A DNA stretch of 64,000 nt from Rhodoferax mekongensis (GTDB taxonomy: Bacteria > Pseudomonadota > Gammaproteobacteria > Burkholderiales > Burkholderiaceae_C): assembly GCF_032191775.1 (NCBI RefSeq), contig NZ_CP132507.1, positions 1,265,001 to 1,329,000 on the forward strand, read 5' to 3'. The position numbers and the translations under genes are program-made. This document shows, one piece after another, positions 1-64,000 of the stretch. The stretch's first letter is position 1, and each line of letters opens with the position of its first letter. The notes beneath the pieces are model-generated. The model did not search any database and was not told the DNA's origin. It was given only the letters and a program-made list of their open reading frames with translations.

Positions 1-363
1 CGCCAAGCGCTTGGCTTCCCGGGCGATCTCCAGCTGCTTGGTTTGGTAGGTGCTGATGGCGCCCTTCAGAACCGTCTCGGCCTGTGCCAAGAAGTTGGCC
101 GGCACCTTGTATTCGTCGTTAATGCGCTTGACCTCATCGTTCAATGGCTTAACCTTGGACACGCGCTCGGCCTCCACCATCTTCTGCAGGCCCTTGATAT
201 TCATCAGGTCGCCCGATGCGAGTGTCAGCATGTTGTCGCTGTCGATCACGTAGTCTTTGGCGTCAGTCAGTGCGCCCTCGGATGTCTTGACGTGGTCGAC
301 CACGCTGGTGATGTCGAACTCGACGGTGCCCTTGAGCTTCTTTTCTTCAGTTGCTGCGGTCAT
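1..363 (-). CDS. Phage protein of unknown function, 3' end outside window
   Basis: The reading frame starts at ATG 363 behind a good ribosome-binding site (TAGGAGA) and stays open to the left window edge, so only about 121 N-terminal residues are visible. The sequence begins MTAATEEKKL, is rich in Lys, Glu and Ala and looks mostly helical. It is the third gene of the leftward recombination operon, 8 bases after the exonuclease gene. Position next to exonuclease and RecT suggests a role in recombination or DNA maintenance, but I recognise no family. Annotation programs may call the opposite strand here. Confidence 0.7.
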   Translation of the reverse strand, partial: MTAATEEKKLKGTVEFDITSVVDHVKTSEGALTDAKDYVIDSDNMLTLASGDLMNIKGLQKMVEAERVSKVKPLNDEVKRINDEYKVPANFLAQAETVLKGAISTYQTKQLEIAREAKRLA

Positions 364-371
364 GGTTTCTC

Positions 372-977
372 CTAAAAAGTCGGGGTGATGTTGTGGTGCG
401 AGCACCAGTTGCGAAGGGTCAGCAAAGAACAGAACACCGGCCAGTCATTGCGGTCTATGTAGTTCTTCGCCACGTAGGTGCCATCAGGCTTGAGCTGCAC
501 ACCAATGCGGTCACACACTGGCGGCACCCCGGGGATGGCGTTCTTGTAGGCGGCGAGCTGCGGTCCAACCGCCGGGCTCATGGTTCCGCTCACACTCTTG
601 ATGTCCACCACGGCTGCGCGACCCTTGACCTTGCCGTAGCGGTCAGGGGTTCCTGCGTAGTTCAGGGCAGAGTGATAGACCAGCTGCTCGACCACTTCCC
701 ACTCGCACTGGTAGTCGGCGGTGAACTTGCGCCATGCGATCAGGTATGGACGCAAGGCCGGATCCAGAGATCCCTCATCCAGCTCGCCAAGGTCATCCAG
801 CTCGCACGCCTTGTGGACTGCGCGGCCGAACTTGCTTGCGGACTCCAGCACTTCCGTCTTGACCATGGAGAAGTCAGTCAGCGGCTTGAGGATCGATGTC
901 ACGCCGGGCACGATGTTTCCATTGAGGCGGTAGATGTGCGCCTCTTCATCGAAGATGATGTCTTGTGCGGTGTTCAC
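372..977 (-). CDS. PD-(D/E)XK phage exonuclease (RecB/Cas4-like), partner of RecT
   Basis: A 201-residue protein with a PD-(D/E)XK nuclease signature: H55 in an AVHKA helix, D112 in GTPDRYG, then D125 and K127 in VVDIKS. This is the arrangement of small phage-type RecB-like exonucleases that resect double-stranded DNA for a single-strand annealing protein. The start codon is GTG, overlapping the recT stop (GTGA), so the two are translationally coupled. Expected role: 5'-3' resection of linear phage DNA so that RecT can anneal the 3' tails. The family is inferred from motifs and from the recT neighbour. Confidence 0.82.
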   Translation of the reverse strand: MNTAQDIIFDEEAHIYRLNGNIVPGVTSILKPLTDFSMVKTEVLESASKFGRAVHKACELDDLGELDEGSLDPALRPYLIAWRKFTADYQCEWEVVEQLVYHSALNYAGTPDRYGKVKGRAAVVDIKSVSGTMSPAVGPQLAAYKNAIPGVPPVCDRIGVQLKPDGTYVAKNYIDRNDWPVFCSLLTLRNWCSHHNITPTF

Positions 978-1963
978 TTGAGCACGTCCTTCAATGCGAT
1001 GAACTCATCGGCCGTCAGGCTGTCCAAGGTTTCAGACACATCCAGACCGGCGATCTCCCGGGCATAGGCCACGCTCCACTGCTTGCGCTCCAGCTTGCGG
1101 GTGATGAACATACGCTCACCTTCGGAGCACAGGTTGGACTGGGTCGGCTTTTGCTTGGGCTCCACATCAGTCACACCCTCTGGCGCAGGACGCTTGCGCG
1201 CCTCTGGCATGGCAACGTCAGGCTTGCGCCCCACTGGCTGCTTGGGCTCTTGCTGAGGAGTGAACTCAATGCCCTCGTCAGCCTCGGTGTTGAGGTGATG
1301 GATGGCGCGATCCAACTGCGCGGACTTTGGCCAAGTCTTTGAGGCTTGCTTGATGACAGTCTTCTTGACCATCTCTTCCTCGTCAGTGACCCATGGGCAC
1401 TTCTTGGAGTTGTCGGCCAGATAAGACTTAAAAGCCTCAGAGCGATCACGAATGGAGAACACCTTGGCAGCAGACATGGTGTGCGTCAGGTAGTCGCCGT
1501 CAGCGGTCTTGACCACCACGTAGGTTCCACGCAGGTTGGTGCGGCCATCATCAAATGGGTCACACTCATGGATAGGGGGCGTGTTGAAGCCTGTGCGCTT
1601 GAAGACATCGCCCTCGTAGACAACCTCGGCCTGACCCCAGCGAATCGCACCACCAGCAATGGCCATGTCGAGCAGGCCCATGTAGCTGATGTCCAAGCAG
1701 ATCTTGCCCTTGCGTGGGACCAAGTAAGCCTGCTTGCGAGCCGGGTTCAGGGAGATGCCGATGGAGCTGACGTTGAGCACAGAGTCGTGCAGCGCCTGCA
1801 TGTTGCCCATCACAATTTTCTGCAGGTAGTTGTTGGCGCCAATGATCTGCAGCGCGAACTCAGCCTCTCGGGCAAAGACAATGTTGCTGTCAACGCTGAG
1901 TGTTTCAAAGCGCGGCTGCAGCGCCATGATCTCCCGCTCGATAACCTGAAGGTTGTTGGACAT
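974..1963 (-). CDS. recT: RecT single-strand DNA annealing protein
   Basis: A 329-residue protein matching the RecT family in order and motif: an N-terminal helical part, the segment [16 protein letters not shown] near residues 90-105, [14 protein letters not shown], and a later YLTHTMS / [17 protein letters not shown] block typical of RecT. It coats single-stranded DNA and promotes annealing and strand invasion in homologous recombination of phage genomes. The C-terminal ~100 residues are a charged Pro/Lys-rich linker plus a small tail domain. It is the first gene of its operon, driven by the promoter at 1994-2022, and overlaps the exonuclease gene by 4 bases. Confidence 0.93.
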
Positions 1964-1993
1964 CTGTTTCTCGGTTGTTTAACGAATGCCTGC

Positions 1994-2022
1994 AGTTTAG
2001 CAAACGTAAAACAACTTGTCGA
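1994..2022 (-). promoter_or_regulatory. Promoter of the recT operon with repressor-type motif
   Basis: Read on the minus strand: TCGACA (2022-2017), a 17-base spacer and TAAACT (1999-1994). The -10 is embedded in GTTTGCTAAAC, the motif shared with three other early promoters in this window. An inverted copy, ATTTGCTTAAC, lies at 2037-2047. This layout fits a CI-repressed early promoter; the operator assignment is inference. Confidence 0.6.
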
Positions 2023-2062
2023 GAACTTTTTTCACTATTTGCTTAACAAGAAAACAACAGTC

Positions 2063-2089
2063 GAAAAAAAGCCCACGCTTGGTGGGCTC
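2063..2089 (-). terminator. Rho-independent terminator of the lysogeny operon
   Basis: On the minus strand a 7-bp stem AGCCCAC/GTGGGCT with a short loop is followed by seven T residues. It lies downstream of the CI/membrane-protein pair and just before the recT promoter, insulating the two operons. Confidence 0.85.
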
Positions 2090-2111
2090 TTATGCAAATC
2101 AATTTACCGGG

Positions 2112-2438
2112 TCAGGGTGGCGGATCTGGTGCGTAGCTTGCCCTGTCATTCGGGCACTGCATGCTGGTGCTCTTGTACTCAGTGTCGCGCCACACGAAGC
2201 ACGTCTGCCGCTCGGTCATTCCCTTGATGCTGGTCACGGGTATGTCAACCACACCCATTTGCCCGCCTGACATCTGGATCCAAGACTCGCCGGCCGGCCT
2301 GACGGCTGCTGGCTTGCTCTGCGTTTTGCGCTCCTGCTCTCTTGCATGCACGATTGATAGGATCAAGGTGCCAGCAGCAACTAGGGCAGCCGCTACAAAC
2401 ATCATGGTGAACACTGGTTTGCTCAACCCCCGCGCCAT
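2112..2438 (-). CDS. Small membrane-anchored protein co-transcribed with the repressor
   Basis: A 108-residue protein with one N-terminal hydrophobic segment (about residues 9-28) followed by a basic HAREQERK stretch and a soluble domain carrying two Cys (CFVWRD and MQCPND). A strong ribosome-binding site (GGAGGA) precedes ATG 2438, and the gene overlaps the 3' end of the CI gene by 16 bases, so it should be expressed in the lysogen. That position is typical of superinfection-exclusion or lysogenic-conversion genes. No family is recognised, and the exclusion role is inference. Confidence 0.72.
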   Translation of the reverse strand: MARGLSKPVFTMMFVAAALVAAGTLILSIVHAREQERKTQSKPAAVRPAGESWIQMSGGQMGVVDIPVTSIKGMTERQTCFVWRDTEYKSTSMQCPNDRASYAPDPPP

Positions 2439-3103
2439 ATCTTCCTCCCAATAATGTGGATCTGCTCTGCCTCACTGGGAGACAGGGACTCGGGCTGGTA
2501 GCGCGGGTTGTCCGACTTGATGATGATGCCGCCATCGAATCGCTTGCCTATGCGCTTGATCCTCAGCTCGTCGCCGTAGCGGATCGCGTACACCTCGTTG
2601 TCAACCAGATCCCTTTGCCCAATATCAATAAGCACGGAGTCGCCGTCATAGAGGTATCCCTCCATGGAGTCTCCTGAGACTTCGCAGACTCTCAGGTTGT
2701 CCCTGCTAGTCACGTTCTTTTTTTTCAGCCAGTCAGCCCTAAAGGCCAGCGGTGGTAAATCCATCTCTCCCTCACTGATGGCCCCCGAGCCTGCTGATAG
2801 TTGTATGGCCACCCGGGGGACGATTGCGAATACGCCCTCCGGCAAATCGTCGGGGCTCTCCCATACCTCAACACTTCGCACCTCAGACTCTGCTGAGGAA
2901 TCCATGAATCCATCCGGCAGCCTCAGCTTCTTTTCTAGGGCTCGCGCAGACTTTTCTCCGAATCTGAAGCCCTCGGTTAGTAGCTGAGTGAGATAGCTGC
3001 GACTTATGCCCAGCTTATTTGCGAAGTCACTTCGACTTAGCTTGCTCTTTTTCAGCTGTTCAGCGAGGTGCTTGCGTCGTATTTCGATGGTTGGTTCAGT
3101 CAT
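2423..3103 (-). CDS. CI-type prophage repressor (XRE HTH + peptidase S24)
   Basis: A 226-residue LexA/CI-like repressor. Residues about 10-60 form an XRE helix-turn-helix (SRSDFANKLGISRSYLTQLL). The C-terminal half is an S24 domain with the catalytic Ser in VSGDSMEGYL and the Lys in ELRIKRIG; a likely self-cleavage Ala-Gly lies in LSAGSG (about residue 105). The complete dyad predicts RecA-stimulated autocleavage and SOS induction. It is divergent from cro with 72 bases between. No Shine-Dalgarno sequence precedes ATG 3103 and a TTTAAT-type -10 is close upstream, so a leaderless transcript like lambda PRM is possible. Confidence 0.93.
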   Translation of the reverse strand: MTEPTIEIRRKHLAEQLKKSKLSRSDFANKLGISRSYLTQLLTEGFRFGEKSARALEKKLRLPDGFMDSSAESEVRSVEVWESPDDLPEGVFAIVPRVAIQLSAGSGAISEGEMDLPPLAFRADWLKKKNVTSRDNLRVCEVSGDSMEGYLYDGDSVLIDIGQRDLVDNEVYAIRYGDELRIKRIGKRFDGGIIIKSDNPRYQPESLSPSEAEQIHIIGRKIWRGG

Positions 3104-3175
3104 GTTAGCAGTTTATTAAACCCCCGTGAAGCGTATGCTTTGCATCTTTGTTCGACATCTGCTAAATTCAGCGAT
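3103..3175 (+). promoter_or_regulatory. cI-cro divergent control region with cro promoter
   Basis: For cro: TTGCAT (3140-3145), 17-base spacer, TAAATT (3163-3168), predicting transcription to start at about 3174-3176, at the ATG itself. The inverted half-sites TGTTAGCAG (3103-3111) and CTGCTAAAT (3159-3167) flank the region. The second overlaps the cro -10 and the first overlaps the cI start. This is the expected place for the immunity operators. Confidence 0.65.
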
Positions 3176-3427
3176 ATGAAAACACTGAAGCAATGGCTGG
3201 ATGAAGAGGTTGGCCGCTCTAAAGATCTTGCTGCTCACTTGTGCGTAAGCGTCTCCACGCTGAGTCAGGTGAAAAACAAGCACCGCCCCATTCCCCAAGA
3301 CTGGATGCCCTACATCGAAGAGTTCACCAGTGGTGAGCTGACCGTCGCAGGCATGGTCGAGATGCAGGCCAAGGGCAAGCTGCAGGCGCGCAAACGTCGC
3401 GCCAAGTCGAAAGCCAAGCATGGTTGA
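3176..3427 (+). CDS. Cro-like / YdaS-type DNA-binding protein
   Basis: An 83-residue protein beginning MKTLKQWLDEE with a helix-turn-helix at about residues 13-35 (SKDLAAHLCVSVSTLSQVKN) and a very basic tail (RKRRAKSKAK). It is transcribed divergently from the repressor, which is the cro position, so it should antagonise CI and commit to lytic growth. The start at 3176 is chosen because the HTH begins there and the promoter -10 ends at 3168. A longer upstream start would run through the operator region. There is no visible ribosome-binding site, consistent with a leaderless message. Confidence 0.85.
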   Translation: MKTLKQWLDEEVGRSKDLAAHLCVSVSTLSQVKNKHRPIPQDWMPYIEEFTSGELTVAGMVEMQAKGKLQARKRRAKSKAKHG

Positions 3428-3629
3428 TGACACCAAGCACACGGAGGCCATCAAGGCTTTCTTCACCGAGCGTGAGTTCTTGGACATCTGCCGCATAGCT
3501 GCGCGCGAGGACCGCAAGCCGGGCGAGTTGGTGAGAGTGATTGTGCGTCGTGCCATGTACGGAACTATCGGCTCTGACAAGTCAAGTGGCAACGGGGCGA
3601 ATAGGGTAGATGAGGGCAGCCATGACTAG
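3420..3629 (+). CDS. Small ribbon-helix-helix-like protein
   Basis: A 69-residue protein overlapping the cro 3' end by 8 bases. The stretch FFTEREFLDICRIAARED followed by GELVRVIVRRAMYG has the strand-helix-helix pattern of Arc/MetJ-type DNA-binding proteins; the last ~20 residues are a disordered tail. It is probably a regulator acting with Cro in the early rightward operon. The assignment rests on pattern only. Confidence 0.6.
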   Translation: MVDDTKHTEAIKAFFTEREFLDICRIAAREDRKPGELVRVIVRRAMYGTIGSDKSSGNGANRVDEGSHD

Positions 3630-3924
3630 CTACGCATTCCGCACTGAGCCAAGCGCTCGCGCAACAGACCCCATGACCAGTCACGAAGCGGCTGAGAGTG
3701 CCACAGATCTGGCGGAGCGCCACAAAAAAATGATCCTCGAAGCACTGCGTAAGCACGGTCCCATGGGTAAGGACAGCATCGCAACCCGAACTGGGCTTGA
3801 TGGTGTGCAGGTAGCCCGGCGCATGAAGGAGCTTGAGACGGCTGGCCTTGCAGAGCCAACAGGCAAGCGTGTGCCAAGCGCAACGGGACGCAGCGAGCGC
3901 GAATGGCGAGCACTGGGAATGTGA
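3622..3924 (+). CDS. Winged-helix regulator-like phage protein
   Basis: A 100-residue protein starting MTSYAFRTEP. After the phage-typical DPMTSHEAAES segment there is a predicted winged helix (KMILEALRKHGPMGKDSIATRTGLDGVQVARR as consecutive short helices, then a basic wing GKRVPSATGR). It is likely a DNA-binding protein in the rightward early operon and overlaps the next gene by 22 bases. ATG 3622 is preferred to 3610 because the conserved-looking sequence begins there, but either is possible. Confidence 0.65.
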   Translation: MTSYAFRTEPSARATDPMTSHEAAESATDLAERHKKMILEALRKHGPMGKDSIATRTGLDGVQVARRMKELETAGLAEPTGKRVPSATGRSEREWRALGM

Positions 3925-4091
3925 CGCGCGAGGGACTGATCGACCACATCGTGTGGATGAACGGCATCGATCACGAACTCGCAAAGAAGGCGCTCCGCTG
4001 GTACTCGGAAACACTGCCGCACATGAGGCTGGTTGCCGGGGTCAAGGAGCGATTGGATAAAGACTACGAATCAAAAGGGGAAGAGCAATGA
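3903..4091 (+). CDS. Hypothetical phage protein, 62 residues
   Basis: A compact, mostly helical protein (DHIVWMNGIDHELAKKALRW, then VKERLDKDY) nested between its neighbours with overlaps of 22 and 4 bases. The gene order and coupling support it as real. Function unknown. Confidence 0.55.
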   Translation: MASTGNVTREGLIDHIVWMNGIDHELAKKALRWYSETLPHMRLVAGVKERLDKDYESKGEEQ

Positions 4092-4414
4092 ACACAGCAC
4101 TTGCATTTGTGAACATTCACGGTCAGGCCGTTGATGTCACGCCCGTCAAACAGAAGCGCGTCACCAAGGAGAAAGAGGCGCATCACGATGGATGGCTGGC
4201 CACAGGCGTGAGCCCTGCGGCGGTTGAGCTGGCCAAGGAAAAGGCCAAGTTTGAGAAGCGAGACTTCGATCTGCAGCACTTCCTGCGCACCGCCAAGCGC
4301 GAGAAGATCCGGACCAAGCCTTACTTCAGCTCATCATCTGCGCGCGAGGCTTGCGAGCTGGCTGAGAAGGCTGGCTGGATGAATTGCTACACCGTCGAGA
4401 AGAAGGCTGAGTAA
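4088..4414 (+). CDS. Hypothetical phage protein, 108 residues
   Basis: Starts at ATG 4088, overlapping the preceding stop (ATGA), with a GGGGAAGAG ribosome-binding site. Lys/Glu-rich with a Ser-rich PYFSSSSAREACELAEKAGW segment near the C-terminus. It ends on the first base of the next gene's ATG. No family recognised; position before the DUF1367 and rusA genes suggests a DNA-metabolism accessory. Confidence 0.65.
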   Translation: MNTALAFVNIHGQAVDVTPVKQKRVTKEKEAHHDGWLATGVSPAAVELAKEKAKFEKRDFDLQHFLRTAKREKIRTKPYFSSSSAREACELAEKAGWMNCYTVEKKAE

Positions 4415-4884
4415 TGGAGCTGGTGATGATGAAGGCTCCCGGCGGGGCCTTGATCCCATTCGATGATGACCAAGCCGACAAGGTGCGCAAGTTTAAGCCC
4501 GGCGCCGTCATCCGGGCAGACTTCAAAGAGATGCGCAATGGCTCGTACTTCCGCAAGTGGTGGACCCTTGTGGACTACGCCTTCGACCTGTGGAGCGATG
4601 GCATAGACCTGATGCAGTACGAAGGGCGTGACGTGCTCCCCAACAAGGAGCGCTTCAGGAAAGAGCTGACCATCATGGCCGGCTACTTTCACCCGGTCTA
4701 CAGCATCGATGGCAGCTTCACTCTGGAAGCCGACTCGCTGCAGTGGTCGAAGATGTCCGAAGAGACATTCGACAAGCTGTACCAAGCCACCATCACCGCC
4801 GTCCTGAGCAAGGTACTGGCGCACAAGAACATCAGCCGCGAAGAGCTTGACCGCGCGGTTGACAACCTCCTGAGATTCGCATGA
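4414..4884 (+). CDS. DUF1367-family phage protein
   Basis: A 156-residue protein that fits the DUF1367 family found beside rusA in many lambdoid phages: ALIPFDDDQADKVRKFKPG, then RNGSYFRKWWTLVDYAFDLW, the marker segment ERFRKELTIMAGY, and a C-terminal helical part with TFDKLYQATITAVL. The biochemical role is not established in what I know. It overlaps rusA by 4 bases, consistent with a joint recombination/replication function. Confidence 0.8.
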   Translation: MELVMMKAPGGALIPFDDDQADKVRKFKPGAVIRADFKEMRNGSYFRKWWTLVDYAFDLWSDGIDLMQYEGRDVLPNKERFRKELTIMAGYFHPVYSIDGSFTLEADSLQWSKMSEETFDKLYQATITAVLSKVLAHKNISREELDRAVDNLLRFA

Positions 4885-5252
4885 TTGACACCTACTCCCT
4901 GACACTCCCACTCCCCCCATCGGTGAACCACTACTACTTGCGCAACAAGCAGGGAGGTATGCGCGTTTCCGTTGAGGGTGAGGACTTCCGCTGGCAGGTC
5001 ATGCAAGCGGTCAAGCAAAGCAAGATGCCCAAGCTCAAGGGGCGCATCTGTCTGGTCGCCCGGATCTTCCCCAAGGACAAGCGGATCACCGACATTGACA
5101 ACCGCATCAAGGCGCTGCAGGACGCGCTGCAGATCGCGGGCGCATTTGAGAACGACAGCCAGATCGATGAGTTGCACATCATGCGCGGCGCCATCGTCTC
5201 TGGTGGCCGGGCTGAGGTTTTGATTGGAGAGATCCTTGCAAAGCAAGAATAA
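4881..5252 (+). CDS. rusA: RusA-type Holliday junction resolvase
   Basis: A 123-residue protein matching RusA endodeoxyribonuclease. It has the N-terminal LPLPPSVNHYY motif, a basic patch with FPKDKR, and the acidic metal-binding core DIDNRIKALQDALQIAG with the conserved Asp residues, followed by FENDSQIDEL. RusA dimers cut four-way DNA junctions symmetrically, resolving recombination intermediates made by the RecT pathway. Length is normal for the family. Confidence 0.92.
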   Translation: MIDTYSLTLPLPPSVNHYYLRNKQGGMRVSVEGEDFRWQVMQAVKQSKMPKLKGRICLVARIFPKDKRITDIDNRIKALQDALQIAGAFENDSQIDELHIMRGAIVSGGRAEVLIGEILAKQE

Positions 5253-5508
5253 AAAAGCCCCGACCAAGGCCGAGCGCGAGCACATTGAGCGGGTCAAGGA
5301 TCTGCCTTGCTCCGTGTGCGACCAGCACGGCCCAAGCGACTGCCATGAGATCAAGCAAGGCCAGTGGATCACCAGCATCGCGTTGTGCAAAGACTGCCAC
5401 CAAGGATCTCGAAACGGCATCCATGGCCAGAGGCAAATGTGGACTTTGAAAAAATTGGACGAGCTTGATGCGCTCGCCATAACTCTCGGGAGATTATTTT
5501 GGAACTGA
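5224..5508 (+). CDS. Ref-like / HNH-type recombination nuclease
   Basis: A 94-residue Cys/His-rich protein with CSVC (near residue 29), DCHEI, ALCKDCHQ and NGIHG, the pattern of P1 Ref-like/DUF968-type HNH nucleases found next to rusA. Such proteins cut DNA in RecA-dependent recombination. It begins with TTG at 5224 inside the rusA 3' end (29-base overlap), with GAGG-like sequence upstream. It ends in an ATGA overlap with the next gene. Confidence 0.72.
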   Translation: MERSLQSKNKKAPTKAEREHIERVKDLPCSVCDQHGPSDCHEIKQGQWITSIALCKDCHQGSRNGIHGQRQMWTLKKLDELDALAITLGRLFWN

Positions 5509-5888
5509 TGCCACCTGTCACAAAGCAGTACAACTACGAAGCTCTCGCTCATGCTGTAAGCGTGTGGTGGAGCATTGAGAAATCCGAGCCTTGGGTTGCC
5601 AAGGGGTACTCAAGCTGCGCGCCGGGCCACAAGAACGCTGTCTCTAGCCGGCAATGGGACTCAGCTTCATCCGTGCTGGATGACGAGCTGGAAAAGAACA
5701 CGGCCGACATCATCGGATCGTGCATGGATAGACTGGAGCACGTCGAGCGCGCTCTCGTCACCTACGGCCTGTGCGGGCAGCACAGTAGCTGGGTAAGTGA
5801 CATGGACCCCCTGCGTGCTCAGACGCGCTACGAGGGGGCCTTACTCTCGCTGGCTATGGCTGCTCGGCGAGAGGGGGTTGATGTTTAA
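5508..5888 (+). CDS. Hypothetical phage protein, end of rightward early operon
   Basis: A 126-residue protein (MPPVTKQYNYEALAHAV) beginning in an ATGA overlap with the Ref-like gene. It contains WWSIEKSEPW, several Cys and a C-terminal YEGALLSLAMAARREGV helix. As the last gene of the cro operon it sits where a late antiterminator (Q-type) is often found, but I see no motif proving that. It converges with the leftward operon, overlapping the 3' end by 4 bases. Confidence 0.65.
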   Translation: MPPVTKQYNYEALAHAVSVWWSIEKSEPWVAKGYSSCAPGHKNAVSSRQWDSASSVLDDELEKNTADIIGSCMDRLEHVERALVTYGLCGQHSSWVSDMDPLRAQTRYEGALLSLAMAARREGVDV

Positions 5889-6145
5889 AGACTAGCCTCA
5901 AGAAGGGATCGTCGTAGCTTGAGATTTTCTTTTTCAAGCGCAGAGACTATCTTCTTCTTTTCGGCCAGCTCTCTTTTGGTTGCTATCAACTGCATCCTCA
6001 CAAGATCCCTTTGCCTTTGGGCTCTGGTTTTTAGCATGACTGCCGTTCCGGCCTTGACCTTTGCTGCAGTCAGCTCCTTCTTGAGATCTATAACTTCGCT
6101 GAGTAGCTTGTTTTCGGCAATGAGTTTGTGTGCTTCAATGCTCAA
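5885..6145 (-). CDS. Coiled-coil protein, last gene of the long leftward operon
   Basis: An 86-residue protein that is almost entirely a Lys/Glu/Leu coiled coil (NKLLSEVIDLKKELTAAK; REDLA-type heptads to the end). TTG 6145 is chosen as start because a perfect AAGGAGG lies 7 bases upstream and the frame overlaps the preceding stop. A nearer ATG opens only a few codons. Function unknown. Confidence 0.65.
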   Translation of the reverse strand: MSIEAHKLIAENKLLSEVIDLKKELTAAKVKAGTAVMLKTRAQRQRDLVRMQLIATKRELAEKKKIVSALEKENLKLRRSLLEASL

Positions 6146-6306
6146 TCATTAACCTCCTTGAATCGAATATTCCACAAAGTATTTTTCTCTTGCCTTCCCC
6201 TTTTCTTTTGTGGATCCGGGCGAGACAGCGTGCGCCCCAGTTCTCGCTTGAACTGATTGCGGGCGCACTGGTTGACGAAGCGGATGTCTTCAAGTTTGGG
6301 CTTCAT
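6142..6306 (-). CDS. Small basic phage protein, 54 residues
   Basis: A short ORF starting at ATG 6306 behind an excellent AAGGAGAG ribosome-binding site and ending in an overlap with the TTG start of the next gene. The product (MKPKLEDIRFVNQC, then RPDPQKKRGRQEK) is basic and probably binds nucleic acid or protein. Both gene overlaps and the ribosome-binding site support it. Easily missed by gene callers because of its length. Confidence 0.65.
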   Translation of the reverse strand: MKPKLEDIRFVNQCARNQFKRELGRTLSRPDPQKKRGRQEKNTLWNIRFKEVND

Positions 6307-6433
6307 GGCTCTCCTTTCTGCACGCGCACTGACAGGGCTCAGGCTTGGTTGCCCAGCTGATCACCAGAAACGCAATGCACATGATCACGATGTAGGCGAT
6401 GATCTCGCCATCGCTTTGGGGCTTTGGCTTCAT
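6290..6433 (-). CDS. Single-pass membrane peptide, 47 residues
   Basis: Starts at ATG 6433 (GGAGG four bases upstream). Residues about 10-27 (IIAYIVIMCIAFLVISW) form a membrane segment, followed by a Cys-rich tail (EPCQCACRK). Overlaps both neighbours by 4 and 17 bases. Unknown function; small membrane peptides of early operons often modulate the host envelope or block superinfection. Confidence 0.62.
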   Translation of the reverse strand: MKPKPQSDGEIIAYIVIMCIAFLVISWATKPEPCQCACRKESHEAQT

Positions 6434-7017
6434 GGCGCCTCCGGTGTTGCCGCAAGAGCTTTTTTCAAGCAATCAATCGCAATCTGCCGGTTCGCATGCC
6501 GACTTCTCTCTCTTGTGGAGACGACTGAAATTCCAGTTGGCACATGGGTAACTCGAACCCCGCTTGTGTTGACCCGAGCAAAGCCTCCCATGTGCTGCAC
6601 CTCAACTGTGAACACAAGGTCAGCGGGATTGAGTTTTACCTGCGCTTGCGGCTCGGTGGCTTGGGGGTGGGCAATCCAATGATCGTGAGAGCCGCCATGC
6701 TCGCACTCGCAAGGGCGGCGAGGTGTGTCTTTGCAGCTCACGCCAGAGGAAAGCAACTCGGGTGTGCAGTGCTTCCACTCCCCCTGCGCTTGCGGCTGCA
6801 CGGCATTGGCTGCGGATTCGGATGTGATAGCCCCGCCCTCTGGTAATGGGGTTGTTTCCGGTTTCGTGTGTGATACGGCATTTGCTGCGGCGAGGGCGTT
6901 GCGGCCTGCAACGATTGCATGTACTTGTCGCATGGTGCTGGTTACAGGGTGAGCGCATATGATTTCTTCCAGCGTCTCCCGCATCTGGTCAAATGCTTTT
7001 TGTTCTTGCTCGGTCAT
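6430..7017 (-). CDS. Release-factor-like domain protein with altered GGQ motif
   Basis: A 195-residue protein. The C-terminal part (about 128-190) resembles the catalytic domain of class I peptide-chain release factors and phage RF-like proteins: VRVTHVPTG, then STRERSRHANRQIAIDCL matches the conserved VRxTHxPTG and ER(S)xHxNR signatures. The normally invariant GGQ is replaced by G144-G145-F146 with a one-residue shift before VN. The N-terminal 125 residues are a separate, low-complexity region with a CKDTPRRPCECEHGGSHDH Cys/His cluster. Without Gln, hydrolysis of peptidyl-tRNA is unlikely, so it may bind ribosomes or RNA instead. ATG 7017 has a GAGGAA site upstream. Confidence 0.72.
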   Translation of the reverse strand: MTEQEQKAFDQMRETLEEIICAHPVTSTMRQVHAIVAGRNALAAANAVSHTKPETTPLPEGGAITSESAANAVQPQAQGEWKHCTPELLSSGVSCKDTPRRPCECEHGGSHDHWIAHPQATEPQAQVKLNPADLVFTVEVQHMGGFARVNTSGVRVTHVPTGISVVSTRERSRHANRQIAIDCLKKALAATPEAP

Positions 7018-7214
7018 AGTTCTTCCTCTGCAAATGCGCTTTTGTAGTGCGGCGTATAGCATCCCTGTACCCAATACTCTTTATCGCAAGCTGGGCATTC
7101 AATGCACTCCGTCCCCTCATTGGGAGCAAGTGCATACAGATCGACCTTTGCGTCGTACATTTCGTCGTGGTTCAACTCATGTCCACAATGCGGGCAAGTA
7201 GGGTGCTGGGTCAT
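7014..7214 (-). CDS. Zinc-ribbon protein, 66 residues
   Basis: Two Cys knuckles (CPHCGHE near residue 7 and CIECPACDKE near residue 37) form a classic zinc ribbon; the rest is acidic. Coupled to both neighbours by 4-base overlaps. Likely a small nucleic-acid- or protein-binding adaptor; function unknown. Confidence 0.7.
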   Translation of the reverse strand: MTQHPTCPHCGHELNHDEMYDAKVDLYALAPNEGTECIECPACDKEYWVQGCYTPHYKSAFAEEEL

Positions 7215-7732
7215 GTCGGCTCCTTAAGAGCTTTCTGGACCGAAGTTAAAACGCTATCAACATCATCAAGGACTAGCGCTGCTCTGTTGATCGGAATTTT
7301 ATGTGCCTCCTGAGGCGCTTGCTGGTATTCCGCATGAAGTTCAAGAGCATCAATAGCTTCAATCAAGCTCTTTTCCGCACTCTCCAATGCGCTGTTTATG
7401 CGCTGAAATTTCAGCAGCAATCCGGTGTACGCATGTGCGTTGAGTGCAGACTCTTTGCGCACCTTAGTTAACTCCGCTTCCATCCAAGCAATACGGCTAT
7501 CGGCCAACGATACAAGTTTCCCACGAACTGCATCGCCAATTGATTTTTCTGCATTTACCCGTTCCTCAATAGCCCTCCAAGTTGGTTCGTACTCAGGCCA
7601 ATCGGCCTCTACAACAACGACATCGAGTTGCGGTAATGCGTCTAGCAACTTCTTTGTGTCGTCGTGATACGCAGCCACATCACTGCGCTTGATGACGATG
7701 TAGCGGTTTTCTCGTGTAAATGGTGTTGTCAT
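7211..7732 (-). CDS. Hypothetical phage protein with coiled-coil centre
   Basis: A 173-residue protein: an N-terminal segment (NRYIVIKRSDVAAY, then LDVVVVEADWPEYEP) followed by a long helical region with AEL/KVRKE heptads and a short tail. ATGA-type overlaps on both sides. No family recognised. Confidence 0.62.
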   Translation of the reverse strand: MTTPFTRENRYIVIKRSDVAAYHDDTKKLLDALPQLDVVVVEADWPEYEPTWRAIEERVNAEKSIGDAVRGKLVSLADSRIAWMEAELTKVRKESALNAHAYTGLLLKFQRINSALESAEKSLIEAIDALELHAEYQQAPQEAHKIPINRAALVLDDVDSVLTSVQKALKEPT

Positions 7733-8274
7733 ACGTTTACCTTCTTTAGTTCGGCCTCAACCAATCGGACAAGAGCTAGTTCGTTAATTCGTTCTTCTGT
7801 AAGAGGCTCCACTGTGTTCGTGTCAGCGAGGGCAAGGCGAGCCTTATCAAAAGTATCCTTATTAAATTCATCCTCATCCATGCCAAACTGGGTAAGCATT
7901 GCGTTCAAAGCCGAGCGCAGCGTCTCCAGCGCCTTGGGTGCTGCGTAGAGAGTGAGGTTCGGTGGCAGTGCGCCGCTCCATTTCACGGCGAATGCAATAC
8001 CGGTGTTATCCGTGTACCCCACCGGCTCCTGCTTTGTCAGCTCGGCTTGCAGGGCGTCGCGATCGGCTACAGCCTTCAAGATACATTTTTGATCTTGACG
8101 AAACACGTCCTTGGCAGCATCAAGCTGTCGCTTCAGCAGTTCATTCTCACATTGCAGAGCCTCAATAGCAGCTTGCAGTGCGTCTCTTGCGCCAATCACG
8201 GACTCGCCGGTTGTTGCGGCACCATGCACTGAATGCCATGCGTATGCTTCTGCCAATTTCATGATGTCAGTCAT
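7729..8274 (-). CDS. Ead/Ea22-like accessory phage protein
   Basis: A 181-residue protein starting MTDIMKLAEAYAW. A central coiled coil (ALQCENELLKRQLDAAKD) is followed by EPVGYTDNTGIAFAVKW and LYAAP, the modular pattern of Ead/Ea22-like proteins in enterobacterial and burkholderial prophages. Function unknown; non-essential accessory proteins. An upstream ATG at 8313 exists but falls inside the preceding gene. Confidence 0.62.
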   Translation of the reverse strand: MTDIMKLAEAYAWHSVHGAATTGESVIGARDALQAAIEALQCENELLKRQLDAAKDVFRQDQKCILKAVADRDALQAELTKQEPVGYTDNTGIAFAVKWSGALPPNLTLYAAPKALETLRSALNAMLTQFGMDEDEFNKDTFDKARLALADTNTVEPLTEERINELALVRLVEAELKKVNV

Positions 8275-8684
8275 TTGCTTGCCTCCATTTGGGCGTCGAT
8301 ATACGTGCGGCAATCGTTGATGTCGCCAGTGCTTCCCTGCTCAAGCACATGCTGGCTGAATCCAAACTCGTGCCGTCCAAACGGGTTGCTCATGTTGTGC
8401 ATAGCCCATACAAGCCGCTCCGCATCTTTCTCAGCCTTCTCCAGCCGATCTAGCAGCTCAAGGATTGCGGCGGGGTTTGCTGCTGCGATGTAGGCGGCGT
8501 CATCTTTTGCATTAGTTGGCCCGCCCTCATAGCTGCTGTAATAAATCTTCGTAATCGTCTTGCCAGACGTTATTACTTGGTATCTAACCCTGCCGAACGG
8601 GTCGCCCTTAACTTCGTCGCAATCCCAGTGCCACTCACCCTGAGTAGCATCCTCCGCAAGTCGTCGAAGTTCTTGATCAGCCAT
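8271..8684 (-). CDS. Ead/Ea22-like protein
   Basis: A 137-residue protein (MADQELRRLAEDAT) with TQGEWHWDCDEV and the family hallmark DDAAYIAAANPAAILELLDRL as short segments, then a helical tail. This matches the Ead/Ea22 family common in leftward accessory regions of temperate phages. It overlaps its upstream neighbour by 8 bases. The longer frame upstream is non-coding in this frame. Confidence 0.68.
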   Translation of the reverse strand: MADQELRRLAEDATQGEWHWDCDEVKGDPFGRVRYQVITSGKTITKIYYSSYEGGPTNAKDDAAYIAAANPAAILELLDRLEKAEKDAERLVWAMHNMSNPFGRHEFGFSQHVLEQGSTGDINDCRTYIDAQMEASK

Positions 8685-9333
8685 TTGCACGCCCCTTGTA
8701 GTCGTCGTATTGCTGAATGCCCCACGCCAAGGCGTAGCAGCACCACATGAAGCGGCCGCTGTACTCCTCGACATTGGTTTCCCAGAAGTCTTTGAAGCGG
8801 AAGTAAAGACCTGCGTGAACTTGGTGCCCAAAATCATGGGCGGCACACTGCTTTCGGTAGCCGCCCTCATCGCCATCAGCCTCAAGCACTTCGATCTGTA
8901 TGGTTTCCCATAGTTCGCGCCGCTCATCTTTGCTGGTTTCATCGCGGTGATTGCGGATCCACTCGACAAAGTAGCGCCGAATTGCGGCATCGAATTTTTC
9001 TTCGCTGAACTTCTTGAAGCCGTCATGCTTGTCAACGGCCTCCAGCTTCTCGCCCCAGTATTGAGGGTTGATACCCAGCATCAGACCCTTGCTCTTGAGC
9101 CATGGGGAGTCGCGGTCAGTGCGGAAGAACTCGAACATATCCCGCAGCCGAGTGAACACGTAGGTGCCCATGTCCCCTGTGTAGCAGAGGTAGCCCGGCC
9201 AAGTGATCAGATCGAAGTGCATGAACATCGTATCCACCCTTGAGAAGCGAATGTGCCGGTGTACGCCATCATCCTTGATGACCGCCATTTTGTGATTGGC
9301 AACGTCTTCCAAAAATTGTTTTTCAGTTGTCAT
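8677..9333 (-). CDS. Hypothetical phage protein, 218 residues
   Basis: One of the larger proteins of the leftward operon. It begins MTTEKQFLEDVANHKM and carries DGVHRHIRFSR, ITWPGYLCYTGDMGTYVFTRL and a C-terminal aromatic-rich part (FMWCCYALAWGIQQYDDY). The WPGYLCYTGDMG segment looks like a conserved core seen in phage hypothetical proteins. No catalytic motif is evident. Confidence 0.68.
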   Translation of the reverse strand: MTTEKQFLEDVANHKMAVIKDDGVHRHIRFSRVDTMFMHFDLITWPGYLCYTGDMGTYVFTRLRDMFEFFRTDRDSPWLKSKGLMLGINPQYWGEKLEAVDKHDGFKKFSEEKFDAAIRRYFVEWIRNHRDETSKDERRELWETIQIEVLEADGDEGGYRKQCAAHDFGHQVHAGLYFRFKDFWETNVEEYSGRFMWCCYALAWGIQQYDDYKGRANG

Positions 9334-9505
9334 CTTTCGCCTTTGCTAGGTGCTCTGCGGCAATGTGCCCGGCGAGCTTCAGGATGGGCTCAGGAGCGCC
9401 ATCGTGCTCATAGCGTATGTAGGTACGCACCGAAACCCCAAGCTGCTCTGCGAACTCGGCTTGGGTCAACTTGAGGATCTGCTTGCGCAGTTCTTTCAGG
9501 GTCAT
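9323..9505 (-). CDS. XRE-type helix-turn-helix protein, 60 residues
   Basis: Starts MTLKELRKQIL and contains a complete HTH (LTQAEFAEQLGVSVRTYIRYE). With only 60 residues it resembles a stand-alone Cro/XRE regulator inside the leftward operon, possibly an autoregulator of the operon or of host genes. Overlaps both neighbours (4 and 11 bases). Confidence 0.72.
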   Translation of the reverse strand: MTLKELRKQILKLTQAEFAEQLGVSVRTYIRYEHDGAPEPILKLAGHIAAEHLAKAKDDN

Positions 9506-9720
9506 TGCTTGCGAGCCTCCAGCATTGCGTCGGCCATTTCGTAGCACCACTTAGCAGCCAAGCGAGGCGTCACCTCCTGATCATTGGTGCAGCTTGCGAC
9601 CAATCCAGACAACGCTTCACCGGCAAAGTAGTCGCGCAGGGTCATGCCATCCTCGCGTCCGTTCTGGCACCGGGAGTGCTCAGATGGGAATGCCGGTCCA
9701 CCTGTTTCTTTGTTGCTCAT
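9502..9720 (-). CDS. Conserved phage protein with GMTLRDYFAG motif
   Basis: A 72-residue protein of a type seen in many proteobacterial prophages: N-terminal TGGPAFPSE, central GMTLRDYFAGEAL and C-terminal AAKWCYEMADAMLEAR. The role is unknown. Coupled by 4-base overlaps. Confidence 0.72.
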   Translation of the reverse strand: MSNKETGGPAFPSEHSRCQNGREDGMTLRDYFAGEALSGLVASCTNDQEVTPRLAAKWCYEMADAMLEARKQ

Positions 9721-10064
9721 TCCCCACCACCTTTCCGGAAAGACTCTCGCAGCGCCTTCAGCTGCTCTTGATAGCGCAAACGGATAGCGGCTGTTGTCTC
9801 GTTGATCTCATCGTATTGCTTGATGCCAAGCGCATGAATGGCCTCAACCTCCTCGCGGGTGTCGGAGATGAATTGGCATGAGCTGATGTCGCAATACTGC
9901 TCACGCTTTTCACTCTCCAGATAGCGCTCCGGATCCTCGTACCACCGCACGTAGTAGACGCGAGACTTGCTGACGCGAGTGCAGCGCTTTGGGTGTCCGC
10001 CAAAGCCATTGATCAGGTATGTGCCAGTCGCAAACCACTGGCCGGGCTTGATTTCTTTGCTCAC
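9717..10064 (-). CDS. Hypothetical phage protein, 115 residues
   Basis: N-terminal half is beta-rich (GQWFATGTYLINGFGG, SRVYYVRWYED), C-terminal half a charged helix (IRLRYQEQLKALRESF). It could be a small DNA- or protein-binding adaptor. No family recognised. Confidence 0.6.
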   Translation of the reverse strand: MSKEIKPGQWFATGTYLINGFGGHPKRCTRVSKSRVYYVRWYEDPERYLESEKREQYCDISSCQFISDTREEVEAIHALGIKQYDEINETTAAIRLRYQEQLKALRESFRKGGGE

Positions 10065-10762
10065 AGTGACACTCCTTCAGGCAGGTAAATTGCACGACGC
10101 TTGGCGCCGATAGGGGTTGGCTTTTCGCACTTGCCATCGCCAACCTTCAGGCGCTTGGCCATGAGTGCGGCCCATGACTCGCTGCTGTTCTCAACGACGC
10201 GCATGCTTCCACCGTCATACAGGCGATTCAGAGATCCGTTCTCGCGCCGGTAGTAGGGTGTGGTCCGGAATAGCGCCTCAGCCACGTTCTTGGTGACTGC
10301 GATGCACGCTCCATAAAAGCAAATGTCACGGGCTTTCTGCTCCGTGTAGAGCCCGGCTTTGTCGATGCAGTAGGTGTAGCCTTTACTGTCTGGCCTCCAC
10401 CAAGTAATGTGCTCATCGGATTTTTTGGTATGCCCAATGTGTGCGATGAGGTATTGGGGCTTGTCCTCGATGTCATCGACCTGACGCAGCAGCTCTCGCG
10501 TCTTTGGCATGATCTCGGATATGTTGAATCCGTGCTTCACGTAGAAGGCAACGTCGCCCAGATCGAGTGCATCGCGGTGCCAGACAAGCGCCATGTAGAG
10601 CATGGGTGATGCCTTGATGACGCGAGAGTTTGCTTCACGTACTCCGTCGCCATTGTCTGCGCCAAGCCCGAGCCCAAGCCCGGCTGCCACCACGTCCGTG
10701 CCGTCATTGGCCACAAGCATGCTGCCCTGTTTTCTCCATGGTCCGGGTGAATGTTTGCTCAT
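10061..10762 (-). CDS. Ead-related phage protein, 233 residues
   Basis: Begins with the HSPGPWRKQG module and NSRVIKASPMLYMAL, shared in form with the product of 11015-11398 and typical of phage accessory proteins (TPGPW ... NARLIAAAPELLEAL type). A second, unrelated C-terminal region (about 85-233) contains ITWWRPDSKGYTYCIDKAGLY and FYGACIAVTKNVAEALF. Domain fusion of a common N-terminal module with an unknown domain. Confidence 0.62.
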   Translation of the reverse strand: MSKHSPGPWRKQGSMLVANDGTDVVAAGLGLGLGADNGDGVREANSRVIKASPMLYMALVWHRDALDLGDVAFYVKHGFNISEIMPKTRELLRQVDDIEDKPQYLIAHIGHTKKSDEHITWWRPDSKGYTYCIDKAGLYTEQKARDICFYGACIAVTKNVAEALFRTTPYYRRENGSLNRLYDGGSMRVVENSSESWAALMAKRLKVGDGKCEKPTPIGAKRRAIYLPEGVSL

Positions 10763-11031
10763 TTTCCTGTCCTGCCTTCCTTGATAATTTTTTCCATCTG
10801 GCCAATCGATGCCAGAGCTTTTGCGTTGTTTGCTTTGAGGCGTTCAACTGATTGATCGAACCTCCGCCGAAACTCCTCGGCCTGCTCGATGTAGTCGATT
10901 GCTGCCTGTAACGCATCGAGTCGCACACTCACCCACTCAGCATGAGGAGTCGGGCGCTCGCCCAGTGGGATCGCATCCTTCAGGTACTTGATGAGGCGGG
11001 TTGAGTCACCCGCTTCAGAGATGAGTGACAT
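10759..11031 (-). CDS. Hypothetical coiled-coil protein, 90 residues
   Basis: Helical throughout (VRLDALQAAIDYIEQAEEF, RFDQSVERLKANNAKAL). Overlaps the next gene by 4 bases and the previous by 17. Function unknown. Confidence 0.6.
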   Translation of the reverse strand: MSLISEAGDSTRLIKYLKDAIPLGERPTPHAEWVSVRLDALQAAIDYIEQAEEFRRRFDQSVERLKANNAKALASIGQMEKIIKEGRTGK

Positions 11032-11398
11032 GTGTTTTCCCTTCTGCTTTGGCGATAGCCGCGCGGATCATGTCGGCCACTTGCACTTGTCTTGAGTGTT
11101 TGCTTGCACCACTTTCACTTGCGCTGGTTTTCGGAACCATCCCGCAATCAACCGCCTGCTTCAAAGCCTCCAGCAGCTCAGGTGCGGCGGCTATCAGTCG
11201 GGCGTTTGCAGCATCGTTTCCGTTCTGCATAGGCTCTGCGTCCAATATCCATTCGGGCAAACTGAAAGTTGATTTTTTTGTTTCTGCGACCGTGCGCAAA
11301 GATGGCCGTCCATACCCATCCCACTCCACATCAAAATCAAACGGTTCATCTGTTTGCGAATTGACCCAATGCCACGGTGCTGGTGTGTGCTTGGTCAT
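11015..11398 (-). CDS. Phage accessory protein with NARLIAAAPELLEAL module
   Basis: A 127-residue protein starting MTKHTPAPWHW and containing GNDAANARLIAAAPELLEAL, a very common small module in temperate-phage early regions. It is related in form to the products of 10061-10762 and 8271-8684, so this operon carries several copies of the family. Function unknown. Confidence 0.72.
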   Translation of the reverse strand: MTKHTPAPWHWVNSQTDEPFDFDVEWDGYGRPSLRTVAETKKSTFSLPEWILDAEPMQNGNDAANARLIAAAPELLEALKQAVDCGMVPKTSASESGASKHSRQVQVADMIRAAIAKAEGKTHVTHL

Positions 11399-11679
11399 TC
11401 TCCACCGCCTTTGATGAGTGCTCGCGCCGCATCCGAAAGAGCCGTCTTGACCATCCCATCGAGGCGCCACTGGTTGTTGTCTCCACGCACCAGCTTGGTG
11501 GCCGCGTCCTTCACGGCGGAATCAACATCGCCTTTGCCGATGCGGGAAAACTTCTTCTCCAGAATGTCATCCACTTGCTTCTGGATCGCTTCTGTGGCGA
11601 GCCCGGAGATGGCCTTGCCAACCTGCTCGCTGATGGCCAAGCGGAGGTCGTTGTCGTTGAGTTCGATGACAATTTTCAT
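11395..11679 (-). CDS. Hypothetical phage protein, 94 residues
   Basis: Starts MKIVIELNDNDLRLAI; a mostly helical protein with QKQVDDILEKKF and a GGGE terminus. ATGA overlap with the downstream start and with the HDAC-like gene upstream. No family recognised. Confidence 0.62.
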   Translation of the reverse strand: MKIVIELNDNDLRLAISEQVGKAISGLATEAIQKQVDDILEKKFSRIGKGDVDSAVKDAATKLVRGDNNQWRLDGMVKTALSDAARALIKGGGE

Positions 11680-12542
11680 ACTGCTTCTTTCGTGAGTTCG
11701 ATGGTTGTGTAAACAGTCTGGCGATGCAGTGCGAGCACCGGCTCGATGCCACCCTTGGTGTCGCGCTGGTAGCCCCCGGCCAAGTTCCACACCAGAGGCA
11801 CCTTGCGGGTCAGGCAGGACTCGATCACCTGCTCATCGCGGTAGGCCATGTCGCGGGTGGTCAGGATGCCGCCCAGCGGGTCATCGACGTGGATGTCGGC
11901 GCCGGCTTGGTAGATCACCAGATCCGGCTTGCACTCCATCAGCAGGCCGTCGATCTGATCCAGCACCTTCAGGCATTCCGCACGGGTTTCGTAGCTGCGG
12001 TATGCGGTGATGTGGGTGATCCAGTCGAGGCCCAGACGATCAATGATGTCCTGAGTGCCGTTGCCATAGTGGGCATCGAAGTCGAGGATCAGCACGCGCT
12101 CTGCCAAGCCTTTGGCCTTGGCGTTCAGTGCGGCAGCGATCAGTCCGTTGAAGGTGCAGAATCCGCCGGCAAAGCCGTGGCCAGCATGGTGGAAGCCGGA
12201 GGTGGGGGAGATGGCCACGCCGCCGTGCTCCAGCACATGCTCAGTCGCAGCGATCAGGGATCCGGTGGTGTAGGGCAGGGACCGGGCCACGCCGTCACTT
12301 GTGTTGTCAAAGCCATTGGGCACTCGTCCGTCCAGCACGCCATCCACAAAGCCGGGTGCATGAGCTGCCTTCAGCTGCTCACGGGTCGCTGGTTCAAACG
12401 AGCGCACTTCGATGTGGGGATGGATGTCGGAGCGGGAGATCCAGTCGCTCACGGCCAGCAGGGGTTTGCCTGCAGACGGGGAGTAGGAGGCAGCATCCTT
12501 GCTGGATTGCTCGGTGCGGTAGAACACGGGGATTTTTTTCAT
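11676..12542 (-). CDS. Histone-deacetylase-fold amidohydrolase (acetylpolyamine/lysine deacetylase family)
   Basis: A 288-residue protein with the full active-site signature of the HDAC/acetylpolyamine amidohydrolase superfamily. It has the His pair H118-H119 (GFHHAGHG), zinc ligands D156 and H158 (LDFDAHYGNGT), D216 in AGADIHVDDPLGG, and the transition-state Tyr Y258 in LAGGYQRD. All catalytic positions are present, so an active zinc-dependent deacetylase is predicted. Bacterial relatives act on acetyl-lysine or acetylated polyamines. It is embedded in the leftward operon with 4-base overlaps on both sides, so it is part of the phage programme and not a host remnant. Substrate unknown. Confidence 0.88.
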   Translation of the reverse strand: MKKIPVFYRTEQSSKDAASYSPSAGKPLLAVSDWISRSDIHPHIEVRSFEPATREQLKAAHAPGFVDGVLDGRVPNGFDNTSDGVARSLPYTTGSLIAATEHVLEHGGVAISPTSGFHHAGHGFAGGFCTFNGLIAAALNAKAKGLAERVLILDFDAHYGNGTQDIIDRLGLDWITHITAYRSYETRAECLKVLDQIDGLLMECKPDLVIYQAGADIHVDDPLGGILTTRDMAYRDEQVIESCLTRKVPLVWNLAGGYQRDTKGGIEPVLALHRQTVYTTIELTKEAV

Positions 12543-12688
12543 CGTCTGCTTCCTAGCTTGATGCTCGCAATGGCCAAGATGGCAGCCAGTGCGAGACAGA
12601 GGTTTTGATGTGGGTTCTGGTCGTTGATGCCGCCCAGCACTACGGCGAGTGCAAGAGCAGCGCAGACCTCAGATGCAGCCTGTCTCAC
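12539..12688 (-). CDS. Small two-helix membrane protein, 49 residues
   Basis: A GTG-initiated ORF overlapping the upstream stop (GTGA) and ending in an ATGA overlap with the deacetylase-like gene. The product VRQAASEVCAALALAVV... has hydrophobic segments at about 7-19 and 30-42, ending KLGSRR. Overlaps on both sides in an operon built from such overlaps are good evidence that it is translated; short length and GTG start hide it from gene finders. Confidence 0.6.
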   Translation of the reverse strand: MRQAASEVCAALALAVVLGGINDQNPHQNLCLALAAILAIASIKLGSRR

Positions 12689-12891
12689 GACGCAGCCTTG
12701 TGCAGGATGTCGCCCAGCAGACGCAGCGATTCGCCACCGCCAGTGAAGGCGAAGACATCGCGGCGCTCGTCGGGGTTCTTCGAGTGCAGCAGCTGGCTTT
12801 GGATCTTGAGGTGATGCTGGCCGGGCAGTGCCTCGACAGGCTTCACATCAGCGTGCAGCACTAGGCTGTTGGATTTGTAAAAGATGGTCAT
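12685..12891 (-). CDS. Hypothetical phage protein, 68 residues
   Basis: Starts MTIFYKSNSLVLHADVK; probably a small beta-plus-helix protein with VFAFTGGGESLRLLGDIL. It overlaps the upstream gene by 44 bases if ATG 12891 is used. Unknown function. Confidence 0.55.
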   Translation of the reverse strand: MTIFYKSNSLVLHADVKPVEALPGQHHLKIQSQLLHSKNPDERRDVFAFTGGGESLRLLGDILHKAAS

Positions 12892-13138
12892 TGGTGATCC
12901 GTTTCTCAGGGTGTGCATACTCGTTCCAGATACGTGCATCCGGGTCGAGCAGCTGTTGTTGTCGCTTCAGCTCGTTGAATTGCAGCTTGCCCTTGGTGTA
13001 GGCCAGAGAGTCGTCTGCGTACTCGTACTGCCAGTCCATGTTCTTGAGGGCAGCACGGTAGGTCTGCATCTCAATGGGCTCCGGCTTGATGCCAAAGCTC
13101 TTGAAGATGGCGTCGAAGGTCGGGTGGACGTTGCTCAT
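12848..13138 (-). CDS. Hypothetical phage protein, 96 residues
   Basis: Begins MSNVHPTFDAIFKSFG, with MDWQYEYADDSLAYTKG and KRQQQLLDPDARIWNEY. Start overlaps the stop of the 30-residue membrane peptide (TGATG). Function unknown. Confidence 0.62.
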   Translation of the reverse strand: MSNVHPTFDAIFKSFGIKPEPIEMQTYRAALKNMDWQYEYADDSLAYTKGKLQFNELKRQQQLLDPDARIWNEYAHPEKRITNDHLLQIQQPSAAR

Positions 13139-13230
13139 CAGGGCCTCCAGATGAAAACGTCAAACCCCAAAACAACAACGGCCGTCAGGATGACAGCCGT
13201 GTAGACAATGGGGTAAATCAGCTTGTTCAA
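13138..13230 (-). CDS. Membrane micro-protein, 30 residues
   Basis: A TTG-initiated ORF that exactly fills the gap between its neighbours: TTGA overlap upstream and TGATG overlap downstream. The product (NKLIYPIVYTAVILTAVVV, then DVFIWRP) is a single membrane span. The exact coupling at both ends is the main evidence. Confidence 0.5.
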   Translation of the reverse strand: MNKLIYPIVYTAVILTAVVVLGFDVFIWRP

Positions 13231-13550
13231 ATGACACCTCGCTTTCGCAGTTGGTCGAGCAGGTCATCCGCTTGGTCCGTGCTTGTGACCACGGGCTCAG
13301 GCGGCTCCACATCGACATGGGTGATGCGGAAGTCGCTCTCCGACTTAACCACCTCGCGGGGATCCATACCCATCTGCAGCGCCTCATAGCGCCCGGCACG
13401 CAGCACCGCAGTCAGCGTGAACTTCGCTTGGCAGCTGCACTCAAACACCACCGGATGCTGGCGCTCCAGATCCATGTAGCCAAACGACTTCCATTCGCCT
13501 TTGTCGTCTTGCGTTTCAACGATGCACTTGCGCTTGTCGCATTCACTCAT
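13227..13550 (-). CDS. Hypothetical phage protein, 107 residues
   Basis: Contains CDKRKCIVE and FECSCQAKF Cys pairs that could bind one zinc, and an acidic C-terminus (DQADDLLDQLRKRGVI). Overlaps neighbours by 4-8 bases. No family recognised. Confidence 0.62.
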   Translation of the reverse strand: MSECDKRKCIVETQDDKGEWKSFGYMDLERQHPVVFECSCQAKFTLTAVLRAGRYEALQMGMDPREVVKSESDFRITHVDVEPPEPVVTSTDQADDLLDQLRKRGVI

Positions 13551-13851
13551 CTCGCTTTTCTCCCCAGAAGTTTTCGTACTCTTCGTCAGTCATCAGCTCA
13601 TCGCAGTAGGCCCACAGGTCTCCGTCTTGATGCAGGCGGTATGTGTGGCCATCCTGTAGGCATGTAGCCTTCTGCAGTACCGTTTCCCACTCTTCCCAGT
13701 AGTGCTCATGGTCCGGGTTCTTGAGCACATCCCAGTCCACGTTGTCGAGCCCTTGCCACTTGCTGTGATCGAAGTCCTCGGCAAACCGCTTCGGCACGTA
13801 GATGCCATGGCGTGAGTCAATGAGTAGGCGTTGTCCGCTTGGTTTGCTCAT
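13543..13851 (-). CDS. Acidic hypothetical protein, 102 residues
   Basis: Starts MSKPSGQRLLIDSRHG behind AAAGGA. Strongly acidic and aromatic (DHEHYWEEWETVL, MTDEEYENFWGEKRDE), a composition seen in DNA-mimic and anti-defence proteins, though no family is recognised. It overlaps the upstream zinc-finger gene by 35 bases. Confidence 0.6.
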   Translation of the reverse strand: MSKPSGQRLLIDSRHGIYVPKRFAEDFDHSKWQGLDNVDWDVLKNPDHEHYWEEWETVLQKATCLQDGHTYRLHQDGDLWAYCDELMTDEEYENFWGEKRDE

Positions 13852-14020
13852 GTCTATCCTTTGCGTTTTTCTGCGCTGCATCACGCAGTCTTTTGTGTGT
13901 GTCTGCATGCTGGCCACTGCCAGAGCAGGTTTTGATGCCGTCTTTGTGCTGTTTTGGCCTGCCTTTTTTTGTGAGGTCAAACTCAAAGCCACACCAAGCG
14001 CACTTGATGCGTTTGCTCAT
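13817..14020 (-). CDS. Small basic zinc-finger-like protein, 67 residues
   Basis: N-terminal CAWCGFEF plus a later KTCSGSGQHADTH give a C2-type CxxC...C...H pattern; the rest is Lys/Arg/His-rich. Probably binds DNA. It lies two bases downstream of ardA. Confidence 0.62.
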   Translation of the reverse strand: MSKRIKCAWCGFEFDLTKKGRPKQHKDGIKTCSGSGQHADTHKRLRDAAQKNAKDRHEQTKRTTPTH

Positions 14021-14022
14021 GT

Positions 14023-14526
14023 TCAGATCCTCCGGAAGACGTAGCCGTCCGAGTAATAGACATCGTTGATAAACAAGTCTCGGGCCAGCTTCTCGTAATC
14101 GATGTAGCCCTGCAGCGCTTCAGGCACTTCCATGCACTCATCGCAATACTCTTCGGCGTAGGACTGCTCGTTGTCGTAGGCCCCGACATACGACTCCTCG
14201 AAGTCGCTCTTGCTCCAGCTCCCGGCCATGGAGATGTAGGCCACCACGGCGTCCTCATCAACGTGGTTGCGGGAGCAGTGGTCGCGGGCCTCAACGAAGT
14301 CATCGAGATCGAAGGTGCCATGGCGCCCAAGGAATGCCTTGGCCAGATCCTCCGCATCTGCCACCAGAAGGTCGCCGCCGTACTCAGGCCCGCCATCCTC
14401 ATCGCGGGGAATGAAGCCCGCTTCTGCCAGCTCTTCGAGCACTTCGTCAGTGCTGTCGATGAGATCCATGTCGATCCACTTGCCTTTAGTGGGCTCGCCG
14501 TCCACGTACCAAAATGCCTGACTCAT
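14023..14526 (-). CDS. ardA: ArdA-type antirestriction protein
   Basis: A 167-residue, very acidic protein matching ArdA. It has GKWIDMDLIDSTDEVLEELAE at the N-terminus, an acidic middle (GGPEYGGDLLVADAEDLA), the hallmark FEESYVGAYDNEQSYAEEY, and the C-terminal YIDYEKLARDLFINDVYY. ArdA dimers mimic bent B-form DNA and block type I restriction-modification enzymes, so the gene would protect incoming phage DNA. It is normally expressed on entry, and here it lies in the leftward early operon right after an intrinsic terminator. Confidence 0.92.
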   Translation of the reverse strand: MSQAFWYVDGEPTKGKWIDMDLIDSTDEVLEELAEAGFIPRDEDGGPEYGGDLLVADAEDLAKAFLGRHGTFDLDDFVEARDHCSRNHVDEDAVVAYISMAGSWSKSDFEESYVGAYDNEQSYAEEYCDECMEVPEALQGYIDYEKLARDLFINDVYYSDGYVFRRI

Positions 14527-14545
14527 AGTTCACTCCTGTGTGAAA

Positions 14546-14570
14546 GTAAAAAGCCACCCGAAGGTGGCTG
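14546..14570 (-). terminator. Intrinsic terminator upstream of ardA
   Basis: Minus-strand stem AGCCACC/GGTGGCT with TTCG loop followed by a T run. It lies inside the leftward operon, 20 bases before ardA, so transcription of ardA and everything beyond needs read-through or antitermination, or an unseen local promoter. Confidence 0.75.
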
Positions 14571-14583
14571 TGGTTTGGACTCC

Positions 14584-14613
14584 ACTGACAAGGGGCTTCA
14601 ACCCTTGTCGCTG
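14584..14613. repeat. Dispersed intergenic hairpin, copy 1
   Basis: CTGACAAGGG and CCCTTGTCGCTG form an inverted repeat immediately after the stop of the preceding minus-strand gene. Same element as at 15683 and 18991. Confidence 0.75.
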
Positions 14614-14616
14614 AGG

Positions 14617-14982
14617 TCAAGTTGTTTTGAATGACTCGTACAGATCCGCCAGCTTTTCCATCTGCTCGACGGTGAGCTTGCGCTTGGCCAGCGCATCTTC
14701 AATCGGCGTGCAACGTCTCGTTGCTGCGTACCAACGATCACGGGTTTTGGTCTGCTCGATGTTTTCTCGAATCAGCTCCGGGGTTGCAATCACTGCGTAC
14801 CGGTATGTTTCCCCAATCACATGCCCATCAGAGCGGCGGATGCGGTAGGTGCCGCACACCAGCTGAGTCCCGGTAACGCGCTCAATTTGCTTGAGCGAGT
14901 GAGTGATTGCCAGCTTGTTGTAGTGGCTGTTGCGATTGGGTATGGCAACGTAGTCGCCCACCTTCAGTCCTGTCAGATCCAT
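14617..14982 (-). CDS. Hypothetical phage protein, 121 residues
   Basis: Starts MDLTGLKVGDYVAIPNR. The N-terminal half (LKVGDYVAI, QLVCGTYRIRRSDG) is beta-rich and SH3-like; the C-terminal half is helical (LTVEQMEKLADLYESF). Possibly a nucleic-acid-associated protein. Upstream terminator at 14998-15020. Confidence 0.6.
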   Translation of the reverse strand: MDLTGLKVGDYVAIPNRNSHYNKLAITHSLKQIERVTGTQLVCGTYRIRRSDGHVIGETYRYAVIATPELIRENIEQTKTRDRWYAATRRCTPIEDALAKRKLTVEQMEKLADLYESFKTT

Positions 14983-14997
14983 GTTTCTTCCTTGCAA

Positions 14998-15020
14998 TAA
15001 AAAACCCGCCGAAGCGGGTT
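14998..15020 (-). terminator. Intrinsic terminator inside the leftward operon
   Basis: Minus-strand AACCCGC/GCGGGTT with TTCG loop followed by TTTTTAT. It lies between the genes at 15041-15277 and 14617-14982. Confidence 0.75.
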
Positions 15021-15040
15021 GGTGCTGGTGATTGGTTTGC

Positions 15041-15277
15041 TCAGTGCTCTTTCTCAAGATCCCAGCCAAATGAGCCTGCTCGCCCCTGTTGAAACAGGAC
15101 GCAGTGCTGCTCGTATGTGATGTCAACCCGCTCTATGCTGGCGCCTTGGTCGCCCTGCACAGAGAACACGACTTGACGTGGGCCATTGCCCTCTCGCTCC
15201 GTGTGGTAGCTCACGGCACCGGCAGGTATCTTGATGCCGGCCCGGATCAGTAGCTCTCGAACTCCGAACATTGCCAT
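15041..15277 (-). CDS. Hypothetical phage protein, 78 residues
   Basis: Begins MAMFGVRELLIRAGIKI with beta-strand-rich remainder (RQVVFSVQGDQ, IERVDITYEQH). Likely a small single-domain protein of unknown function. Confidence 0.58.
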   Translation of the reverse strand: MAMFGVRELLIRAGIKIPAGAVSYHTEREGNGPRQVVFSVQGDQGASIERVDITYEQHCVLFQQGRAGSFGWDLEKEH

Positions 15278-15285
15278 GGTGGCTC

Positions 15286-15663
15286 CTAGTTGTTCTTGAC
15301 TCGAACCTCGCCTCCTGCGGCCCGGTAGGACGCAGCCTGCATGCCGGTGACTGGATGCCAGTTGCCGTCCTCACCCTTGACTTCGTGCTGCTTCAAGGCT
15401 TCGCGGTTCAGCCGGGCATTCCGGGCATCAGTGCCTTCGCCCAGCTTAATGCGGGGGTGGCCATCGTGAGCTGTGAGCTGCGCAGCTGTCGGCACATGGC
15501 ACAGGCTGACATCCGATTCCTGCGGATTGTGATCCGTGCCTGCCTCAACGATGCGGATGGCAAAGCCGTTGCGCTCAATCACGTTGAACACCGTGGCGTC
15601 TGGCAACTCATTGAACACCACTAGGGTGCCCACTTTGATGTCCGCTTGGTTTTTGAATTTCAT
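15286..15663 (-). CDS. Hypothetical phage protein, 125 residues
   Basis: Starts MKFKNQADIKVGTLVVF. Beta-rich N-terminus, then SDVSLCHVPTAAQL and a basic C-terminus. Preceded by dispersed hairpin copy 2. No family recognised. Confidence 0.6.
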   Translation of the reverse strand: MKFKNQADIKVGTLVVFNELPDATVFNVIERNGFAIRIVEAGTDHNPQESDVSLCHVPTAAQLTAHDGHPRIKLGEGTDARNARLNREALKQHEVKGEDGNWHPVTGMQAASYRAAGGEVRVKNN

Positions 15664-15682
15664 GACTTCTCCTTGGTGATGA

Positions 15683-15713
15683 CACTGACAAGGGGCCTAT
15701 CCCTTGTCGCTGA
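15683..15713. repeat. Dispersed intergenic hairpin, copy 2
   Basis: CACTGACAAGGGG...CCCTTGTCGCTGA, the same inverted repeat as copies 1 and 3, again between a stop codon and the next ribosome-binding site. Confidence 0.75.
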
Positions 15714-15716
15714 CGA

Positions 15717-15944
15717 TCACTCCAGTCCGTAGGCTGCAGCAAAGTCTGCGTTGGTGAGATAGCTTTCAATTTGCCATGGAGAAAATCCAGCCACCACTGC
15801 TATGCCGCCACCATCGCCACCGGCCGCTATTGAGATTGGACGATCACTCTTGGTGTTCAGCATCATGTTCATTCTTCCGCCAAGATTGTTTATTTGGCTT
15901 GCTGCGCTGTAAATAGCTTCCGCTTGCGTCTTGCTCAGGATCAT
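15717..15944 (-). CDS. Hypothetical phage protein, 75 residues
   Basis: Starts MILSKTQAEAIYSAASQIN with a glycine-rich centre (AAGGDGGGIAVVAGF) and a C-terminal helix (NADFAAAYGLE). ATGA overlap with the upstream gene. Unknown. Confidence 0.6.
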   Translation of the reverse strand: MILSKTQAEAIYSAASQINNLGGRMNMMLNTKSDRPISIAAGGDGGGIAVVAGFSPWQIESYLTNADFAAAYGLE

Positions 15945-16129
15945 GTTTGCTCCATGTAATTTTCTTCCATCTCATCAACCTCGTCGCTCTTCAACTTTAG
16001 CGCATCGGTAACAAGCCAGACCGCATCTGGGTACTCGACGCCGCTGCTTGTTGCGGCTATCAGGCAGTCGGTAGGTGACTCGCCATTGCGGTGCATCACC
16101 CTCACTTCTTCCTTGGTAATTCGTGCCAT
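15941..16129 (-). CDS. Hypothetical phage protein, 62 residues
   Basis: Starts MARITKEEVRVMHRNGES; acidic C-terminus (KSDEVDEMEENYME). Resembles small phage helical proteins; overlaps its neighbours. Unknown. Confidence 0.6.
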   Translation of the reverse strand: MARITKEEVRVMHRNGESPTDCLIAATSSGVEYPDAVWLVTDALKLKSDEVDEMEENYMEQT

Positions 16130-16362
16130 CACAGCTCCTCGTAACAAGTGCCGCAGTGTGTCAACTCGGTGGCAGCCCCATCGATGTCGTGCAGCGGGTG
16201 AACCGGATTGCCTTGGCGATCAATCAGATCCATTGCAATGCCGTGCTCATCTGTTCGCATTTGCAATGGCGGCTGTCGCTTCAGCACCCCAATCGCAGCC
16301 CTGTGCTCCGTACAGGCCGGGCAATGCACATCAGCCTCATAGGTGTATCCGATGATTCGCAT
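16129..16362 (-). CDS. Small CxxC protein, 77 residues
   Basis: Two Cys pairs, HCPACTEHR near residue 12 and HCGTCYEEL at the C-terminus, suggest a single zinc site. Starts MRIIGYTYEA, sharing its first base region with the neighbouring stop. Function unknown. Confidence 0.62.
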   Translation of the reverse strand: MRIIGYTYEADVHCPACTEHRAAIGVLKRQPPLQMRTDEHGIAMDLIDRQGNPVHPLHDIDGAATELTHCGTCYEEL

Positions 16363-16547
16363 CACAGCTCCTGTGGTTCTGTCTGTTGCACCTTCACGGT
16401 GTAGCCCATCGCCTTGATGTGAGCGATGGTCTGTATGCCCAGCGTCTTCGTGCCGGCTATCTGTGCAAAGTGCGCAGCGTTGATGCAGACCGGGTAGTAC
16501 ACGGTGGTGCCGTAGTTGTTGCGGATTCGGACGGTGATCTCTTTCAT
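16362..16547 (-). CDS. Hypothetical phage protein, 61 residues
   Basis: Begins MKEITVRIRNNYGTTVYYPV, then FAQIAGTKTLGIQTIAHI and KAMGYTVKVQQ. This looks like a compact alpha/beta protein found in phage accessory regions. No function known. Confidence 0.62.
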   Translation of the reverse strand: MKEITVRIRNNYGTTVYYPVCINAAHFAQIAGTKTLGIQTIAHIKAMGYTVKVQQTEPQEL

Positions 16548-16549
16548 GG

Positions 16550-16804
16550 CTACTCCAATCCAAGCGCTTGGCGTTCTTGTGCATTGAGCTTTGCCAATGC
16601 ACGCTGCCGGATCTTCTCTTTGCGCAGCTCGGGAATTTCACTCAGCTGCTCAACAATAATCAGCGTCCGGTCAATGAAGCAGCCGTGCTTGTCATAGATC
16701 TTCAGCTGCTCTTCAGTGGTTGACTCGTAGTTCAAATAGAAGTCATGGTTGTGACGCTCACCACCATCCCAAGACTGAACATCCCACACTCGAATTGTTT
16801 TCAT
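16550..16804 (-). CDS. Hypothetical phage protein, 84 residues
   Basis: N-terminal beta-rich part (MKTIRVWDVQSWDGG), then an acidic/helical C-terminus ending LNAQERQALGLE. 4-base overlap with the upstream gene. Unknown. Confidence 0.6.
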   Translation of the reverse strand: MKTIRVWDVQSWDGGERHNHDFYLNYESTTEEQLKIYDKHGCFIDRTLIIVEQLSEIPELRKEKIRQRALAKLNAQERQALGLE

Positions 16805-17013
16805 GGATACATCCTTCCTAGATCTTCGATATACAAAAGCCAGCGCTGGACATCGCCAGTGCTGATCCAGTCACCGCGCTCGCCATCGCCCTGTACGGCA
16901 TGGAACTTGGGTGACTGCAAGTGAGCCCGGAACTCAGCGATGCGCTCGTTCTTTCGCAGCACTTGGTCATTCAGCTCGCGGTTTTCGTTCTGCAGCTTGT
17001 GGATGTGGTTCAC
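16801..17013 (-). CDS. Hypothetical coiled-coil protein, 70 residues
   Basis: N-terminal heptads (IHKLQNENRELNDQVLRK) and a short C-terminal domain with GDVQRWLLYIEDLGRMY. Overlaps both neighbours by 4 bases. Unknown. Confidence 0.6.
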   Translation of the reverse strand: MNHIHKLQNENRELNDQVLRKNERIAEFRAHLQSPKFHAVQGDGERGDWISTGDVQRWLLYIEDLGRMYP

Positions 17014-17516
17014 GACAGAGCCCTCGAAAGCTGCGCAGCTGGCATCCGGTAGGTGAGTCCGGTTTCAACATCCTTGACTCGCCAACCCCTTCGAGGGGCG
17101 CATGGCTCAAGCAGCTCATAGCTTGCGGATCCAGACTTCACAATCAGGCCAACCTTCGGCTTGAGCTTTGCTGCCTTCTTGGCATGGAAGGCTCGCACCT
17201 TGATCCGCCACTCTTTCGCAGTCTCGTTGACAGGCTCAGATGCCTTATCCAGAAGCGCCAGAGGGCAGTCGTAGTGGTAAGGCCCCATGTCTTCGCTCAA
17301 GCCCTTGTAGCCCCAGCCACCGTTGCGCTCCTTGGCAATTAGATCCAAGCAGATGAATGTGCGGTTTGCAGACACTTGGCGTACAAGCTGCCACACATGA
17401 TTCCCGACAACCCGGTGCTCCAGCGCCTTGTAGTCTTCGCTGAAGTGCTTGTCGCCTGTCAGGCTTTCGATGAAGTCTTTGCGACTCCGGGGGCAAATCT
17501 CAAATGACCATCCCAT
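17010..17516 (-). CDS. DUF6927-like phage/plasmid protein
   Basis: A 168-residue protein starting MGWSFEICPRSRKDFIES. The core TFICLDLIAKERNGGWGYKGLSEDMGPYHYDCP (in parts) matches the pattern of a phage/plasmid family usually opening MGWxF and carrying a GYKxxxExMGP motif; I recall this as DUF6927. The role is unknown. It lies one base after the upstream gene's stop. Confidence 0.62.
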   Translation of the reverse strand: MGWSFEICPRSRKDFIESLTGDKHFSEDYKALEHRVVGNHVWQLVRQVSANRTFICLDLIAKERNGGWGYKGLSEDMGPYHYDCPLALLDKASEPVNETAKEWRIKVRAFHAKKAAKLKPKVGLIVKSGSASYELLEPCAPRRGWRVKDVETGLTYRMPAAQLSRALS

Positions 17517-17517
17517 G

Positions 17518-17775
17518 TCACACCTCCAGTGGCTTAACGATGTTGCGAAGTGCCGTATCGATGTGCTCGTCGTGTGAGTATTTGTAGAGCACATCGCACA
17601 CCCACTTGGCGGGTACTGCGGCATTGAACAGATCCCAGCGGTAACGCTTGTTGAGATCCTTTACAGCTTCAGCCCGTGGGAAGTCTCCCTTGCGGTACTG
17701 TTCGCGGCGCTCCGGTGTGTCGAGTGCTGCAATGTGTTGGCGCAGCGTATCCAAGTGCTCTGGCTTGATCTTCAT
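17518..17775 (-). CDS. Hypothetical phage protein, 85 residues
   Basis: Starts MKIKPEHLDTLRQHIAALDT. Helical, with RYRWDLFNAAVPAKWVCD and a C-terminal HIDTALRNIV. This pattern is common among small phage proteins of the same neighbourhood. Preceded by the terminator at 17788. Confidence 0.62.
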   Translation of the reverse strand: MKIKPEHLDTLRQHIAALDTPERREQYRKGDFPRAEAVKDLNKRYRWDLFNAAVPAKWVCDVLYKYSHDEHIDTALRNIVKPLEV

Positions 17776-17787
17776 AGTCGCTCCAAT

Positions 17788-17811
17788 GAAAAAGCCCGCA
17801 CTTGGCGGGCT
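17788..17811 (-). terminator. Intrinsic terminator inside the leftward operon
   Basis: Minus-strand stem AGCCCGC/GCGGGCT followed by TTTTTCATT, between the genes at 17834-18169 and 17518-17775. Confidence 0.75.
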
Positions 17812-17833
17812 GGTTGATTCGTTTGTTTGATGC

Positions 17834-18169
17834 TTAGGCGGAAAGCTCGTCTGGCACATCCACCTCGTCACCGAGCTTGCTGGCCACGCGGCAGCGCATG
17901 GCGGCGATTAGTGGGGTTGGGCCACCAGTGACAATTCCCTTTATCTGCGCTTGGCAGTGTGTTGGGTCTGTTGGTAGGCATGTGTACCCGGTCAGTCGCA
18001 GTCCGTCGCGCATCATCCGCTCAATGATCGGCCCGCCTTGTGCCCAGTTGGTTGAGTAAGGCCATGCATCCATGTGGGTGCGGACAAATTCCGAGTCCCC
18101 TACCCCTTCACACTTCGCCACTGCCCAATCAAGGGCCGCGCCGGTCAGTTCAGATGTTTTGATTTTCAT
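17834..18169 (-). CDS. DUF2591-family phage protein
   Basis: A 111-residue protein opening MKIKTSELTGAALDWAVAKCEG, the signature of DUF2591 proteins in tailed phages, followed by PYSTNWAQGGPIIERM and a C-terminal AAMRCRVASKLGDEVDVP. Function not established. Normal length for the family. Confidence 0.85.
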   Translation of the reverse strand: MKIKTSELTGAALDWAVAKCEGVGDSEFVRTHMDAWPYSTNWAQGGPIIERMMRDGLRLTGYTCLPTDPTHCQAQIKGIVTGGPTPLIAAMRCRVASKLGDEVDVPDELSA

Positions 18170-18178
18170 GGGATCCTC

Positions 18179-18532
18179 TCAGGCCGCAGCCTTGCTTGCC
18201 GCCTTGATGGTGGCGTTGAATTTGTCAGAGCCAATTCGGTTGAGCAGCGCATCCAGCGTTGCATTCGCAAAGTCACGGGCTTGCTTCAGGCCGAAGCCCT
18301 TGGAGCTGCAGGGAACGCCTTGGTAAGAGGCATACACCCGGCACACTTGCTTGCCACTCACCGGGTCAGACACAAGCCATTCCTTGTACGGCTCAGGCTT
18401 GCTGTTGGGCTCCTTGTGCAGTGCAAGGCGGTGTGCCTCTGTGCCGGCGATGTAGATGAACGGCGTGTACTCGATGTCAGGCAGTTGCCGACCTTCGACG
18501 CAGGTAGGTTTGAAGATGTGCTTTTTGGTCAT
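18179..18532 (-). CDS. Hypothetical phage protein, 117 residues
   Basis: Starts MTKKHIFKPTCVEGRQLP. Contains YKEWLVSDPVSGKQVCRVY and LKQARDFANATLDALLNRI. Beta-rich front and helical end; no family recognised. Confidence 0.58.
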   Translation of the reverse strand: MTKKHIFKPTCVEGRQLPDIEYTPFIYIAGTEAHRLALHKEPNSKPEPYKEWLVSDPVSGKQVCRVYASYQGVPCSSKGFGLKQARDFANATLDALLNRIGSDKFNATIKAASKAAA

Positions 18533-18552
18533 GCTCACTCCTTGGTTTGTGT

Positions 18553-18705
18553 TCACGCTGGCACCACACTGGCACCAACGATGTTTGCGGCACGCTCTGT
18601 GGCGTCTCGCAGATTAAAGAGGGTTGCATCACTGCGGCGAACAACTCCGCCCCAGTAGCCCCGGCGAGCAGAGAAGTAACCCCTGTTAATGCGGATCAGG
18701 TACAT
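18553..18705 (-). CDS. Small basic hypothetical protein, 50 residues
   Basis: Starts MYLIRINRGYFSARRGYWGG behind an AAGGAG-type site (upstream sequence CAAGGAGCAAGC). C-terminal helix RDATERAANIVG. The same AAGGAGCAAGC leader precedes the gene at 18722. Unknown function. Confidence 0.55.
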   Translation of the reverse strand: MYLIRINRGYFSARRGYWGGVVRRSDATLFNLRDATERAANIVGASVVPA

Positions 18706-18721
18706 GCTTGCTCCTTGTTGA

Positions 18722-18970
18722 TCACTCTTCATCGCCATGGGCAAGAATTGCCGCAATCAGATCAACCGATTTGCGCAACTCCTTGCGGTTTTGCATCAGA
18801 TTCATCAGGCCACGCCACTCATCGTTTCGAGTGAGCTTCCCGCCGAAGCCAAACAGCTTGAGAAGGCCATCAAGCTCCTGTCCAAGCAGGTCTTCGTCGT
18901 GTGCCTTGGCTTTGCTTTCGTCGGAGAAAATTTGGCCGTCATAGCACTGGTAAGCCTCAATTTGTCGCAT
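18722..18970 (-). CDS. Hypothetical phage protein, 82 residues
   Basis: Starts MRQIEAYQCYDGQIFSDESK, a segment seen in other phage proteins that begin with a short beta hairpin followed by SKAKAHDEDL. Ends HGDEE. Preceded by dispersed hairpin copy 3. Confidence 0.62.
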   Translation of the reverse strand: MRQIEAYQCYDGQIFSDESKAKAHDEDLLGQELDGLLKLFGFGGKLTRNDEWRGLMNLMQNRKELRKSVDLIAAILAHGDEE

Positions 18971-18990
18971 GCTTGCTCCTTGGTTAATCA

Positions 18991-19020
18991 CACTGACATG
19001 GGCCTCACCCCATGTCGCTG
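18991..19020. repeat. Dispersed intergenic hairpin, copy 3 (compensated)
   Basis: CACTGACATGGG...CCCATGTCGCTG. Compared with copies 1 and 2 the stem has an A-to-T change on one side and the matching T-to-A change on the other, keeping the pairing. Confidence 0.75.
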
Positions 19021-19023
19021 CGA

Positions 19024-19236
19024 TCAGCTCAAAAACATTCGTCGCTCCTTGAAGCGCTCCGCCGTAGCCTCCGCTTGGTAGTACGGGTAGAGCGCCGTCT
19101 CATGGCCATTGGGGCACAGCACCCCGTAGCGCAGGCCGTGGGGTGTGTCCTTGGCGAAGATGACGTATGGGTACAGGCCGCCAGCGCTGTGCTTCTGTAC
19201 GCTGGATCCGTCACTCAGGTGTCCTTGGTAGGTCAT
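19024..19236 (-). CDS. Hypothetical phage protein, 70 residues
   Basis: Starts MTYQGHLSDGSSVQK; GLRYGVLCPNGHETALYPYY is beta-rich, followed by a C-terminal AEATAERFKERR helix. ATGA overlap with the upstream gene. Unknown. Confidence 0.6.
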   Translation of the reverse strand: MTYQGHLSDGSSVQKHSAGGLYPYVIFAKDTPHGLRYGVLCPNGHETALYPYYQAEATAERFKERRMFLS

Positions 19237-19532
19237 GCTGCTGTCCTTTCTGCAATCGCCTTCTCGGCGTGGGCCTTCAGGTCATCCCAGTTGCTTGCGT
19301 CACCACCCTTGTTCGCCACCGCAGCGATCATGGCCAGCACGTTTTCCGGGGAGTCGTAGAACTTGCCGCCGTTGTCACTCAGGTGGTTTTCTTCGCCACC
19401 CAAGTCGTAACACTCGGCGCAGAGGCGGATCATCTCGTTGTCACCCCGGCCGGTAGACCGTGTGTTTCGCTTGCAGCAACGGCACTGGTAAGCGCCGGAT
19501 CCACGTTCAAAGCGATTGGTAGTTCGTGCCAT
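19233..19532 (-). CDS. Zinc-finger-like phage protein, 99 residues
   Basis: Four Cys in CRCCKRN and RLCAECYDLG form a likely zinc site near residues 17-42; the C-terminal half (SPENVLAMIAAVANKGG) is helical. Starts MARTTNRFERGSG. A small DNA- or RNA-binding role is plausible. Confidence 0.65.
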   Translation of the reverse strand: MARTTNRFERGSGAYQCRCCKRNTRSTGRGDNEMIRLCAECYDLGGEENHLSDNGGKFYDSPENVLAMIAAVANKGGDASNWDDLKAHAEKAIAERTAA

Positions 19533-19542
19533 GGTGATCTCC

Positions 19543-20145
19543 TCAAGTTGCGTCGTGAATGAAGCGGAAGCGGGGGATGAAGCTCTCAGCGATCTCCACC
19601 GCACGGTCCCAGTCTTTTGGGCCGACACAGAGCCAGCGCTTGCCGCAGAACACGTTGCTTGTCTGCCCAGTCTTCTGACGTGAGCGGATGCCTTGCTTAC
19701 GCAGCTCGGCTTGCACCTGCTTGATCTCGGCTTCCACCTTGTCAGAGGGGCAAGGTGAGTCAGACCATGTGCCGGTGTCAGATGCGCCGATCACAGCGCC
19801 GAAGGGGATCTGGTAGCCACGCCAGCCGTCGATCTTGTGATACGAGGCAGGCTGACGGCCAGAGGCAGAGGTGATCTCCACCAGCTCCTCAGTGGTGCGG
19901 AACTGCTCGGGGTTGAGCGGGCCACCGATGCCCTGTCGCACCTTGCTTTGGTGCTTGCTGGTGGTGCGGCTGTACTTGTCTTTGTTGACCAGCCAGCCGC
20001 CGTCCTTGAATACGGCCACGGGGAAGTGTGTGCCGTAGCTGTAGACGATGTAGAGATCGCCCTTGGTGTAGCCGAAGAGCGTTCCGTTGCAGTCAAACTC
20101 TTGACGTGCCGCAACGAGGCCGGGAACTTTTTGTAAGGTTGCCAT
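19543..20145 (-). CDS. Hypothetical phage protein, first gene of the long leftward operon
   Basis: A 200-residue protein starting MATLQKVPGLVAARQEFDCN. N-terminal half is beta-rich (GTLFGYTKGDLYIVYSYG); C-terminal half has VEAEIKQVQAELRKQG and a basic end. Being the first gene after the strong leftward promoter, it occupies the position of an antiterminator, but I see no arginine-rich motif or other proof. Unknown. Confidence 0.62.
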   Translation of the reverse strand: MATLQKVPGLVAARQEFDCNGTLFGYTKGDLYIVYSYGTHFPVAVFKDGGWLVNKDKYSRTTSKHQSKVRQGIGGPLNPEQFRTTEELVEITSASGRQPASYHKIDGWRGYQIPFGAVIGASDTGTWSDSPCPSDKVEAEIKQVQAELRKQGIRSRQKTGQTSNVFCGKRWLCVGPKDWDRAVEIAESFIPRFRFIHDAT

Positions 20146-20649
20146 CTTGTATGTACTCCAGTGATAAGCGCCGAACACCGACGCTTACTCCTGTCCCCTC
20201 GTTGGAGGGGTGCCGATATAGCCCGTTGGTACGGTCCCGGCGTTTCTCAGTTCTTCCGGCCACTGAAAGCCGCTCTCCGCACCGCCGCTCTGACGCCACA
20301 TTGCTGTGGGGTTTCACTAGGGTGATGCCCTAGCTACTTGCGCTTCCTGCCGTGGGTACAAGCCACAGAGGATGCAGGGGTGTCCACTCACTTGTTTTCC
20401 GCCGTGGATGGCGGGGCGACGTTTGGCTGTCTGTCAATCCGGTCGATGCCGTTTGATGGGGTGAACTTTAGCAAATGCCTAACAGACCTGTCAACAAAAA
20501 TCTGACAAATTGTCGTAAATTGCTAAACACCCTAAAGGGTGGGATTGTGTTGTATTTTTGCCACGTCGATTCCAACGTGTGTGTAGGCGCTTGCCCGCAT
20601 CCCGAAATACCTAATCAGTTGCGGGTGGCTGTGTGTCGTGCGTGAGTAG
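20146..20649. other. Untranslated leader and promoter region of the long leftward operon
   Basis: About 500 bases without a convincing gene. The minus-strand promoter (20465-20494) leaves a leader of roughly 310 nt before the first start codon at 20145. The leader contains short inverted repeats (for example CCCCTC/GAGGGG near 20197-20213), and a CACCCTAAAGGGTG dyad lies upstream of the promoter at 20527-20540. A leader this long before an operon with internal terminators is a likely site for antitermination control. No clear boxA-type sequence was identified by eye. Confidence 0.5.
20465..20494 (-). promoter_or_regulatory. Strong leftward early promoter
   Basis: Minus strand: perfect TTGACA (20494-20489), an 18-base spacer and TAAAGT (20470-20465) preceded by TGC (extended -10). 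The -10 lies in ATTTGCTAAAG, and an inverted AATTGCTAAAC copy sits at 20518-20528. It is expected to drive the operon from 20145 down to 5885. Confidence 0.72.
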
Positions 20650-20853
20650 CTATGATTTTTGTAGCGAGACGGATTTTTCTTTCGGCGGAAGCGCGTAGAC
20701 GCCGCGCGCAATCCGCTTGATGTCGCCACGGATGTGCATCTGATTCAGCGCATCCGTGAGCGCCGTTTTCCTGACGCCCGTGCCGGCCAGAATTTGCGCG
20801 TAGGACTTGGGCCCATGGCGCAACTCTTCGTGGATCTTCAGGAATGGTGTCAA
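20650..20853 (-). CDS. Small winged-helix protein of the replication operon
   Basis: A 67-residue protein starting MTPFLKIHEELRHG with an HTH-like core (SYAQILAGTGVRKTALTDALNQM) and a basic wing (KRIARGVYALPPKEKS). It overlaps the replication gene upstream by 4 bases. Possibly a regulator or loader accessory. Confidence 0.65.
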   Translation of the reverse strand: MTPFLKIHEELRHGPKSYAQILAGTGVRKTALTDALNQMHIRGDIKRIARGVYALPPKEKSVSLQKS

Positions 20854-21329
20854 GCCTCGACCCCCAGTGCGCGATTGGCCATAGCCACGACTGTCGGGGA
20901 AACCTTGTCGCCAGCCTTCTTGCGATCAAGGATGCGGTGCGCCCAGCCCTTGTGGTCGTACCCGCGCTTTGGATTGGCCCGCAATCCATCCAGAACGCGA
21001 GCGGCGATCTCGGGATTGACTGTGGGCGCCGGCAGCTGGGGCGCAGGCTTGCTGGGTGCGCTGCGAAGCAGAGCTTTGAACTGGCGCGCATTGGGCACAA
21101 ACTCGGGCAGGTTGTTGAGCGCCCAGATGACCGGGCGCCTTGTTGCCTCCGGATCAGCTGTCTCACTGTTGGGCACATAGTCGGCCAGAACCTGACCCCA
21201 GACGGTCTTCACGTCCGCGATGGGGGCGTCGCCAATGGATCGTGACCAGCCAGCGCCGTAGGTGGCAAACATGACCTTGAACACGTAGTCCACGGCTGCA
21301 ATAGGGGTGGTGCCAGAAAACTCGATCAT
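20850..21329 (-). CDS. Replication protein P-like
   Basis: A 159-residue protein directly after the O-like gene, as lambda P follows O. It contains VFKVMFATYGAGW and a central ALNNLPEFVPNARQFKALLR, a segment typical of phage P-type replication proteins that recruit the host DnaB helicase, then a Pro/Ala linker and a basic C-terminus. Assignment from pattern and gene order. Confidence 0.65.
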   Translation of the reverse strand: MIEFSGTTPIAAVDYVFKVMFATYGAGWSRSIGDAPIADVKTVWGQVLADYVPNSETADPEATRRPVIWALNNLPEFVPNARQFKALLRSAPSKPAPQLPAPTVNPEIAARVLDGLRANPKRGYDHKGWAHRILDRKKAGDKVSPTVVAMANRALGVEA

Positions 21330-22144
21330 TGGGGAATCTCCAGAAATTCGGTTGGTGCTTCGATGACTTGGCCACCTTGGGCCTTGATGCGATCAGGGTG
21401 AACCTCCCCGGTCATCTGCTCCCAGCGAGCCCAGCCTGCCTCTTGGTTGATCTGCTGGAAGCTCTTGGGCTGTCCATTGGTGCCGTTCCTGCGGATCAGG
21501 TCGTTGCGCTTGGCCTCCGCCATCTGTTGCGCCTTGCGGATCCAGTTGCGCCACGTGCCATCCCAGTCCGAGCGGGCGGTGGAGAAGGTGTGGTCGCGGA
21601 ATGTGGCTGTCTCCAGCTCGACGTTGACCAGAGGTGCATTGGCCTTGGCGAATGCGAGCAGGGCTTCGCTCAGGACGAAAGAGTCAGGGCACTTCTTTGC
21701 TGCGCGTCCTACAGAAGGTTTACCTTCTGTATCACTCTTCTCTTCTCTTCTCTTCTCTGGTCCGCTTTTTGTCTTCTTTTTGTCCGCATTGCTTGCGGAC
21801 AAATTGCGCTCATTGCGTTTGCGCTCGCTTTCCTGCGCTCTCCGCTTGGCAGACTGGCCGTTGTGAGTGTCAAACTCGGGAGTTGCGATGCCTGTTTCAG
21901 TGATTTCCAGCCAGCCAACGGACGCCATTGCAGCTGAAATTCCGGGTAATCCGGCCAATCCATCGAGCGCTTCCTGCGTGTATCCGTCCAGATGTCCGTC
22001 TTCTGAGTGCATGTCAAACAGACACCAGACCGCATAAATTCCGCCAACCGTCTTAATTCTGTCCGCACCGAATGCGGACGACATGCGGACAACCTTGGGG
22101 TGTGTCAGCAGATTTGTCCTCATCTTTATCCAGTCTCCAGCCAT
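21326..22144 (-). CDS. Replication initiator O-like protein
   Basis: A 272-residue protein starting MAGDWIKMRTNLLTHPKV, the N-terminus of a common phage replisome-organiser family with a winged helix (residues about 1-90, TVGGIYAVWCLFDMHSEDG). A Lys/Arg/Glu-rich linker follows (about 95-145), then a C-terminal part with WDGTWRNWIRKAQQM. It would bind the phage origin, possibly inside its own gene, and recruit the P-like protein. Driven by the promoter at 22281-22309 through an attenuator-like leader. Confidence 0.75.
   Translation of the reverse strand: MAGDWIKMRTNLLTHPKVVRMSSAFGADRIKTVGGIYAVWCLFDMHSEDGHLDGYTQEALDGLAGLPGISAAMASVGWLEITETGIATPEFDTHNGQSAKRRAQESERKRNERNLSASNADKKKTKSGPEKRREEKSDTEGKPSVGRAAKKCPDSFVLSEALLAFAKANAPLVNVELETATFRDHTFSTARSDWDGTWRNWIRKAQQMAEAKRNDLIRRNGTNGQPKSFQQINQEAGWARWEQMTGEVHPDRIKAQGGQVIEAPTEFLEIPQ
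21759..22090. other. Possible replication origin with GTCCGCA/TGCGGAC heptamers
   Basis: Within the O-like gene, copies of GTCCGCA or its complement occur at 21782-21788, 21794-21800, 22061-22067, 22073-22079 and 22084-22090, several as inverted pairs, next to a pyrimidine tract (TCTTC repeats, 21735-21757). Lambda-type origins lie inside gene O in the same way. The repeats may be chance; no experimental or comparative support. Confidence 0.35.
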
Positions 22145-22153
22145 CCAGACCTC

Positions 22154-22233
22154 CAAAAACAAAAACCCCTAAGTCCCGGTCCTCCACGTAGCGGCGTGCC
22201 TCCCGAGGGAGGTAGAAGACCAAGGCTTAGGGG
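22154..22233 (-). terminator. Attenuator-like terminator in the replication-operon leader
   Basis: Minus strand: CCCCTAAG pairs perfectly with CTTAGGGG across a 52-base internal structure that contains CCTCCC/GGGAGG, followed by TTTTTGTTTTT. It lies between the promoter (22281-22309) and the start of the O-like gene, so it would end transcription before replication genes unless relieved. Confidence 0.7.
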
Positions 22234-22280
22234 CTCTTGGGTGAGTGATTTTTGCCTTGCCGCTACGCTTGACGGAATGG

Positions 22281-22309
22281 AATTTAGCAAACATCAAACA
22301 AATACGCAA
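22281..22309 (-). promoter_or_regulatory. Promoter of the replication operon
   Basis: Minus strand: TTGCGT (22309-22304), 17-base spacer, TAAATT (22286-22281). The -10 is part of GTTTGCTAAATT, the motif common to the early promoters. Confidence 0.6.
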
Positions 22310-22316
22310 GCACTTG

Positions 22317-22353
22317 TTGACATTGCGTTAGGCAGACATCAAAATGATGTCTG
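22317..22353 (+). promoter_or_regulatory. Rightward late-region promoter with palindromic operator
   Basis: TTGACA (22317-22322), exactly 17 bases, CAAAAT (22340-22345). A perfect 9-bp inverted repeat CAGACATCA-AAA-TGATGTCTG (22333-22353) covers the -10, so a dimeric regulator bound there would block or control RNA polymerase. Transcription should start near 22352, about 43 bases before the tRNA. Confidence 0.72.
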
Positions 22354-22394
22354 TGGGGTAGGTGCGTCCATAGGGCGTTCTTTCCCTTGGTTTC

Positions 22395-22471
22395 AGCGGG
22401 GTGGAGCAGCCCGGTAGCTTGCTGGGTTCATATCCCAGAGGACGCGAGTTCAAATCTCGCCCCCGCTTCCA
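22395..22471 (+). tRNA. tRNA-Met(CAT), initiator-type
   Basis: A 77-nt cloverleaf with acceptor AGCGGGG/CCCCGCT, D arm GAGC-loop-GCTT, anticodon stem CTGGG/CCCAG with loop TTCATAT (anticodon CAT), T arm GCGAG-TTCAAAT-CTCGC, discriminator T and an encoded CCA. Initiator hallmarks are present: three consecutive G:C pairs at the base of the anticodon stem and A11:U24 in the D stem. Position 1:72 is an A:U pair where E. coli has a C:A mismatch. It is the first element of the late transcript. Confidence 0.88.
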
Positions 22472-22935
22472 ATCCAAGGCTGGCCTGAAAGGGCGGCGGC
22501 TAAAGCTGGTGGAATTCCAGACAACCTTCCGGGTGAGAGGCCCGGAGCCATCACGCATGCGGATTGGCGCGTAGAAAGGGTGACTGAGTAATCGGTTCCT
22601 GCGCTAATCAAATTGTTCGCTACCGGAAAGCGAGAGCCGGTTAAGCGTCCAGTCCGCAGCCGCGATGGTGAGTGCGGTTAGCGCCGTACTCTGGGGATGC
22701 TGGCCAGCAGGCTTGATGGTGTTGCAACACTGGATGGCTTCAAGAGAGATGGTAGTTGGGTTCGATTCCCAGCCTCTTTGCCCCAACCATCAACCCATCC
22801 GGTATGGGCCCTGTGCATATCTTTACCGCTATGCAGCTGAAGGCAGGGTCCATTCCAGATGGTTAAGCGCAACAGCCCCGTGCGGAAGCTGTAGGGGTTG
22901 CGCAGGGCTAAGGGTTCTTGGCTGCCATCTACCCT
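22472..22935 (+). ncRNA. Candidate large structured RNA between tRNA and Rz
   Basis: About 460 nt with no credible gene but dense long-range pairing. Examples: GATTGGCGC with GCGCTAATC (9 bp), ACCGG/CCGGT nested in CGCT/AGCG, GCGGATTGG with CCAGTCCGC, TCCGGG/CCCGGA, TTGGG-TTCGATT-CCCAG (a T-loop-like arm), GGGCCCTG with CAGGGTCC enclosing TGCATA/TATGCA, and GCGCAA..CCCC with GGGG TTGCGC. Several of these are mutually exclusive, so only part can form at once. Large ornamented RNAs such as GOLLD and ROOL occur next to tRNAs in phages; membership cannot be tested here. Confidence 0.42.
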
Positions 22936-22949
22936 CAATGGAGATCCTG

Positions 22950-23444
22950 ATGCTGCCCTTCACTGCTCGCCAGTTCGGATACCTGATTCTGGCCATTGCG
23001 CTGGCAGTCACCCACTACACCGCCTACAAGACCGGCCGCGCGCTGGTGGCTGGCGACTGGGCGCAGGAGCGCGAGAACCGGGCCAATGACATGCTGGAGC
23101 TGGCCAAGGCACACCGGGCAGAGCAGGCTGAATTAACTCGAAAGGCCAACGATGTTGACACCAAGTATCAAGCGAGCAAAAAGCGCGCTGCTGCTGACCG
23201 CGACGCTGCTGCTGGCGAGCTGCAGCTGCTTCAAGCAGCCCTCGACGCCGCCCGAGAAGGTCGAGCTGCCACCCCCGGCAGCGGAGTTGATGGAGCCAGT
23301 GAAGGCGGACTACTCCTTGCGTGCGCAACAGAGCATCAAGGAATGGCGGCTGAAGCTGACGCCACAGCAATAAAGCTGACCAGCCTCCAGTCATACGTCA
23401 GGGACGTGTGCAAACCCAATTTCGGCACTGCCGGCAAGCCTTAG
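22950..23444 (+). CDS. Rz-type i-spanin
   Basis: A 164-residue protein with an N-terminal membrane segment (about residues 9-24, YLILAIALAVTHYTAY) and a long periplasmic coiled coil rich in Ala, Glu, Lys and Gln, the i-spanin layout. The Rz1 gene is entirely nested within it in another frame, the classic Rz/Rz1 arrangement. It spans inner membrane to outer membrane with Rz1 and fuses them at the end of lysis. ATG 22950 is chosen because GGAG lies 7 bases upstream; 22938 is an alternative. Confidence 0.87.
   Translation: MLPFTARQFGYLILAIALAVTHYTAYKTGRALVAGDWAQERENRANDMLELAKAHRAEQAELTRKANDVDTKYQASKKRAAADRDAAAGELQLLQAALDAAREGRAATPGSGVDGASEGGLLLACATEHQGMAAEADATAIKLTSLQSYVRDVCKPNFGTAGKP
23152..23373 (+). 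CDS. Rz1-type o-spanin lipoprotein
   Basis: A 73-residue lipoprotein nested inside Rz in the +1 frame. Signal peptide with lipobox LLLAS-C (C24), then a Pro-rich mature part (STPPEKVELPPPAAEL) and an amphipathic end. This is the expected outer-membrane partner of Rz. Ribosome-binding site AAAGG six bases before ATG. Confidence 0.87.
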   Translation: MLTPSIKRAKSALLLTATLLLASCSCFKQPSTPPEKVELPPPAAELMEPVKADYSLRAQQSIKEWRLKLTPQQ

Positions 23445-23469
23445 AGCCGGCTAATTCACAGGAGATTCC

Positions 23470-24003
23470 ATGAGCGACGAAGCAACCCAAAATTCCACAC
23501 AAAATGAGGCAGAAGCCCCCGTGGATACTGCGCAGACTGCTATTCAAACTGTAGCAACAACCAGCGATATTCTGACTGACGTGGCCATCGTGAGCGCTGC
23601 TAGTCTTGGCGATACTGTGGTGGCTGACACTGGCGTTACAGGCTCTACTGAGCTGGTGGGATCGACTGAAGCTGCTGTCGTGACTGAGCCCGGTGGCCCG
23701 GCCGTCATCATTGAGCCCACGATTGGCCGCATGGTGTGGCTGCGCCCCGATGCCGCGCTGATTGCCGCCCGTGGCATCAACATGGTCGATAGCGATCCCG
23801 AGACTGCCCAACCCCTGTCTGCGCAGATCGTGTACGTGCATGACTCCTACACTGTCAACTTGGCAGGTTACGACCAGTACGGCTACCCATTCACTGCCAC
23901 TCGCGTGACTCTGCTGACCGGCAACGAGCTGACCCGCCCTGAAGGCACTTATGCCGAGTGGATGGGCTACCAGCTGGCGCAAGCCACAAAGATTGCAGCA
24001 TGA
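23470..24003 (+). CDS. Hypothetical late phage protein, 177 residues
   Basis: N-terminal ~85 residues are Thr/Val/Ala-rich and probably disordered. The C-terminal half is folded, with IGRMVWLRPDAALIAA and HDSYTVNLAGYDQYGYPF, resembling small proteins upstream of terminase in podoviruses. Good ribosome-binding site (AGGAG). Function unknown. Confidence 0.7.
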   Translation: MSDEATQNSTQNEAEAPVDTAQTAIQTVATTSDILTDVAIVSAASLGDTVVADTGVTGSTELVGSTEAAVVTEPGGPAVIIEPTIGRMVWLRPDAALIAARGINMVDSDPETAQPLSAQIVYVHDSYTVNLAGYDQYGYPFTATRVTLLTGNELTRPEGTYAEWMGYQLAQATKIAA

Positions 24004-24392
24004 TCGGGGAAGCTGAGATCAAAGCCGCCGGGGCTGACAAGGCCCCGCGCGTGACGCCTGCCGACATTGAGTCGAGCATTGTCAGTGAGCACTACTTCAC
24101 GGCAACTGAGGCGCTAGTCGGACAAGAGCGAGGCCCAGAGTGGCAGGCAACGCCCAAAGAACTCGACCTGCTGACCTTCTGCGTACTGGTGCTGCGCAAC
24201 GGTTTCACCGTCACGGGTGAGAGCGCATGCGCCAGTCCCGAGAACTTCAATGCCGAGATCGGCCGCAAGATCGCCCGGGAGAACGCAATCCAGAAGCTGT
24301 GGCCACTGATGGGCTATGCCCTGAAGGAGAAGCTGCGTGCCGAAGCTGGCGAGCAAGCCGCCATTCAGGCTCAGGATGTCAAGCGCGAATAG
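24000..24392 (+). CDS. Gp49-family phage protein
   Basis: A 130-residue protein with the typical Gp49 pattern: TPADIESSIVSEHYFTATEA, then LLTFCVLVLRNGFTVTGESACASPENFN and KIARENAIQKLWPLMGYALKE. Commonly found near terminase genes; function unknown. Begins in an ATGA overlap with the preceding stop. It ends at a single TAG after which the frame stays open (see the next entry). Confidence 0.85.
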   Translation: MIGEAEIKAAGADKAPRVTPADIESSIVSEHYFTATEALVGQERGPEWQATPKELDLLTFCVLVLRNGFTVTGESACASPENFNAEIGRKIARENAIQKLWPLMGYALKEKLRAEAGEQAAIQAQDVKRE

Positions 24393-24404
24393 ACCTCGCA
24401 TGAC

Positions 24405-24569
24405 GTGGTTTCCAGTGGCCCAAGCGCCTTCGGCGGCACTGACTTTATCTTTCGAGATGGCAAGAAGGTCAACGTCAGCGACATGGAAAAGGCTTACTCG
24501 AAACTTGTTCAAGTCGGAATCGCTGTCCTCAAGGCGAACTCCAAACCCTTAGAGATCACCAAGCCATGA
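24405..24569 (+). CDS. Small phage protein, 54 residues, in frame after an amber codon
   Basis: A GTG-initiated ORF that fills the gap before the Tad2-like gene and ends in an ATGA overlap with it. The product (VVSSGPSAFGGTDFIFRDG, then VNVSDMEKAYSKLVQVGIAVL) looks like a folded protein. The frame is the same as the Gp49 gene, separated only by TAG 24390-24392 and four sense codons, so amber read-through would fuse them. No strong ribosome-binding site precedes GTG. Confidence 0.5.
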   Translation: MVSSGPSAFGGTDFIFRDGKKVNVSDMEKAYSKLVQVGIAVLKANSKPLEITKP

Positions 24570-25027
24570 GCGTCACCATCCAACGCGCAGTTGACCGCTT
24601 CCTGAGCTGGAAGCTGCCACTGGCATTCGCACCTGACTGCCACATCACCTTTGACCACGACAAAGCTCTGGGTGGCACATGGCCATCGGGCACCAACCTG
24701 CTCCACGCAGGTCAAGCCCGCGAGATGATCGAGCACCTACTGGGCGTTGAGCCTGGGCAGGAAACCGACTTCGGTTGCGCCCTGCTTGCCCTCAAGGCGG
24801 GCAAGCGCGTGGCTCGCAAGGGCTGGAATGGAGTTGGCATGTTTGTCTACTACGTCCCCCCAGCCTCCTACAAGGCACAGACCGGGGCTGCCAAAGAGCA
24901 CTTTGGCAACGAAGCCATGGTCCCATACAACGCCTACTTCGCAATCAAAAACGTCAACGAATCCGTGAGCACATGGGTTCCGAGCGTGAATGACTGCTTG
25001 GCGGAAGACTGGGTGGTGCTGGAATGA
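24566..25027 (+). CDS. Tad2-like anti-Thoeris (DUF2829) domain fused to a common phage domain
   Basis: A 153-residue two-domain protein. Residues 1-65 are a widespread phage module (RAVDRFLSWKLPL ... GTNLLHAGQAREMIEHLL). Residues about 68-153 match DUF2829/Tad2: DFGCALLALKAGKRVARKGWNG, MFVYYVPP, then MVPYNAYFAIKNV and the terminal WVPSVNDCLAEDWVVLE (each quoted in part). Tad2 proteins sequester the cyclic ADP-ribose signal of the Thoeris defence system in the cytoplasm. The fusion suggests an anti-defence protein adapted to this phage; activity is inferred. Confidence 0.78.
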   Translation: MSVTIQRAVDRFLSWKLPLAFAPDCHITFDHDKALGGTWPSGTNLLHAGQAREMIEHLLGVEPGQETDFGCALLALKAGKRVARKGWNGVGMFVYYVPPASYKAQTGAAKEHFGNEAMVPYNAYFAIKNVNESVSTWVPSVNDCLAEDWVVLE

Positions 25028-25332
25028 GAGCGGCCCTCCTGTCACTGGCCACAGTCGCAGCTCTGGGTGCCTCCTTGGCCCCAGCTACCTCTGGCTCGCA
25101 AGCGCAACGAGCGCAAACCGAGATCAACAAGCTGGCCAACGCCAGTGGTGGCCAGTCAGGAGGGCTCCCGGCCAACGCACCCACAGACACGCGCACCAAC
25201 ACCTTGCGCTCACGCTCACGGATTCGGCGCGACACCCGCATCAAGAAGGCGGGCCCGGGCTGGTCGAATCGGCACGTACAGCGCACAGCTGCCAAAGCCC
25301 GCAATGTGAAACGCTCGAAAGGCAAACGCTAA
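25024..25332 (+). CDS. Secreted or membrane-targeted basic protein, 102 residues
   Basis: N-terminal MRAALLSLATVAALGASLAPATSG reads like a signal peptide (in part), followed by a low-complexity, very basic region (RSRSRIRRDTRIKK ... NVKRSKGKR). 4-base overlap with the upstream gene. Function unknown; a DNA- or peptidoglycan-binding virion accessory is possible. Confidence 0.6.
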   Translation: MRAALLSLATVAALGASLAPATSGSQAQRAQTEINKLANASGGQSGGLPANAPTDTRTNTLRSRSRIRRDTRIKKAGPGWSNRHVQRTAAKARNVKRSKGKR

Positions 25333-25601
25333 TGGCTAAGTACCGCAAGAAGCCAGTAGTCGTAGAGGCATGGCAGCTCATTGAGGGCACCGTGATGCCT
25401 GACTGGATGCTTGAGGCTCGCCGCACCGGAGTGATTCAACCCTGTGAGGGTGGCGCCATCATCCGCACGCTTGAGGATGGTCCCAATGGAGAAGCCAAGC
25501 ACGTCGCATCCATGGGTGACTGGATCATCAAGGGCGTGAAGGGCGAACTGTATCCCTGCAAGCCGGAGATCTTTGCGCTGGCCTACGAGGTAGCAGAGTA
25601 A
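25332..25601 (+). CDS. Conserved phage protein, 89 residues
   Basis: A phage protein type found beside terminase genes: MAKYRKKPVVVEAWQLIEG at the N-terminus and GDWIIKGVKGELYPCKPEIF at the C-terminus (both in part). No experimentally known function that I can name. Overlaps neighbours at single bases. Confidence 0.8.
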   Translation: MAKYRKKPVVVEAWQLIEGTVMPDWMLEARRTGVIQPCEGGAIIRTLEDGPNGEAKHVASMGDWIIKGVKGELYPCKPEIFALAYEVAE

Positions 25602-26200
25602 TGGCAACAGCCAAGAAGCCCCCAGCAAAGAAAGCCCCAGCCAAGAAGGCAGCGGGGAAGAAGCTGGCTCGCATCACTGTGAACGCAGAGAAGAAGCCTG
25701 AGCCAGAGAAGCGCTCAGTGGGGCGCCCAACCTCATACAAGCCTGAGTATGCGGATCTCGCGTACAAGTTCTGCCTGCTGGGGGCGAACAACAAGAAATT
25801 GGCGGAATTGTTTGAGGTCGCAGACTCCACGGTGGGCAAGTGGATTGCTGAAATTGAGGAATTTTCGGATGCGCTCAAGCGTGGAAGGGAGATTGCTGAT
25901 GCAAATGTTGCCAATTCCCTGTACCACCGCGCAATCGGCTACGAGCATCCGGAGGATGACATCCGCACTGTTTCCGTGGGTGGCGGGCGCTCGGACATCG
26001 TGATCACACCCACTGTGAAGCGTTATGCACCTGACACTGCAGCCGCAACTCTGTGGCTCAAGAATCGCCAGCCAACTATCTGGCGCGACAAGGTGGATCT
26101 GGAGCACTCTGGCAAGGTCGGCTTGGAGCGCCTGCCAGACGAAGAGCTTGAAGCTCGTCTCATTGAGACGATGAATCGCCTCGGAACCCTGAAGAAATGA
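25601..26200 (+). CDS. terS: Terminase small subunit
   Basis: A 199-residue protein. A Lys/Pro/Ala-rich N-terminus is followed by GRPTSYKPEYADLAYKFC and an HTH-like NKKLAELFEVADSTVGKWIAE, then YHRAIGYEHPEDD and a C-terminal TLWLKNRQPTIWRDK. This is the pattern of small terminase subunits that recognise pac/cos DNA and feed it to the large subunit. It overlaps the terL start by 4 bases. Confidence 0.85.
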   Translation: MATAKKPPAKKAPAKKAAGKKLARITVNAEKKPEPEKRSVGRPTSYKPEYADLAYKFCLLGANNKKLAELFEVADSTVGKWIAEIEEFSDALKRGREIADANVANSLYHRAIGYEHPEDDIRTVSVGGGRSDIVITPTVKRYAPDTAAATLWLKNRQPTIWRDKVDLEHSGKVGLERLPDEELEARLIETMNRLGTLKK

Positions 26201-27696
26201 CCCGCGAAGAGATGATCGAGGCCATCGCGCTTGGCCGGGAAAAGCTCGCCCGTGCGGCTCGTAACAGTTTTGTCGAATTTGCCAAGTTCCGGCAGCCCAT
26301 GGACATGCAGCCCGCGCTGCACCATCTGGTCATCTGCAACGCCTTGGACGCACTGGAGAGGGGTGACATCCCGAACAACCGGGTCATGCTCTTCCTGCCG
26401 CCGGGCTCCGCGAAGTCGAGCTATGGCTCTCGCCTGTTCCCCCAGTATTTCCTCGGCCGGCACCCTCAGCTCTCGGCCATTCTGGCTTCACACACTGGTG
26501 AGCTGGCAGAGGCATGGGGGCGCAAGATCCGCAACGGTATGCAGGATCCAGAGTTTGCCGAGGTGTTTCCCGGCATTGGTGTGGCTGGTGACAACGCGAG
26601 CGCCGGGCGCTGGGCTACCAACAAGGATGGTGAATTCTTTGCTGCTGGCGTAGGCGGATCCATCACGGGTCGCCGTGCCGACTTGGGGATCATCGATGAC
26701 CCGGTGAAGAACCGGGAGGACGCCGACAGTGACCGCATCCGCCAGAAGACATGGGAGTGGTACACCAACGACTTCCTGACGCGCCTGAAGCCCGGGGCCA
26801 AGCAGGTGCTCATCATGACCCGCTGGCACGAAGATGACCTTGCTGGCCGTCTCCTTGAGCGCGAGAAGGATAAGTGGCTGGTCATCAAGATCCCGATGAT
26901 CGCCGGCCCCAAGGACTTACTGGGCCGCGAGGAGGGTGAGCGCCTTTGGAAAGAGTGGTTCACCGACGACATGATTGAAGCGGCTCAGGCAGACGCGCGC
27001 TCATGGATCTCGCTGTACCAACAAGAGCCACGGCCCACTGAAGGTGCCGAGTTCAAGCGCAGCTGGATCAACCGCTACGCCTCGCCACCGAAGATCATGA
27101 ACAAAATCCTGCTGGTCGATCCCGCAGGGGATCCAGCCAAGGCCAAGGGTAACCGCAAGAAGAGCGACTTCACAGCCATGTGGGTCGTGGGTCTGGGCTC
27201 GGACGAGAACGCATACCTGCTAGATGGCCTGAGAGATCGCCTCAATCTCACGCAACGTGCCGACGCTGTGTTCGCGCTGCACAAGAAGCACAAGCCCATG
27301 CAGACGCGCTACGAGCAGTACGGCCTGCAGGCTGATGTCGAGCACATCAAGACCGAGATGGAGCGCCGGCAGTACCGCTTCGCCATCAAAGAGGTGGGCG
27401 GCAAGGTCGAGAAGAACGCGCGCATCCGGCGCCTGATCCCATGGTTCGAGGGTGGCCGCATCTGGCTGCCCATGGAGATGCGACGCGAGACGGTGCTTGG
27501 CACCTCGTATGACGTGATCTCGGACTTCATCGAGCACGAATACGCAACCTTCCCAGTGGGTCGCAACGACGACTCATTTGACTGCTTGGCCCGCTTGGCG
27601 GAGCCGGGCTTAACCCTTCCATATCCAGAAGAAGACGAGTTGATGCAGCCGGGCATGGCCGCATGGCAAGCGCTGGATGAGATCACTGGCTACTGA
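26197..27696 (+). CDS. terL: Terminase large subunit
   Basis: A 499-residue packaging ATPase-nuclease. Walker A-like PPGSAKSS (68-75), Walker B LGIIDDPVKNRED (D167-D168), coupling motif region with IMTRWHEDDLAGR, and a C-terminal RNase H-like nuclease beginning ILLVDPAG (metal-binding Asp). It drives DNA into the prohead through the portal and cuts the genome. Start overlaps terS (ATGA). Confidence 0.95.
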   Translation: MTREEMIEAIALGREKLARAARNSFVEFAKFRQPMDMQPALHHLVICNALDALERGDIPNNRVMLFLPPGSAKSSYGSRLFPQYFLGRHPQLSAILASHTGELAEAWGRKIRNGMQDPEFAEVFPGIGVAGDNASAGRWATNKDGEFFAAGVGGSITGRRADLGIIDDPVKNREDADSDRIRQKTWEWYTNDFLTRLKPGAKQVLIMTRWHEDDLAGRLLEREKDKWLVIKIPMIAGPKDLLGREEGERLWKEWFTDDMIEAAQADARSWISLYQQEPRPTEGAEFKRSWINRYASPPKIMNKILLVDPAGDPAKAKGNRKKSDFTAMWVVGLGSDENAYLLDGLRDRLNLTQRADAVFALHKKHKPMQTRYEQYGLQADVEHIKTEMERRQYRFAIKEVGGKVEKNARIRRLIPWFEGGRIWLPMEMRRETVLGTSYDVISDFIEHEYATFPVGRNDDSFDCLARLAEPGLTLPYPEEDELMQPGMAAWQALDEITGY

Positions 27697-27707
27697 GAGA
27701 GAAAACT

Positions 27708-29954
27708 ATGACGGACTACACCTCCAATCAAACCCTTGGCCATCTGGAGAAGTTGGCAGAGGAGGGCTACCTGACGCCTGAGCAAGAGCAGGAGATGTGG
27801 ACCGCGAAGCTCGAAGGCTTCAAGGCTGGCTTCTCCAAGATGCGTGACGACTGGGTGCGCTGGCGCGCTCAGAGCGGGGTCGAGACTCGCTGGCGCACGT
27901 CGCTTGAGCTGTACGAAGGCAAGGATGCCGAGGCCATTGAGAACACTCTGGCCAACTCACTGCAGGGCAACCGTGTGAAGAAGGGGCCGAAGGACAACCG
28001 CTCGAAGGTGGTGGTCAACATCGTGCGCCCCAAGGTGGATCAGGCCATCGCGCGCATGTGCGAGATCTTGCTGCCTGTCGATGACCGCAACTGGGGCATC
28101 AAGCCCACGCCCGTGCCTCAGTCCGTGTCAAAGATGCTGGGCGACCACACGCCCATCGTGGATGAGATGGGGCAGGACACCGGGCTCACGCCGAACATTC
28201 AGGCACAGCGCGTCATGGAGTACGCCAAGCGCGCGGCTGCAGCCATGGAGACCGAGATCGATGACGTGCTGACCCAGTGCAACTACAACGGCGAGCAGCG
28301 CAAGGTCATCGAGAACGGTGTGAAGCTGGGCACCGGCTGCCTGCTGGGACCATTCCCCACGACTAACGCCAAGCGCGCGTGGATCCCGAACCCGGACGGA
28401 TCGATGTCACTGCAGATTTCCAGTGACATGGTGGGCGCCAGCATGAGTGCTGACCCATGGGACATCTTCACGGATCCCGCATGCGGCAACGATCACCAGC
28501 GCGGCTCGGGCTTCTTCCATCGCCGCTTCGTGACCAAGAAGGAGATCCGGGCCTTGGCCGGGGTCGAAGGCTACGACGAGGCAGCCATCCGCAAGGTGCT
28601 GCGCGAGAAGCCTACACGCACCACCGTGGCCGAGGGTCGCGTCACCCGCAACATGTGCGAAGAGGAGAGCTACGAGATGTGGCTCTACTACGGCGAGGTG
28701 GACCCCGTGGAGATGGAGCTGCTGAGTGAATCCATGTGCGCTGAGGATCAGGATCCTCTGGTGGATGTGACCTCGGGCGTCATCATCATGATTGGCGAGA
28801 CTGTGATCGGCGCCATGGAGTCGTGGATCGTTGATGGCTCCCTGCCCTTGGACATCTGGAACTGGCGCAAGGATGACAAGACGCCTCAAGGCCACAGCCT
28901 GCCAGAGGAGCTGGAGAGCCAGCAGCGCGTGATCATCTCCGCATGGCGTCAGGTGATGGACAACGGCAAGATCACGGCCGGTGGCCAGATCGTCATCAAC
29001 AAGAAGCTCATCGCTCCGCAGGACGGCAACTACGACATCTATCCCAACAAGGTGTGGCTGGGCTTGGATGACACGGTGGACGTGACCAAGGCCATGCACG
29101 TCTTCCAGTTCGCCAACAACTTGGAAGCCATGCTCAAGGTGTCTGCAGCTGCCATGCAGTTCGCAGATCAAGAGACATCGATGCCTCAGATCTTGGGTGG
29201 CGAGAAGGGCACGGCCCCTGAGACGGTGGGCGGCATGGTCATGCTGTTCAACAACGCCAACGTGGTGCTGCGCTACCGGGTGAAGCTCTACGACGATGAC
29301 ATCACCAAGCCACACATCGGCCGGCACTTCGACTGGCAGATGGCCTACAACCCCAAGCCAGAGATCAAGGGCGACATGCAGATCGATGCGCGCGGCTCCA
29401 CGGCTTTGCTGGAGAAGGACATCCAGAACCAAGCCACACTCAACCTGTCCAACGTGACGAGCAACCCGCGCTACGCAGGCATGGTGGATCCGAAGAAGGA
29501 ACTCAAGGTCATGCTCAAGGCATTCCGCATCAACCCTGATGACGTGATGTTCCCCGATGACAAGATCGATGAGAACCTGAAGAAGGCGGCTCAGGCACAG
29601 CCTCAAGACCCACGCATCGTGACCGCACAGCTGGCATTGCAAGGCAAGCAGATGGACATCGCAGACCGTCAGGAGCAGCGCGCGGCGGACATGCAGCTGG
29701 CACAAGGCGAGCAGCAACTCAAGGGCGCACAGATCGCCTACAACATCGAGCGCGAGCGGGCAGAAGGCGAGCAGGGCCAAGTGCAGATGCAGATGGACCG
29801 AGAGCTGGCCATCGCCAAGATGCAGCAAGACGGCATCCTGACTGAGGCGGAGATCCAGTCGCGCGAGCGCATGAACGCAATCAAGATCGACTCCCAGCAC
29901 CAGCTCTTCAACGCTGAGGCAGCACTGCGAGTCAACACCGGAGAGGGAATCTAA
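27708..29954 (+). CDS. Portal protein
   Basis: A 748-residue protein directly after terL, the portal position. N-terminal part has WRAQSGVETRWRTSLELYEG and VVNIVRPKVDQAIARMCEIL; the core contains GTGCLLGPFP and SADPWDIFTDPACGN; the end is a Gln/Glu/Ala-rich coiled coil, as in P22-like portals with a barrel extension. It forms the 12-subunit DNA entry ring. Size fits podovirus portals of this type. Confidence 0.9.
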   Translation: MTDYTSNQTLGHLEKLAEEGYLTPEQEQEMWTAKLEGFKAGFSKMRDDWVRWRAQSGVETRWRTSLELYEGKDAEAIENTLANSLQGNRVKKGPKDNRSKVVVNIVRPKVDQAIARMCEILLPVDDRNWGIKPTPVPQSVSKMLGDHTPIVDEMGQDTGLTPNIQAQRVMEYAKRAAAAMETEIDDVLTQCNYNGEQRKVIENGVKLGTGCLLGPFPTTNAKRAWIPNPDGSMSLQISSDMVGASMSADPWDIFTDPACGNDHQRGSGFFHRRFVTKKEIRALAGVEGYDEAAIRKVLREKPTRTTVAEGRVTRNMCEEESYEMWLYYGEVDPVEMELLSESMCAEDQDPLVDVTSGVIIMIGETVIGAMESWIVDGSLPLDIWNWRKDDKTPQGHSLPEELESQQRVIISAWRQVMDNGKITAGGQIVINKKLIAPQDGNYDIYPNKVWLGLDDTVDVTKAMHVFQFANNLEAMLKVSAAAMQFADQETSMPQILGGEKGTAPETVGGMVMLFNNANVVLRYRVKLYDDDITKPHIGRHFDWQMAYNPKPEIKGDMQIDARGSTALLEKDIQNQATLNLSNVTSNPRYAGMVDPKKELKVMLKAFRINPDDVMFPDDKIDENLKKAAQAQPQDPRIVTAQLALQGKQMDIADRQEQRAADMQLAQGEQQLKGAQIAYNIERERAEGEQGQVQMQMDRELAIAKMQQDGILTEAEIQSRERMNAIKIDSQHQLFNAEAALRVNTGEGI

Positions 29955-31265
29955 ATGTCACTGAATTTTCCAAGCACGGCTCGGGATAGCGGGTACAGCG
30001 CATCGTGGCGCAAGCGGGTTCGCAACATGCAGCGCGGCATGCCTGCACTCGACCCTTTGGTGGCGGCTCTGTCGCTCGACTTCACAAGGGGATCGCTTGA
30101 CCCTCGCGTGACGTTCACGCGACCAGATGCAACATCGTGCGCAACGCGCTTCAATGCGCAGGGTCTGCTTCAGGTTTTGGCGCCGAACTCGCCGAGATTC
30201 GATTACGATCCAGCGACACTTCAGCCGAGCGGACTGCTAATTGAGGAGTCGCGCACCAATCTATTCATCGACAGCCGAGACATGACCACGGCAAGCTGGT
30301 CAAAGACGGATGTAACCCCAACCCGCAATCAGGTTGGAATTGATGGTGTGGCGAACACCGCATGCCTAATGACCGAGGGAGTGGCTGGTACATCTGACCT
30401 AAATCAAGGTCTCGCCGGTTTACCCGCAGGGGCCACCGTCACATCATCTCGCTACCTCAAACGTGGCAACAATGACTGGATTCGGCTTGCCGTTGCCAGT
30501 AGCGGAGGCAATGGCTGGCAGGCTTGGCTCAATTTGGCCACCGGAGCGCTTGGCACATCTGGTGCGCTTGGCGCTGGTGCTGGCAGTGCAAGTGTTCAGA
30601 ACGTGGGTAATGGCTGGTATCGACTTACCATAACCGCCACAATCGGAGGTGCTGATACAGATTGCAACAACAACATCTACGCTACATCGGCAAACTCCGT
30701 GACAGCTCGCGTTAATAACGCTACCTACATCATGGATGCGGCCCAGCTCGAAGTAGGCGCATTCGCAACCAGCTTCATCCTGACCGGGGCGTCCACAGCA
30801 ACGCGCGCAGCAGACTCAGCCTTAATGACTGGCGCCAACTTTTCGAGTTGGTACAACCAATCCAGAGGAGCGCTTTTTGCTGAGGCAAGCACCTTCGCAA
30901 CCACAAGTGCCCGTGGGGTTCTGTCGGTCAACGATGGCACATCGAATAACAAATTTGATATTAGATTTCGCAGCTCATCTACACTGGGAACCATTGCAGG
31001 CTCTGGCATTTGGGCGATTGGGCCAGTCATCTCCGATGCCAAAATGCACAAGATTGCGCTTTCGATTTCTGCCAATTCGCAATTAGTGGCTGCCGACGGA
31101 TTGGCACCAAGCGCAGCAGCGGCCGCGACACTTCCGGCCGTGACGCAGTTGCAGATTGGAGGTCTTGATGGTGGTGCATCGCAACAACTAAACGGTTATA
31201 TCAGACGCATTGCCTACTTTGACACTCAGCTCGCGCCAGATCAGATCGTGGCATTCACCAAATAG
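29955..31265 (+). CDS. Fibre- or decoration-like protein with lectin-type fold, between portal and scaffold
   Basis: A 436-residue beta-rich protein. After a short N-terminus come SLDFTRGSLDPRVTFTRPD, PRFDYDPATLQPSGLLIEESRTNL (in part), a carbohydrate-binding-like middle (GWYRLTITATIGG) and a C-terminal LamG-like region (GYIRRIAYFDTQLAPDQI). This module order occurs in phage fibre/head-spike proteins that bind sugars. Its placement between portal and scaffold genes, starting on the base after the portal stop, suggests an inserted cargo gene displayed on the capsid. Confidence 0.7.
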   Translation: MSLNFPSTARDSGYSASWRKRVRNMQRGMPALDPLVAALSLDFTRGSLDPRVTFTRPDATSCATRFNAQGLLQVLAPNSPRFDYDPATLQPSGLLIEESRTNLFIDSRDMTTASWSKTDVTPTRNQVGIDGVANTACLMTEGVAGTSDLNQGLAGLPAGATVTSSRYLKRGNNDWIRLAVASSGGNGWQAWLNLATGALGTSGALGAGAGSASVQNVGNGWYRLTITATIGGADTDCNNNIYATSANSVTARVNNATYIMDAAQLEVGAFATSFILTGASTATRAADSALMTGANFSSWYNQSRGALFAEASTFATTSARGVLSVNDGTSNNKFDIRFRSSSTLGTIAGSGIWAIGPVISDAKMHKIALSISANSQLVAADGLAPSAAAAATLPAVTQLQIGGLDGGASQQLNGYIRRIAYFDTQLAPDQIVAFTK

Positions 31266-31289
31266 TGCGAAAAATTGTTCTGCAAATGC

Positions 31290-31318
31290 TTGACGATCTG
31301 TTCGATTTTTAGTTAAAT
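31290..31318 (+). promoter_or_regulatory. Promoter in front of the small-RNA-like unit
   Basis: TTGACG (31290-31295), 17-base spacer, TTAAAT (31313-31318), in the only sizeable AT-rich gap of the late region. The downstream 5' end carries GGGGCAGGTGCGTCCA, nearly identical to the leader at 22355-22370. Confidence 0.62.
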
Positions 31319-31324
31319 ACTTCG

Positions 31325-31395
31325 TAGGGGCAGGTGCGTCCAGACGAACCAGCCCAAACCGAAAGCCGCTGACAGCAATGCCAGCGGCTTTTTTC
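31325..31395 (+). ncRNA. Putative small RNA with intrinsic terminator
   Basis: From the predicted start to a strong terminator (stem AGCCGCTG/CAGCGGCT, 31364-31389, followed by six T) is only about 70 nt, with no ORF. Either a regulatory small RNA or a promoter-leader-terminator antitermination module. Just downstream the 85-residue gene begins at 31406. Confidence 0.5.
31364..31395 (+). terminator. Intrinsic terminator before the scaffold region
   Basis: 8-bp perfect stem AGCCGCTG/CAGCGGCT with a 10-base loop and a run of T. Ends both the fibre-gene transcript and the short RNA. Confidence 0.85.
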
Positions 31396-31405
31396 TTGGC
31401 CAGAC

Positions 31406-31663
31406 ATGAACAAACCAGCCCTTACCGAAGCTGATTTCCGCTCCCAAGTGTGGAGCCGATTGACGAAGGACTTGCAGGAGCGCTTGCAGGAACTTCGCCA
31501 GTCGAATGACAACACCCAGTTGTCACAAGACCAAACCCTCTTGATCCGGGGTCAGATCAAGGAGGTCAAAAGATTGCTGTCCCTCTCCACGGAGAGCGCC
31601 GGCATGAGCGGCACCCCCTTCGCAGGCGATGCCAATTTGTCAGATTTTCCTGACGACCAATGA
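31406..31663 (+). CDS. Hypothetical head-region protein, 85 residues
   Basis: Mostly helical (SRLTKDLQERLQELRQSND, ILIRGQIKEVKRLLSL-like), with a short disordered tail. Ten bases before the scaffold gene. Small helical proteins at this position often assist head assembly; function unknown. Confidence 0.68.
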   Translation: MNKPALTEADFRSQVWSRLTKDLQERLQELRQSNDNTQLSQDQTLLIRGQIKEVKRLLSLSTESAGMSGTPFAGDANLSDFPDDQ

Positions 31664-31673
31664 CCAATGAAAC

Positions 31674-32600
31674 ATGAGCACTGAACTCAACGCACAGGAA
31701 CAAGCAGCACGCATTTGGGCGGAGCTTGATGCAGCTGACAACGGCCAGCTGCCAAGCGATAACGGTGGATTCACCGATGAAGATGCAAGCGATGAAGGGA
31801 CCGCGCAAGCCGCCCCGGAGCAACGCACTCAAGGTGATCGCCAAGCTCAGACAGAAGGCGAATCTGTCAACGCTGATGACGAAGACGACCTGCCTCCCAA
31901 GTACCGCGACCTGATCGCGGGCTTGAGCCAGCAGGTTGAAGGACTCAGCGCCCGCTTGCGGAGTGCAGAGGGGAACATTGGTGGACTCAAGAGCAACCTG
32001 AAGACTCAGCTCGAAGCTGCGAAATCGGTTACTCAGGCCGGAGGCGAAGCGCCAACGACCACTGAGATCACCAAGGCGCAAGCCAGCCCTGAAGCATTTG
32101 CCGCGCTTGAGCGTGACTACCCGGAGTTTGCTAAGGCATTGAAGCCGGCGATGGCCAACTTGGAGCAGGAGATTGCGCGCTTGCGCACAAACCAGCCTCA
32201 AGCTGCCGCAAACCCACTCGACACCTCTAACGTGGTGACGAAGGAGGAGCTGGCTGAAATGAAGGCTGAGATGGCCATCAACGCCGTTCACCCCGGGTGG
32301 CAGAAGACAGTGCAATCGCCTGAGTTTATTGGGTGGCTCTCCAACGCACCGCGCGAGATCAAAGCTCTCGCCGCGAGTGAAGACCCGCAGGACGCAATTC
32401 GCCTGCTGGATCTGCGCGCAGAGGCAATCAAGGCTCAGGCGAAGGAAGAAAGAACAGAACGCACGACGCCGAGATCCTTGGTCCGGGCATCGACCATCCC
32501 AACTGGTCGCCGCTCCATGGTCACTACGAAAAGCGTAGATGACATGACACCGCAAGAGTATTGGCGTCACCTTGATCAACTTGAAGCTAACAGGAAATGA
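31674..32600 (+). CDS. Scaffolding protein
   Basis: A 308-residue acidic, highly charged protein with long helical stretches (LIAGLSQQVEGLSARLRSAEGN) and a basic C-terminal region (TTPRSLVRASTIPTGRRS) of the sort that contacts capsid protein. It lies immediately upstream of the major capsid gene, the scaffold position in N4-gp56-type head clusters. It would direct prohead assembly and leave before or during packaging. Confidence 0.8.
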   Translation: MSTELNAQEQAARIWAELDAADNGQLPSDNGGFTDEDASDEGTAQAAPEQRTQGDRQAQTEGESVNADDEDDLPPKYRDLIAGLSQQVEGLSARLRSAEGNIGGLKSNLKTQLEAAKSVTQAGGEAPTTTEITKAQASPEAFAALERDYPEFAKALKPAMANLEQEIARLRTNQPQAAANPLDTSNVVTKEELAEMKAEMAINAVHPGWQKTVQSPEFIGWLSNAPREIKALAASEDPQDAIRLLDLRAEAIKAQAKEERTERTTPRSLVRASTIPTGRRSMVTTKSVDDMTPQEYWRHLDQLEANRK

Positions 32601-32608
32601 GGCTTTAA

Positions 32609-33640
32609 ATGCAAAATTACTCCACCGTTCCATCGCGGAACCTCATCATGGCCGAGCGCCAGATGCTCAAGCGCGCGGACCCCATCAAGGTGATCTCCAC
32701 CTTCGGTACGCAAAAAGAAGTGCCGCAGAACAAGACCGATACCGTTGTGTATCGCCGCGCTCTGCCTATCGACGCTGCCGCCAACGGCGCGCCACAAGTC
32801 ACCTCGACTGACTACCTGATGCAGGAAGGCGTTACGCCCACTGCACGTACCATCCAGTACCAAGACGTGCAGGCCACTCTGCAGCAGTACGGCGTGCTGA
32901 TGAAGCTGTCGGCCAAGTCCGAACTGCTGTACGAAGACGACATCCCCGGCGACATGGTGGATCTGGTGGGCGACCACATGGGCACCATCGAGGAGATGAT
33001 CTCCTATGGCGTGGTTCGCGGTGGCACCAACGTGGTGTTTGCTAACGGCACCGTGCGTACCGCTGTGACCAGCACCATCAGTTTGAACAAGCTGCGTCAA
33101 GTGGCTCGTATCATCGAAGCCGCTCACGGCAAGAAGGTGACACAGAAGCTGCAGTCTGGCGTGAACTTCGGCTCTTCTGCCGTGGCCGCTGCCTACTTGG
33201 TGTTCATCCACACCGACATGGAAGCAGACGTGCGCAACTTGCCCGGCTTCACCCCCGTGGTGGAGTACGGTCAGCAGAAGCCTGTGCATGAGCGTGAAGT
33301 GGGTGCCGTTGAAGGCTTCCGCTTCGTGACCAGCCCTTACTTCCGTCCATGGCTGCAGGCCGGCGGCACTATCACTGCGGGCACATTCCTGTCCAACGGT
33401 GGTACTGCAGGCACCACAGCTGACGTGTACCCCGTGATGGTGGTCGCACAGGACGCTTGGGGTCAGGTTGCCTTGAAGGGCATGGGCTCCATCGATCCGA
33501 TCTACCTGCCTGCGAAGCAGAAGAACCACGCCAACCCCATGGGCCAATTCGGCTATGTGGGCGCGAACTTCTGGAAGAACGCAGTCCGGACCAACGAGAA
33601 CTGGATCGTCCGCCTTGAGTGCGCGGCGTCTGGCCTGTAA
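32609..33640 (+). CDS. Major capsid protein, N4-gp56 family
   Basis: A 343-residue protein with features of the N4-gp56-like HK97-fold capsid family: N-terminal MLKRADPIKVISTFGTQK, then PTARTIQYQDVQATLQQYG, SYGVVRGGTNVVFANG, FIHTDMEADVRNLPGF and a C-terminal GYVGANFWKNAVRTNENWI (quoted in part). No N-terminal delta domain is evident, in keeping with a separate scaffold gene. Confidence 0.93.
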   Translation: MQNYSTVPSRNLIMAERQMLKRADPIKVISTFGTQKEVPQNKTDTVVYRRALPIDAAANGAPQVTSTDYLMQEGVTPTARTIQYQDVQATLQQYGVLMKLSAKSELLYEDDIPGDMVDLVGDHMGTIEEMISYGVVRGGTNVVFANGTVRTAVTSTISLNKLRQVARIIEAAHGKKVTQKLQSGVNFGSSAVAAAYLVFIHTDMEADVRNLPGFTPVVEYGQQKPVHEREVGAVEGFRFVTSPYFRPWLQAGGTITAGTFLSNGGTAGTTADVYPVMVVAQDAWGQVALKGMGSIDPIYLPAKQKNHANPMGQFGYVGANFWKNAVRTNENWIVRLECAASGL

Positions 33641-33646
33641 TTGAGT

Positions 33647-33666
33647 GACTGGGCTTCGGCCCAGTC
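33647..33666 (+). other. Hairpin after the capsid gene
   Basis: Perfect GACTGGGC-TTCG-GCCCAGTC stem with a UUCG-type loop, seven bases after the capsid stop codon, without a T run. More likely an mRNA-stabilising 3' structure than a terminator. Confidence 0.6.
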
Positions 33667-33687
33667 CTTCACCTGAAGGATCAAAAC

Positions 33688-33966
33688 ATGCCATACACCA
33701 TTGTTCTGAACAACCGCTCTGCCCTGACCGCCTCTGAGGCTCAGGATATGAACCGCGAGTTCGATCTGCTGCGCGCAGAGCTGGATGACATGCGAACCAA
33801 GAACGCAGCCTTGCTGACTGACATTTCTGACATTCGCACCAAGTACACCGCTCTGGTTGCCTTGCTGGTTGCTGGTACTGCGCTCGGCGCAGGCTACAGC
33901 ACTGGTACAGGCTTGGCTGGCCAAACGGTCACAGCCCTCGGCCAACGCCGCTTCACCCCGAACTAA
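33688..33966 (+). CDS. Hypothetical head protein, 92 residues
   Basis: N-terminal SALTASEAQDMNREFDLLRAEL helix (in part), a coiled coil with DISDIRTKYTALVALL, and a glycine-rich end (GYSTGTGLAGQ). Between capsid and decoration-like genes; probably structural. Function unknown. Confidence 0.65.
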   Translation: MPYTIVLNNRSALTASEAQDMNREFDLLRAELDDMRTKNAALLTDISDIRTKYTALVALLVAGTALGAGYSTGTGLAGQTVTALGQRRFTPN

Positions 33967-33993
33967 AACCGCTTTTCCTGAAAGGAAACTGCT

Positions 33994-34470
33994 ATGTCTT
34001 CTCAACTGCAAGGCGCAAATGCGCTAACCATGGCGATAAACTCTGGTGCTCTGGCTGGCGGCTCCACCGCTTCCCAGTTCACCAACGCAGCCGCGATCAA
34101 CTATGCGATCAACGGCCGCTTCTTCAACCGGGGCATCATCGCCTCTCAAGCTCTGGTGATTGAGCCCAACACCGGCATCGTGCCCACAGCGCCCAACACG
34201 CTGCAGAGCATCCCTGCCGGCCGCGCTTGCGCATTCGCCGTGATCTTGGACTCCGCTGGTGCCTTCACCGTAGCCCAAGGCGATATCGTTGAAGCTGGTT
34301 CCCTGTGCCCCGTGCCTCAAGCTCCCGCAGGCAAGGCCATCGTTGGCGCCATCAAGGTGAATAACGCATCTGGTTCAGCCTTCGTGCCCGGCACCACAGC
34401 GTTCAACGTGGGCGGTGGCGTGACCACCACCTACATCAACTTGGCGCAGCACCCCGGCGCATCGGTGTAA
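33994..34470 (+). CDS. Capsid decoration-like protein, 158 residues
   Basis: A small, beta-rich, Ala/Gly-rich protein (GRFFNRGIIASQALVIEPN, SIPAGRACAFAVILDSAG, GKAIVGAIKVNNASGS) that resembles head-decoration or head-fibre base proteins found after N4-gp56-type capsid genes. Strong ribosome-binding site (AAAGGAAA). Its stop is followed by a UUCG hairpin and a terminator, as expected for a highly expressed gene. Confidence 0.65.
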   Translation: MSSQLQGANALTMAINSGALAGGSTASQFTNAAAINYAINGRFFNRGIIASQALVIEPNTGIVPTAPNTLQSIPAGRACAFAVILDSAGAFTVAQGDIVEAGSLCPVPQAPAGKAIVGAIKVNNASGSAFVPGTTAFNVGGGVTTTYINLAQHPGASV

Positions 34471-34495
34471 TCCCCGCAGCTTCGGCTGCATTACT

Positions 34496-34527
34496 GGCCC
34501 CGCTTGTTCACTCAGGCGGGGCCTTTT
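34496..34527 (+). terminator. Intrinsic terminator after the decoration-like gene
   Basis: GGCCCCGC and GCGGGGCC form a perfect 8-bp stem followed by TTTT. A preceding GCAGC-TTCG-GCTGC hairpin lies at about 34476-34489. It would reduce expression of tail genes relative to capsid genes. Confidence 0.75.
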
Positions 34528-34543
34528 ACTTTGGAGAGCCACA

Positions 34544-35074
34544 ATGGCAACATCACCCCGCAAGCGCGGCACCACCATCCAGACCAACACCTTTGAGCGC
34601 AAGGGCGCGATGGATGCGGCTGCAGCACAAATCATCCAAGGTGCCGTGAAGGTCAATGTGGCCAAGGCCCTGCAAACTGGCGACGCCCCCTTCGAGGCGC
34701 AAGAAATCGCCGTCGAAAAGATCATCTCCCCAGACCAGATCCCATTGGAAGCCTTCATGGCTCAGGAGCTGGAAATTCACTTGATGGATGCGGCCACAGA
34801 AGATGAGCCCCAGTTTGTCGAAGTGAACGTGAATGGCCACTACCGCATGCTGGTGCGTGGCGAGACTCACATGGTTCGCCGCTACCACGTGGCTGTGCTT
34901 GCTCAGGCCAAGGATCAGCGCCTGCAGCAGAAGAAGATCGTCAATGGCGACGGCTCCATGGGCTTCGAGGAGAAGATGGTGTCCCGCCAGATGTACCCCT
35001 TCAGCATCGTGAGTGACCCCGCTGGGCGCCGTGGCGCTGAGTGGATCAAGCAACAGCTGGCCAACGCACGCTAA
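34544..35074 (+). CDS. Head-region protein, 176 residues
   Basis: Mixed alpha/beta protein with VNVNGHYRMLVRGETHMVRRYHVAVLAQAKD (in parts) and a C-terminal SIVSDPAGRRGAEWIKQQL. The position just before the adaptor gene and the overlap TAATG suggest a head-completion or internal scaffold protein. No family recognised with certainty. Confidence 0.65.
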   Translation: MATSPRKRGTTIQTNTFERKGAMDAAAAQIIQGAVKVNVAKALQTGDAPFEAQEIAVEKIISPDQIPLEAFMAQELEIHLMDAATEDEPQFVEVNVNGHYRMLVRGETHMVRRYHVAVLAQAKDQRLQQKKIVNGDGSMGFEEKMVSRQMYPFSIVSDPAGRRGAEWIKQQLANAR

Positions 35075-35751
35075 TGACGTTCCTTGAGCTGTGCCGCTCG
35101 CTGGTGGAGAAGTCCTCCATCACTGGTGCGATCTCCTCCGTCGAGAACCAGCGCGGCGAGATGCTGCGCGTGGTCAACTGGATCAATGAAGCATGGTGGG
35201 AGATCCAGCTCAAGAACACCAACTGGCGCTGGATGACCTATGAGTTCCAGTTCACCACGCAAGTTGGCGTCGCCACCTACGACCCGACAGACCCTCTGCT
35301 CGGGTTGACCCGATTCCGCCGCTGGCGCCCTGACACTTTCCGGATCCAGAAGCGATCCGCTGGTCTGGCTGACAACCACGACTTCACGCAGGTCGATTGG
35401 CCGACTTTCCGGGCTCAGTACATCTTTGCCCCGGTCCAGCCTCAGTACCCGGCCGCATTCGGCATTCATCCGCGCACCAGCGCTTTGGTCTTGGGCCCAT
35501 CGCCGGATGACTTCTACGATGTGTTCGGTGACTACCAGCGCTCTCCGTATCGCCTATCATCCAACACTGACGTGCCAGACATGCCGGATGAGTTTCACAT
35601 GCTCATCGTACACATGGCTCGGCAGAAGTACGCAGCCTACGAGAACGCTGCCGAGGTGCTGGCTGAGGCCATGGCTGATGGCAACTCCATGATGAACGCG
35701 CTGACCGAAGATCAACTGGATCAGGTCGGACTTGGAGTGCCACTGGCATGA
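35074..35751 (+). CDS. Head-tail adaptor protein (gp6-like)
   Basis: A 225-residue protein with MTFLELCRSLVEKSSITG at the N-terminus, NQRGEMLRVVNWINEAWWEIQ, and FGIHPRTSALVLGPSPDDFYDVFGDY (in part). This is the pattern of phage adaptor proteins that sit under the portal. It ends in a 4-base overlap with the hub-like gene. Confidence 0.78.
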   Translation: MTFLELCRSLVEKSSITGAISSVENQRGEMLRVVNWINEAWWEIQLKNTNWRWMTYEFQFTTQVGVATYDPTDPLLGLTRFRRWRPDTFRIQKRSAGLADNHDFTQVDWPTFRAQYIFAPVQPQYPAAFGIHPRTSALVLGPSPDDFYDVFGDYQRSPYRLSSNTDVPDMPDEFHMLIVHMARQKYAAYENAAEVLAEAMADGNSMMNALTEDQLDQVGLGVPLA

Positions 35752-37595
35752 CCAACTTCCGGATGCCACAGGTCCGCACGGAGACGGAGTTCTTCGCATT
35801 CACTGGTGGGCTCGATACCCAGTCTCCAGCCCTTCGCATGCCCCCGGGCGTGGCCATCTCTGCATTGAACTACGAGCCCAACCAGAACGGTGGCTACTCC
35901 CGCATGAAGGGCTACGAGCGCTTCGATGGCCGGCCAAGCCCCAGTGGGGCTCCATCGGTGGCCACGGGCGCCGTGACGGCCGCGCAGGAGGCCCAGTCCC
36001 TTGTGGATCAGGCTGACATCCGCCGAGCCCTGATTGCTGCCGTACCGGGCTCAGGCCCTGTCCGTGGTGTGGTCCTGTACGCCGGCAAGGTGTACGCCTT
36101 CCGTGACAACGTAGGCGCCACAGCTGGCGTGATGTACGTGTCATCCACCTCTGGATGGCAAGCAGTAGCCTTGGGTGAAGAGGTGGTATTCACCAACGCC
36201 AACACCAACGTGACAGATGGCGACGTGCTAACACAAGGCGGCGTGACCGCGACAGTGCAGCGCGTGGTGGTCGAGACTGGCAGCCTGCAAAGCGGCGTCA
36301 ACACCGGTCGACTCATCCTGACCGGGCGTACTGGCGGCAACCTTGCATCTGGTGCAGCCACATCAACAGGCTCAGGATCTCTCACCCTGTCCGGCGTGCA
36401 GACCGCCATCACCCTGCCGCCCGGCGGCAAGTACCAATTCGACCAGTACAACTTCTTTGGTGGCGTTGCAACGCGCCGCCTGTACGGCGTAAACGGTGTT
36501 GGCCGGGCCTTCGAGTTCGACGGCACCGTCTTCGTGCCATTGCGCACCGGGGCAGCCGTAGATACACCGGCCTTCATCAAGGCCAACCGCAAGTACCTGT
36601 ACCTCGCCATCGGATCCAGCCTGATCAACGGATCCGTGGGCAACCCCTACCGCTTCGTGAGCGGCGAGGGTGCTGTCGAGAATGGCATGGGCGACACGAT
36701 CACTGGGCTGTGCGGCTTGACTGGAGACTCGCTGGGCGTCAAGTGCCGCAACAGCAGCTACCTCCTGTCAGGTTCGAGTCAGACTGACTGGGTGATAAAC
36801 ACCATCCGCGATGACGTGGGTTGTGTTCCGTACACCTTGCAGACCATGAGTGACACCTACATGCTTGATGACCGTGGGGTCACATCCATTCAGGCCGTCC
36901 AGAACTTTGGCAACTTCGAGGACGCTACGCTGTCCCGCAAGATCCAGCCGCTAATCAATCGCATCCGCAACAAGGTCTCAGGCTCCTATGTTTCCCGCTC
37001 TCGCGGGCTCTATGTGCTGGTGACAAACGATGGCGGCATCCTGTGGATGGCCATGCTCAACAAGCAGCTGGTCGGATTCTTGGATGGTCAGCTCGGGTTC
37101 AATCCCAACTGTGCGTGGTCAGGTGAAGACACAGACGGCGCCGAGCAAACCTTCCTTGGTGGCGACAACGGCTTCGTCTACGAGATGGACAAGGGATCGA
37201 CATTCGATGGCGCTGCAATCCCCTCGTACATCAAGATCTACTACTACAGCTCCAAGAGCCCGCGCATCAGGAAGCGCTACCGCAAGATGGTGGTCGAGAT
37301 GTCTGCGGTCCTGTACTCGCAGATTCAATTCCGCGCCGACCTCACATACGGCGACCCGGATGTTCAGCAAACCCAAGCCAGATCCTTTGAGACAGGCGGA
37401 TCTGGTGGCAGCTGGGATGACGCCAACTGGGATGAGTTCTTCTGGGACTCTCAAGACGTGATCGTCCCAGAGGTTCCGCTCGAAGGCACCGGGCTCAACA
37501 TCGCACTGCAGTTCCAGAGCAACACCAAGCTGGACTTTGGGCACACCCTGCAGGGCGCAATCATTCACTACACCATGCGCAGGCAACAGAGGTAA
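35748..37595 (+). CDS. Tail hub / head-closure virion protein, 615 residues
   Basis: A large beta-rich protein with repeating strand motifs (AGKVYAFRDN, RYLYLAIGSSLING-like, SYVSRSRGLYVLVTND, GILWMAMLNKQLVGF). It is likely a propeller-like tail-tube or hub protein equivalent in position to P22 gp10 or podovirus tail-tube proteins. The N-terminal TGGLDTQSPALRMPPGVAISALNYEP is conserved-looking. Exact homology is uncertain. Confidence 0.7.
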   Translation: MTNFRMPQVRTETEFFAFTGGLDTQSPALRMPPGVAISALNYEPNQNGGYSRMKGYERFDGRPSPSGAPSVATGAVTAAQEAQSLVDQADIRRALIAAVPGSGPVRGVVLYAGKVYAFRDNVGATAGVMYVSSTSGWQAVALGEEVVFTNANTNVTDGDVLTQGGVTATVQRVVVETGSLQSGVNTGRLILTGRTGGNLASGAATSTGSGSLTLSGVQTAITLPPGGKYQFDQYNFFGGVATRRLYGVNGVGRAFEFDGTVFVPLRTGAAVDTPAFIKANRKYLYLAIGSSLINGSVGNPYRFVSGEGAVENGMGDTITGLCGLTGDSLGVKCRNSSYLLSGSSQTDWVINTIRDDVGCVPYTLQTMSDTYMLDDRGVTSIQAVQNFGNFEDATLSRKIQPLINRIRNKVSGSYVSRSRGLYVLVTNDGGILWMAMLNKQLVGFLDGQLGFNPNCAWSGEDTDGAEQTFLGGDNGFVYEMDKGSTFDGAAIPSYIKIYYYSSKSPRIRKRYRKMVVEMSAVLYSQIQFRADLTYGDPDVQQTQARSFETGGSGGSWDDANWDEFFWDSQDVIVPEVPLEGTGLNIALQFQSNTKLDFGHTLQGAIIHYTMRRQQR

Positions 37596-37598
37596 CAA

Positions 37599-38966
37599 AT
37601 GCCGAATCGCTACTTCAACAACATCATCAACCTCCTCACCGGAACCAAGGCCCGGGCAGCAGATGTTGAGGCTGACTTCACTGCCGTGTCTGCAGGGCTT
37701 GATATTGTTCAGGCCGAGATGGATGCCAAGGCGCCACTTGCGAGTCCAAATTTCTCCGGCACTCCAACTGCTCCAACCGCACCCGGCGGAACCAACACCA
37801 CTCAAATTGCCACTTGCCAGTTTGTGTTGCAGCAGGCACTCAGCACAACCTTGCCCGGACAGGCTGGCAACGCTGGCAAGGCATTGGTCACTGACGGAAC
37901 CAATGCAAGCTGGCAAAGTGTCACCGCCTCATGGAGTACGCTGACTGGAAAGCCAACCACCTTCGCTGGCTTTGGCTTCTCTGCCAGCCAGAGTCGAATC
38001 GACATTGGCATTACTACCACGGGTGATGCGGTTGTCACGGCAGCCAGCCAGTCAGCTGCGCGCACCGCCATTGGCGCTAGTACAGTGGGTTCTGCAATCA
38101 TGATCGCAGCAGATGCAGCTGCTGTCCGGGTTGCGGCAGGTGCCGGCGCAACTGGCGACACCTTGTTCACAGCTGGTACAGCCACCGCAGCAAGAACGGC
38201 ATTGGGTGCCGGCGCAACTGGTGACGCCCTGTTTACGGCAGCAAACGTGGCATCTGCCATTGCAACACTGGGTCTTACCACTGTTGCTGCCATAACGCCA
38301 GCAACCGCAACCCCACTGGCCGGCTCTGGGTCTGGTGTTGTTGGTGTCTCAACCAAGTACGCCAGAGAAGATCACGCTCACCCCATCGTCGCTGCAGGAT
38401 TTTCTAACTTGCAGGTATTCACAGCATCTGGAACATTCACCGTCCCCGCAGGGGTAACAACTGCAAAAGTCACTGTTGTTGGTGGCGGTGGTGGCGGTGG
38501 TGGCAGCAGTGGCGGAATCGGCTTCGGCGGCGGCGGCGGCGGCGCATCCGTTCGGATAGTTACTGGCTTGACACCCGGAGGAACTGTTGCGGTGACGGTT
38601 GGAGCGGGCGGAGCTGCAGGCGGAGTGAATTCTGCCGGAGGCGGCGGAGGCACATCTTCCTTTGGAGCATTTTGCTCTGCAACCGGAGGGGGCGGAGGGT
38701 CAACAAGCGGAGGTACGGGTTGCGCATTTGGAGGATTGGGCTCTGGGGGCTCCTTAAACATGCGAGGAGGCACTGGGGGCTTCGGAACAAGCGGCTTCAA
38801 TTTTGGCGGATCTTCGTATTTCTCTGGCGGCATTCCGGGGACCGATACTGGTGGTGGCAGTGGTAATGGCGGCACCCTTGGTGGAGGCGGTTCTGGTGGC
38901 GTTTTTAATGGCGGGTCGTTCAATGGCGGCGCTGGCGGTGCTGGCGTAGTTCTTGTGGAGTTCTAA
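37599..38966 (+). CDS. Glycine-rich tail fibre / receptor-binding protein
   Basis: A 455-residue fibre. Residues 1-60 form an attachment head (NNIINLLTGTKARAADVEADF). Then come Ala/Thr-rich repeats (AAGAGATGDTLFTAGTA-type, several copies), and after FTVPAGVTTAKVTVVGGGG the last ~170 residues are poly-glycine-rich with GGGGGS runs. Glycine-rich sandwich domains of this kind are receptor-binding tips in some phage adhesins. The antisense strand shows an artefactual Pro-rich frame. Confidence 0.85.
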   Translation: MPNRYFNNIINLLTGTKARAADVEADFTAVSAGLDIVQAEMDAKAPLASPNFSGTPTAPTAPGGTNTTQIATCQFVLQQALSTTLPGQAGNAGKALVTDGTNASWQSVTASWSTLTGKPTTFAGFGFSASQSRIDIGITTTGDAVVTAASQSAARTAIGASTVGSAIMIAADAAAVRVAAGAGATGDTLFTAGTATAARTALGAGATGDALFTAANVASAIATLGLTTVAAITPATATPLAGSGSGVVGVSTKYAREDHAHPIVAAGFSNLQVFTASGTFTVPAGVTTAKVTVVGGGGGGGGSSGGIGFGGGGGGASVRIVTGLTPGGTVAVTVGAGGAAGGVNSAGGGGGTSSFGAFCSATGGGGGSTSGGTGCAFGGLGSGGSLNMRGGTGGFGTSGFNFGGSSYFSGGIPGTDTGGGSGNGGTLGGGGSGGVFNGGSFNGGAGGAGVVLVEF

Positions 38967-39404
38967 ATGAAAAAAGCACTTATCTCCCCAGAAGAGCGGT
39001 CTTTCGGTGGATACCGGGTTGCAGACGTTTGCGACACAGCCTTTGATGTTGCGGCTCCTTTTTTCTGGGTTGATTCGGAGGATTGGGTAGCCCCTGATAA
39101 GTGCTACTTTGATCCTGCAGATCAAAAAATAAAGCTACCACCAACTCCTTCTGCTGCACAGGTTGTGCCGGAGTCCGTGACGAGATTCCAAGCTCGGGCA
39201 GCTCTGTATCAGGCTGGATATTTCGATGCTGTAACCGAGATCATGTCCAACCCTGCAACCCCCATGCTCATGAAGCTGGCGTGGCAGGATGCGCAGGAGT
39301 TTCGCCGCGACTCATCTACGGTCCAAGCGCTATCCCAAATCCTTGGCCTCACCTCTGAGCAGGTTGACCAGCTGTTCATTGCTGCATCAGGCATCTCAGC
39401 ATGA
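38967..39404 (+). CDS. Tail-fibre-associated protein, 145 residues
   Basis: Starts on the base after the fibre stop. N-terminal half is a small beta domain (SFGGYRVADVCDTAFDV); the C-terminal half (TRFQARAALYQAGYFDAV ... IMSNPATPMLMKLAWQDAQEFRR ... LGLTSEQVDQLF) is a helical module widespread downstream of fibre genes. It may be a fibre chaperone or a fibre-tip protein. Confidence 0.75.
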   Translation: MKKALISPEERSFGGYRVADVCDTAFDVAAPFFWVDSEDWVAPDKCYFDPADQKIKLPPTPSAAQVVPESVTRFQARAALYQAGYFDAVTEIMSNPATPMLMKLAWQDAQEFRRDSSTVQALSQILGLTSEQVDQLFIAASGISA

Positions 39405-39673
39405 CGCTCAAAGAAGGGCTTGCTATGCGAGCCATCAACATCTTCTTCTCCTTCGATTGCTTTGCCTTCACCGTGCTTACTTTGGGCAAGGCATATCCAT
39501 TCGAGTCATTCAGCAGCGCCGCCTACAGGGCCGAGAAAATGGGGCTTTTCTACGGCAAGGCAAGGCCCATTATTGATGCGCTGTTTTGGTTTGAGCCCGA
39601 ACACTGCAGGGCTGCATTTGATCGCGCCGTCCTCAATCTTCCGCCAGATCAGAGGGGGAATCAAAGTGAGTGA
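39401..39673 (+). CDS. Hypothetical phage protein, 90 residues
   Basis: ATGA overlap with the upstream gene. Aromatic-rich (NIFFSFDCFAFTVLTLG, ALFWFEPEHC). The hydrophobic N-terminus could contact membrane. Overlaps the following GTG-initiated membrane gene by 8 bases. Unknown. Confidence 0.6.
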   Translation: MTLKEGLAMRAINIFFSFDCFAFTVLTLGKAYPFESFSSAAYRAEKMGLFYGKARPIIDALFWFEPEHCRAAFDRAVLNLPPDQRGNQSE

Positions 39674-40106
39674 AAAATACTGGCAGGCCACAAGCCGAGC
39701 CCTATTCGATAGCGACCTGATCGCTACCCGCATCACTCTGGCCATTGGTGAACTCATGTGGGCAGTCATGCTCATCTGGCCGGGCGAGAGCTTTGCCAGA
39801 CCCACGTACACCGTGATGTCTCACGTCACCGTCGAGGAGGCGTGGGCTGCGATTTTCATGCTCTCTGGCGTGACCCAGTTGGCCATTGTTCTTCTTGATG
39901 ATTTTGACTCAAGGTTTGCCCGGTACTTCGCTGGGTGGAATGCCGCTCTCTGGATCTTCGTGGTCGTCTCCATGCTGATATCGGTTTACCCGCCGCCGGC
40001 TGCCGTAGGAGGTGAAATTGCTCTCGCCATTGCCGCACTCTGGATCTTCGTTCGCCCCTTCATTCTTTCCGCAGGATACCGCCGTGCATTCAGGGAACTC
40101 ATCTGA
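39666..40106 (+). CDS. Multi-pass membrane protein, holin candidate
   Basis: A 146-residue protein starting with GTG 39666 (VSEKYWQATSRALF). Hydrophobic segments at about 24-42 (ITLAIGELMWAVMLI), 60-77 (AAIFMLSGVTQLAIVLL), 90-108 (WNAALWIFVVVSMLI) and 115-130. Four spans in a block with a possible lytic enzyme (40461) make it a holin candidate, unproven. The frame upstream of the GTG is unlikely to be translated. Confidence 0.6.
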   Translation: MSEKYWQATSRALFDSDLIATRITLAIGELMWAVMLIWPGESFARPTYTVMSHVTVEEAWAAIFMLSGVTQLAIVLLDDFDSRFARYFAGWNAALWIFVVVSMLISVYPPPAAVGGEIALAIAALWIFVRPFILSAGYRRAFRELI

Positions 40107-40452
40107 TCCTCTCGTAGAGCGCCGCCGGGCCTCTGACCAGCCAAGCAACGCCGAGCTGCACAAGATGCTGACGGAGATCCATGCTGCAGTGATGGATCTC
40201 AAGCGCGGCCACGATGCGACCCTGACCGCATTCACTACCAACGATCTCGGCAAACCAGATCTTGATGGTCATCGCAAAGCGCACCTCGGGATGATCCATG
40301 CCGCGAAGGTCATGGATACCTACAAGACTGAGGCCGTCAAGAAGGTGCTGGGCTACGTGGTCGCATTCATCATCGGTCTGGTTGTCACTGGTGGAACCGA
40401 CAAGATCCGCGACCTCGTTGCCGGAAAACCTGCCGCAGTCGCGGCCAAGTAG
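40084..40452 (+). CDS. Membrane-tethered phage protein, 122 residues
   Basis: GTG 40084 start (VHSGNSSDPLVERR), overlapping the upstream gene by 23 bases. Soluble helical front (NAELHKMLTEIHAAVMDLKRG), HRKAHLGMIHAA, and one C-terminal membrane span (VLGYVVAFIIGLVVTGG). This topology occurs in phage lysis cassettes. Confidence 0.6.
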   Translation: MHSGNSSDPLVERRRASDQPSNAELHKMLTEIHAAVMDLKRGHDATLTAFTTNDLGKPDLDGHRKAHLGMIHAAKVMDTYKTEAVKKVLGYVVAFIIGLVVTGGTDKIRDLVAGKPAAVAAK

Positions 40453-40460
40453 GAGTCACC

Positions 40461-40898
40461 ATGCACTTCACCATGTTCCGCGAAAAGTCGGTGGGCGCGG
40501 CCACCCTGTCCAAGCTGTACCTCGGGCTCGACTTCGTGTGCGACATCCTTGAGGATGAGGTGCGCGAGCTGCCCGGTGTGCCGGTTGACAAGTGGAAGAT
40601 CCATGGCGTCACGGCCATTCCGTCTGGCGTCTACCAAGTGATTGCCGAGACATCCGGGCGCTTTGGCCCCGAGACGCTGACCTTGATTGGCGTGCCCGGC
40701 TACAAGTACATCCGCATCCATGGCGGCAATCGCTCCACCGACACCGAGGGCTGCCTGCTGCCCGGCATGCGCAACGGCCCCAACAGCGTGGCCAGCTCGC
40801 GCGACAACTTGGCCAAGCTCAAGGCCATGATCCTGCCGGCGCTCAAGCGGCAAGAGCGCGTGACCATTGAGATCATCCCCTACCGGGCTGCCAAATGA
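40461..40898 (+). CDS. DUF5675-like protein, possible lytic enzyme
   Basis: A 145-residue protein with FVCDILEDEVRELPGVP, a TAIPSGVYQVIAE strand, YIRIHGGNRSTDTEGCLLPG and a C-terminal TIEIIP. The IPxGxYxV and IHxGN...TEGCLL signatures match DUF5675, whose Cys/His arrangement recalls L,D-transpeptidases. It lies between membrane proteins and could be the missing murein-active lysis enzyme. The enzymatic role is inference. Confidence 0.7.
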   Translation: MHFTMFREKSVGAATLSKLYLGLDFVCDILEDEVRELPGVPVDKWKIHGVTAIPSGVYQVIAETSGRFGPETLTLIGVPGYKYIRIHGGNRSTDTEGCLLPGMRNGPNSVASSRDNLAKLKAMILPALKRQERVTIEIIPYRAAK

Positions 40899-41182
40899 GC
40901 TTTCGTACAAGCCTCGCCAAGGTGATGGATCGCCTGCCTGAGCTGGTTCTATCCAAGGATGGCAGCGTCTCTCAGACCAAGCTGGCGGCCGCCTGCTTCC
41001 ACCTCCTGCTCATGTTGGCCGTGATCGCCCACACCGTAGTCAAGGACTTCGTTTTCGACGTCGAGGTGTGGATGGTGTACGGCGGCTTTGCCGTTGGCCA
41101 CGCAGGCTGGGACAAGTACCAGTCCACCAAGGCTTCCACTGGTCGGCCAGACCCCCAAGCAGCCTCCCAGCCCTTGCCTTGA
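40895..41182 (+). CDS. Small membrane protein, holin/anti-holin candidate
   Basis: A 95-residue protein with two hydrophobic segments (about 29-47, LAAACFHLLLMLAVIAHTV, and 56-72, WMVYGGFAVGHAGW) and a charged C-terminus. It overlaps the DUF5675-like gene by 4 bases. The topology suits a class II holin or antiholin. Confidence 0.65.
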   Translation: MSFRTSLAKVMDRLPELVLSKDGSVSQTKLAAACFHLLLMLAVIAHTVVKDFVFDVEVWMVYGGFAVGHAGWDKYQSTKASTGRPDPQAASQPLP

Positions 41183-41238
41183 GGTGTGCGTTCTGAGAGA
41201 ATGACTGCGGCGGAATTGCGTCTGCAGTTTCCGTAATC

Positions 41239-41270
41239 AAAGCCAGCCGGGTTCCCGAGCTGGCTTTTTT
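41239..41270 (+). terminator. Intrinsic terminator after the lysis-like block
   Basis: AAGCCAGC/GCTGGCTT stem and six T residues, 50 bases after the 40895-41182 gene and just before the internal virion protein genes. Confidence 0.85.
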
Positions 41271-41287
41271 CATTTCTGGAGCCAAGC

Positions 41288-41977
41288 ATGGCATCTGCAA
41301 TCCCCAATCCATTCGACACGCAACAGGCCGCAGCCACTACCGCAACGCAGGCCACTACGCCTACCGAGGCGAATCCTGCTCCTCAGATTGCGAGCACTCC
41401 CACCGCCACGCCGCAGGCCGTCAACGTGACGCCCGGCCAGATGGTCGAGGACCGCACCGCGAAGATCGTGGCTGAAGATAGCCCCATCATGCAGCTCGCG
41501 CGCAGCCGGGCGGAGCAGCAAGCCAACTCCCGTGGCCTGATCAACTCCACCATCGCGGCCGGCGCCGGCCAGACTGCGGTGCTCGATGCGGCCACCGGGA
41601 TCGCCAAGCAGGACGCAGCCACCGAGGCGAATGCGGCAACCGCCAACGCCAAGGCTGCCAACGACATGCAGCTGGCCAATCAGGATGCGCAGATCAAAAC
41701 CAATACTGCCAACTTGACAGCTGCCAGCAACACCAATCTGGCGAGCATTGAGGCGCAGTACAAGAACCTAACCACCGCATCTTCGTCGGCCGCGAGCATC
41801 ATCAACAAGACCACTGAAATGGTCAACTCGATCATGCAGAACACCACGCTCGATGCGGCTGCCAAGCAGAAGGCTATCGACACCTACAACGCAAACGCGA
41901 AGAAGTCACTGCAGCTGATTGGCGCTCTGGCTGGCGACGTGGATCTCAGCTCTTACCTTGATGAGGTGCTTGCGTAA
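41288..41977 (+). CDS. Internal virion / ejection protein, 229 residues
   Basis: Ala/Thr/Asn-rich with an extended N-terminus and long amphipathic helices (GAGQTAVLDAATGIAKQDAATEANAATANAKAAND in parts). Low complexity and position before the giant protein suggest a DNA-ejection protein like P22 gp7/gp20. No sequence proof. Confidence 0.65.
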   Translation: MASAIPNPFDTQQAAATTATQATTPTEANPAPQIASTPTATPQAVNVTPGQMVEDRTAKIVAEDSPIMQLARSRAEQQANSRGLINSTIAAGAGQTAVLDAATGIAKQDAATEANAATANAKAANDMQLANQDAQIKTNTANLTAASNTNLASIEAQYKNLTTASSSAASIINKTTEMVNSIMQNTTLDAAAKQKAIDTYNANAKKSLQLIGALAGDVDLSSYLDEVLA

Positions 41978-43230
41978 TGTCGGACGATTCCAGTGATTCC
42001 AGCGACTCCAGCTCAAGCTCAAGCAATTACAGCAACGAGGGCAGGAACTACACGCCGCCAAGTGGCGGCTTTTCCTCCAATGGGAGCTTTGCGTCTCAGT
42101 ACGCATCGTATGGATCAGGACGCGAGGCTGCCGAGAGGGCTGGTGGGTACGGGTATGGCAGTAGCTCAAGCTCAAGTGGCTACAGCAATGAGGGGCGAAG
42201 CAACTCATCTCAAGGCGGATCATCCGGGTCAAGCTCAAGTCGAGTTGCAGACTCTTATGGCGGAGAAAACAGGACAGTAGAGCAGCGCCAATCCGAAGAG
42301 GCGGAGGGTGGCATCAAATCCATTCTTGTCAACAACACCGGAAGAGTTCTTGGTCGCAACGGCTTGATCAATGCAGCGATTGCACAGCAGCATCAAGACT
42401 TTGTGAACGGCAAGTCCGGAGCTATTGGAGACGATCTCCGGGCGGCTTATGAAAGCCTTTCCGACGAGGACAAAAAGGCGTACCTGCTGGAGACGCACAA
42501 GCCAGTCAGTGATGTCTACACATACGACCCGCTGAACAAGGGGCTCCGAGAGAAGTGGACAGACATGACCACCGGCAAAGTGGGCAGCGCGTGGCGCACG
42601 CTTGGTGGCGTGGGTGGCGGCACAAGCTCTGATCAATACTTTGACAACGAGACTCCGGAAGAACGCGACGCAAGAGGAAGCCTGAATGGTTCGATCATCG
42701 GAAAAGTTGCAGATGCCTTGTCGCCAGCGCCTTTCTCCATTCTAAAGAATGGCGCGCAAATGGTCTACGAAATGAGCAAAGGAGTTCCCTTTAACGAAGC
42801 TGGTAGCAGGCTGGTTCCGGGGCTCATCAATCGTTTCGCAACGCCCGTATTAAACAGGGCTACTGGTGGCGCAGTAACAGCTTTCAACATCGGCAACGCA
42901 GCATCGGCAGCCTTCGGTGGTCCGAGCGTCAAGAGCATTGGCGATGCAGCTTGGAGTGCCGTTGGTGGCGGTCAACCAACGGGCCAAGAGACGGTGAACA
43001 ACCCCGACACAGGCAAGCCATACCTGTACCCAGACAGCACTCCTGTCTACAGGGGATCCAGTAGCAACTCATCGCCATCGGCTACATCCACTTCGGCACG
43101 ACAAGCACCGGCTGCCCCGGTAGTCCAAGGTCTTGATGTGGATGCAAACCTGTTTGGAAATCTTGATCAAAGCGGATGGCGCTCTGCAACATCCAAGTTA
43201 GCGCAGTCGCGCAAGAAAGGAACATCATGA
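41977..43230 (+). CDS. Virion protein with Ser-rich N-terminus and YSNEGR repeats
   Basis: A 417-residue protein. Residues 1-110 are Ser/Gly-rich, with two YSNEGR copies (NYSNEGRNY and GYSNEGRS). The rest is a more ordered helical region (RNGLINAAIAQQHQDFVNG; GVPFNEAGSRLVPGLINRF), ending in a Ser/Pro linker and GLDVDANLFG. Probably an ejected virion protein. Confidence 0.65.
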   Translation: MSDDSSDSSDSSSSSSNYSNEGRNYTPPSGGFSSNGSFASQYASYGSGREAAERAGGYGYGSSSSSSGYSNEGRSNSSQGGSSGSSSSRVADSYGGENRTVEQRQSEEAEGGIKSILVNNTGRVLGRNGLINAAIAQQHQDFVNGKSGAIGDDLRAAYESLSDEDKKAYLLETHKPVSDVYTYDPLNKGLREKWTDMTTGKVGSAWRTLGGVGGGTSSDQYFDNETPEERDARGSLNGSIIGKVADALSPAPFSILKNGAQMVYEMSKGVPFNEAGSRLVPGLINRFATPVLNRATGGAVTAFNIGNAASAAFGGPSVKSIGDAAWSAVGGGQPTGQETVNNPDTGKPYLYPDSTPVYRGSSSNSSPSATSTSARQAPAAPVVQGLDVDANLFGNLDQSGWRSATSKLAQSRKKGTS

Positions 43231-43718
43231 GCTGGTGGCAAGAAATTTTCGATGATGTGGGTGATGCCTTTGGCAAGTTTGGCGACTTCGTTTCTGATGG
43301 CCTCAGCACAGCGTTCAACAACTTTGCGCAACCCAACCAAGGCAGTCAGCCCTCTTCGAGCGGAGGCTCCAACGAAAACTACAGCAACGAGGGTCGCAGC
43401 TTCGCACAGCGCCCGGTTGAGTCGGGAGAGTCCGCATCCGGCGGGATCATTGGCAAGGTCATGGACTTTGCCAACAAGAACAAGGGGCTCACGGAGATTG
43501 TGCTGAAGGGTATTTCCGGCGGCATCGCCAGCGAGAACCAAGCCGAGCAGCGCATGAAGGAGATGCGCGCCAAGGATCAGATGGATCAGGAGGCCAGCGC
43601 TCGCGTCAGCGCCTCTGTGAGCGGGCTGCGCGGCCCGGGCATCATCAATCGTCAGGCCCAGCTCAAGCGCACTGATGGCTCCGGCATTTACACCAACGGC
43701 AAAATCTACAAGGGCTGA
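43227..43718 (+). CDS. Virion protein sharing the YSNEGR motif
   Basis: A 163-residue protein starting MSWWQEIFDDVGDAFG (amphipathic helix), then a linker with a third YSNEGR copy (ENYSNEGRSF) and a C-terminal helical part with QAEQRMKEMRAKDQM. It overlaps the preceding gene by 4 bases. Probably works with it in the ejection apparatus. Confidence 0.65.
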   Translation: MSWWQEIFDDVGDAFGKFGDFVSDGLSTAFNNFAQPNQGSQPSSSGGSNENYSNEGRSFAQRPVESGESASGGIIGKVMDFANKNKGLTEIVLKGISGGIASENQAEQRMKEMRAKDQMDQEASARVSASVSGLRGPGIINRQAQLKRTDGSGIYTNGKIYKG

Positions 43719-43719
43719 T

Positions 43720-44163
43720 ATGGCAACACTAGACCCAAACACCAAGGGCGCACTGCTCAAGTTCACCAACGGCGCCAAGGCCATCATCTACAACGAGCAA
43801 CGGCTGCGTCAGTTGCTGCCCATGCTGGAGAGCCGTCATGGCGCCATGCAGGCCGTGCAGACCATCATGTCTGTGATTGAGCAGAAGAAGCCCATCCCTC
43901 CTGCTGTGGCTCCGTATCTGGCCGTCAACATCTACATGCTGCTGGTTGACATGGCTCACAACATAACTGGCGAAGATCCAGACAAAGAGATCGTTAAATC
44001 TGTGGTGGCAGAGCTGCTGACGATGGTGAGTGGCACCCACCCCGAAGAGCAGGAAACCATGCAGGCCGAGTCGGGCGAGCCCGCACCCGAGCAGATGCAA
44101 GAGCAGCAAGCCGGCACCGAGATCCCCATGAAGGGTGTGATTGGCCGGGCAATGGGCGGCTGA
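43720..44163 (+). CDS. Hypothetical virion-region protein, 147 residues
   Basis: Mainly helical (QRLRQLLPMLESRHGAMQAV, PYLAVNIYMLLVDMAHNI) with an acidic Gln/Glu-rich tail. Starts one base after the preceding stop. Function unknown. Confidence 0.65.
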   Translation: MATLDPNTKGALLKFTNGAKAIIYNEQRLRQLLPMLESRHGAMQAVQTIMSVIEQKKPIPPAVAPYLAVNIYMLLVDMAHNITGEDPDKEIVKSVVAELLTMVSGTHPEEQETMQAESGEPAPEQMQEQQAGTEIPMKGVIGRAMGG

Positions 44164-44164
44164 C

Positions 44165-44299
44165 ATGCGACGCACTCCCGTGAACAGGGCTGTGTTGTTG
44201 CTCTGCTACGGAGAGCCGCAGCTCACTTGGAATCCAGTCTCCTCAATGTGGGACGTGCATCAAGGGCACTGGATCGAATCAACGTACTTTGGAGGCTGA
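44165..44299 (+). CDS. Small hypothetical protein, 44 residues
   Basis: An ORF (MRRTPVNRAVLLLCYGEPQL...TYFGG) that fits exactly between two genes, one base from each. Position and tight spacing support it; unknown function. Confidence 0.5.
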   Translation: MRRTPVNRAVLLLCYGEPQLTWNPVSSMWDVHQGHWIESTYFGG

Positions 44300-44300
44300 C

Positions 44301-45293
44301 ATGCCCGGATTCATTCTCAACGCAATCGGCTCCGCAGCAGGCGCAGCTGGCGACATCTACGGCGAAGAGCGCCGGGCAGAGACAAACCTCAACAACCAGA
44401 AGGCCGCAGCCGACTACTCAAGCCAGCTGGAGATGCGCCGGCAAGAGGCGATCCAGCGACTCAAGCTGGAGAACATCCCGCTCGAAGCCAAGGCCCGGGA
44501 CGAGGCGGAAGCCGCAAGCCAAGCTGCAAGTGCAGAGCGCTTCAACAAGGCCCGCGACGGCATCATCAACAAGCGCGTGGACGCAGCACTTGGGCCAGAG
44601 TTTCAAGGCAACGCATCCGTCATGAATGACAGGCAAGTGGCTGATATCGAGCGCATGTCCACCGAGCGCAAAGCCAAGGGCGACAAGCTCCGCGAGAGCA
44701 TGCGCAACGACTCGTCCGTCATGCGCGAGGCGGGCTTGGAGTCTGGCCAGATCTCCCCAAAAGAGGCTGCAACCATGGCCGGCAGCGCGGAGATCGCACA
44801 GATGCGCGCGGACGTTCAGAACGCAAAGAACGACCAGCTACGCGAGATGGCTCAAGCCAAGCTCGACACCGCTCTGGCCATCGCCAACTTGCGCGCGGCC
44901 AACTCTGGTGGCGACAGGCAGGGCTCCAAGGATGCCATGCTGAACCTGAACACCACCGTCAGCACCCAGCAGCGCATCATCAAGGATGGCCAAGAGGAGC
45001 TGAAGACCACCCGCAAGGGAACCCCGGAGTACACCGCTCTGGTCGAGCGCATCCGCAGCGCGCAGGAGATCTCCGACATCGCATCGCGCGCCATCAAGGG
45101 CAAGCTCGGTGAGCCTGACACTGGTGACAAACCGGCAGCTACACCAGCACAATCAAACAAGCCCAAGGCACCCCCTTCGATCACCGGAGTCAAAGGTGCT
45201 CCATCAGGCTCAACCATGGGCTCGTTTGTGAGCGGCAAGGGGTGGGAAGTTCGAGACTCCAAGGGCAAAGTAATCGGCTACGCACAGGAATAA
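44301..45293 (+). CDS. Internal virion protein, 330 residues
   Basis: Long helical, Ala/Glu/Arg-rich protein (NQKAAADYSSQLEMRRQEAI; EAASQAASAERFNKARDG) after a hydrophobic N-terminus (FILNAIGSAAGAAGDI), with a Pro-rich linker and a small C-terminal beta segment (GSFVSGKGWEVRDSKGKVIGY). Typical of podovirus ejection proteins adjacent to a giant polyvalent protein. Confidence 0.7.
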   Translation: MPGFILNAIGSAAGAAGDIYGEERRAETNLNNQKAAADYSSQLEMRRQEAIQRLKLENIPLEAKARDEAEAASQAASAERFNKARDGIINKRVDAALGPEFQGNASVMNDRQVADIERMSTERKAKGDKLRESMRNDSSVMREAGLESGQISPKEAATMAGSAEIAQMRADVQNAKNDQLREMAQAKLDTALAIANLRAANSGGDRQGSKDAMLNLNTTVSTQQRIIKDGQEELKTTRKGTPEYTALVERIRSAQEISDIASRAIKGKLGEPDTGDKPAATPAQSNKPKAPPSITGVKGAPSGSTMGSFVSGKGWEVRDSKGKVIGYAQE

Positions 45294-45296
45294 AAC

Positions 45297-48200
45297 ATGC
45301 GCTTTGTACCAATCGATCAGGTTGCGGAACCAACTGAAGATAAGCAGCTCACGTTCCGCCCTATTGAGGCCACGGAACCGCAGCCGGCGAAGTCCTTTGC
45401 CGACAACATGGTCGATGCAAAGAACCAGATTCTTGATGGCTTGGCCGACAATGTGCTGCCCGGCAAGACCGGGCTGATCCTCGACGCCGTGCGCGGGCGC
45501 GTGAAGCCCCAGTCGGGCTCCGTGCTGGAAGGCGTGCAGCTCAAGGATCCGGGCTTCAATGCAGCCGAGGCAGAGCGTCTGTCGCGCCGCTCCTACGCAG
45601 AAGCCAACGACCCCGCAAACCCTGTCAACAAGGCGCCCGTGGTGCGCGCCGCAACCGACAGCCAAGCCATCCCAGAGAACGGCATCATGGCGTCCGCCGG
45701 CCGTCAGGTGGAATCCTTTGCTCGCTCCACTGCAGCCGGTGGCGCAAAGCTCCTGTCCGATGTGACCGGAGTAGCTGGCCCCAACTCCGTCTCTGACGCC
45801 TTGGATGCGTCTGCGCGCGGCAACTCGCGCATCGCTCGCAATCTCGACACTGGCACCGCCATGCGTACCGAGATCAATGCAGCAGATCCAACCCGCTCCG
45901 GGCTGCAGAATTTTGGCGACAAGTACCTGCCGCAGATCGTGGCTCAGGTTCCACAGCTGGCCATTGCCATCTCCACGGGCGGCATCACAGTTCCTGCCGT
46001 AATGCAGGGCTTGTCCTCGTACCAAGATGCCCGCGAGAAGGGCCTGTCCCCAGTGGATGCGGCCAAGTACGCAACCGCCATGGGCGGCTTCGAGGCATTG
46101 GGCGAGAAGGTGGGCGGCACCGGCAAGCTGGCTGATGCCTTCGAGAAAGCTCTGGCCAGCGGCTTCAGCAAGAATGCGGTCCGCGATCTGGGTGGCGCCG
46201 CAGTCTCCACCGGCCTGCGCGAGATCCCCTCCGAAGAGGCGACCTACGTTGGCCAAGTGGCCACGGACAACTACTTCGGCGTCAATCCTACAGACACCCT
46301 GCAAGAGTTTGGCCAAGGCGCCTTGGACACTGCGATTGTGTCTGCAGGTACTGGTGGCGCACTGGGCACCGCTGGTGCTGCCGCATCGCGTCTGGCAGGC
46401 TCTGGCCGGCAAACCATGTCGGCCGAGGAGCTGGCCAAGTCCAAGGGCTTCCTGCGCACATTCGCGGATCCAAGCGGCCCGGCATCTCAGGCAGGCATCA
46501 CCCCAGTCACCGTGGCCATCAAGCCAGCAGGAGCCCCAAGTGTCAGCACAACAGATAGTTCTGCAGGATTGGCTGCAGGCCCCGGTGTCAGCGGGGGTAA
46601 TTCCGGAATCCCAAGCGTGGGAGATACAGGACGTGTCGATGGAGCACTCGGAGGGGGAGTGGGTAATGCTGCCCAAGCACCTGCACCAAGCGTCAGCACT
46701 GATCCATCTGTTCCATCAGGAACCTCTGAACAAAATGCCGGTGTAGCCCCCACAGAGTCTGCGTCGGCAGCTATCAATCCTGTAGCAAACCCACTCAAGA
46801 AGACATCGGATTCCGACCTGTTGAGCAAGGTTCCACAGGAGCGCGAGCCAGCGCAGATCGTTCTGGGCGACGATGGCACCGGATACGCCACAGAGGATGA
46901 CGCCAAGCGTGTCGCCTCTGCGTACCAGCAGCGCAACAGCGACATCGAGTGGGCACCCGAGCGCCTTGACACTGGCCGATTCCGGGTGGCAGGATACGCG
47001 CCTCAAGGAGGCACCAATGTCCGAACAAGCACCACAAAGAACGCACTGCCTGACACCGCGACTGCAGGAGATCGAGGATCAAATGGAGTCGAAACTTCTC
47101 AGCCAAATGGGCGAGAAGGAGTACAGCCGGTATCTGCAGGAAAAGTCGCGCAGGATGAATCAAGAGATCTTGCCCGGCAAGAAGCAATCACCAGCCTGAA
47201 GCTGGATCGAGAGCAGTACCTATCTCAAGGCAAAACCGCGCAAGAGCGCCAGATCCTTGCGGAGCGTTGGCCAGAAGCAAAGCTGGATAACCCGGCGCCA
47301 GAGCTTGAGCCTCAGCTCAATGAGATCGCAAGCGGTATCTCTGAAGCCTACAGCGTAGACCGCAATCGCATCCAGTTCTACAGCGACAACAGCCCGGGCG
47401 CCGCCAACGGCTTCACCTATCGCGGCACCGCATGGGTCAACACTCGCGGCCTGAGCAGTGATGCAACCCAGACCGCCGGGCACGAAGGCCACCACATCCT
47501 TGAGCAGTTGGCCAAGGCTGATGATCAGGCCGGCAAGACCAACACACCCGCCCAGCGCTACGTCAAGAAGGTGTCCACCATCTTCGATGGCATGTCCGAC
47601 AAAGGTAAGAAGGCGTACATCGACAACTTCCTCTACAAAGAGGAGCTGGATGCCATCGAGAAAAAGGCTATCGCATCTGGCAAGACTGCTGCCGAGGCGC
47701 GCGTACTGCGTCAGCAAGAGGTCAACAAGCGCCTGAACACCAGCCTCACCAAGTCGGAGATGGTGGCCGACTTCGCGGGCAACCGCTTCAATGACAAGAA
47801 GTTTTTGGAGCAACTGGCCAAGGCAGATCCAAATGGATTCAAGTCTCTGGTGCAGCGCTGGATCAAGGTTCTCGATGACCTGATCGCAAGCCTGCGCGGC
47901 AACGGGAAGAACAAGGAGTCCAATGCGGTTGACTCCTATGTCACCAACCTGAAGAAGGCCCGACAGACTTTTGCCGAGGCGCTGATTGAGCTGAAGCAGG
48001 GCGGCGTGGATACTGGTGATGCAGCTACAAATTCTGTAGCAGAGCCAAGCAATCAGAATCGCCAAGGCGTGTATGCAGAGGTCGCACCGGATCCGCGCCG
48101 CAAGGTTCCCATGGCGGACACCATTGCCGACGAGTGGAATGACCTGTCCGCCGTGGATAAGGCCAAGACCACCAAAGAGGTGATGGACGCACTGTTTGCC

Positions 48201-51200
48201 AACGTGCAGCGCATGATGGGTCTGGATGGCTGGAACGCCGAGTACACCACCGGCATGTTCAAGGGTGGCGTGAACCCGAGCGTCTTCCTGTCCGCGCCAG
48301 AGGGCGTGGCTCCCGAGCAGCTGAATGAAGTGGCTCGCGTGATGGGCTACCTGCTTGATCAGATGGGCATGGTAGCGTTCGACGAAAACAACACCACATC
48401 CGACAGCCAGTTCTCCTTCGTAAAGGTGGTCTTGCCAGAGGGCATGAATCAGGAGAGAATTGACCAAGTTCGTTTAGCAATCGCTAAAGCGGTGCCCCAA
48501 GCCAATGGCGACAGCCTGCGCGAGGGCGCTCTGGTGTTTGGCAACTTCTCCGCCTATGACAGTGATGTCAAGACCCTGACCGATGAGCAGTTCAGGGATG
48601 CGATTTTCGATGTTGTCAACCAGATGCCAGAGGACTTCGAGGTCACTGCACCGAAGAAGTTTCACAGCGAATACATGCAGGGCAGCTGGGGTCCGGTCTA
48701 CAAGCCGACCAACCGCAACAAATACTTGGAAGGAACACGATATGCCAGCAATCAAGAGGGAACTGAAACCCGGGGAGACGATCTTCGGGGGCGGAGCGGG
48801 GGTGGCGACTTGGCGCAGCTACGACGCCTTGCGGAATCAACCGACAAAAAGCTCCGAAAGTACACCGACTACTACCGAGCAAACCCAACCCCAAGACCTA
48901 GCAGTGGAAATCTCGAAGGAGTGGGCAAGGCAGAACGGGAGTACGGCAGCGCCCGAGAAGGCGCAGTCTCCCGAGTCGGCGTCCACTTCAGCCAGCAGCG
49001 ACGCAACACCCTAAGCTCCGCCTTCCATGGCACCGGGCTCAAGGGTGCCGAGCGTGACCGCATGGCCATGCCGGGCGCCATCAAGGATCGTCTGTACTTC
49101 TACGTGGACAAGGGCACTGGCGTCGTTCCAGAGGCCGGCGTAGGCGGCGTCAAGCACACCATCAAGCTCAACAACCTGTACGACATCAACAAGGACGAGT
49201 ACGGCTTCAAGAAGGCTGCCAGCAACCCGGACCCACTGCAGTTCGCAAACAACTGGGAGCGCATGGTGCGCGATGCGGGATTCGATGGATGGACCGCAGA
49301 CAACGGCGGCAACCAAGCCTTCGCAGTCCTGCTTGGGAAGCACGACATCTCGATGTCTGCGCCATCCTTCCAGCGCCGCGAATCCATTGGAGACATCAAC
49401 AGTCTGGGCAACTTCAACCTCGATGTCTCCGATGTCTCCTTTGATGACTTTGATCTTGACTTCACCGACAAGATCGAGGCCAAAGAGATCTCCATGGAAG
49501 ACTTCATCAATGCCAAGACAGAAGGCATTGCCATGTCTGAGGCGGAGAAGCGGGCAGAGCTGCAGGCCGAGATTGCGCGCGAGGAGCAAATCCTCCGGAA
49601 CAGGCTTGCTGAACGCGCCAAGGCCGTCGCGCTGCCAAACCCTCGGGAGATCACTGCAGAGCAGATGCAGGAGCATGGCCTATTCCCAGAGAAGGCCATG
49701 CCATTCGGCAAGGACAGCGAGGATGAGAGCGGCTTTGTGAACATCGTGGTTCCTCGCACCTACGCTGATAGCGGCCAGCATGAGATTGAAGTGATCCCCA
49801 CCGGCAACGGATACCGTGGCCAAGTGGGATACGGCATCTCGTTTGTCGAGAGTCGAAACGCCATGAGCTACAGCGAGATCGTGCGCTTCACCAAGGCGCA
49901 GCTGGCAGCCCCACTGATTCACGATAGCGGATTCGACATCACATCCGCCTACCGCAAGGGAACCGCGCTCAAGATCGCTCAAAAGTGGAAAGAGCTTGCG
50001 AAAGCGAAGGGCGTTTTCTCCCTCCCCGGCAAGTCAGTCAACAAGCAGTTTGAGTATGTTGCGCGCGAGCTGAAGGCATTTGCCGGCTACACGGTTTCCA
50101 TGGATGTTTTTGGAGAGGGCTTCAACGTGAGCTTTCTCGACAAGTCAACCTCAAGGAGTTACGAGGCTCAGGTGGAGCTTCGTCGCGGGTACATGGAGTG
50201 CTGCACCATGAACCTTGCTGGATCCAAGGGCTTGGGCACTGAGTTCTACGCAGTCGCATCCGAGTGGGCGCGCGTCAACGGATACAAGTTCAAGTCCGCA
50301 GAAACACTCTCCTCTATCAACACAGCGCGCCGCACCGAGCAGGCACTCAGCTACTCCCTGAAGACTGGTGAAACCGGCATCATCATGCCCGGCTCGCAGA
50401 ACCGGGTGTATGGCTACAACGAGGATCCGAAGACCCAAGAGGATCACGACATGAACATCGCACGTCTGGCGCTGGCCAACATGCGAAACATGCTGGAGCT
50501 GGACCCAGATTTCTCTCGGCTGCGCTACGACCCGGAGACTGGTCGCTTCAGCCTGCAGGGCGGAAAGGATGGCGAGCCATGGGTCAAAGAGTTCTTGGCC
50601 AAGCAGGACGTGCGCGCCTACGGCGTTGGTCGCTCCACACTGGCACGTGCCGCGCTGACCAACCAGATCATCCGAGACGAGATCGACGTTGATGCCATCG
50701 AGCAGTTTGCAGTGCCCGTGGCGTACCAGAAGCGCGAGCGCGGCATGGAGTCCTCCCTGAGCGAAGGCTGGGGCGGAAAGGATGCAGTCAACCCCAACTT
50801 CGTGAAGTGGTTTGATGGATCCAAGGTGGTCGATGAAGATGGGTTGCCAAAGGTCATGTACCACGGCACCACCCGATCATTCGAGGAGTTCGCGCCGGGC
50901 ACCGGGTACTTCACCGCCATCCCTGATGAGGCCAATATGTACGGCGGCATGAACACTGCCGGCGCCAATGTTGTGCCCGCATTCCTGACCATTAAGAGCC
51001 CGCGAGTCATTGAGTCTGAGTCCATGCGCGGAACCCCGCGAGATGTGATTGCGGACGCGCTGAGTGACCGCGACATCGATGGCGTGATCGTCACCGAAGG
51101 CGGTAAGGTTCGCTGGGCTGTGCCTGTGGATCGCGGCCAAATCAAGTCTGTCTTCAACAGCGGCAGCTGGTCCGAGGAAGATCCACGCATCAGCTTCCAG

Positions 51201-54200
51201 AAGCGCGAGCCATCAAGCCCGCTTGAGAGCTACATCGACCAGCGCAACAAGAGCATGCCTCTTGTGTCTACGCAGAGTGCGCAGATGGCGGACATCGAGC
51301 TGGCAGTCAAGGCGATTGAGGCCGCAAGCGAAGACATTGCCTCCGGGTCGCGTGATGTGCTGCCAATTCCGATTGGTCGGGTGCCTCATGTTCTGACGAT
51401 GATGGGAGCCAGCTCACAAATGCTTCGCGTTGACTCCAGCATTGTCCGCAAGGTTTTCTTTGAGAAGCACTCAAAAGAGTTTCCAAACATCACGCCGCGA
51501 GATCTTGTGAATGCCATCTACAACCCTGCCATGGTGCTGCGCGCAGATGATCCAAATGAGTTTGAGCTTGTCTTGCCCATCACATCCGCACTGAAGGGCG
51601 TGGTGATCGTTCCAATCGTTCAGAGCAAACCAGTTGGCACTCCGTCCGTGGGTGGTAAGGTGGGTGTTAAATCATCTGCCATCAAGTCTATTTATGTGCG
51701 GCCAGTTGGAGGCGATGGAAACACCATTTTCAACCGTATCAAGAATGGTCGCGTCATGTATGCGGATCCTGCTCTGACGCAAATCGCTGTAACTGGTAGG
51801 GCAGAGGTGTCTGCAGCATCCGAGGGGATCGACAAAAGAGGGGCGCAATTCCCTGTTTCTCCCCCCTCGGCACAGCAGCTGGGTTCGAGCGCTCTCACGG
51901 GAGGCTCTGAAGATTCTGGTCGGACCAGCCGGATCAACGAATGGGAGGCACGATTCTCCGATGCTCCCCGGTTGGCTGGACCGGCTTTCAATGTAGCAAA
52001 TGCTGAACTTGCTGTCAAGCCCCTCAATCCAAATTTTGTTGGCTGGGATCGGGTGCGCCCCATCATCATGGGTGGAATTTCCGAGCGCAAGATCAAGTCT
52101 GACGTGGATCTGCTCAAGTGGATAGGCAACCGCTACGACCCCGCATCCTCGCCTGACGGATGGGCTGATGCGCCCGCATTCCAGAAGCGAGAAGGCGAGA
52201 AGGTCTACACCCATGAGGTGATCGACCCCCGCGATGGCAACAAGGTGGTGGGTAAGTACCAGAGCGCGGAAGCTGCTCGCCGTGGACGTGACCGACTTGA
52301 CAACCAGTACGGTGGCTATCGCTACCGTGTGCGCAAAATCGAAGATGGCCTGCCCATGCTTCAGGCGCGTCAGATCCAGCGCGCCAAGGGTCTTGAGGAT
52401 GAGACGTGGTTCGAGCGCCAGCGCCGCCGCTTCCAAGACCAGTTCATCCAGATCCGCAACCTGCAGGACACCCTGCTGGCCAACGGCGGAACGGTGAACG
52501 AGGAGCAGGATGTGTATGGCGCCGAGGAGCGCATGCACGGCCGCACTCAGGAGCTGCTGACAGATTTCGCCAACAACCAGATCGAGCCCTTCATCAAGAA
52601 GGCTGCCTCGATGAAGGTGGGCTTGGATGAGATCTCCCTGTACGCATACGCCAAACATGCCGAGGAGCGCAACCAGCACATCGACAGCATCAACCCAAAG
52701 CTCAATGGCGAAGGCTCCGGCATGTCCAACGTCGAAGCGCAGAACATCATCCAGATGGTGAAGTTGGCCGGCGACGAAGCCAAGTTTGAGGAGCTGCACA
52801 AGGATCTCATGGGCATCACCTCGACCACGCGCCGGGTGCTGCTGGATGAGGGTCTGATCACTCAGGACGAGTACGATGGCTGGGAGAACCTGTACGAGAA
52901 TTACGTTCCCCTGCGCGGCTTCGAGCAAGTCGATGAAGATGGCGCCAAGACAGGCATGCTTCGCGTAGGCCGTGGCTTCAGCACCACCGGCAAGGAATCC
53001 ATCAAGGCGCTGGGCCGCAAGTCCAAGGCTGGAGAGATCATCGAAAACATCATCCGCGACTACGAGCGCGCGGTGATCCGCAGTGAGCGCAATCAGGTTT
53101 CCAAGACCTTCCTCGATCTGGCGCTGAACAACCCTGATCCGGATCTGTGGGAAGTGCAACCCACCAAGCGCACCCCCGCCTTCGACAAGAAGCGCGGACT
53201 GGTTCTGATGCGCTCCTCGCGCGACACAGGCGAGGACACCATCAACATCAAGGTGGCCGGCCAAGACGTGCGCGTGAAGATCCATGACCCGCTGATCCTG
53301 CGCGCCATGAAGCTGGCAGCCAAGGATGAAACGAGCCAGCTGGAGCGCATTCTGGCTGCAACGCTTGGCACCTACACCACCCTGATGCGCAACACACTCA
53401 CCCGCTACAACCCAATCTTCGGGGCGCTCAATGCGGTGCGTGATGCGCAAATGGGCGCCGTGTCTGCCTACGATGCACTGGGCGCTAAGGGCGCGGCCCT
53501 GTACGCCAAGTACCTCGGCCCATCTCTGGCGGCCTCCTTCCGCAAGGAGCGCGGCAAGCCAGACCCTGCGAACAAGGTGATGGACAAGTGGATCATGGAA
53601 ATGCGCTTTGCCGGCGGAACCACTGGCGGCTACTACCTGCGCGACACCAGTGAGATCACCGAAACCATGCGCGACATGATGCTGGCTGCCGGCGCCGCGC
53701 CCAAGGGAATCAAGGAGTCCTTGCGCGCATCCAAGGCGTATCAAGCTGGCTCCATTGCGCTTCGCTGGCTGGAGATCATTGGATCCACATCTGAAGACGC
53801 AGCCCGGGCAGCCGCATACCGCGCGGCCCGCGAGGTCGGCAAGACCCCGGCAGAGGCAGCCAGCATCGCCAAGAACCTGACCACCAACTTCAACCGCAAG
53901 GGCGAGTGGGGTGGCACCTTGAACCAGCTGTTCCTGTTCTTTAATGCCGGCGTGCAGGGCTCCGCCCGAATCCTTCAGGCGCTTGGCAACCGCCGGGTCC
54001 AGTACATGATGGCAGGCGCCACTGCTGCCGCCATGACACTGGCCCTGATGAATGCAGGCATGGGCGATGACGATGACGGCGAAGCCTACTGGGACAAAAT
54101 CCCAGACTTTGAGAAAGAGCGCAACCTGATCTTCATGCTGCCACCCGGCGTGGAGATGGATGGTTCGCACGTGGTCGGCAAGAATGGTCGCTACGTGAAG

Positions 54201-55094
54201 ATCCCCATGGCCTACGGCATCAACGTGTTCGCCGTGCTTGGCAACGCGCTGGCGGACTCCGCTCGATGGGCCAAGGACCGCAACCGTGGCGCGAGTCCGG
54301 CCAAGTCTGGTGTGCGCCTGACCTCCGCTGTGTTCGGATCCATCAACCCATTCGGCGGATCTCTGGATCCAACGGATCCGATCCAGCTGTCCATGGCAGC
54401 CGCCCCCACGGCCATCGACTTTGCGATCCAGATGGGCGCCGGGGTGAATGCCTTTGGTCGCCCGGTGGGGCCAGAGAAGTCGCCGTTTGATGAAAAGCCA
54501 GACAGCGAGAACTTCTCCGCACGTCAGGCCGGAACCGCATCGCAGCACGTGGCGCGCTGGCTCAACTCCGTGACAGGCGGAAATCAGGCTCGCTCCGGCG
54601 CCATCGACGTGATGCCGGGCACGCTGGACAATCTGGTGCGCAACGCAACCGGCGGTCTGGGTGTGTTCTTGGCTGACACCTTCGTCAACCTGCCGACAAA
54701 GGTGATGTCCCCCATCGAGACAACCACCCGCGACATTCCGCTGGCCCGCAACTTCTACGGCCAGATCGATGACATCACCGAGATGGGCCTGTTCTACGAG
54801 CGCCGGGCAGAGGTTACGAAAGAGCTGAAGGCAGCCGAGGCGGAGATGAAGGCCGGCATCGAGGTGGACTACACCGAAGAGCAGATGGCCAAGCTCTCAC
54901 TGGCCAAGGCAGCTGAGTCCTACACCAAGTTCTACGCGAAGCTGAAGAAGCGCGAGATCGAGATTGCCGAGGACGAAAGCATGACCCGGGCCGAGAAGAT
55001 GGTCGCTCGCAAGGAGATCGAAAAGCAGCGCGGGGATCTGGCCCGGGCCTTCAATGAAACCTACGTGGGGCAGATGCGCGACGTGAAGAAGTGA
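45297..55094 (+). CDS. Giant polyvalent virion protein, 3,265 residues
   Basis: One uninterrupted frame of 9.8 kb. Recognisable regions: about 640-900 with a zincin motif H729-E-G-H-H733; about 1240-1355, ADP-ribosyltransferase-like (FHGTGLKG); about 1620-1680, acetyltransferase-like; 1838-1965, ART-PolyVal-like (WFDGSKVV, YHGTT with H1856); about 2010-2150, MuF-C-like (IPIGRVPHVLTMMGA); about 2690-2990, LPD38-like (NPIFGALNAVRDAQ ... FNRKGEWGGTLNQLFLFF, in part). The motif FQ(K/R)RE occurs at 1358, 1967 and 2295 and YQKRE at 1810, between regions. Such proteins are packaged and injected. Low-complexity linkers carry nested ORFs. Codon use is uniform with the neighbours. Confidence 0.85.
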   Translation: MRFVPIDQVAEPTEDKQLTFRPIEATEPQPAKSFADNMVDAKNQILDGLADNVLPGKTGLILDAVRGRVKPQSGSVLEGVQLKDPGFNAAEAERLSRRSYAEANDPANPVNKAPVVRAATDSQAIPENGIMASAGRQVESFARSTAAGGAKLLSDVTGVAGPNSVSDALDASARGNSRIARNLDTGTAMRTEINAADPTRSGLQNFGDKYLPQIVAQVPQLAIAISTGGITVPAVMQGLSSYQDAREKGLSPVDAAKYATAMGGFEALGEKVGGTGKLADAFEKALASGFSKNAVRDLGGAAVSTGLREIPSEEATYVGQVATDNYFGVNPTDTLQEFGQGALDTAIVSAGTGGALGTAGAAASRLAGSGRQTMSAEELAKSKGFLRTFADPSGPASQAGITPVTVAIKPAGAPSVSTTDSSAGLAAGPGVSGGNSGIPSVGDTGRVDGALGGGVGNAAQAPAPSVSTDPSVPSGTSEQNAGVAPTESASAAINPVANPLKKTSDSDLLSKVPQEREPAQIVLGDDGTGYATEDDAKRVASAYQQRNSDIEWAPERLDTGRFRVAGYAPQGGTNVRTSTTKNALPDTATAGDRGSNGVETSQPNGREGVQPVSAGKVAQDESRDLARQEAITSLKLDREQYLSQGKTAQERQILAERWPEAKLDNPAPELEPQLNEIASGISEAYSVDRNRIQFYSDNSPGAANGFTYRGTAWVNTRGLSSDATQTAGHEGHHILEQLAKADDQAGKTNTPAQRYVKKVSTIFDGMSDKGKKAYIDNFLYKEELDAIEKKAIASGKTAAEARVLRQQEVNKRLNTSLTKSEMVADFAGNRFNDKKFLEQLAKADPNGFKSLVQRWIKVLDDLIASLRGNGKNKESNAVDSYVTNLKKARQTFAEALIELKQGGVDTGDAATNSVAEPSNQNRQGVYAEVAPDPRRKVPMADTIADEWNDLSAVDKAKTTKEVMDALFANVQRMMGLDGWNAEYTTGMFKGGVNPSVFLSAPEGVAPEQLNEVARVMGYLLDQMGMVAFDENNTTSDSQFSFVKVVLPEGMNQERIDQVRLAIAKAVPQANGDSLREGALVFGNFSAYDSDVKTLTDEQFRDAIFDVVNQMPEDFEVTAPKKFHSEYMQGSWGPVYKPTNRNKYLEGTRYASNQEGTETRGDDLRGRSGGGDLAQLRRLAESTDKKLRKYTDYYRANPTPRPSSGNLEGVGKAEREYGSAREGAVSRVGVHFSQQRRNTLSSAFHGTGLKGAERDRMAMPGAIKDRLYFYVDKGTGVVPEAGVGGVKHTIKLNNLYDINKDEYGFKKAASNPDPLQFANNWERMVRDAGFDGWTADNGGNQAFAVLLGKHDISMSAPSFQRRESIGDINSLGNFNLDVSDVSFDDFDLDFTDKIEAKEISMEDFINAKTEGIAMSEAEKRAELQAEIAREEQILRNRLAERAKAVALPNPREITAEQMQEHGLFPEKAMPFGKDSEDESGFVNIVVPRTYADSGQHEIEVIPTGNGYRGQVGYGISFVESRNAMSYSEIVRFTKAQLAAPLIHDSGFDITSAYRKGTALKIAQKWKELAKAKGVFSLPGKSVNKQFEYVARELKAFAGYTVSMDVFGEGFNVSFLDKSTSRSYEAQVELRRGYMECCTMNLAGSKGLGTEFYAVASEWARVNGYKFKSAETLSSINTARRTEQALSYSLKTGETGIIMPGSQNRVYGYNEDPKTQEDHDMNIARLALANMRNMLELDPDFSRLRYDPETGRFSLQGGKDGEPWVKEFLAKQDVRAYGVGRSTLARAALTNQIIRDEIDVDAIEQFAVPVAYQKRERGMESSLSEGWGGKDAVNPNFVKWFDGSKVVDEDGLPKVMYHGTTRSFEEFAPGTGYFTAIPDEANMYGGMNTAGANVVPAFLTIKSPRVIESESMRGTPRDVIADALSDRDIDGVIVTEGGKVRWAVPVDRGQIKSVFNSGSWSEEDPRISFQKREPSSPLESYIDQRNKSMPLVSTQSAQMADIELAVKAIEAASEDIASGSRDVLPIPIGRVPHVLTMMGASSQMLRVDSSIVRKVFFEKHSKEFPNITPRDLVNAIYNPAMVLRADDPNEFELVLPITSALKGVVIVPIVQSKPVGTPSVGGKVGVKSSAIKSIYVRPVGGDGNTIFNRIKNGRVMYADPALTQIAVTGRAEVSAASEGIDKRGAQFPVSPPSAQQLGSSALTGGSEDSGRTSRINEWEARFSDAPRLAGPAFNVANAELAVKPLNPNFVGWDRVRPIIMGGISERKIKSDVDLLKWIGNRYDPASSPDGWADAPAFQKREGEKVYTHEVIDPRDGNKVVGKYQSAEAARRGRDRLDNQYGGYRYRVRKIEDGLPMLQARQIQRAKGLEDETWFERQRRRFQDQFIQIRNLQDTLLANGGTVNEEQDVYGAEERMHGRTQELLTDFANNQIEPFIKKAASMKVGLDEISLYAYAKHAEERNQHIDSINPKLNGEGSGMSNVEAQNIIQMVKLAGDEAKFEELHKDLMGITSTTRRVLLDEGLITQDEYDGWENLYENYVPLRGFEQVDEDGAKTGMLRVGRGFSTTGKESIKALGRKSKAGEIIENIIRDYERAVIRSERNQVSKTFLDLALNNPDPDLWEVQPTKRTPAFDKKRGLVLMRSSRDTGEDTINIKVAGQDVRVKIHDPLILRAMKLAAKDETSQLERILAATLGTYTTLMRNTLTRYNPIFGALNAVRDAQMGAVSAYDALGAKGAALYAKYLGPSLAASFRKERGKPDPANKVMDKWIMEMRFAGGTTGGYYLRDTSEITETMRDMMLAAGAAPKGIKESLRASKAYQAGSIALRWLEIIGSTSEDAARAAAYRAAREVGKTPAEAASIAKNLTTNFNRKGEWGGTLNQLFLFFNAGVQGSARILQALGNRRVQYMMAGATAAAMTLALMNAGMGDDDDGEAYWDKIPDFEKERNLIFMLPPGVEMDGSHVVGKNGRYVKIPMAYGINVFAVLGNALADSARWAKDRNRGASPAKSGVRLTSAVFGSINPFGGSLDPTDPIQLSMAAAPTAIDFAIQMGAGVNAFGRPVGPEKSPFDEKPDSENFSARQAGTASQHVARWLNSVTGGNQARSGAIDVMPGTLDNLVRNATGGLGVFLADTFVNLPTKVMSPIETTTRDIPLARNFYGQIDDITEMGLFYERRAEVTKELKAAEAEMKAGIEVDYTEEQMAKLSLAKAAESYTKFYAKLKKREIEIAEDESMTRAEKMVARKEIEKQRGDLARAFNETYVGQMRDVKK
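46540..46746 (+). CDS. Nested +1-frame ORF 1 in the polyvalent gene
   Basis: A 68-codon frame starting with GTG six bases after AGGAG. The product (VSAQQIVLQDWLQAPVSAG, then WVMLPKHLHQASALIHLF) has a normal globular composition, whereas the polyvalent frame across it (residues 415-483) is low-complexity Gly/Ser/Ala/Pro. This suggests overprinting. Unproven. Confidence 0.4.
   Translation: MSAQQIVLQDWLQAPVSAGVIPESQAWEIQDVSMEHSEGEWVMLPKHLHQASALIHLFHQEPLNKMPV
47017..47199 (+). CDS. Nested +1-frame ORF 2 in the polyvalent gene
   Basis: A 60-residue frame with a near-perfect CAAGGAGG six bases before ATG. The product is helical (LTPRLQEIEDQMESKLLSQM, then EKEYSRYLQEKSRRM). The polyvalent frame here (574-634) is a Thr/Asp/Gly/Ser-rich linker just before the metalloprotease-like region. 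Confidence 0.5.
   Translation: MSEQAPQRTHCLTPRLQEIEDQMESKLLSQMGEKEYSRYLQEKSRRMNQEILPGKKQSPA
48742..49014 (+). CDS. Nested +1-frame ORF 3 in the polyvalent gene
   Basis: A 90-residue frame starting with ATG nine bases after GGAAGGA. The front (MPAIKRELKPGETIFGGGAG, VATWRSYDALRN) looks folded, the rest is Ser/Thr/Ala-rich. It covers polyvalent residues 1149-1239, directly before the first ART-like region. Confidence 0.45.
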   Translation: MPAIKRELKPGETIFGGGAGVATWRSYDALRNQPTKSSESTPTTTEQTQPQDLAVEISKEWARQNGSTAAPEKAQSPESASTSASSDATP

Positions 55095-55155
55095 GTCGTA
55101 AAGTGAGTCGTAGGGGTGGATTCCCGAGGGAGTCTACCCCTTGAACTACGGAGAC
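55091..55155. other. Prophage right border: direct repeat, hairpin and tRNA-like fragment
   Basis: Directly after the last phage codon: GTGAGTCGTA at 55091-55100 and again at 55103-55112. A 14-bp stem with GA loop follows (AGGGGTGGATTCCC / GGGAGTCTACCCCT, 55112-55141). Read on the minus strand from 55155, GTCTCCGTAGTTCAAGGGGTAGA resembles the acceptor and D arm of a tRNA-Arg-type gene (first 20 bases quoted are the key part), but no anticodon or T arm follows. A plausible attR, with attL outside the window. Confidence 0.4.
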
Positions 55156-55211
55156 CGGACGCGGGATTGTATCGGCCTGCGCGCGGGGCATCTCCCTTTG
55201 CGGAGTGATGC

Positions 55212-56426
55212 CTACTTGGTCAGCTGCCGCATGGCCTCTTCCAGGCCTTTGAGGGTGAGGGGGTACATCTTGTTTTGCACCAGCTGCTGGATGACCGCGA
55301 TGCTCTGGCGGTACTGCCAGACGCCTTGCGGCTCGGGGTTGATCCATGCGAATTTGGGGAAGGCGCTCATCAGCCGCTGCAGCCATTCGGCTCCGGGCTC
55401 TTCATTGTTGTATTCCACGCTGCCGCCAGGCTGCAAAATTTCGTAGGGGCTCATGGTCGCGTCGCCTACAAAGATCAGCTTGTAGTCCTTGTTGTACTTG
55501 CGGATGATGTCCCAAGTATCAAACTTCTCCGCAAAGCGGCGGCGGTTGTTCTTCCACATGAAGTCATAGACGCAGTTGTGGAAGTAATAAAACTCCAGGT
55601 GCTTGAACTCGGTCTTGGCCGCGCTGAACAGCTCTTCCACCCGCTGGATGTGGTCGTCCATGGTGCCGCCCACGTCCATCAGTAGCAGCACCTTGACGTT
55701 GTTGTGCCGCTCGGGGCGCATCTTGATGTCCAGAAAGCCGGCATTCGCCGCCGTCTTGCTGATGGTGGTCTCCAGGTCCAGCTCGTCTTCATGGCCTTCG
55801 CGGGCAAACTTGCGCAGACGGCGCAGCGCCACCTTGATGTTGCGGGTGCCGAGTTCCTGGGTGTCGTCGTAGTCTTTGTAGGCGCGCTGGTCCCAGACCT
55901 TCACGGCGCTGCGGTTGCGGCTCTTGTCCTGCCCGATGCGGATGCCCTGCGGGTTTTGTCCGTAAGCGCCAAAAGGGGATGTGCCGCCCGTGCCTATCCA
56001 CTTGTTCCCGCCCTCATGGCGTTCTTTTTGTTCTTCAAGGCGTTTTTTGAGCGCTTCCATCAGCTCGTTCCAGCCCATGGCCTGCAGCTTGGCTTGTTCT
56101 TCAGGCGTCAAAAACTTCTCGAGGTTTTTGCGCAGCCATTCGGCCGGAATGTCTTTGGTGAAATCGCTGACGTGTTCGATGCCTTTGAAGTAAGCCCCGA
56201 AGGCCCGGTCGAACTTGTCGTAGTGCTTCTCATCCTTGACCAGCGTGGTGCGGGCCAGAAAGTAGAAGTCGTCAATGCTGTAGCCGCTGACCTCGCCCTC
56301 ACCATCCGCAGGCAGGGTGTTGGGCCCTACCACCCCTTTTTGCAGTGCTTCCAGCAGGGTCAGGTATTCCTTGACCGAGACCGGCAGCTTGGCAGAGCGC
56401 AGGGTGTAGAAGAAGTCCAGCAGCAT
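55212..56426 (-). CDS. VWA-domain protein (CoxE-like), MoxR partner
   Basis: A 404-residue host protein. Helical N-terminal half (TLLEALQKGVVGPNTL, FDRAFGAYFKGIEHV), a charged middle, and a C-terminal von Willebrand A-like domain (VKVLLLMDVGGTMDDHI, LEFYYFHNCVYDFMW, LIFVGDATMSPYEI). The MIDAS motif is degenerate (DVGGT in place of DxSxS). It lies in an operon with a MoxR ATPase, a pair that typically acts as a chaperone for metal-enzyme or complex maturation. Confidence 0.85.
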   Translation of the reverse strand: MLLDFFYTLRSAKLPVSVKEYLTLLEALQKGVVGPNTLPADGEGEVSGYSIDDFYFLARTTLVKDEKHYDKFDRAFGAYFKGIEHVSDFTKDIPAEWLRKNLEKFLTPEEQAKLQAMGWNELMEALKKRLEEQKERHEGGNKWIGTGGTSPFGAYGQNPQGIRIGQDKSRNRSAVKVWDQRAYKDYDDTQELGTRNIKVALRRLRKFAREGHEDELDLETTISKTAANAGFLDIKMRPERHNNVKVLLLMDVGGTMDDHIQRVEELFSAAKTEFKHLEFYYFHNCVYDFMWKNNRRRFAEKFDTWDIIRKYNKDYKLIFVGDATMSPYEILQPGGSVEYNNEEPGAEWLQRLMSAFPKFAWINPEPQGVWQYRQSIAVIQQLVQNKMYPLTLKGLEEAMRQLTK

Positions 56427-56436
56427 GGCGGTGCCC

Positions 56437-57039
56437 TCAGGTGCGGGGTTTGTCCAGCAGATACAGCAACTGGGTTTTCACCTCAGGCCATTCGCCGCTG
56501 CGCAGGCTGTACATCACGGTGTCGCGGATGGTGCCGTCGCGGCGCAAGGCGTGGCCACGGATGACGCCGTCTCGTCTGGCGCCCAGGCGTTCGATGGCGG
56601 CTTGGGAAGCAAAGTTGAAGTTGTCGGTGCGCCAGCCCACCACATGGCAGCCCAGAGTCTCGAAGGCGTGGGTCAACAGCAGCAGCTTGGCGGTGGTGTT
56701 GACGTGGCTACGCTGGCTGCTTTTGGCATACCAGGTCCAGCCGATCTCGACACGCTTGATGGCCGGCACGATGTCGTGATAGCTGGTGCACCCCAGTACT
56801 TTGCCGGTGGCCGTTTCAGTGACGGCGAAGGCGAAGCGGTGACCGGCTTCGCGCATGGCGAGTGCGTCTTCAATGTACTTGCGTGTGTTCTCCGGCTCGG
56901 GCACCGAGGTCACACGGATCTTCCAAAGTTCACCGTCCGCGGCGGCGGCCCGCAGTCCGGCTTCGTGTTCCAGCGCCAGCGGAAGCAAGGTGACGCCGCG
57001 GGCGCTCAGGGTGACAGGCTCTACGAATGCCATTTTCAT
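56437..57039 (-). CDS. GNAT N-acetyltransferase (RimJ/RimL type)
   Basis: A 200-residue protein with the GNAT pattern of ribosomal-protein-type acetyltransferases: VTLLPLALEHEAGLRAA at the start, HRFAFAVTETATGKVLGCTSY, RVEIGWTWYAKSSQRSHVNT and the AcCoA-binding region leading to NFASQAAIERLGARRDGV. Acts on an N-terminal amine or small molecule; substrate unknown. Overlaps the next gene by 4 bases. Confidence 0.85.
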   Translation of the reverse strand: MKMAFVEPVTLSARGVTLLPLALEHEAGLRAAAADGELWKIRVTSVPEPENTRKYIEDALAMREAGHRFAFAVTETATGKVLGCTSYHDIVPAIKRVEIGWTWYAKSSQRSHVNTTAKLLLLTHAFETLGCHVVGWRTDNFNFASQAAIERLGARRDGVIRGHALRRDGTIRDTVMYSLRSGEWPEVKTQLLYLLDKPRT

Positions 57040-57260
57040 TCCTTGGGGGTGTCGGACTGGCGGTTACGCCATTTGCGCGCCAGCTGCAAACCGATGCCTC
57101 CGCCCAAGCCCACCAGCACGATCGCGCCCACGCTGGCATTGCCATAGCCGGGTGCAAACAGGTCCAAGCCCAACAGGCGCCCGATCCAGAAACCCGCCAA
57201 GGCACCGCCTACAAAGCCCACGGCATCCGAAATGCCTTCAATGAGAAGTTTGGAACTCAT
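57036..57260 (-). CDS. Small glycine-rich membrane protein
   Basis: A 74-residue protein with two hydrophobic, Gly-zipper-like segments (DAVGFVGGALAGFWIGRLLG and VGAIVLVGLGGGIGLQLA, each in part) and a basic C-terminus. Likely an inner-membrane protein. Between a GNAT and the MoxR gene. Function unknown. Confidence 0.7.
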   Translation of the reverse strand: MSSKLLIEGISDAVGFVGGALAGFWIGRLLGLDLFAPGYGNASVGAIVLVGLGGGIGLQLARKWRNRQSDTPKE

Positions 57261-57265
57261 GGCGA

Positions 57266-58120
57266 TCAGCGGTTATGGCGTTGCATGAACATCAGCTTTT
57301 CAAACAGCGTGACGTCTTGTTCGTTCTTCAGCAGTGCGCCCACCAGCGGGGGGACGGCCATTTTGTCGTCTTTGCTTTGCAGCGCTTCAGCGGGAATGTC
57401 TTCGGCCAGCAGCAGCTTGAGCCAATCCAGCAGTTCACTGGTGGAGGGCTTTTTCTTCAGGCCGGGCAGGTTGCGCACTTCGAAGAAGGTTTTCATGGCA
57501 GCGCTGACCAGCTCTTTTTTCAGGCCGGGGAAGTGCACATCCACAATGCTTTGCATGGTGGCGGCATCCGGGAACTTGATGTAGTGGAAGAAGCAGCGGC
57601 GCAAGAAGGCGTCAGGCAGCTCCTTCTCGTTGTTGGAGGTGATGAACACCAGCGGCCGGTGCTTGGCCTTGATCAGCTGGCGCGTCTCATAGCAATAGAA
57701 CTCCATGCGGTCGATTTCACGCAACAGGTCGTTGGGGAACTCGATGTCGGCCTTGTCGATTTCGTCAATCAGCAGCGCCACCGGCTGGTCAGCGGTAAAG
57801 GCCTGCCAGAGCACGCCTTTGATGATGTAGTTGTTGATGTCTTTGACGCGCTCACCGCCGTCCACATCTGAGAGCTGCGAGTCGCGCAGGCGGCTCACGG
57901 CGTCGTATTCGTACAGGCCCTGCTGGGCTTTGGTGGTGGATTTGATGTGCCATTGCAACAAAGGCATGCCCAAAGCTTCAGACACCTCTTCGGCCAGCAT
58001 GGTTTTGCCGGTGCCGGGTTCGCCCTTGACGAGCAGGGGGCGCTGCAGGGTGATGGCGGCATTGACCGACAGCATCAGGTCCTGGGTGGCAACGTAGTTG
58101 GAGGTACCAGTGAATTTCAT
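57266..58120 (-). CDS. MoxR-type AAA ATPase
   Basis: A 284-residue AAA+ ATPase: Walker A GEPGTGKTMLA (about 33-43), Walker B ALLIDEIDKAD, sensor 1 VFITSNNEKELP, arginine finger region LRRCFFHYIKFPD. MoxR ATPases work with VWA proteins (here 55212-56426) to activate or assemble protein complexes. First gene of the operon. Confidence 0.9.
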   Translation of the reverse strand: MKFTGTSNYVATQDLMLSVNAAITLQRPLLVKGEPGTGKTMLAEEVSEALGMPLLQWHIKSTTKAQQGLYEYDAVSRLRDSQLSDVDGGERVKDINNYIIKGVLWQAFTADQPVALLIDEIDKADIEFPNDLLREIDRMEFYCYETRQLIKAKHRPLVFITSNNEKELPDAFLRRCFFHYIKFPDAATMQSIVDVHFPGLKKELVSAAMKTFFEVRNLPGLKKKPSTSELLDWLKLLLAEDIPAEALQSKDDKMAVPPLVGALLKNEQDVTLFEKLMFMQRHNR

Positions 58121-58187
58121 AGCAAATGCTTCGGCGTTACCGCTTGATGGGGATCAAACATAGGGGTTCTACGGAGGGCCTTGTCGA

Positions 58188-58193
58188 TATAAT
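58188..58193 (+). promoter_or_regulatory. Likely -10 element of the cytochrome c gene
   Basis: A perfect TATAAT stands 48 bases before the cytochrome start, with no good -35 match at 17 bases. Position supports a promoter; the rest is weak. Confidence 0.4.
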
Positions 58194-58240
58194 GGTTTGA
58201 TACAACCACCACGTCATCACTCTGTGATTGTCCTCGCAAA

Positions 58241-58906
58241 ATGAACAAAATTCTCTTGTCGCTGTCCGCCGCGCTTGTCGCCTCTGTGACCGTTTTTGCA
58301 GCTCATGCCGAGGGCGTGCAGGGTGATGTGCAGGCTGGCGCCAAAAAGAATGCCATGTGCATCGGCTGCCACGGCATCGTGGGTTATCAGTCCAGCTTCC
58401 CCGAAATTCACAAGGTTCCCAAGATTTCGGGCCAAGGCGGCAAGTACATTGCTTCTGCCCTCAATGCATACAAAAAAGGCGAGCGCAAGCACCCCTCCAT
58501 GAAGGGCATCGCAGCCTCTTTGACCGACCAGGACATCGCTGACTTGGCTGCCTACTACGAAGCCAGCGGCGTGGTAGAGGGTGCCCCTGCACTTGAGAAG
58601 GCAGCTCCTGGCTCTGAAAAGGTCAACGCCTTGCTGACCAAAGGCAACTGTGCCTCTTGCCACGGTGAATCTTTGAGCAAGCCTATCGACCCCACCTACC
58701 CCAAGATTGCCGGCCAGCACAGCGACTACCTGTATGTCGCCCTCAAGGCCTACAAGGTGGAAGGCAATGCCAACATTGGCCGCGGCAACGCCATCATGGG
58801 CGGTGTGGCAAAGCAGTTCAGCAATGCCGAGCTCAAGGAGCTGGCCAACTACATTGGCTCCCTGCCCACCGAGTTGAAAGTGGTTCCCCAGAGCCGCTTC
58901 AAGTAA
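58241..58906 (+). CDS. Di-haem cytochrome c (c4-like)
   Basis: A 221-residue periplasmic protein: signal peptide ending AAHAEG (about 1-23), then two c-type haem motifs C40-IGC-H44 and C137-ASC-H141, each followed by a Met-containing domain (HPSMKG, NAIMGG). This is the two-domain layout of cytochrome c4, which shuttles electrons to terminal oxidases. Followed by an intrinsic terminator. Confidence 0.9.
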   Translation: MNKILLSLSAALVASVTVFAAHAEGVQGDVQAGAKKNAMCIGCHGIVGYQSSFPEIHKVPKISGQGGKYIASALNAYKKGERKHPSMKGIAASLTDQDIADLAAYYEASGVVEGAPALEKAAPGSEKVNALLTKGNCASCHGESLSKPIDPTYPKIAGQHSDYLYVALKAYKVEGNANIGRGNAIMGGVAKQFSNAELKELANYIGSLPTELKVVPQSRFK

Positions 58907-58928
58907 GCCGCTGGCGTCTACCCCATTC

Positions 58929-58955
58929 AAAAGCCGCTCGATGAGCGGCTTTTTC
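58929..58955. terminator. Intrinsic terminator after cytochrome c
   Basis: AAAAGCCGCTC-GAT-GAGCGGCTTTTT, a perfect stem with A and T runs on both sides, so it can serve the cytochrome gene and the convergent YkgJ-like gene. Confidence 0.88.
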
Positions 58956-58963
58956 GTTTCCGG

Positions 58964-59434
58964 CTAGTGCGCAGTGACCGGCACGATAGGGATCACCGGC
59001 TTGCGCGTGTCCACCACAAAGTAGCTGGGGCATTGGTAGCGCGCAATGTCGTGGCTGTGCAGCGGGAAGGACCCGCAATTCGACGCCTTGCGCAAAGGCG
59101 AGTGGTAAATGCCACACTGAAAGCGCTTTGGCCCGGCGGGTTCCAGAAACATGCATTGATGGTCCATGCAGCAGTTGCCGCACTGGATGCATTCGCCCTC
59201 AATGTGCTCCGGCACCTGGCGCTCGCGTCCGGCCACGTCTTGAAAGTAATGCAAAGCGGGGCCGGCTTGTATGGCCCGGATATGGCGGTGCGCGTTGCGC
59301 ATGGTGCCCCGGTAGTCCCGCAGGTAGCGCTTGCGCCAGAACACCAGGCTGGCCAGGGCCGGTGCAATTGGAATGCTGACGTACGCACAGCCTATCAGTG
59401 CTTTGGCGGCCCATCGTGCCAAGTGATGTCGCAA
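58964..59434 (-). CDS. YkgJ-like cysteine-cluster protein
   Basis: A 156-residue protein with an N-terminal hydrophobic segment (ALIGCAYVSIPIAPALASLVF, in part) and a Cys cluster beginning CIQCGNCC with further Cys in HQCMFLE, FQCGIYH, SNCGSF and YQCPSY. It fits the YkgJ/UPF0153 family, thought to bind zinc or an Fe-S cluster. Role unknown. Confidence 0.8.
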   Translation of the reverse strand: MRHHLARWAAKALIGCAYVSIPIAPALASLVFWRKRYLRDYRGTMRNAHRHIRAIQAGPALHYFQDVAGRERQVPEHIEGECIQCGNCCMDHQCMFLEPAGPKRFQCGIYHSPLRKASNCGSFPLHSHDIARYQCPSYFVVDTRKPVIPIVPVTAH

Positions 59435-59570
59435 AGTCGCCCCCTTTGTCTTGGATGCCGGATGCTAGGCAAGCTTTGCGGCAAAACCGTGACATGGCCT
59501 TTTCACATCCGGTGTCACTGTGCCTTCACATGCAAACGGCAGCATGCGCAGCTTCAACTTTTGCTGAACC

Positions 59571-60827
59571 ATGCACGCCACATCCCGAACTATGCCCCGT
59601 GCCTTCTATGTGCTGCTTGCGGTGCAGTTCGTTTCTACCCTGGCGGATAACGCGTTCCTGATCGTCGCGATTGCCCGCGTCATGGAGCTGGCCGAGGCGG
59701 ATTGGCGCATCCCCCTTCTGAAAATCGGGTTCACCTTGTTTTATGTGTTGCTGGCTCCTCTGGTGGGGCCGGTGGCTGACGCCTTCCCCAAAGGGCGGGT
59801 CATGGTCCTGTCGAATGCCCTCAAGGTGGTGGCTATGGTGCTGCTGCTTCACGGGGTGGATCCGCTCTTGGCCATTGTGGTGGCGGGCTGGGGCGCAGCG
59901 CTGTATGCCCCTGCCAAATACGGCTTGATGACGGAGTTGCTGCCGTCCAGTGAGCTGGTGCGGGCCAATGGTTTCTTTGAAGGTGCCACGGTATGCGCCG
60001 TGATTTTTGGGACCGTGCTGGGCGGTGTATTGATCAGCCCGCTGTTGCCGGTGTTGCAAGGGCCACTGTTGTGGAGCTGGCAGGGGGCTACTGGCACCGC
60101 CCTGTTGACGGGCATGCTGGTGTTGCTGGCTTTGAATAGCGTGGCCATGCTGGTGTGCTTTGTCATTCCTGACAGTGGTGCGCGGTATGACCCGTATTCG
60201 ATTCACCCACGTGCCCTTGCGGTTCGTTTCTGGCGTGAAAACATTCTTTTGTGGCGGGATGCCGTGGGCGGCATGTCCATGTCGGTGACCACCTTGCTGT
60301 GGGGGGTAGGGGCGACCTTGCAATTGGTGGTGCTGCGTTGGGCGAATGAGGCCCTGGGTTTACCACTGGACAAAGCGGCTTACTTGCAGGGTGTCACTGC
60401 AATGGGTGTCGTGGCCGGCGCCATAGCCGCCAGCCGCTATGTGGCACTGGACCGGGCGGTACGCCTCTTGCCTTTGGGATTGCTGTTGGGGTTGGTCATC
60501 CCGCTCATGCTGTGGGTTCAATCCATCCCCATGGCCGCTGTGTTGATGGTGGTGGTCGGTGCGATGGCCGGTTTCTTTGTGGTGCCCATGAATGCCCTAT
60601 TGCAGCACCGTGGCTACACCTTGTTGACGGCAGGTCGCTCCATCGCGGTCCAGGGTTTCAATGAGAACGCGGGCATGCTGGTCATGCTGGCGGTCTATGC
60701 AGGCGCCACCGCGCTGCACTTGCAGCTCAGCACATTGGTATTGGGGTTCGGTGCTTTGGTGACGGTGGGCATGGTGCTGGTGTGCGTTGCCTATCGTGGG
60801 CAGTGGATGCCGGCGCGACTGGCTTGA
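59571..60827 (+). CDS. lplT: Lysophospholipid transporter LplT-like
   Basis: A 418-residue MFS transporter with about 12 hydrophobic helices. The N-terminal FVSTLADNAFLIVAIARV, LLAPLVGPVADAFPKGRVM and YAPAKYGLMTELLPSSELVRANG (in part) are characteristic of LplT, which flips lysophospholipids inward for re-acylation. ATG 59571 is used; ATG 59592 is an alternative. Confidence 0.88.
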   Translation: MHATSRTMPRAFYVLLAVQFVSTLADNAFLIVAIARVMELAEADWRIPLLKIGFTLFYVLLAPLVGPVADAFPKGRVMVLSNALKVVAMVLLLHGVDPLLAIVVAGWGAALYAPAKYGLMTELLPSSELVRANGFFEGATVCAVIFGTVLGGVLISPLLPVLQGPLLWSWQGATGTALLTGMLVLLALNSVAMLVCFVIPDSGARYDPYSIHPRALAVRFWRENILLWRDAVGGMSMSVTTLLWGVGATLQLVVLRWANEALGLPLDKAAYLQGVTAMGVVAGAIAASRYVALDRAVRLLPLGLLLGLVIPLMLWVQSIPMAAVLMVVVGAMAGFFVVPMNALLQHRGYTLLTAGRSIAVQGFNENAGMLVMLAVYAGATALHLQLSTLVLGFGALVTVGMVLVCVAYRGQWMPARLA

Positions 60828-60872
60828 TAGACGTCAAACTGTCAAAAAAGCATCATCAAGCTGTTATGTGGG

Positions 60873-62174
60873 GTGCCTAGTCTCGGGCTTGTGAAAACCT
60901 CCGACGACCTCCTCATCGAGTCCTTCGCCCCGCATCTTTCCAGTTTGCGGATTGCCGTTGTGACAGAAACCTTTCCCCCCGAAGTCAATGGCGTGGCCAT
61001 GACGCTGGGATGGCTCGTCAACGGCATGCTGAAAAAGGGGCATTCGGTCCAAGTGGTGCGACCGCGCCAATCGCGCGAGCAGGCCACCTTGCAGCACGAG
61101 GGGCTGGATGAAGTGCTCTCCAAAGGCGTGCCTTTGCCGGCGTACGGCGAGCTGCGGTTCGGCATGCCCTCCAAAAACCGCCTGCTCAAGCTGTGGGGGG
61201 AGCGTCGGCCCGACATCGTGCACGTGGTCACCGAAGGCCCGCTGGGTTGGTCTGCGGTAGCGGCAGCGCGCAAGTTGCAGCTGCCCATCACCAGTTCGTT
61301 CCACACCAATTTTCAGAGCTATTCGCAGCACTACGGCATTGGCCTCTTGAAGACGCCGATCGAGTCTTACCTGCGCAAGCTGCACAACCGCACCCAAGCC
61401 ACCATGGTGCCCACCCGCAGCCTGGTGCAGGACCTGAGCGCACGTGGCTACGAGAACGTGACCCTGCTGTCGCGCGGCGTTGCGCTGGAGCAGTTCGGCC
61501 CGCAACACCGGTCTGATGTGCTGCGCCGCCAATGGGGCGTGCAGGGCGATGAGCCGGTCATTCTGCTGGTGGGGCGCCTCGCCAAGGAAAAAAATGTGGG
61601 ACTGGTGGTGGCCGCGTTCCGCGCCATAAAAGCCCGTGTGCCGGACGTAAAACTCGTGTTTGTGGGCGATGGCCCTCTGCGCAAGGCGCTGACCGAGGCG
61701 TGCCCGGAAGCCTACTTTGCCGGTGTGCAAAAAGGCGGCGACCTCGCGGCGCACTATGCCTCGGCCGACCTGTTTTTGTTCCCCAGCATGACAGAGACCT
61801 ACGGCAACGTGGTGCCAGAAGCATTGGCCAGTGGGCTGGCGGTGGTGTCGTACGACTGTGCCGCAGCGCTGGAACTGATTGAAAGCGGTGACAACGGGGT
61901 ACTGGTGCCTACAGGCGACGACGTGTCTTTCGTCAATGCCGCAGTGCAACTGGCGGTGGACCCTGAACGCATCGCGCGTTTCCGCGCGGCGGCTGCCAAG
62001 GCCGTGGCCGACCGCAGCTGGGATGCGGTGGCCGATACGTTTTTGCACACCTTGCGCGCGGTACTGGAGCGCCACGGCCGGCCGTTTGCTTCCGTCCCCG
62101 CGAGCAGGGCAAACGCCTCAGGATTGCCAGCGAAGGAGCGGCTGGCCCATTCGCACGCGCGACCCTTGCTCTAG
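60873..62174 (+). CDS. Group 1/GT4-type glycosyltransferase
   Basis: A 433-residue GT-B enzyme: N-terminal RIAVVTETFPPEVNGVAMTL, PDIVHVVTEGPLGW, SSFHTNFQSYSQ, the C-terminal LLVGRLAKEKN and the EX7E-type FPSMTETYGNVVPEALASG motif. It transfers a sugar, likely to a lipid, given the neighbouring lplT and psd genes. GTG 60873 is the listed start, GTG 60891 also possible. The 3' end overlaps the convergent psd gene by 57 bases. Confidence 0.88.
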   Translation: MPSLGLVKTSDDLLIESFAPHLSSLRIAVVTETFPPEVNGVAMTLGWLVNGMLKKGHSVQVVRPRQSREQATLQHEGLDEVLSKGVPLPAYGELRFGMPSKNRLLKLWGERRPDIVHVVTEGPLGWSAVAAARKLQLPITSSFHTNFQSYSQHYGIGLLKTPIESYLRKLHNRTQATMVPTRSLVQDLSARGYENVTLLSRGVALEQFGPQHRSDVLRRQWGVQGDEPVILLVGRLAKEKNVGLVVAAFRAIKARVPDVKLVFVGDGPLRKALTEACPEAYFAGVQKGGDLAAHYASADLFLFPSMTETYGNVVPEALASGLAVVSYDCAAALELIESGDNGVLVPTGDDVSFVNAAVQLAVDPERIARFRAAAAKAVADRSWDAVADTFLHTLRAVLERHGRPFASVPASRANASGLPAKERLAHSHARPLL

Positions 62175-62999
62175 GCCCGCATCGAGCACAAAGCCTTTGG
62201 GCGCCAGCACGATCACGGTGGAGCCATGCTGAAACCAGCCCATTTCCTGCCCGCGCTCGAAGGTTGCGTGGCAGGCAATTTTCTTGGGGCCGGTGTACTT
62301 CAGGTGGAACAACACATCCAGAAAGTGCAGCCGGATGCTGGCTACCAGCACTGCAGCCACCGGAACCAGTGCCACGCGTTGCCCCTGCAGCGGGCCGGGG
62401 CCGCTCAGTCGGGTACCGATGAAGGCGCGCTCGTTTTTGCAGAACAGTTTTTCCACCCGCTTGAGGGCAATCGGGTTCACGTTCCAGGTGTCGCCCGAGA
62501 AGTAGCGCACTTCGTCCACGGTGCAGTGGTGCGGGGCGTGGAAGCGGTGGTACATGCTAGATGTGAGGCGCAAGGTCACAAAGCTGCCGTCGCGCCATTC
62601 GTCGATGTCCGCGTCCGGGCCCAGCAGGTCTTCCAGGGTGTACGGAAAGCCTTTGGCCTGGAACACGCGGGTGCCTTCAATGGGACCGCTCGCGCCAATG
62701 ATGGCGTCGACCGGGCTGGTCATGGCATCCACATCTTGCGCCACGGGACGGGCGCCATCTTTGAGTTCGCGGGTGAAGCAGTCATGCATGCTGGAAAAGC
62801 GCTGCTTTTTGGCTTCGCTCAAGTCCAGGTCGCTGAAGAACTTCCAGATGCCGATAGAGGCATCCCGCACCAGCGGCTGCTCGATCTTGCTGAACCATCC
62901 CAGAAAGCGGGTGAGAGCCTGGCGCGGAATTCGGTTGGTCAGCAGGAAGTTCAAGTCTTCCTGGCTGAGGATTTTTTGAATCTGTGCACGTAGTTGCAT
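62118..62999 (-). CDS. psd: Phosphatidylserine decarboxylase
   Basis: A 293-residue proenzyme. The N-terminal MQLRAQIQKILSQEDLNF, central ARPVAQDVDAMTSPVDAIIG, SMYHRFHAPHHC and the C-terminal autocleavage motif FQHGSTVIVL (the Ser becomes the pyruvoyl group) match Psd. It converts phosphatidylserine to phosphatidylethanolamine at the inner membrane. The start at 62999 is set by homology to the family N-terminus. Confidence 0.92.
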   Translation of the reverse strand: MQLRAQIQKILSQEDLNFLLTNRIPRQALTRFLGWFSKIEQPLVRDASIGIWKFFSDLDLSEAKKQRFSSMHDCFTRELKDGARPVAQDVDAMTSPVDAIIGASGPIEGTRVFQAKGFPYTLEDLLGPDADIDEWRDGSFVTLRLTSSMYHRFHAPHHCTVDEVRYFSGDTWNVNPIALKRVEKLFCKNERAFIGTRLSGPGPLQGQRVALVPVAAVLVASIRLHFLDVLFHLKYTGPKKIACHATFERGQEMGWFQHGSTVIVLAPKGFVLDAGLEQGSRVRMGQPLLRWQS

Positions 63000-63040
63000 G
63001 GTGATTGTTGATAGTGAAGTTGGATTGAAAGGTGAATGTC

Positions 63041-64000
63041 GTGAATGAATCTCTAGAACTGCAAACCCTGCTGCTGGCCGGCGTGGGCACGGCGGCTGCC
63101 ATAGCGGCTTTGCGCAAATTGAAGGCGCGCGCCGAGCTCTCGCTGGCCAAGCACCGCTCGCTGGCAGGCCATCCGCGGAATGCGCGTTTGCTGGCTTCTT
63201 TGCTGCCCAACTACAGCTACGACGAGCACCAGGTTCTCGCCGTAGACGGCGCACCAGTCGATGTGGTGGCGCAACGCAAAGCGGCGTTCGCCGCGCTGGT
63301 GAAAGGCATTGCACAGCGTCACCCCAAGACCCTGGAGGCGGGCGCTTCGGTGTTCGATGGCTTGTCGGACATGCAGTTCGTCAGTGCCTACCGCGTGCCC
63401 TACCAATTCAAGGCCATGGTCAAGCAGGGCTTGAAGATCGGTTCCTTTTTGCAGTCGTCTTCCGGCGTCACCGTGACCGATCTGGACGGCAATGTGTTCA
63501 TCGACCTGACCGGCTCCTATGGCGTGAACCTGATGGGCAATGACTTTTACAAAGAGTGCATTGACGAAGGCGCTGCCATCGCGCGTGATTTGGGTCCGGT
63601 GCTGGGCGCATACCACCCGGTCATGGTGGACAACGTGCAGCGCCTGCGCAAAGCCTCGGGCATGGACGAGATGTCTTTCCACATGTCCGGCACCGAGGCA
63701 GTGATGCAAGCCGTGCGCCTGGCCCGCTACCACACCGGCCGCAAGAAGCTGGTGCGGTTTTGCGGTTCCTACCACGGCTGGTGGGGCGATGTGCAGCCCG
63801 GCATCGGCAATCCGATGACGGCCAAAGACACCTTCACCTTGTCTGAAATGGGCGAGGGCACTCTGCGCGTGCTGCGCAAGCGCCGTGACATTGCCTGCAT
63901 CTTGATCAACCCCTTGCAGGCCCTGCACCCCAACATGCCGGCGCCCAGCGACGGCTCCTTGCTGGACGGTTCGCGCAAAGCCGGATTCGACAAAGCGGCC
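63041..64000 (+). CDS. Class III aminotransferase (GSA-aminomutase-like), 3' end outside window
   Basis: Starts at GTG 63041 after AAAGGTGA and runs off the right edge (320 codons visible). NYSYDEHQVLAV, DLDGNVFIDLTGSYGVNLMG, the PLP-pocket segment FHMSGTEAVMQAVRLAR and FCGSYHGWWGD are typical of class III aminotransferases related to glutamate-1-semialdehyde aminomutase. The substrate is unknown; an N-terminal hydrophobic extension (LLAGVGTAAAIAAL) is unusual. Confidence 0.85.
   Translation, partial: MNESLELQTLLLAGVGTAAAIAALRKLKARAELSLAKHRSLAGHPRNARLLASLLPNYSYDEHQVLAVDGAPVDVVAQRKAAFAALVKGIAQRHPKTLEAGASVFDGLSDMQFVSAYRVPYQFKAMVKQGLKIGSFLQSSSGVTVTDLDGNVFIDLTGSYGVNLMGNDFYKECIDEGAAIARDLGPVLGAYHPVMVDNVQRLRKASGMDEMSFHMSGTEAVMQAVRLARYHTGRKKLVRFCGSYHGWWGDVQPGIGNPMTAKDTFTLSEMGEGTLRVLRKRRDIACILINPLQALHPNMPAPSDGSLLDGSRKAGFDKAA

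Follow-up and report, generated by a model that had tools for sequence, protein, structure and literature searches.

Can three short open reading frames nested in a giant phage gene be genes in their own right, and if so, what would their products do? The question is raised by the window, the whole 64,000-nucleotide stretch of DNA analysed here, in which an earlier note had singled out ORFs 1 to 3 (46540..46746, 47017..47199 and 48742..49014) and read them as overprinted small proteins. All three lie on the forward strand within a giant polyvalent gene of a prophage (45297..55094, forward strand, translated to 3265 aa), and their coordinates, their stops and their shared +1 frame relative to that gene are as the note described. 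Our reading is that they are very probably genuine coding genes overprinted in the +1 frame, part of a wider set housed in polyvalent-gene linkers of phages. The support is strong for ORF 1 and weaker for ORFs 2 and 3. Translation of the nested ORFs and the function of their products are inferred from sequence.

The host gene matches phrog_14770 in PHROGs (E 1.7e-131) and three Pfam families: LPD37 (PF18853, 49986..50678), ART-PolyVal (PF18760, 50832..51026) and LPD38 (PF18857, 54090..54740). The combination of LPD and ART-PolyVal domains in a phage protein of more than 2000 aa places it among the polyvalent proteins (Iyer 2017, PMC5512222), in whose description, in the portion accessible, genes inside polyvalent genes are not mentioned. 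Judging from its family, the giant product is likely an injected virion protein. Four further features of the host frame matter here. A small domain, GTGYxT...WKVE...FRVAGY (46881..47003, limits approximate), precedes nested gene 2. A metalloprotease-like domain carries the motif HEGHH (47481..47495), of which H729, E730 and H733 are invariant in nine aligned sequences. A domain that we name 'VAPDP' (48078..48740, limits approximate) precedes nested gene 3 and the genes in the N3 position of related loci. The first ART-like region, VHFSQQRR...HGTGLKGAE, was taken for searches as residues 1215–1300 (48939..49196).

Each nested ORF has a Shine–Dalgarno (SD) sequence, and the three proposed earlier are all present, at spacings of 5–7 nt and not 6–9. 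ORF 1 encodes 68 aa with a net charge of -6 from a GTG placed 6 nt after AGGAG (SD region GCAGGAG, 46527..46533); ORF 2 encodes 60 aa from an ATG 5 nt after AAGGAGG (47005..47011); and ORF 3 encodes 90 aa from an ATG 7 nt after GGAAGGA (48728..48734). The placement over low-complexity linker needs correction for ORF 3, where the host frame comprises in part a conserved helical stretch and, under the C-terminal part of the nested product, the first residues of the ART-like domain. The AlphaFold2 model of ORF 1 predicts three helices (pLDDT 82.9, pTM 0.67), and that of ORF 3 is poor (pLDDT 56, pTM 0.19). Searches of Pfam and PHROGs with the three products returned nothing significant (best E 0.021), and neither signal nor lipobox was seen in them by eye.

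One objection is that linkers of high GC content, rich in Ala, Gly, Ser and Thr, leave the +1 frame open over long stretches and produce purine runs that resemble SD sites, with no function behind them. An open frame by itself is indeed unremarkable: synonymous shuffling of the host gene left the +1 frame open in 812, 1326 and 1184 of 2000 shuffles for ORFs 1, 2 and 3, or 41–66% at these sites. The giant gene holds six +1 ORFs of at least 50 codons that start with ATG or GTG behind an SD sequence, where 1.4 would be expected and none of 1000 shuffles gave more than 5; the +2 frame has one, with 0.2 expected (P 0.21). The six include ORFs 1–3, with ORF 2 counted from 46909, and the other three (45559, 49510 and 52282) lack a codon signal. 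Codon content is what speaks against chance. The +1 codon log-likelihood ratios (LLRs) of ORFs 1, 2 and 3 are -3.3, 10.5 and -3.7, whereas the shuffles average -36.4, -44.9 and -46.8 (z = 4.4, 6.9 and 4.6), and none of 2000 shuffles reached the observed value in any of them. In absolute terms the ratio is clearly coding in ORF 2 only and slightly negative in ORFs 1 and 3, a point in favour of chance; at the cut of 10 used in the wider scan, ORF 2 alone passes, from an upstream TTG at 46966. Across 322 sliding windows of the giant gene, the +1 frame equals or exceeds the main frame only at the three nested ORFs. At ORF 1 this is seen in one sliding window. A general codon slack of linkers was considered and ruled out, as the low-GC3 linker at 51537–51957 has no +1 codon signal.

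ORF 1 falls into a family, here called N1, with 47 members among database proteins, of which 44 are 67–69 aa long. It matches the profile over its full length, has the family's length and MSA start, and carries its versions of the EAWxxQD core and P.N.LP end (QAWEIQD and PLNKMPV). N1 could be aligned in full across nine DNA loci, where ORF 1 is 27–37% identical to the other eight rows; a closer protein, P0089, is 97% identical. The start codon is GTG in ORF 1 and ATG in the other eight N1 starts listed. All DNA contexts examined, phages VvAW1, BA3 and FGH among them, place N1 within a long ORF and in the +1 frame relative to it; profile matches in these phages and in genomes G219 and G661 range from E 5e-11 to 2e-5, all of them +1-nested. 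A direct search with ORF 1 against phages at E<=10 found only VvAW1 (two records, E 3), which we accept because frame, position and the profile E of 5e-11 agree. Another N1 member returned six Mycobacterium and Gordonia records at E 7–10. The codon likelihood of N1 is not elevated in BA3 and FGH. A fold search found no PDB match at E<=0.001; the best match in BFVD was A8HNW3 (110 aa, E 0.028, TM 0.73), which from its equal length may be BA3_0004. N1 is not universal: no match was found in Limnohabitans phage DC33, which has two candidate nested genes in the +1 frame. The earlier note had held that intact linkers with stops or lost ribosome-binding sites in the +1 frame of relatives would count against overprinting; in the relatives that match N1, N3 or N4 the +1 genes are open and SD-started, but of 11 loci that include the N-terminal domain ahead of ORF 1, five (L016, L021, L022, L023 and L046) gave no N1 match.

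ORF 2 has a single relative in the protein search, a 98% identical protein that gene calling had recognised on a different contig, from which its conservation can hardly be judged. Its assignment to N4 or N7 (AQQPNLDQ...LARSK or LSPxKR core, after a TSQDYAGA domain) was rejected: it follows the FRVAGY domain and clusters with neither. The N-terminal part of ORF 3 weakly resembles N3 (MP...E.IFGGG), for which the N-terminal motif was taken as MP..(E)xxFGxG, and its position after the VAPDP domain is that of N3, with a weak identity of 10–32% to the other N3 rows. Neither ORF matched phage records at E<=10, searches of viral contigs with ORF 3 and with P0013 gave no relative, and a scan of genome contigs found nothing.

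A wider scan covered ORFs of at least 1000 aa in the window and in loci L014–L047 and L070–L085, near-duplicate loci being counted. At an LLR of at least 10 it returned 33 nested ORFs in the +1 frame against 0.0 expected, and 3 in the +2 frame against 0.6. The +2 cases (L029, L030 and L047 only) were set aside as one related stretch near the starts of stop-to-stop ORFs. An SD core of at least four bases precedes all 34 starts listed, the cores being judged by eye and SD having been a criterion in choosing some of the starts. The nested families are diverse and, by clustering, mutually unrelated. Members of these families gave nothing significant in Pfam and PHROGs, and one member each of N1, N4 and N3 had no match at E<=1 among 50,697 phage records.

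Such a series of small products in one frame, +1, is also what programmed +1 frameshifting would give, in which diverted ribosomes make truncated polyvalent proteins with alternative tails. We regard this as highly improbable, given that SD sites precede the starts and that the initiator Met, in the motif MSA, is where the N1 alignments open.

In close relatives, differences inside nested genes shift to the wobble position of the nested frame: for N1 in L024 and L027, host positions 1, 2 and 3 differ at 14, 2 and 0 sites, against 145, 86 and 548 elsewhere. The share of host position 3 drops inside the nested genes in all eight close pairs, significantly so in seven (Fisher p<0.05, best 5e-9; L021/L022, p 0.14); these pairs cover N1, N3, N4, N5 and N6 and share members, the intervals were picked after detection, and poorly aligned stretches were excluded. 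The phages FGH and BA3 show the same shift (p 8e-4). For N1, the nested BLOSUM score exceeds that of the host frame in 21 of 21 pairs from seven loci, a comparison computed on the nested alignment and hence biased towards that frame. By the shift of differences, the nested frame in relatives is under purifying selection. Dual coding and conserved families are observed for N1 (with ORF 1), N3 and N4, and for ORFs 2 and 3 of the window the evidence is codon content only. With the phase-flipped substitutions, the codon content and, in N1, a conserved family of fixed start and nearly fixed length, the chance reading is largely refuted for N1, N3 and N4, and for the three ORFs we consider it most improbable. 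The earlier proposal of overprinted small proteins is borne out by codon content, substitutions in relatives, family conservation, SD sites and starts, and the foldable product predicted for ORF 1.

The host frame is constrained too. This bears on whether the giant gene might be an operon in disguise, its domains being separate genes with small genes between them and the host frame over the linkers accidental and untranslated. The nested genes do start at the places where the upstream domain, were it a gene of its own, would stop, and the polyvalent protein is split into two ORFs in L020–L023, L035 and L046, the first of which stops 47–63 codons past N4 (measured in L020, L021 and L035). However, the host frame is open across all 29 nested genes tested, with a joint probability, given the nested proteins, of about 1e-35; some of these came from scanning long ORFs, but the nine N1 genes by themselves give 1e-11. 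We judge a disguised operon very unlikely.

What the overprinted proteins might do is approached through their neighbours. The note had suggested possible inhibitors or chaperones of the neighbouring domains, and in the window ORFs 2 and 3 do sit just ahead of the metalloprotease-like and first ART-like regions. In relatives, however, N3 and N4 track the preceding domain and not the next one. The preceding domain is constant in seven of seven N4 genes and seven of seven genes in the N3 position, whereas the following region varies: N3 lies upstream of ART in L018, L034 and L070 but of LPD37 in L044, and the nested families found ahead of ART include N3, N5 and others. This linkage speaks against a role as inhibitors of the ART that follows, and a partner of the following domain is improbable. 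The neighbours of N1 do not discriminate here.

For the overprinted genes we propose the following mechanism. Ribosomes would initiate internally at the SD sites within the giant mRNA, so that one message would yield the small proteins and the giant protein, and the last codons of each upstream domain would carry the ribosome-binding site of the nested gene. Phase +1 is well suited to this, as the second codon position of the nested gene falls on the host wobble position, and the nested wobble position on host position 1. By this geometry the nested protein could keep its specificity and its fold while the host linker drifts and becomes rich in Ala, Gly, Ser, Thr and Pro. Each small protein may be a partner of the domain just upstream, of chaperone, immunity or assembly type, a guess from sequence that we offer tentatively. 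It is likewise conceivable, though doubtful, that polyvalent genes are built of two-layer cassettes, each a domain plus a linker that encodes the domain's small partner in the +1 frame. Domain and partner would then move as one recombination unit, and the linkers of the giant protein would be largely the shadow of hidden partner genes.

It is quite possible, alternatively, that the products are unrelated accessory proteins of host takeover or counter-defence, lodged in linkers because only these tolerate overprinting, and that their linkage to domains merely reflects the place of the ribosome-binding site. Small phage inhibitors are often acidic, as is N1 (mean net charge -6.5 over 44 proteins); the diversity of the nested families and the three N7 genes, which lack a linked upstream neighbour, point the same way. 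On the other side, free-standing copies of N1, N3 or N4 were absent among the loci searched with six-frame profiles, although most of these loci were obtained via the giant gene, which makes the absence weaker evidence than it appears. This search gave 20 N1, 16 N4 and 10 N3 rows (the N1 rows from 14 contigs, three rows being pieces of one window ORF, with model-building sequences among the matches), all +1-nested except for an N4 fragment that lies at the edge of a contig. Searches seeded with the nested protein itself again returned N1 or N3 solely in nested form, and the window's other low-GC3 linker carries no nested gene.

Several known systems resemble the one described here. In toxin–immunity pairs, a small gene begins at the end of the domain's coding sequence and travels with it; here the nested gene is overprinted and not downstream of a stop, the immunity role is putative, and the genetic linkage holds for N3 and N4 only. 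Among spanins, Rz1 is read in the +1 frame relative to Rz, and phiX174 is an example of overprinted viral genes. As far as the available parts of the sources go, the two-component spanins Rz/Rz1 (PMC5295617, PMC6139136) likewise have a phage gene nested in another with its own start, and overprinted viral genes (reviewed in PMC8227390) likewise use one stretch of DNA for two products. Spanins are membrane proteins and lipoproteins of lysis, whereas several unrelated families occupy the linkers of one giant virion-type protein here; a gene of Rz1 type, with a lipoprotein signal and an inner-membrane partner, was rejected on the lack of a signal or lipobox by eye. Compared with overprinted viral genes generally, those described here are recurrent, serial and in some cases tied to particular domains of a modular protein. 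The small genes olg1 and olg2 of Pseudomonas phage Fc02, in what is accessible of their report (PMC9936078), were also missed by annotation, and one has exclusion activity; they overlap others on the reverse strand of a regulatory region and are not nested in a polyvalent gene. In Thalassomonas phage BA3 (NC_009990), two ORFs within the giant BA3_0002, BA3_0003 and BA3_0004, were annotated by the depositors as unnamed hypothetical proteins. BA3_0004 ends in an N1 member of 63 aa, and in our reading its start was annotated 47 codons too far upstream. No description of such genes nested in polyvalent linkers was found in the literature searched.

These genes would form a conserved set of phage proteins that is largely invisible because standard annotation programs forbid long overlaps at one locus (PMC8665328, in the part available). 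Of the 47 N1 proteins, 40 come from contigs that are all shorter than 5 kb and could not hold the giant gene that would mask them. Some related phages carry hidden genes at the same places. The nested genes offer a natural example of a small frame that is more conserved than its host frame, a concrete origin for the linkers of polyvalent proteins, and a list of directly testable candidate partners for the polyvalent domains of phages.

The window, part of a bacterial genome of 3.89 Mb, contains a prophage with genes for terminase, a head-tail adaptor and the major head protein. Its polyvalent gene (45297–55094), which we call the host gene, encodes 3265 residues with ART-PolyVal, LPD37 and LPD38 domains. 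ORF 1 (46540–46746), ORF 2 (47017–47199) and ORF 3 (48742–49014) lie within it, all in its +1 frame, at the positions reported in the earlier note. Each is preceded by a Shine-Dalgarno (SD) sequence, as that note had it, at a spacing of 5–7 nt rather than the 6–9 bases claimed.

All three ORFs carry a codon signal. When the DNA was shuffled by synonymous recoding that keeps the host protein, the +1 frame stayed open in 812 (ORF 1), 1326 (ORF 2) and 1184 (ORF 3) of 2000 shuffles; ORF length and openness alone are unremarkable, whereas codon content is remarkable. The codon log-likelihood score (LLR) is −3.3 against a shuffle mean of −36.4 for ORF 1 (z 4.4), 10.5 against −44.9 for ORF 2 (z 6.9) and −3.7 against −46.8 for ORF 3 (z 4.6), and 0 of 2000 shuffles scored as high in any case. 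As ORFs 1 and 3 score slightly below zero, their signal is high relative to the limits set by the host protein, not in absolute terms, and ORF 2 alone of the three passes the cut of LLR 10 used in the wider scan. In 150-base windows, main-frame GC3 is 0.32–0.54 over ORFs 1 and 2 and 0.56–0.68 over ORF 3, the whole-gene value being 0.71; a fourth low-GC3 linker (51537–51957), used as an internal control, lacks the +1 signal. Elsewhere in the window, a +1 ORF at 42143–42280 (also GTG at 41993; LLR 12.8) in the Ser-rich start of gene 41977–43230 probably reflects the composition of its serine repeats. A +1 signal of LLR 30 at 25024–25332 falls where ORF 24990–25601 begins; since PHROG matches in that ORF are confined to residues 109–203, the real start probably lies close to 25300, leaving 25024–25332 as a probable separate signal-peptide-like gene.

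A protein search with polyvalent residues 480–1260, scoring only the 7988 best-word candidates, gave 80 homologues plus the query, and relatives' DNA was taken from viral contigs (33 loci in one set, plus others), bacterial genomes and phage records. In several relatives, the ORF 1 site encodes a +1 product of 67–69 residues whose alignment with ORF 1 is full-length, while the host-frame linkers differ. A profile of this family, N1, found 47 members among 5.8 billion proteins (E 1.6e-28 to 3.5e-10), 44 of them of 67–69 residues and three shorter (46, 49 and 60), with the consensus MSAqqa..L...Lq.aV..ga.SlaEAW..QDl....p, pg...elP..lepm..rl.Ll, e..P.N.LPa. The longest contig is below 5 kb for 40 of these proteins and 9–63 kb for the remaining seven. 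Of these seven, P0086 recurs nested in loci L034, L086 and L087, and P0124 in L082. P0089 matches ORF 1 at 97% and P0005 matches ORF 2 at 98%. The contig listed for each is 17,950 bases long, and the two are probably one and the same. The sole P0005 difference, Leu28Arg, could, judging from the codons, be a host-synonymous wobble-base change. N1 is present in six of the 11 loci covering the upstream N-terminal domain and without a match in five (L016, L021, L022, L023, L046). Modeled with the N1 alignment, ORF 1 forms three helices (10–17, 23–35, 46–60; pLDDT 82.9, pTM 0.67), for which no fold match was found in the PDB at E≤0.001. The best viral structure match is A8HNW3 (110 residues, TM 0.73, E 0.028), which by its length is probably BA3_0004. 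The ORF 3 model is of low confidence (pLDDT 56).

Dual coding extends to two further families, N3 (MPVRPMTDEEAERYFGNGLVIFGQK...) and N4 (AQQPNLDQ...LARSK), which recur as N1 does; N5, N6 and N7 are smaller recurrent groups. The scan of ORFs of at least 1000 residues in the window, L014–L047 and L070–L085, with near-duplicate contigs counted, found 33 nested ORFs of LLR 10 or more in the +1 frame, where synonymous shuffling predicts 0.0, and 3 in the +2 frame, where it predicts 0.6; these three all come from one related stretch. When the loci were searched in six frames with family HMMs, 20 rows matched N1, 16 N4 and 10 N3, model-building sequences included; the N1 rows represent 14 contigs, and three of them are parts of one window ORF. 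With the exception of a single N4 fragment at the edge of a contig, every row is +1-nested in a longer ORF. The loci had mostly been obtained through the giant gene, so searches started from nested proteins are the fairer test of nesting; these gave 4 loci, 4 loci and 3 of 399 genomes (own included), and the N1 and N3 matches there are also nested. The N1 profile further matched Vibrio phage VvAW1 (5e-11), Thalassomonas phage BA3 (5e-9), Vibrio phage FGH (3e-7) and genomes G219 (4e-7) and G661 (2e-5), +1-nested in 5 of 5, and found no match in phage DC33. In BA3 the ORF is already deposited as hypothetical BA3_0004 within BA3_0002.

Several other nested ORFs were observed. BA3_0003 (L094, 5036–5380), an annotated +1-nested ORF with a TTG start and a hydrophobic product, was probably called as a gene in error, in contrast to BA3_0004. 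VvAW1 (L093) has a second +1-nested ORF at 9604–9831 (75 residues, LLR 15.3) in a DarB-like gene. Limnohabitans phage DC33 (L014, PQ492659) has nested +1 candidates at 11069–11284 and 11918–12106; its record is classed Inoviridae, yet has 39 kb with a polyvalent gene and an endolysin, and that taxonomy line looks wrong. A basic (L)KPLKPSKxKRK-like peptide with a TTG or GTG start occurs in the +1 frame of L034 (10815), L024 (10650), L070 (3255) and L072 (8215), in the first three at or near the window ORF 2 site.

If a nested gene is under selection, differences should be scarce at host position 3, which is nested position 2, and concentrate at host position 1, the nested wobble. Between L024 and L027, differences at positions 1/2/3 number 14/2/0 in the N1 region (68 codons) against 145/86/548 in the gene remainder (2281 codons; Fisher p 5e-9). 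For L018 and L034, four nested genes, one reduced to 12 codons after removal of poorly aligned stretches, give 17/6/10 against 252/171/771 elsewhere (p 1e-4). All 8 close pairs show the expected direction, with p<0.05 in seven and p 0.14 for L021/L022; with members in common, the pairs are not independent of one another. FGH and BA3 differ at 17/12/14 nested against 564/362/1340 elsewhere (p 8e-4), with identities of 45/63 nested and 37/63 host. The nested frame outscores the host frame in 21 of 21 pairs of seven N1 loci, in an alignment built from the nested frame. Conversely, when nested codons were resampled keeping the nested protein, the host frame was open with a probability of 0.001–0.54 per gene; 29 of 29 real genes are open (joint ~1e-35), and since part of the 29 came from long-ORF scanning, the value for the nine N1 genes by themselves (~1e-11) is fairer. 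The nested-frame substitution pattern and the open host frames together argue that both frames are in use.

An SD core of at least 4 bases, judged by eye, precedes all 34 curated starts listed, SD having been a criterion in choosing some. At the ORF 3 start, 19 of 20 displayed homologues have host-frame Tyr followed by A, G, D or E, and Tyr plus such a G-initial codon would, reading back from the protein, permit the ATG. Host-frame residues thereby seem to preserve nested start signals.

In L020, L021, L022, L023, L035 and L046 the polyvalent protein is divided over two ORFs, the first of which stops 47–63 codons past nested N4 in L020, L021 and L035, with a further ORF in the gap. The main ORF contains a zeta-toxin domain in L018 and inorganic pyrophosphatase and RadC domains in L025.

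No prior description of genes nested in polyvalent genes was found among the matches listed in the openly accessible literature, and an earlier report is possible. The available portions of Iyer 2017 (PMC5512222) hold nothing on them, and those of the VvAW1 (PMC3558961), Shewanella podophage (PMC9011153) and Fc02 overlapping-gene (PMC9936078) papers do not mention them.

In the curated set, which includes near-identical members (L018/L034), all 7 N4 cases have one and the same domain before them and one of two kinds of region after them (4 and 3). N3-position genes, among which ORF 3, L016 and L020 are counted by position, are preceded in 7 of 7 by the domain we name VAPDP; what follows is ART in 5, LPD37 in L044 and, in L020, a different region. 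In its 9 cases, the ART cluster has N3, ORF 3, L016, N5 or one of two unrelated nested genes ahead of it. For N1, 8 of 9 cases share both the preceding and the following neighbour, which does not distinguish between the two sides, and no linked neighbour was found for the three N7 genes. We read the N3 and N4 linkage to mean that a nested gene belongs with its preceding domain. The nested proteins would be made by ribosomes that initiate inside the polyvalent mRNA, and they may, though rather less likely than not, act as partners.
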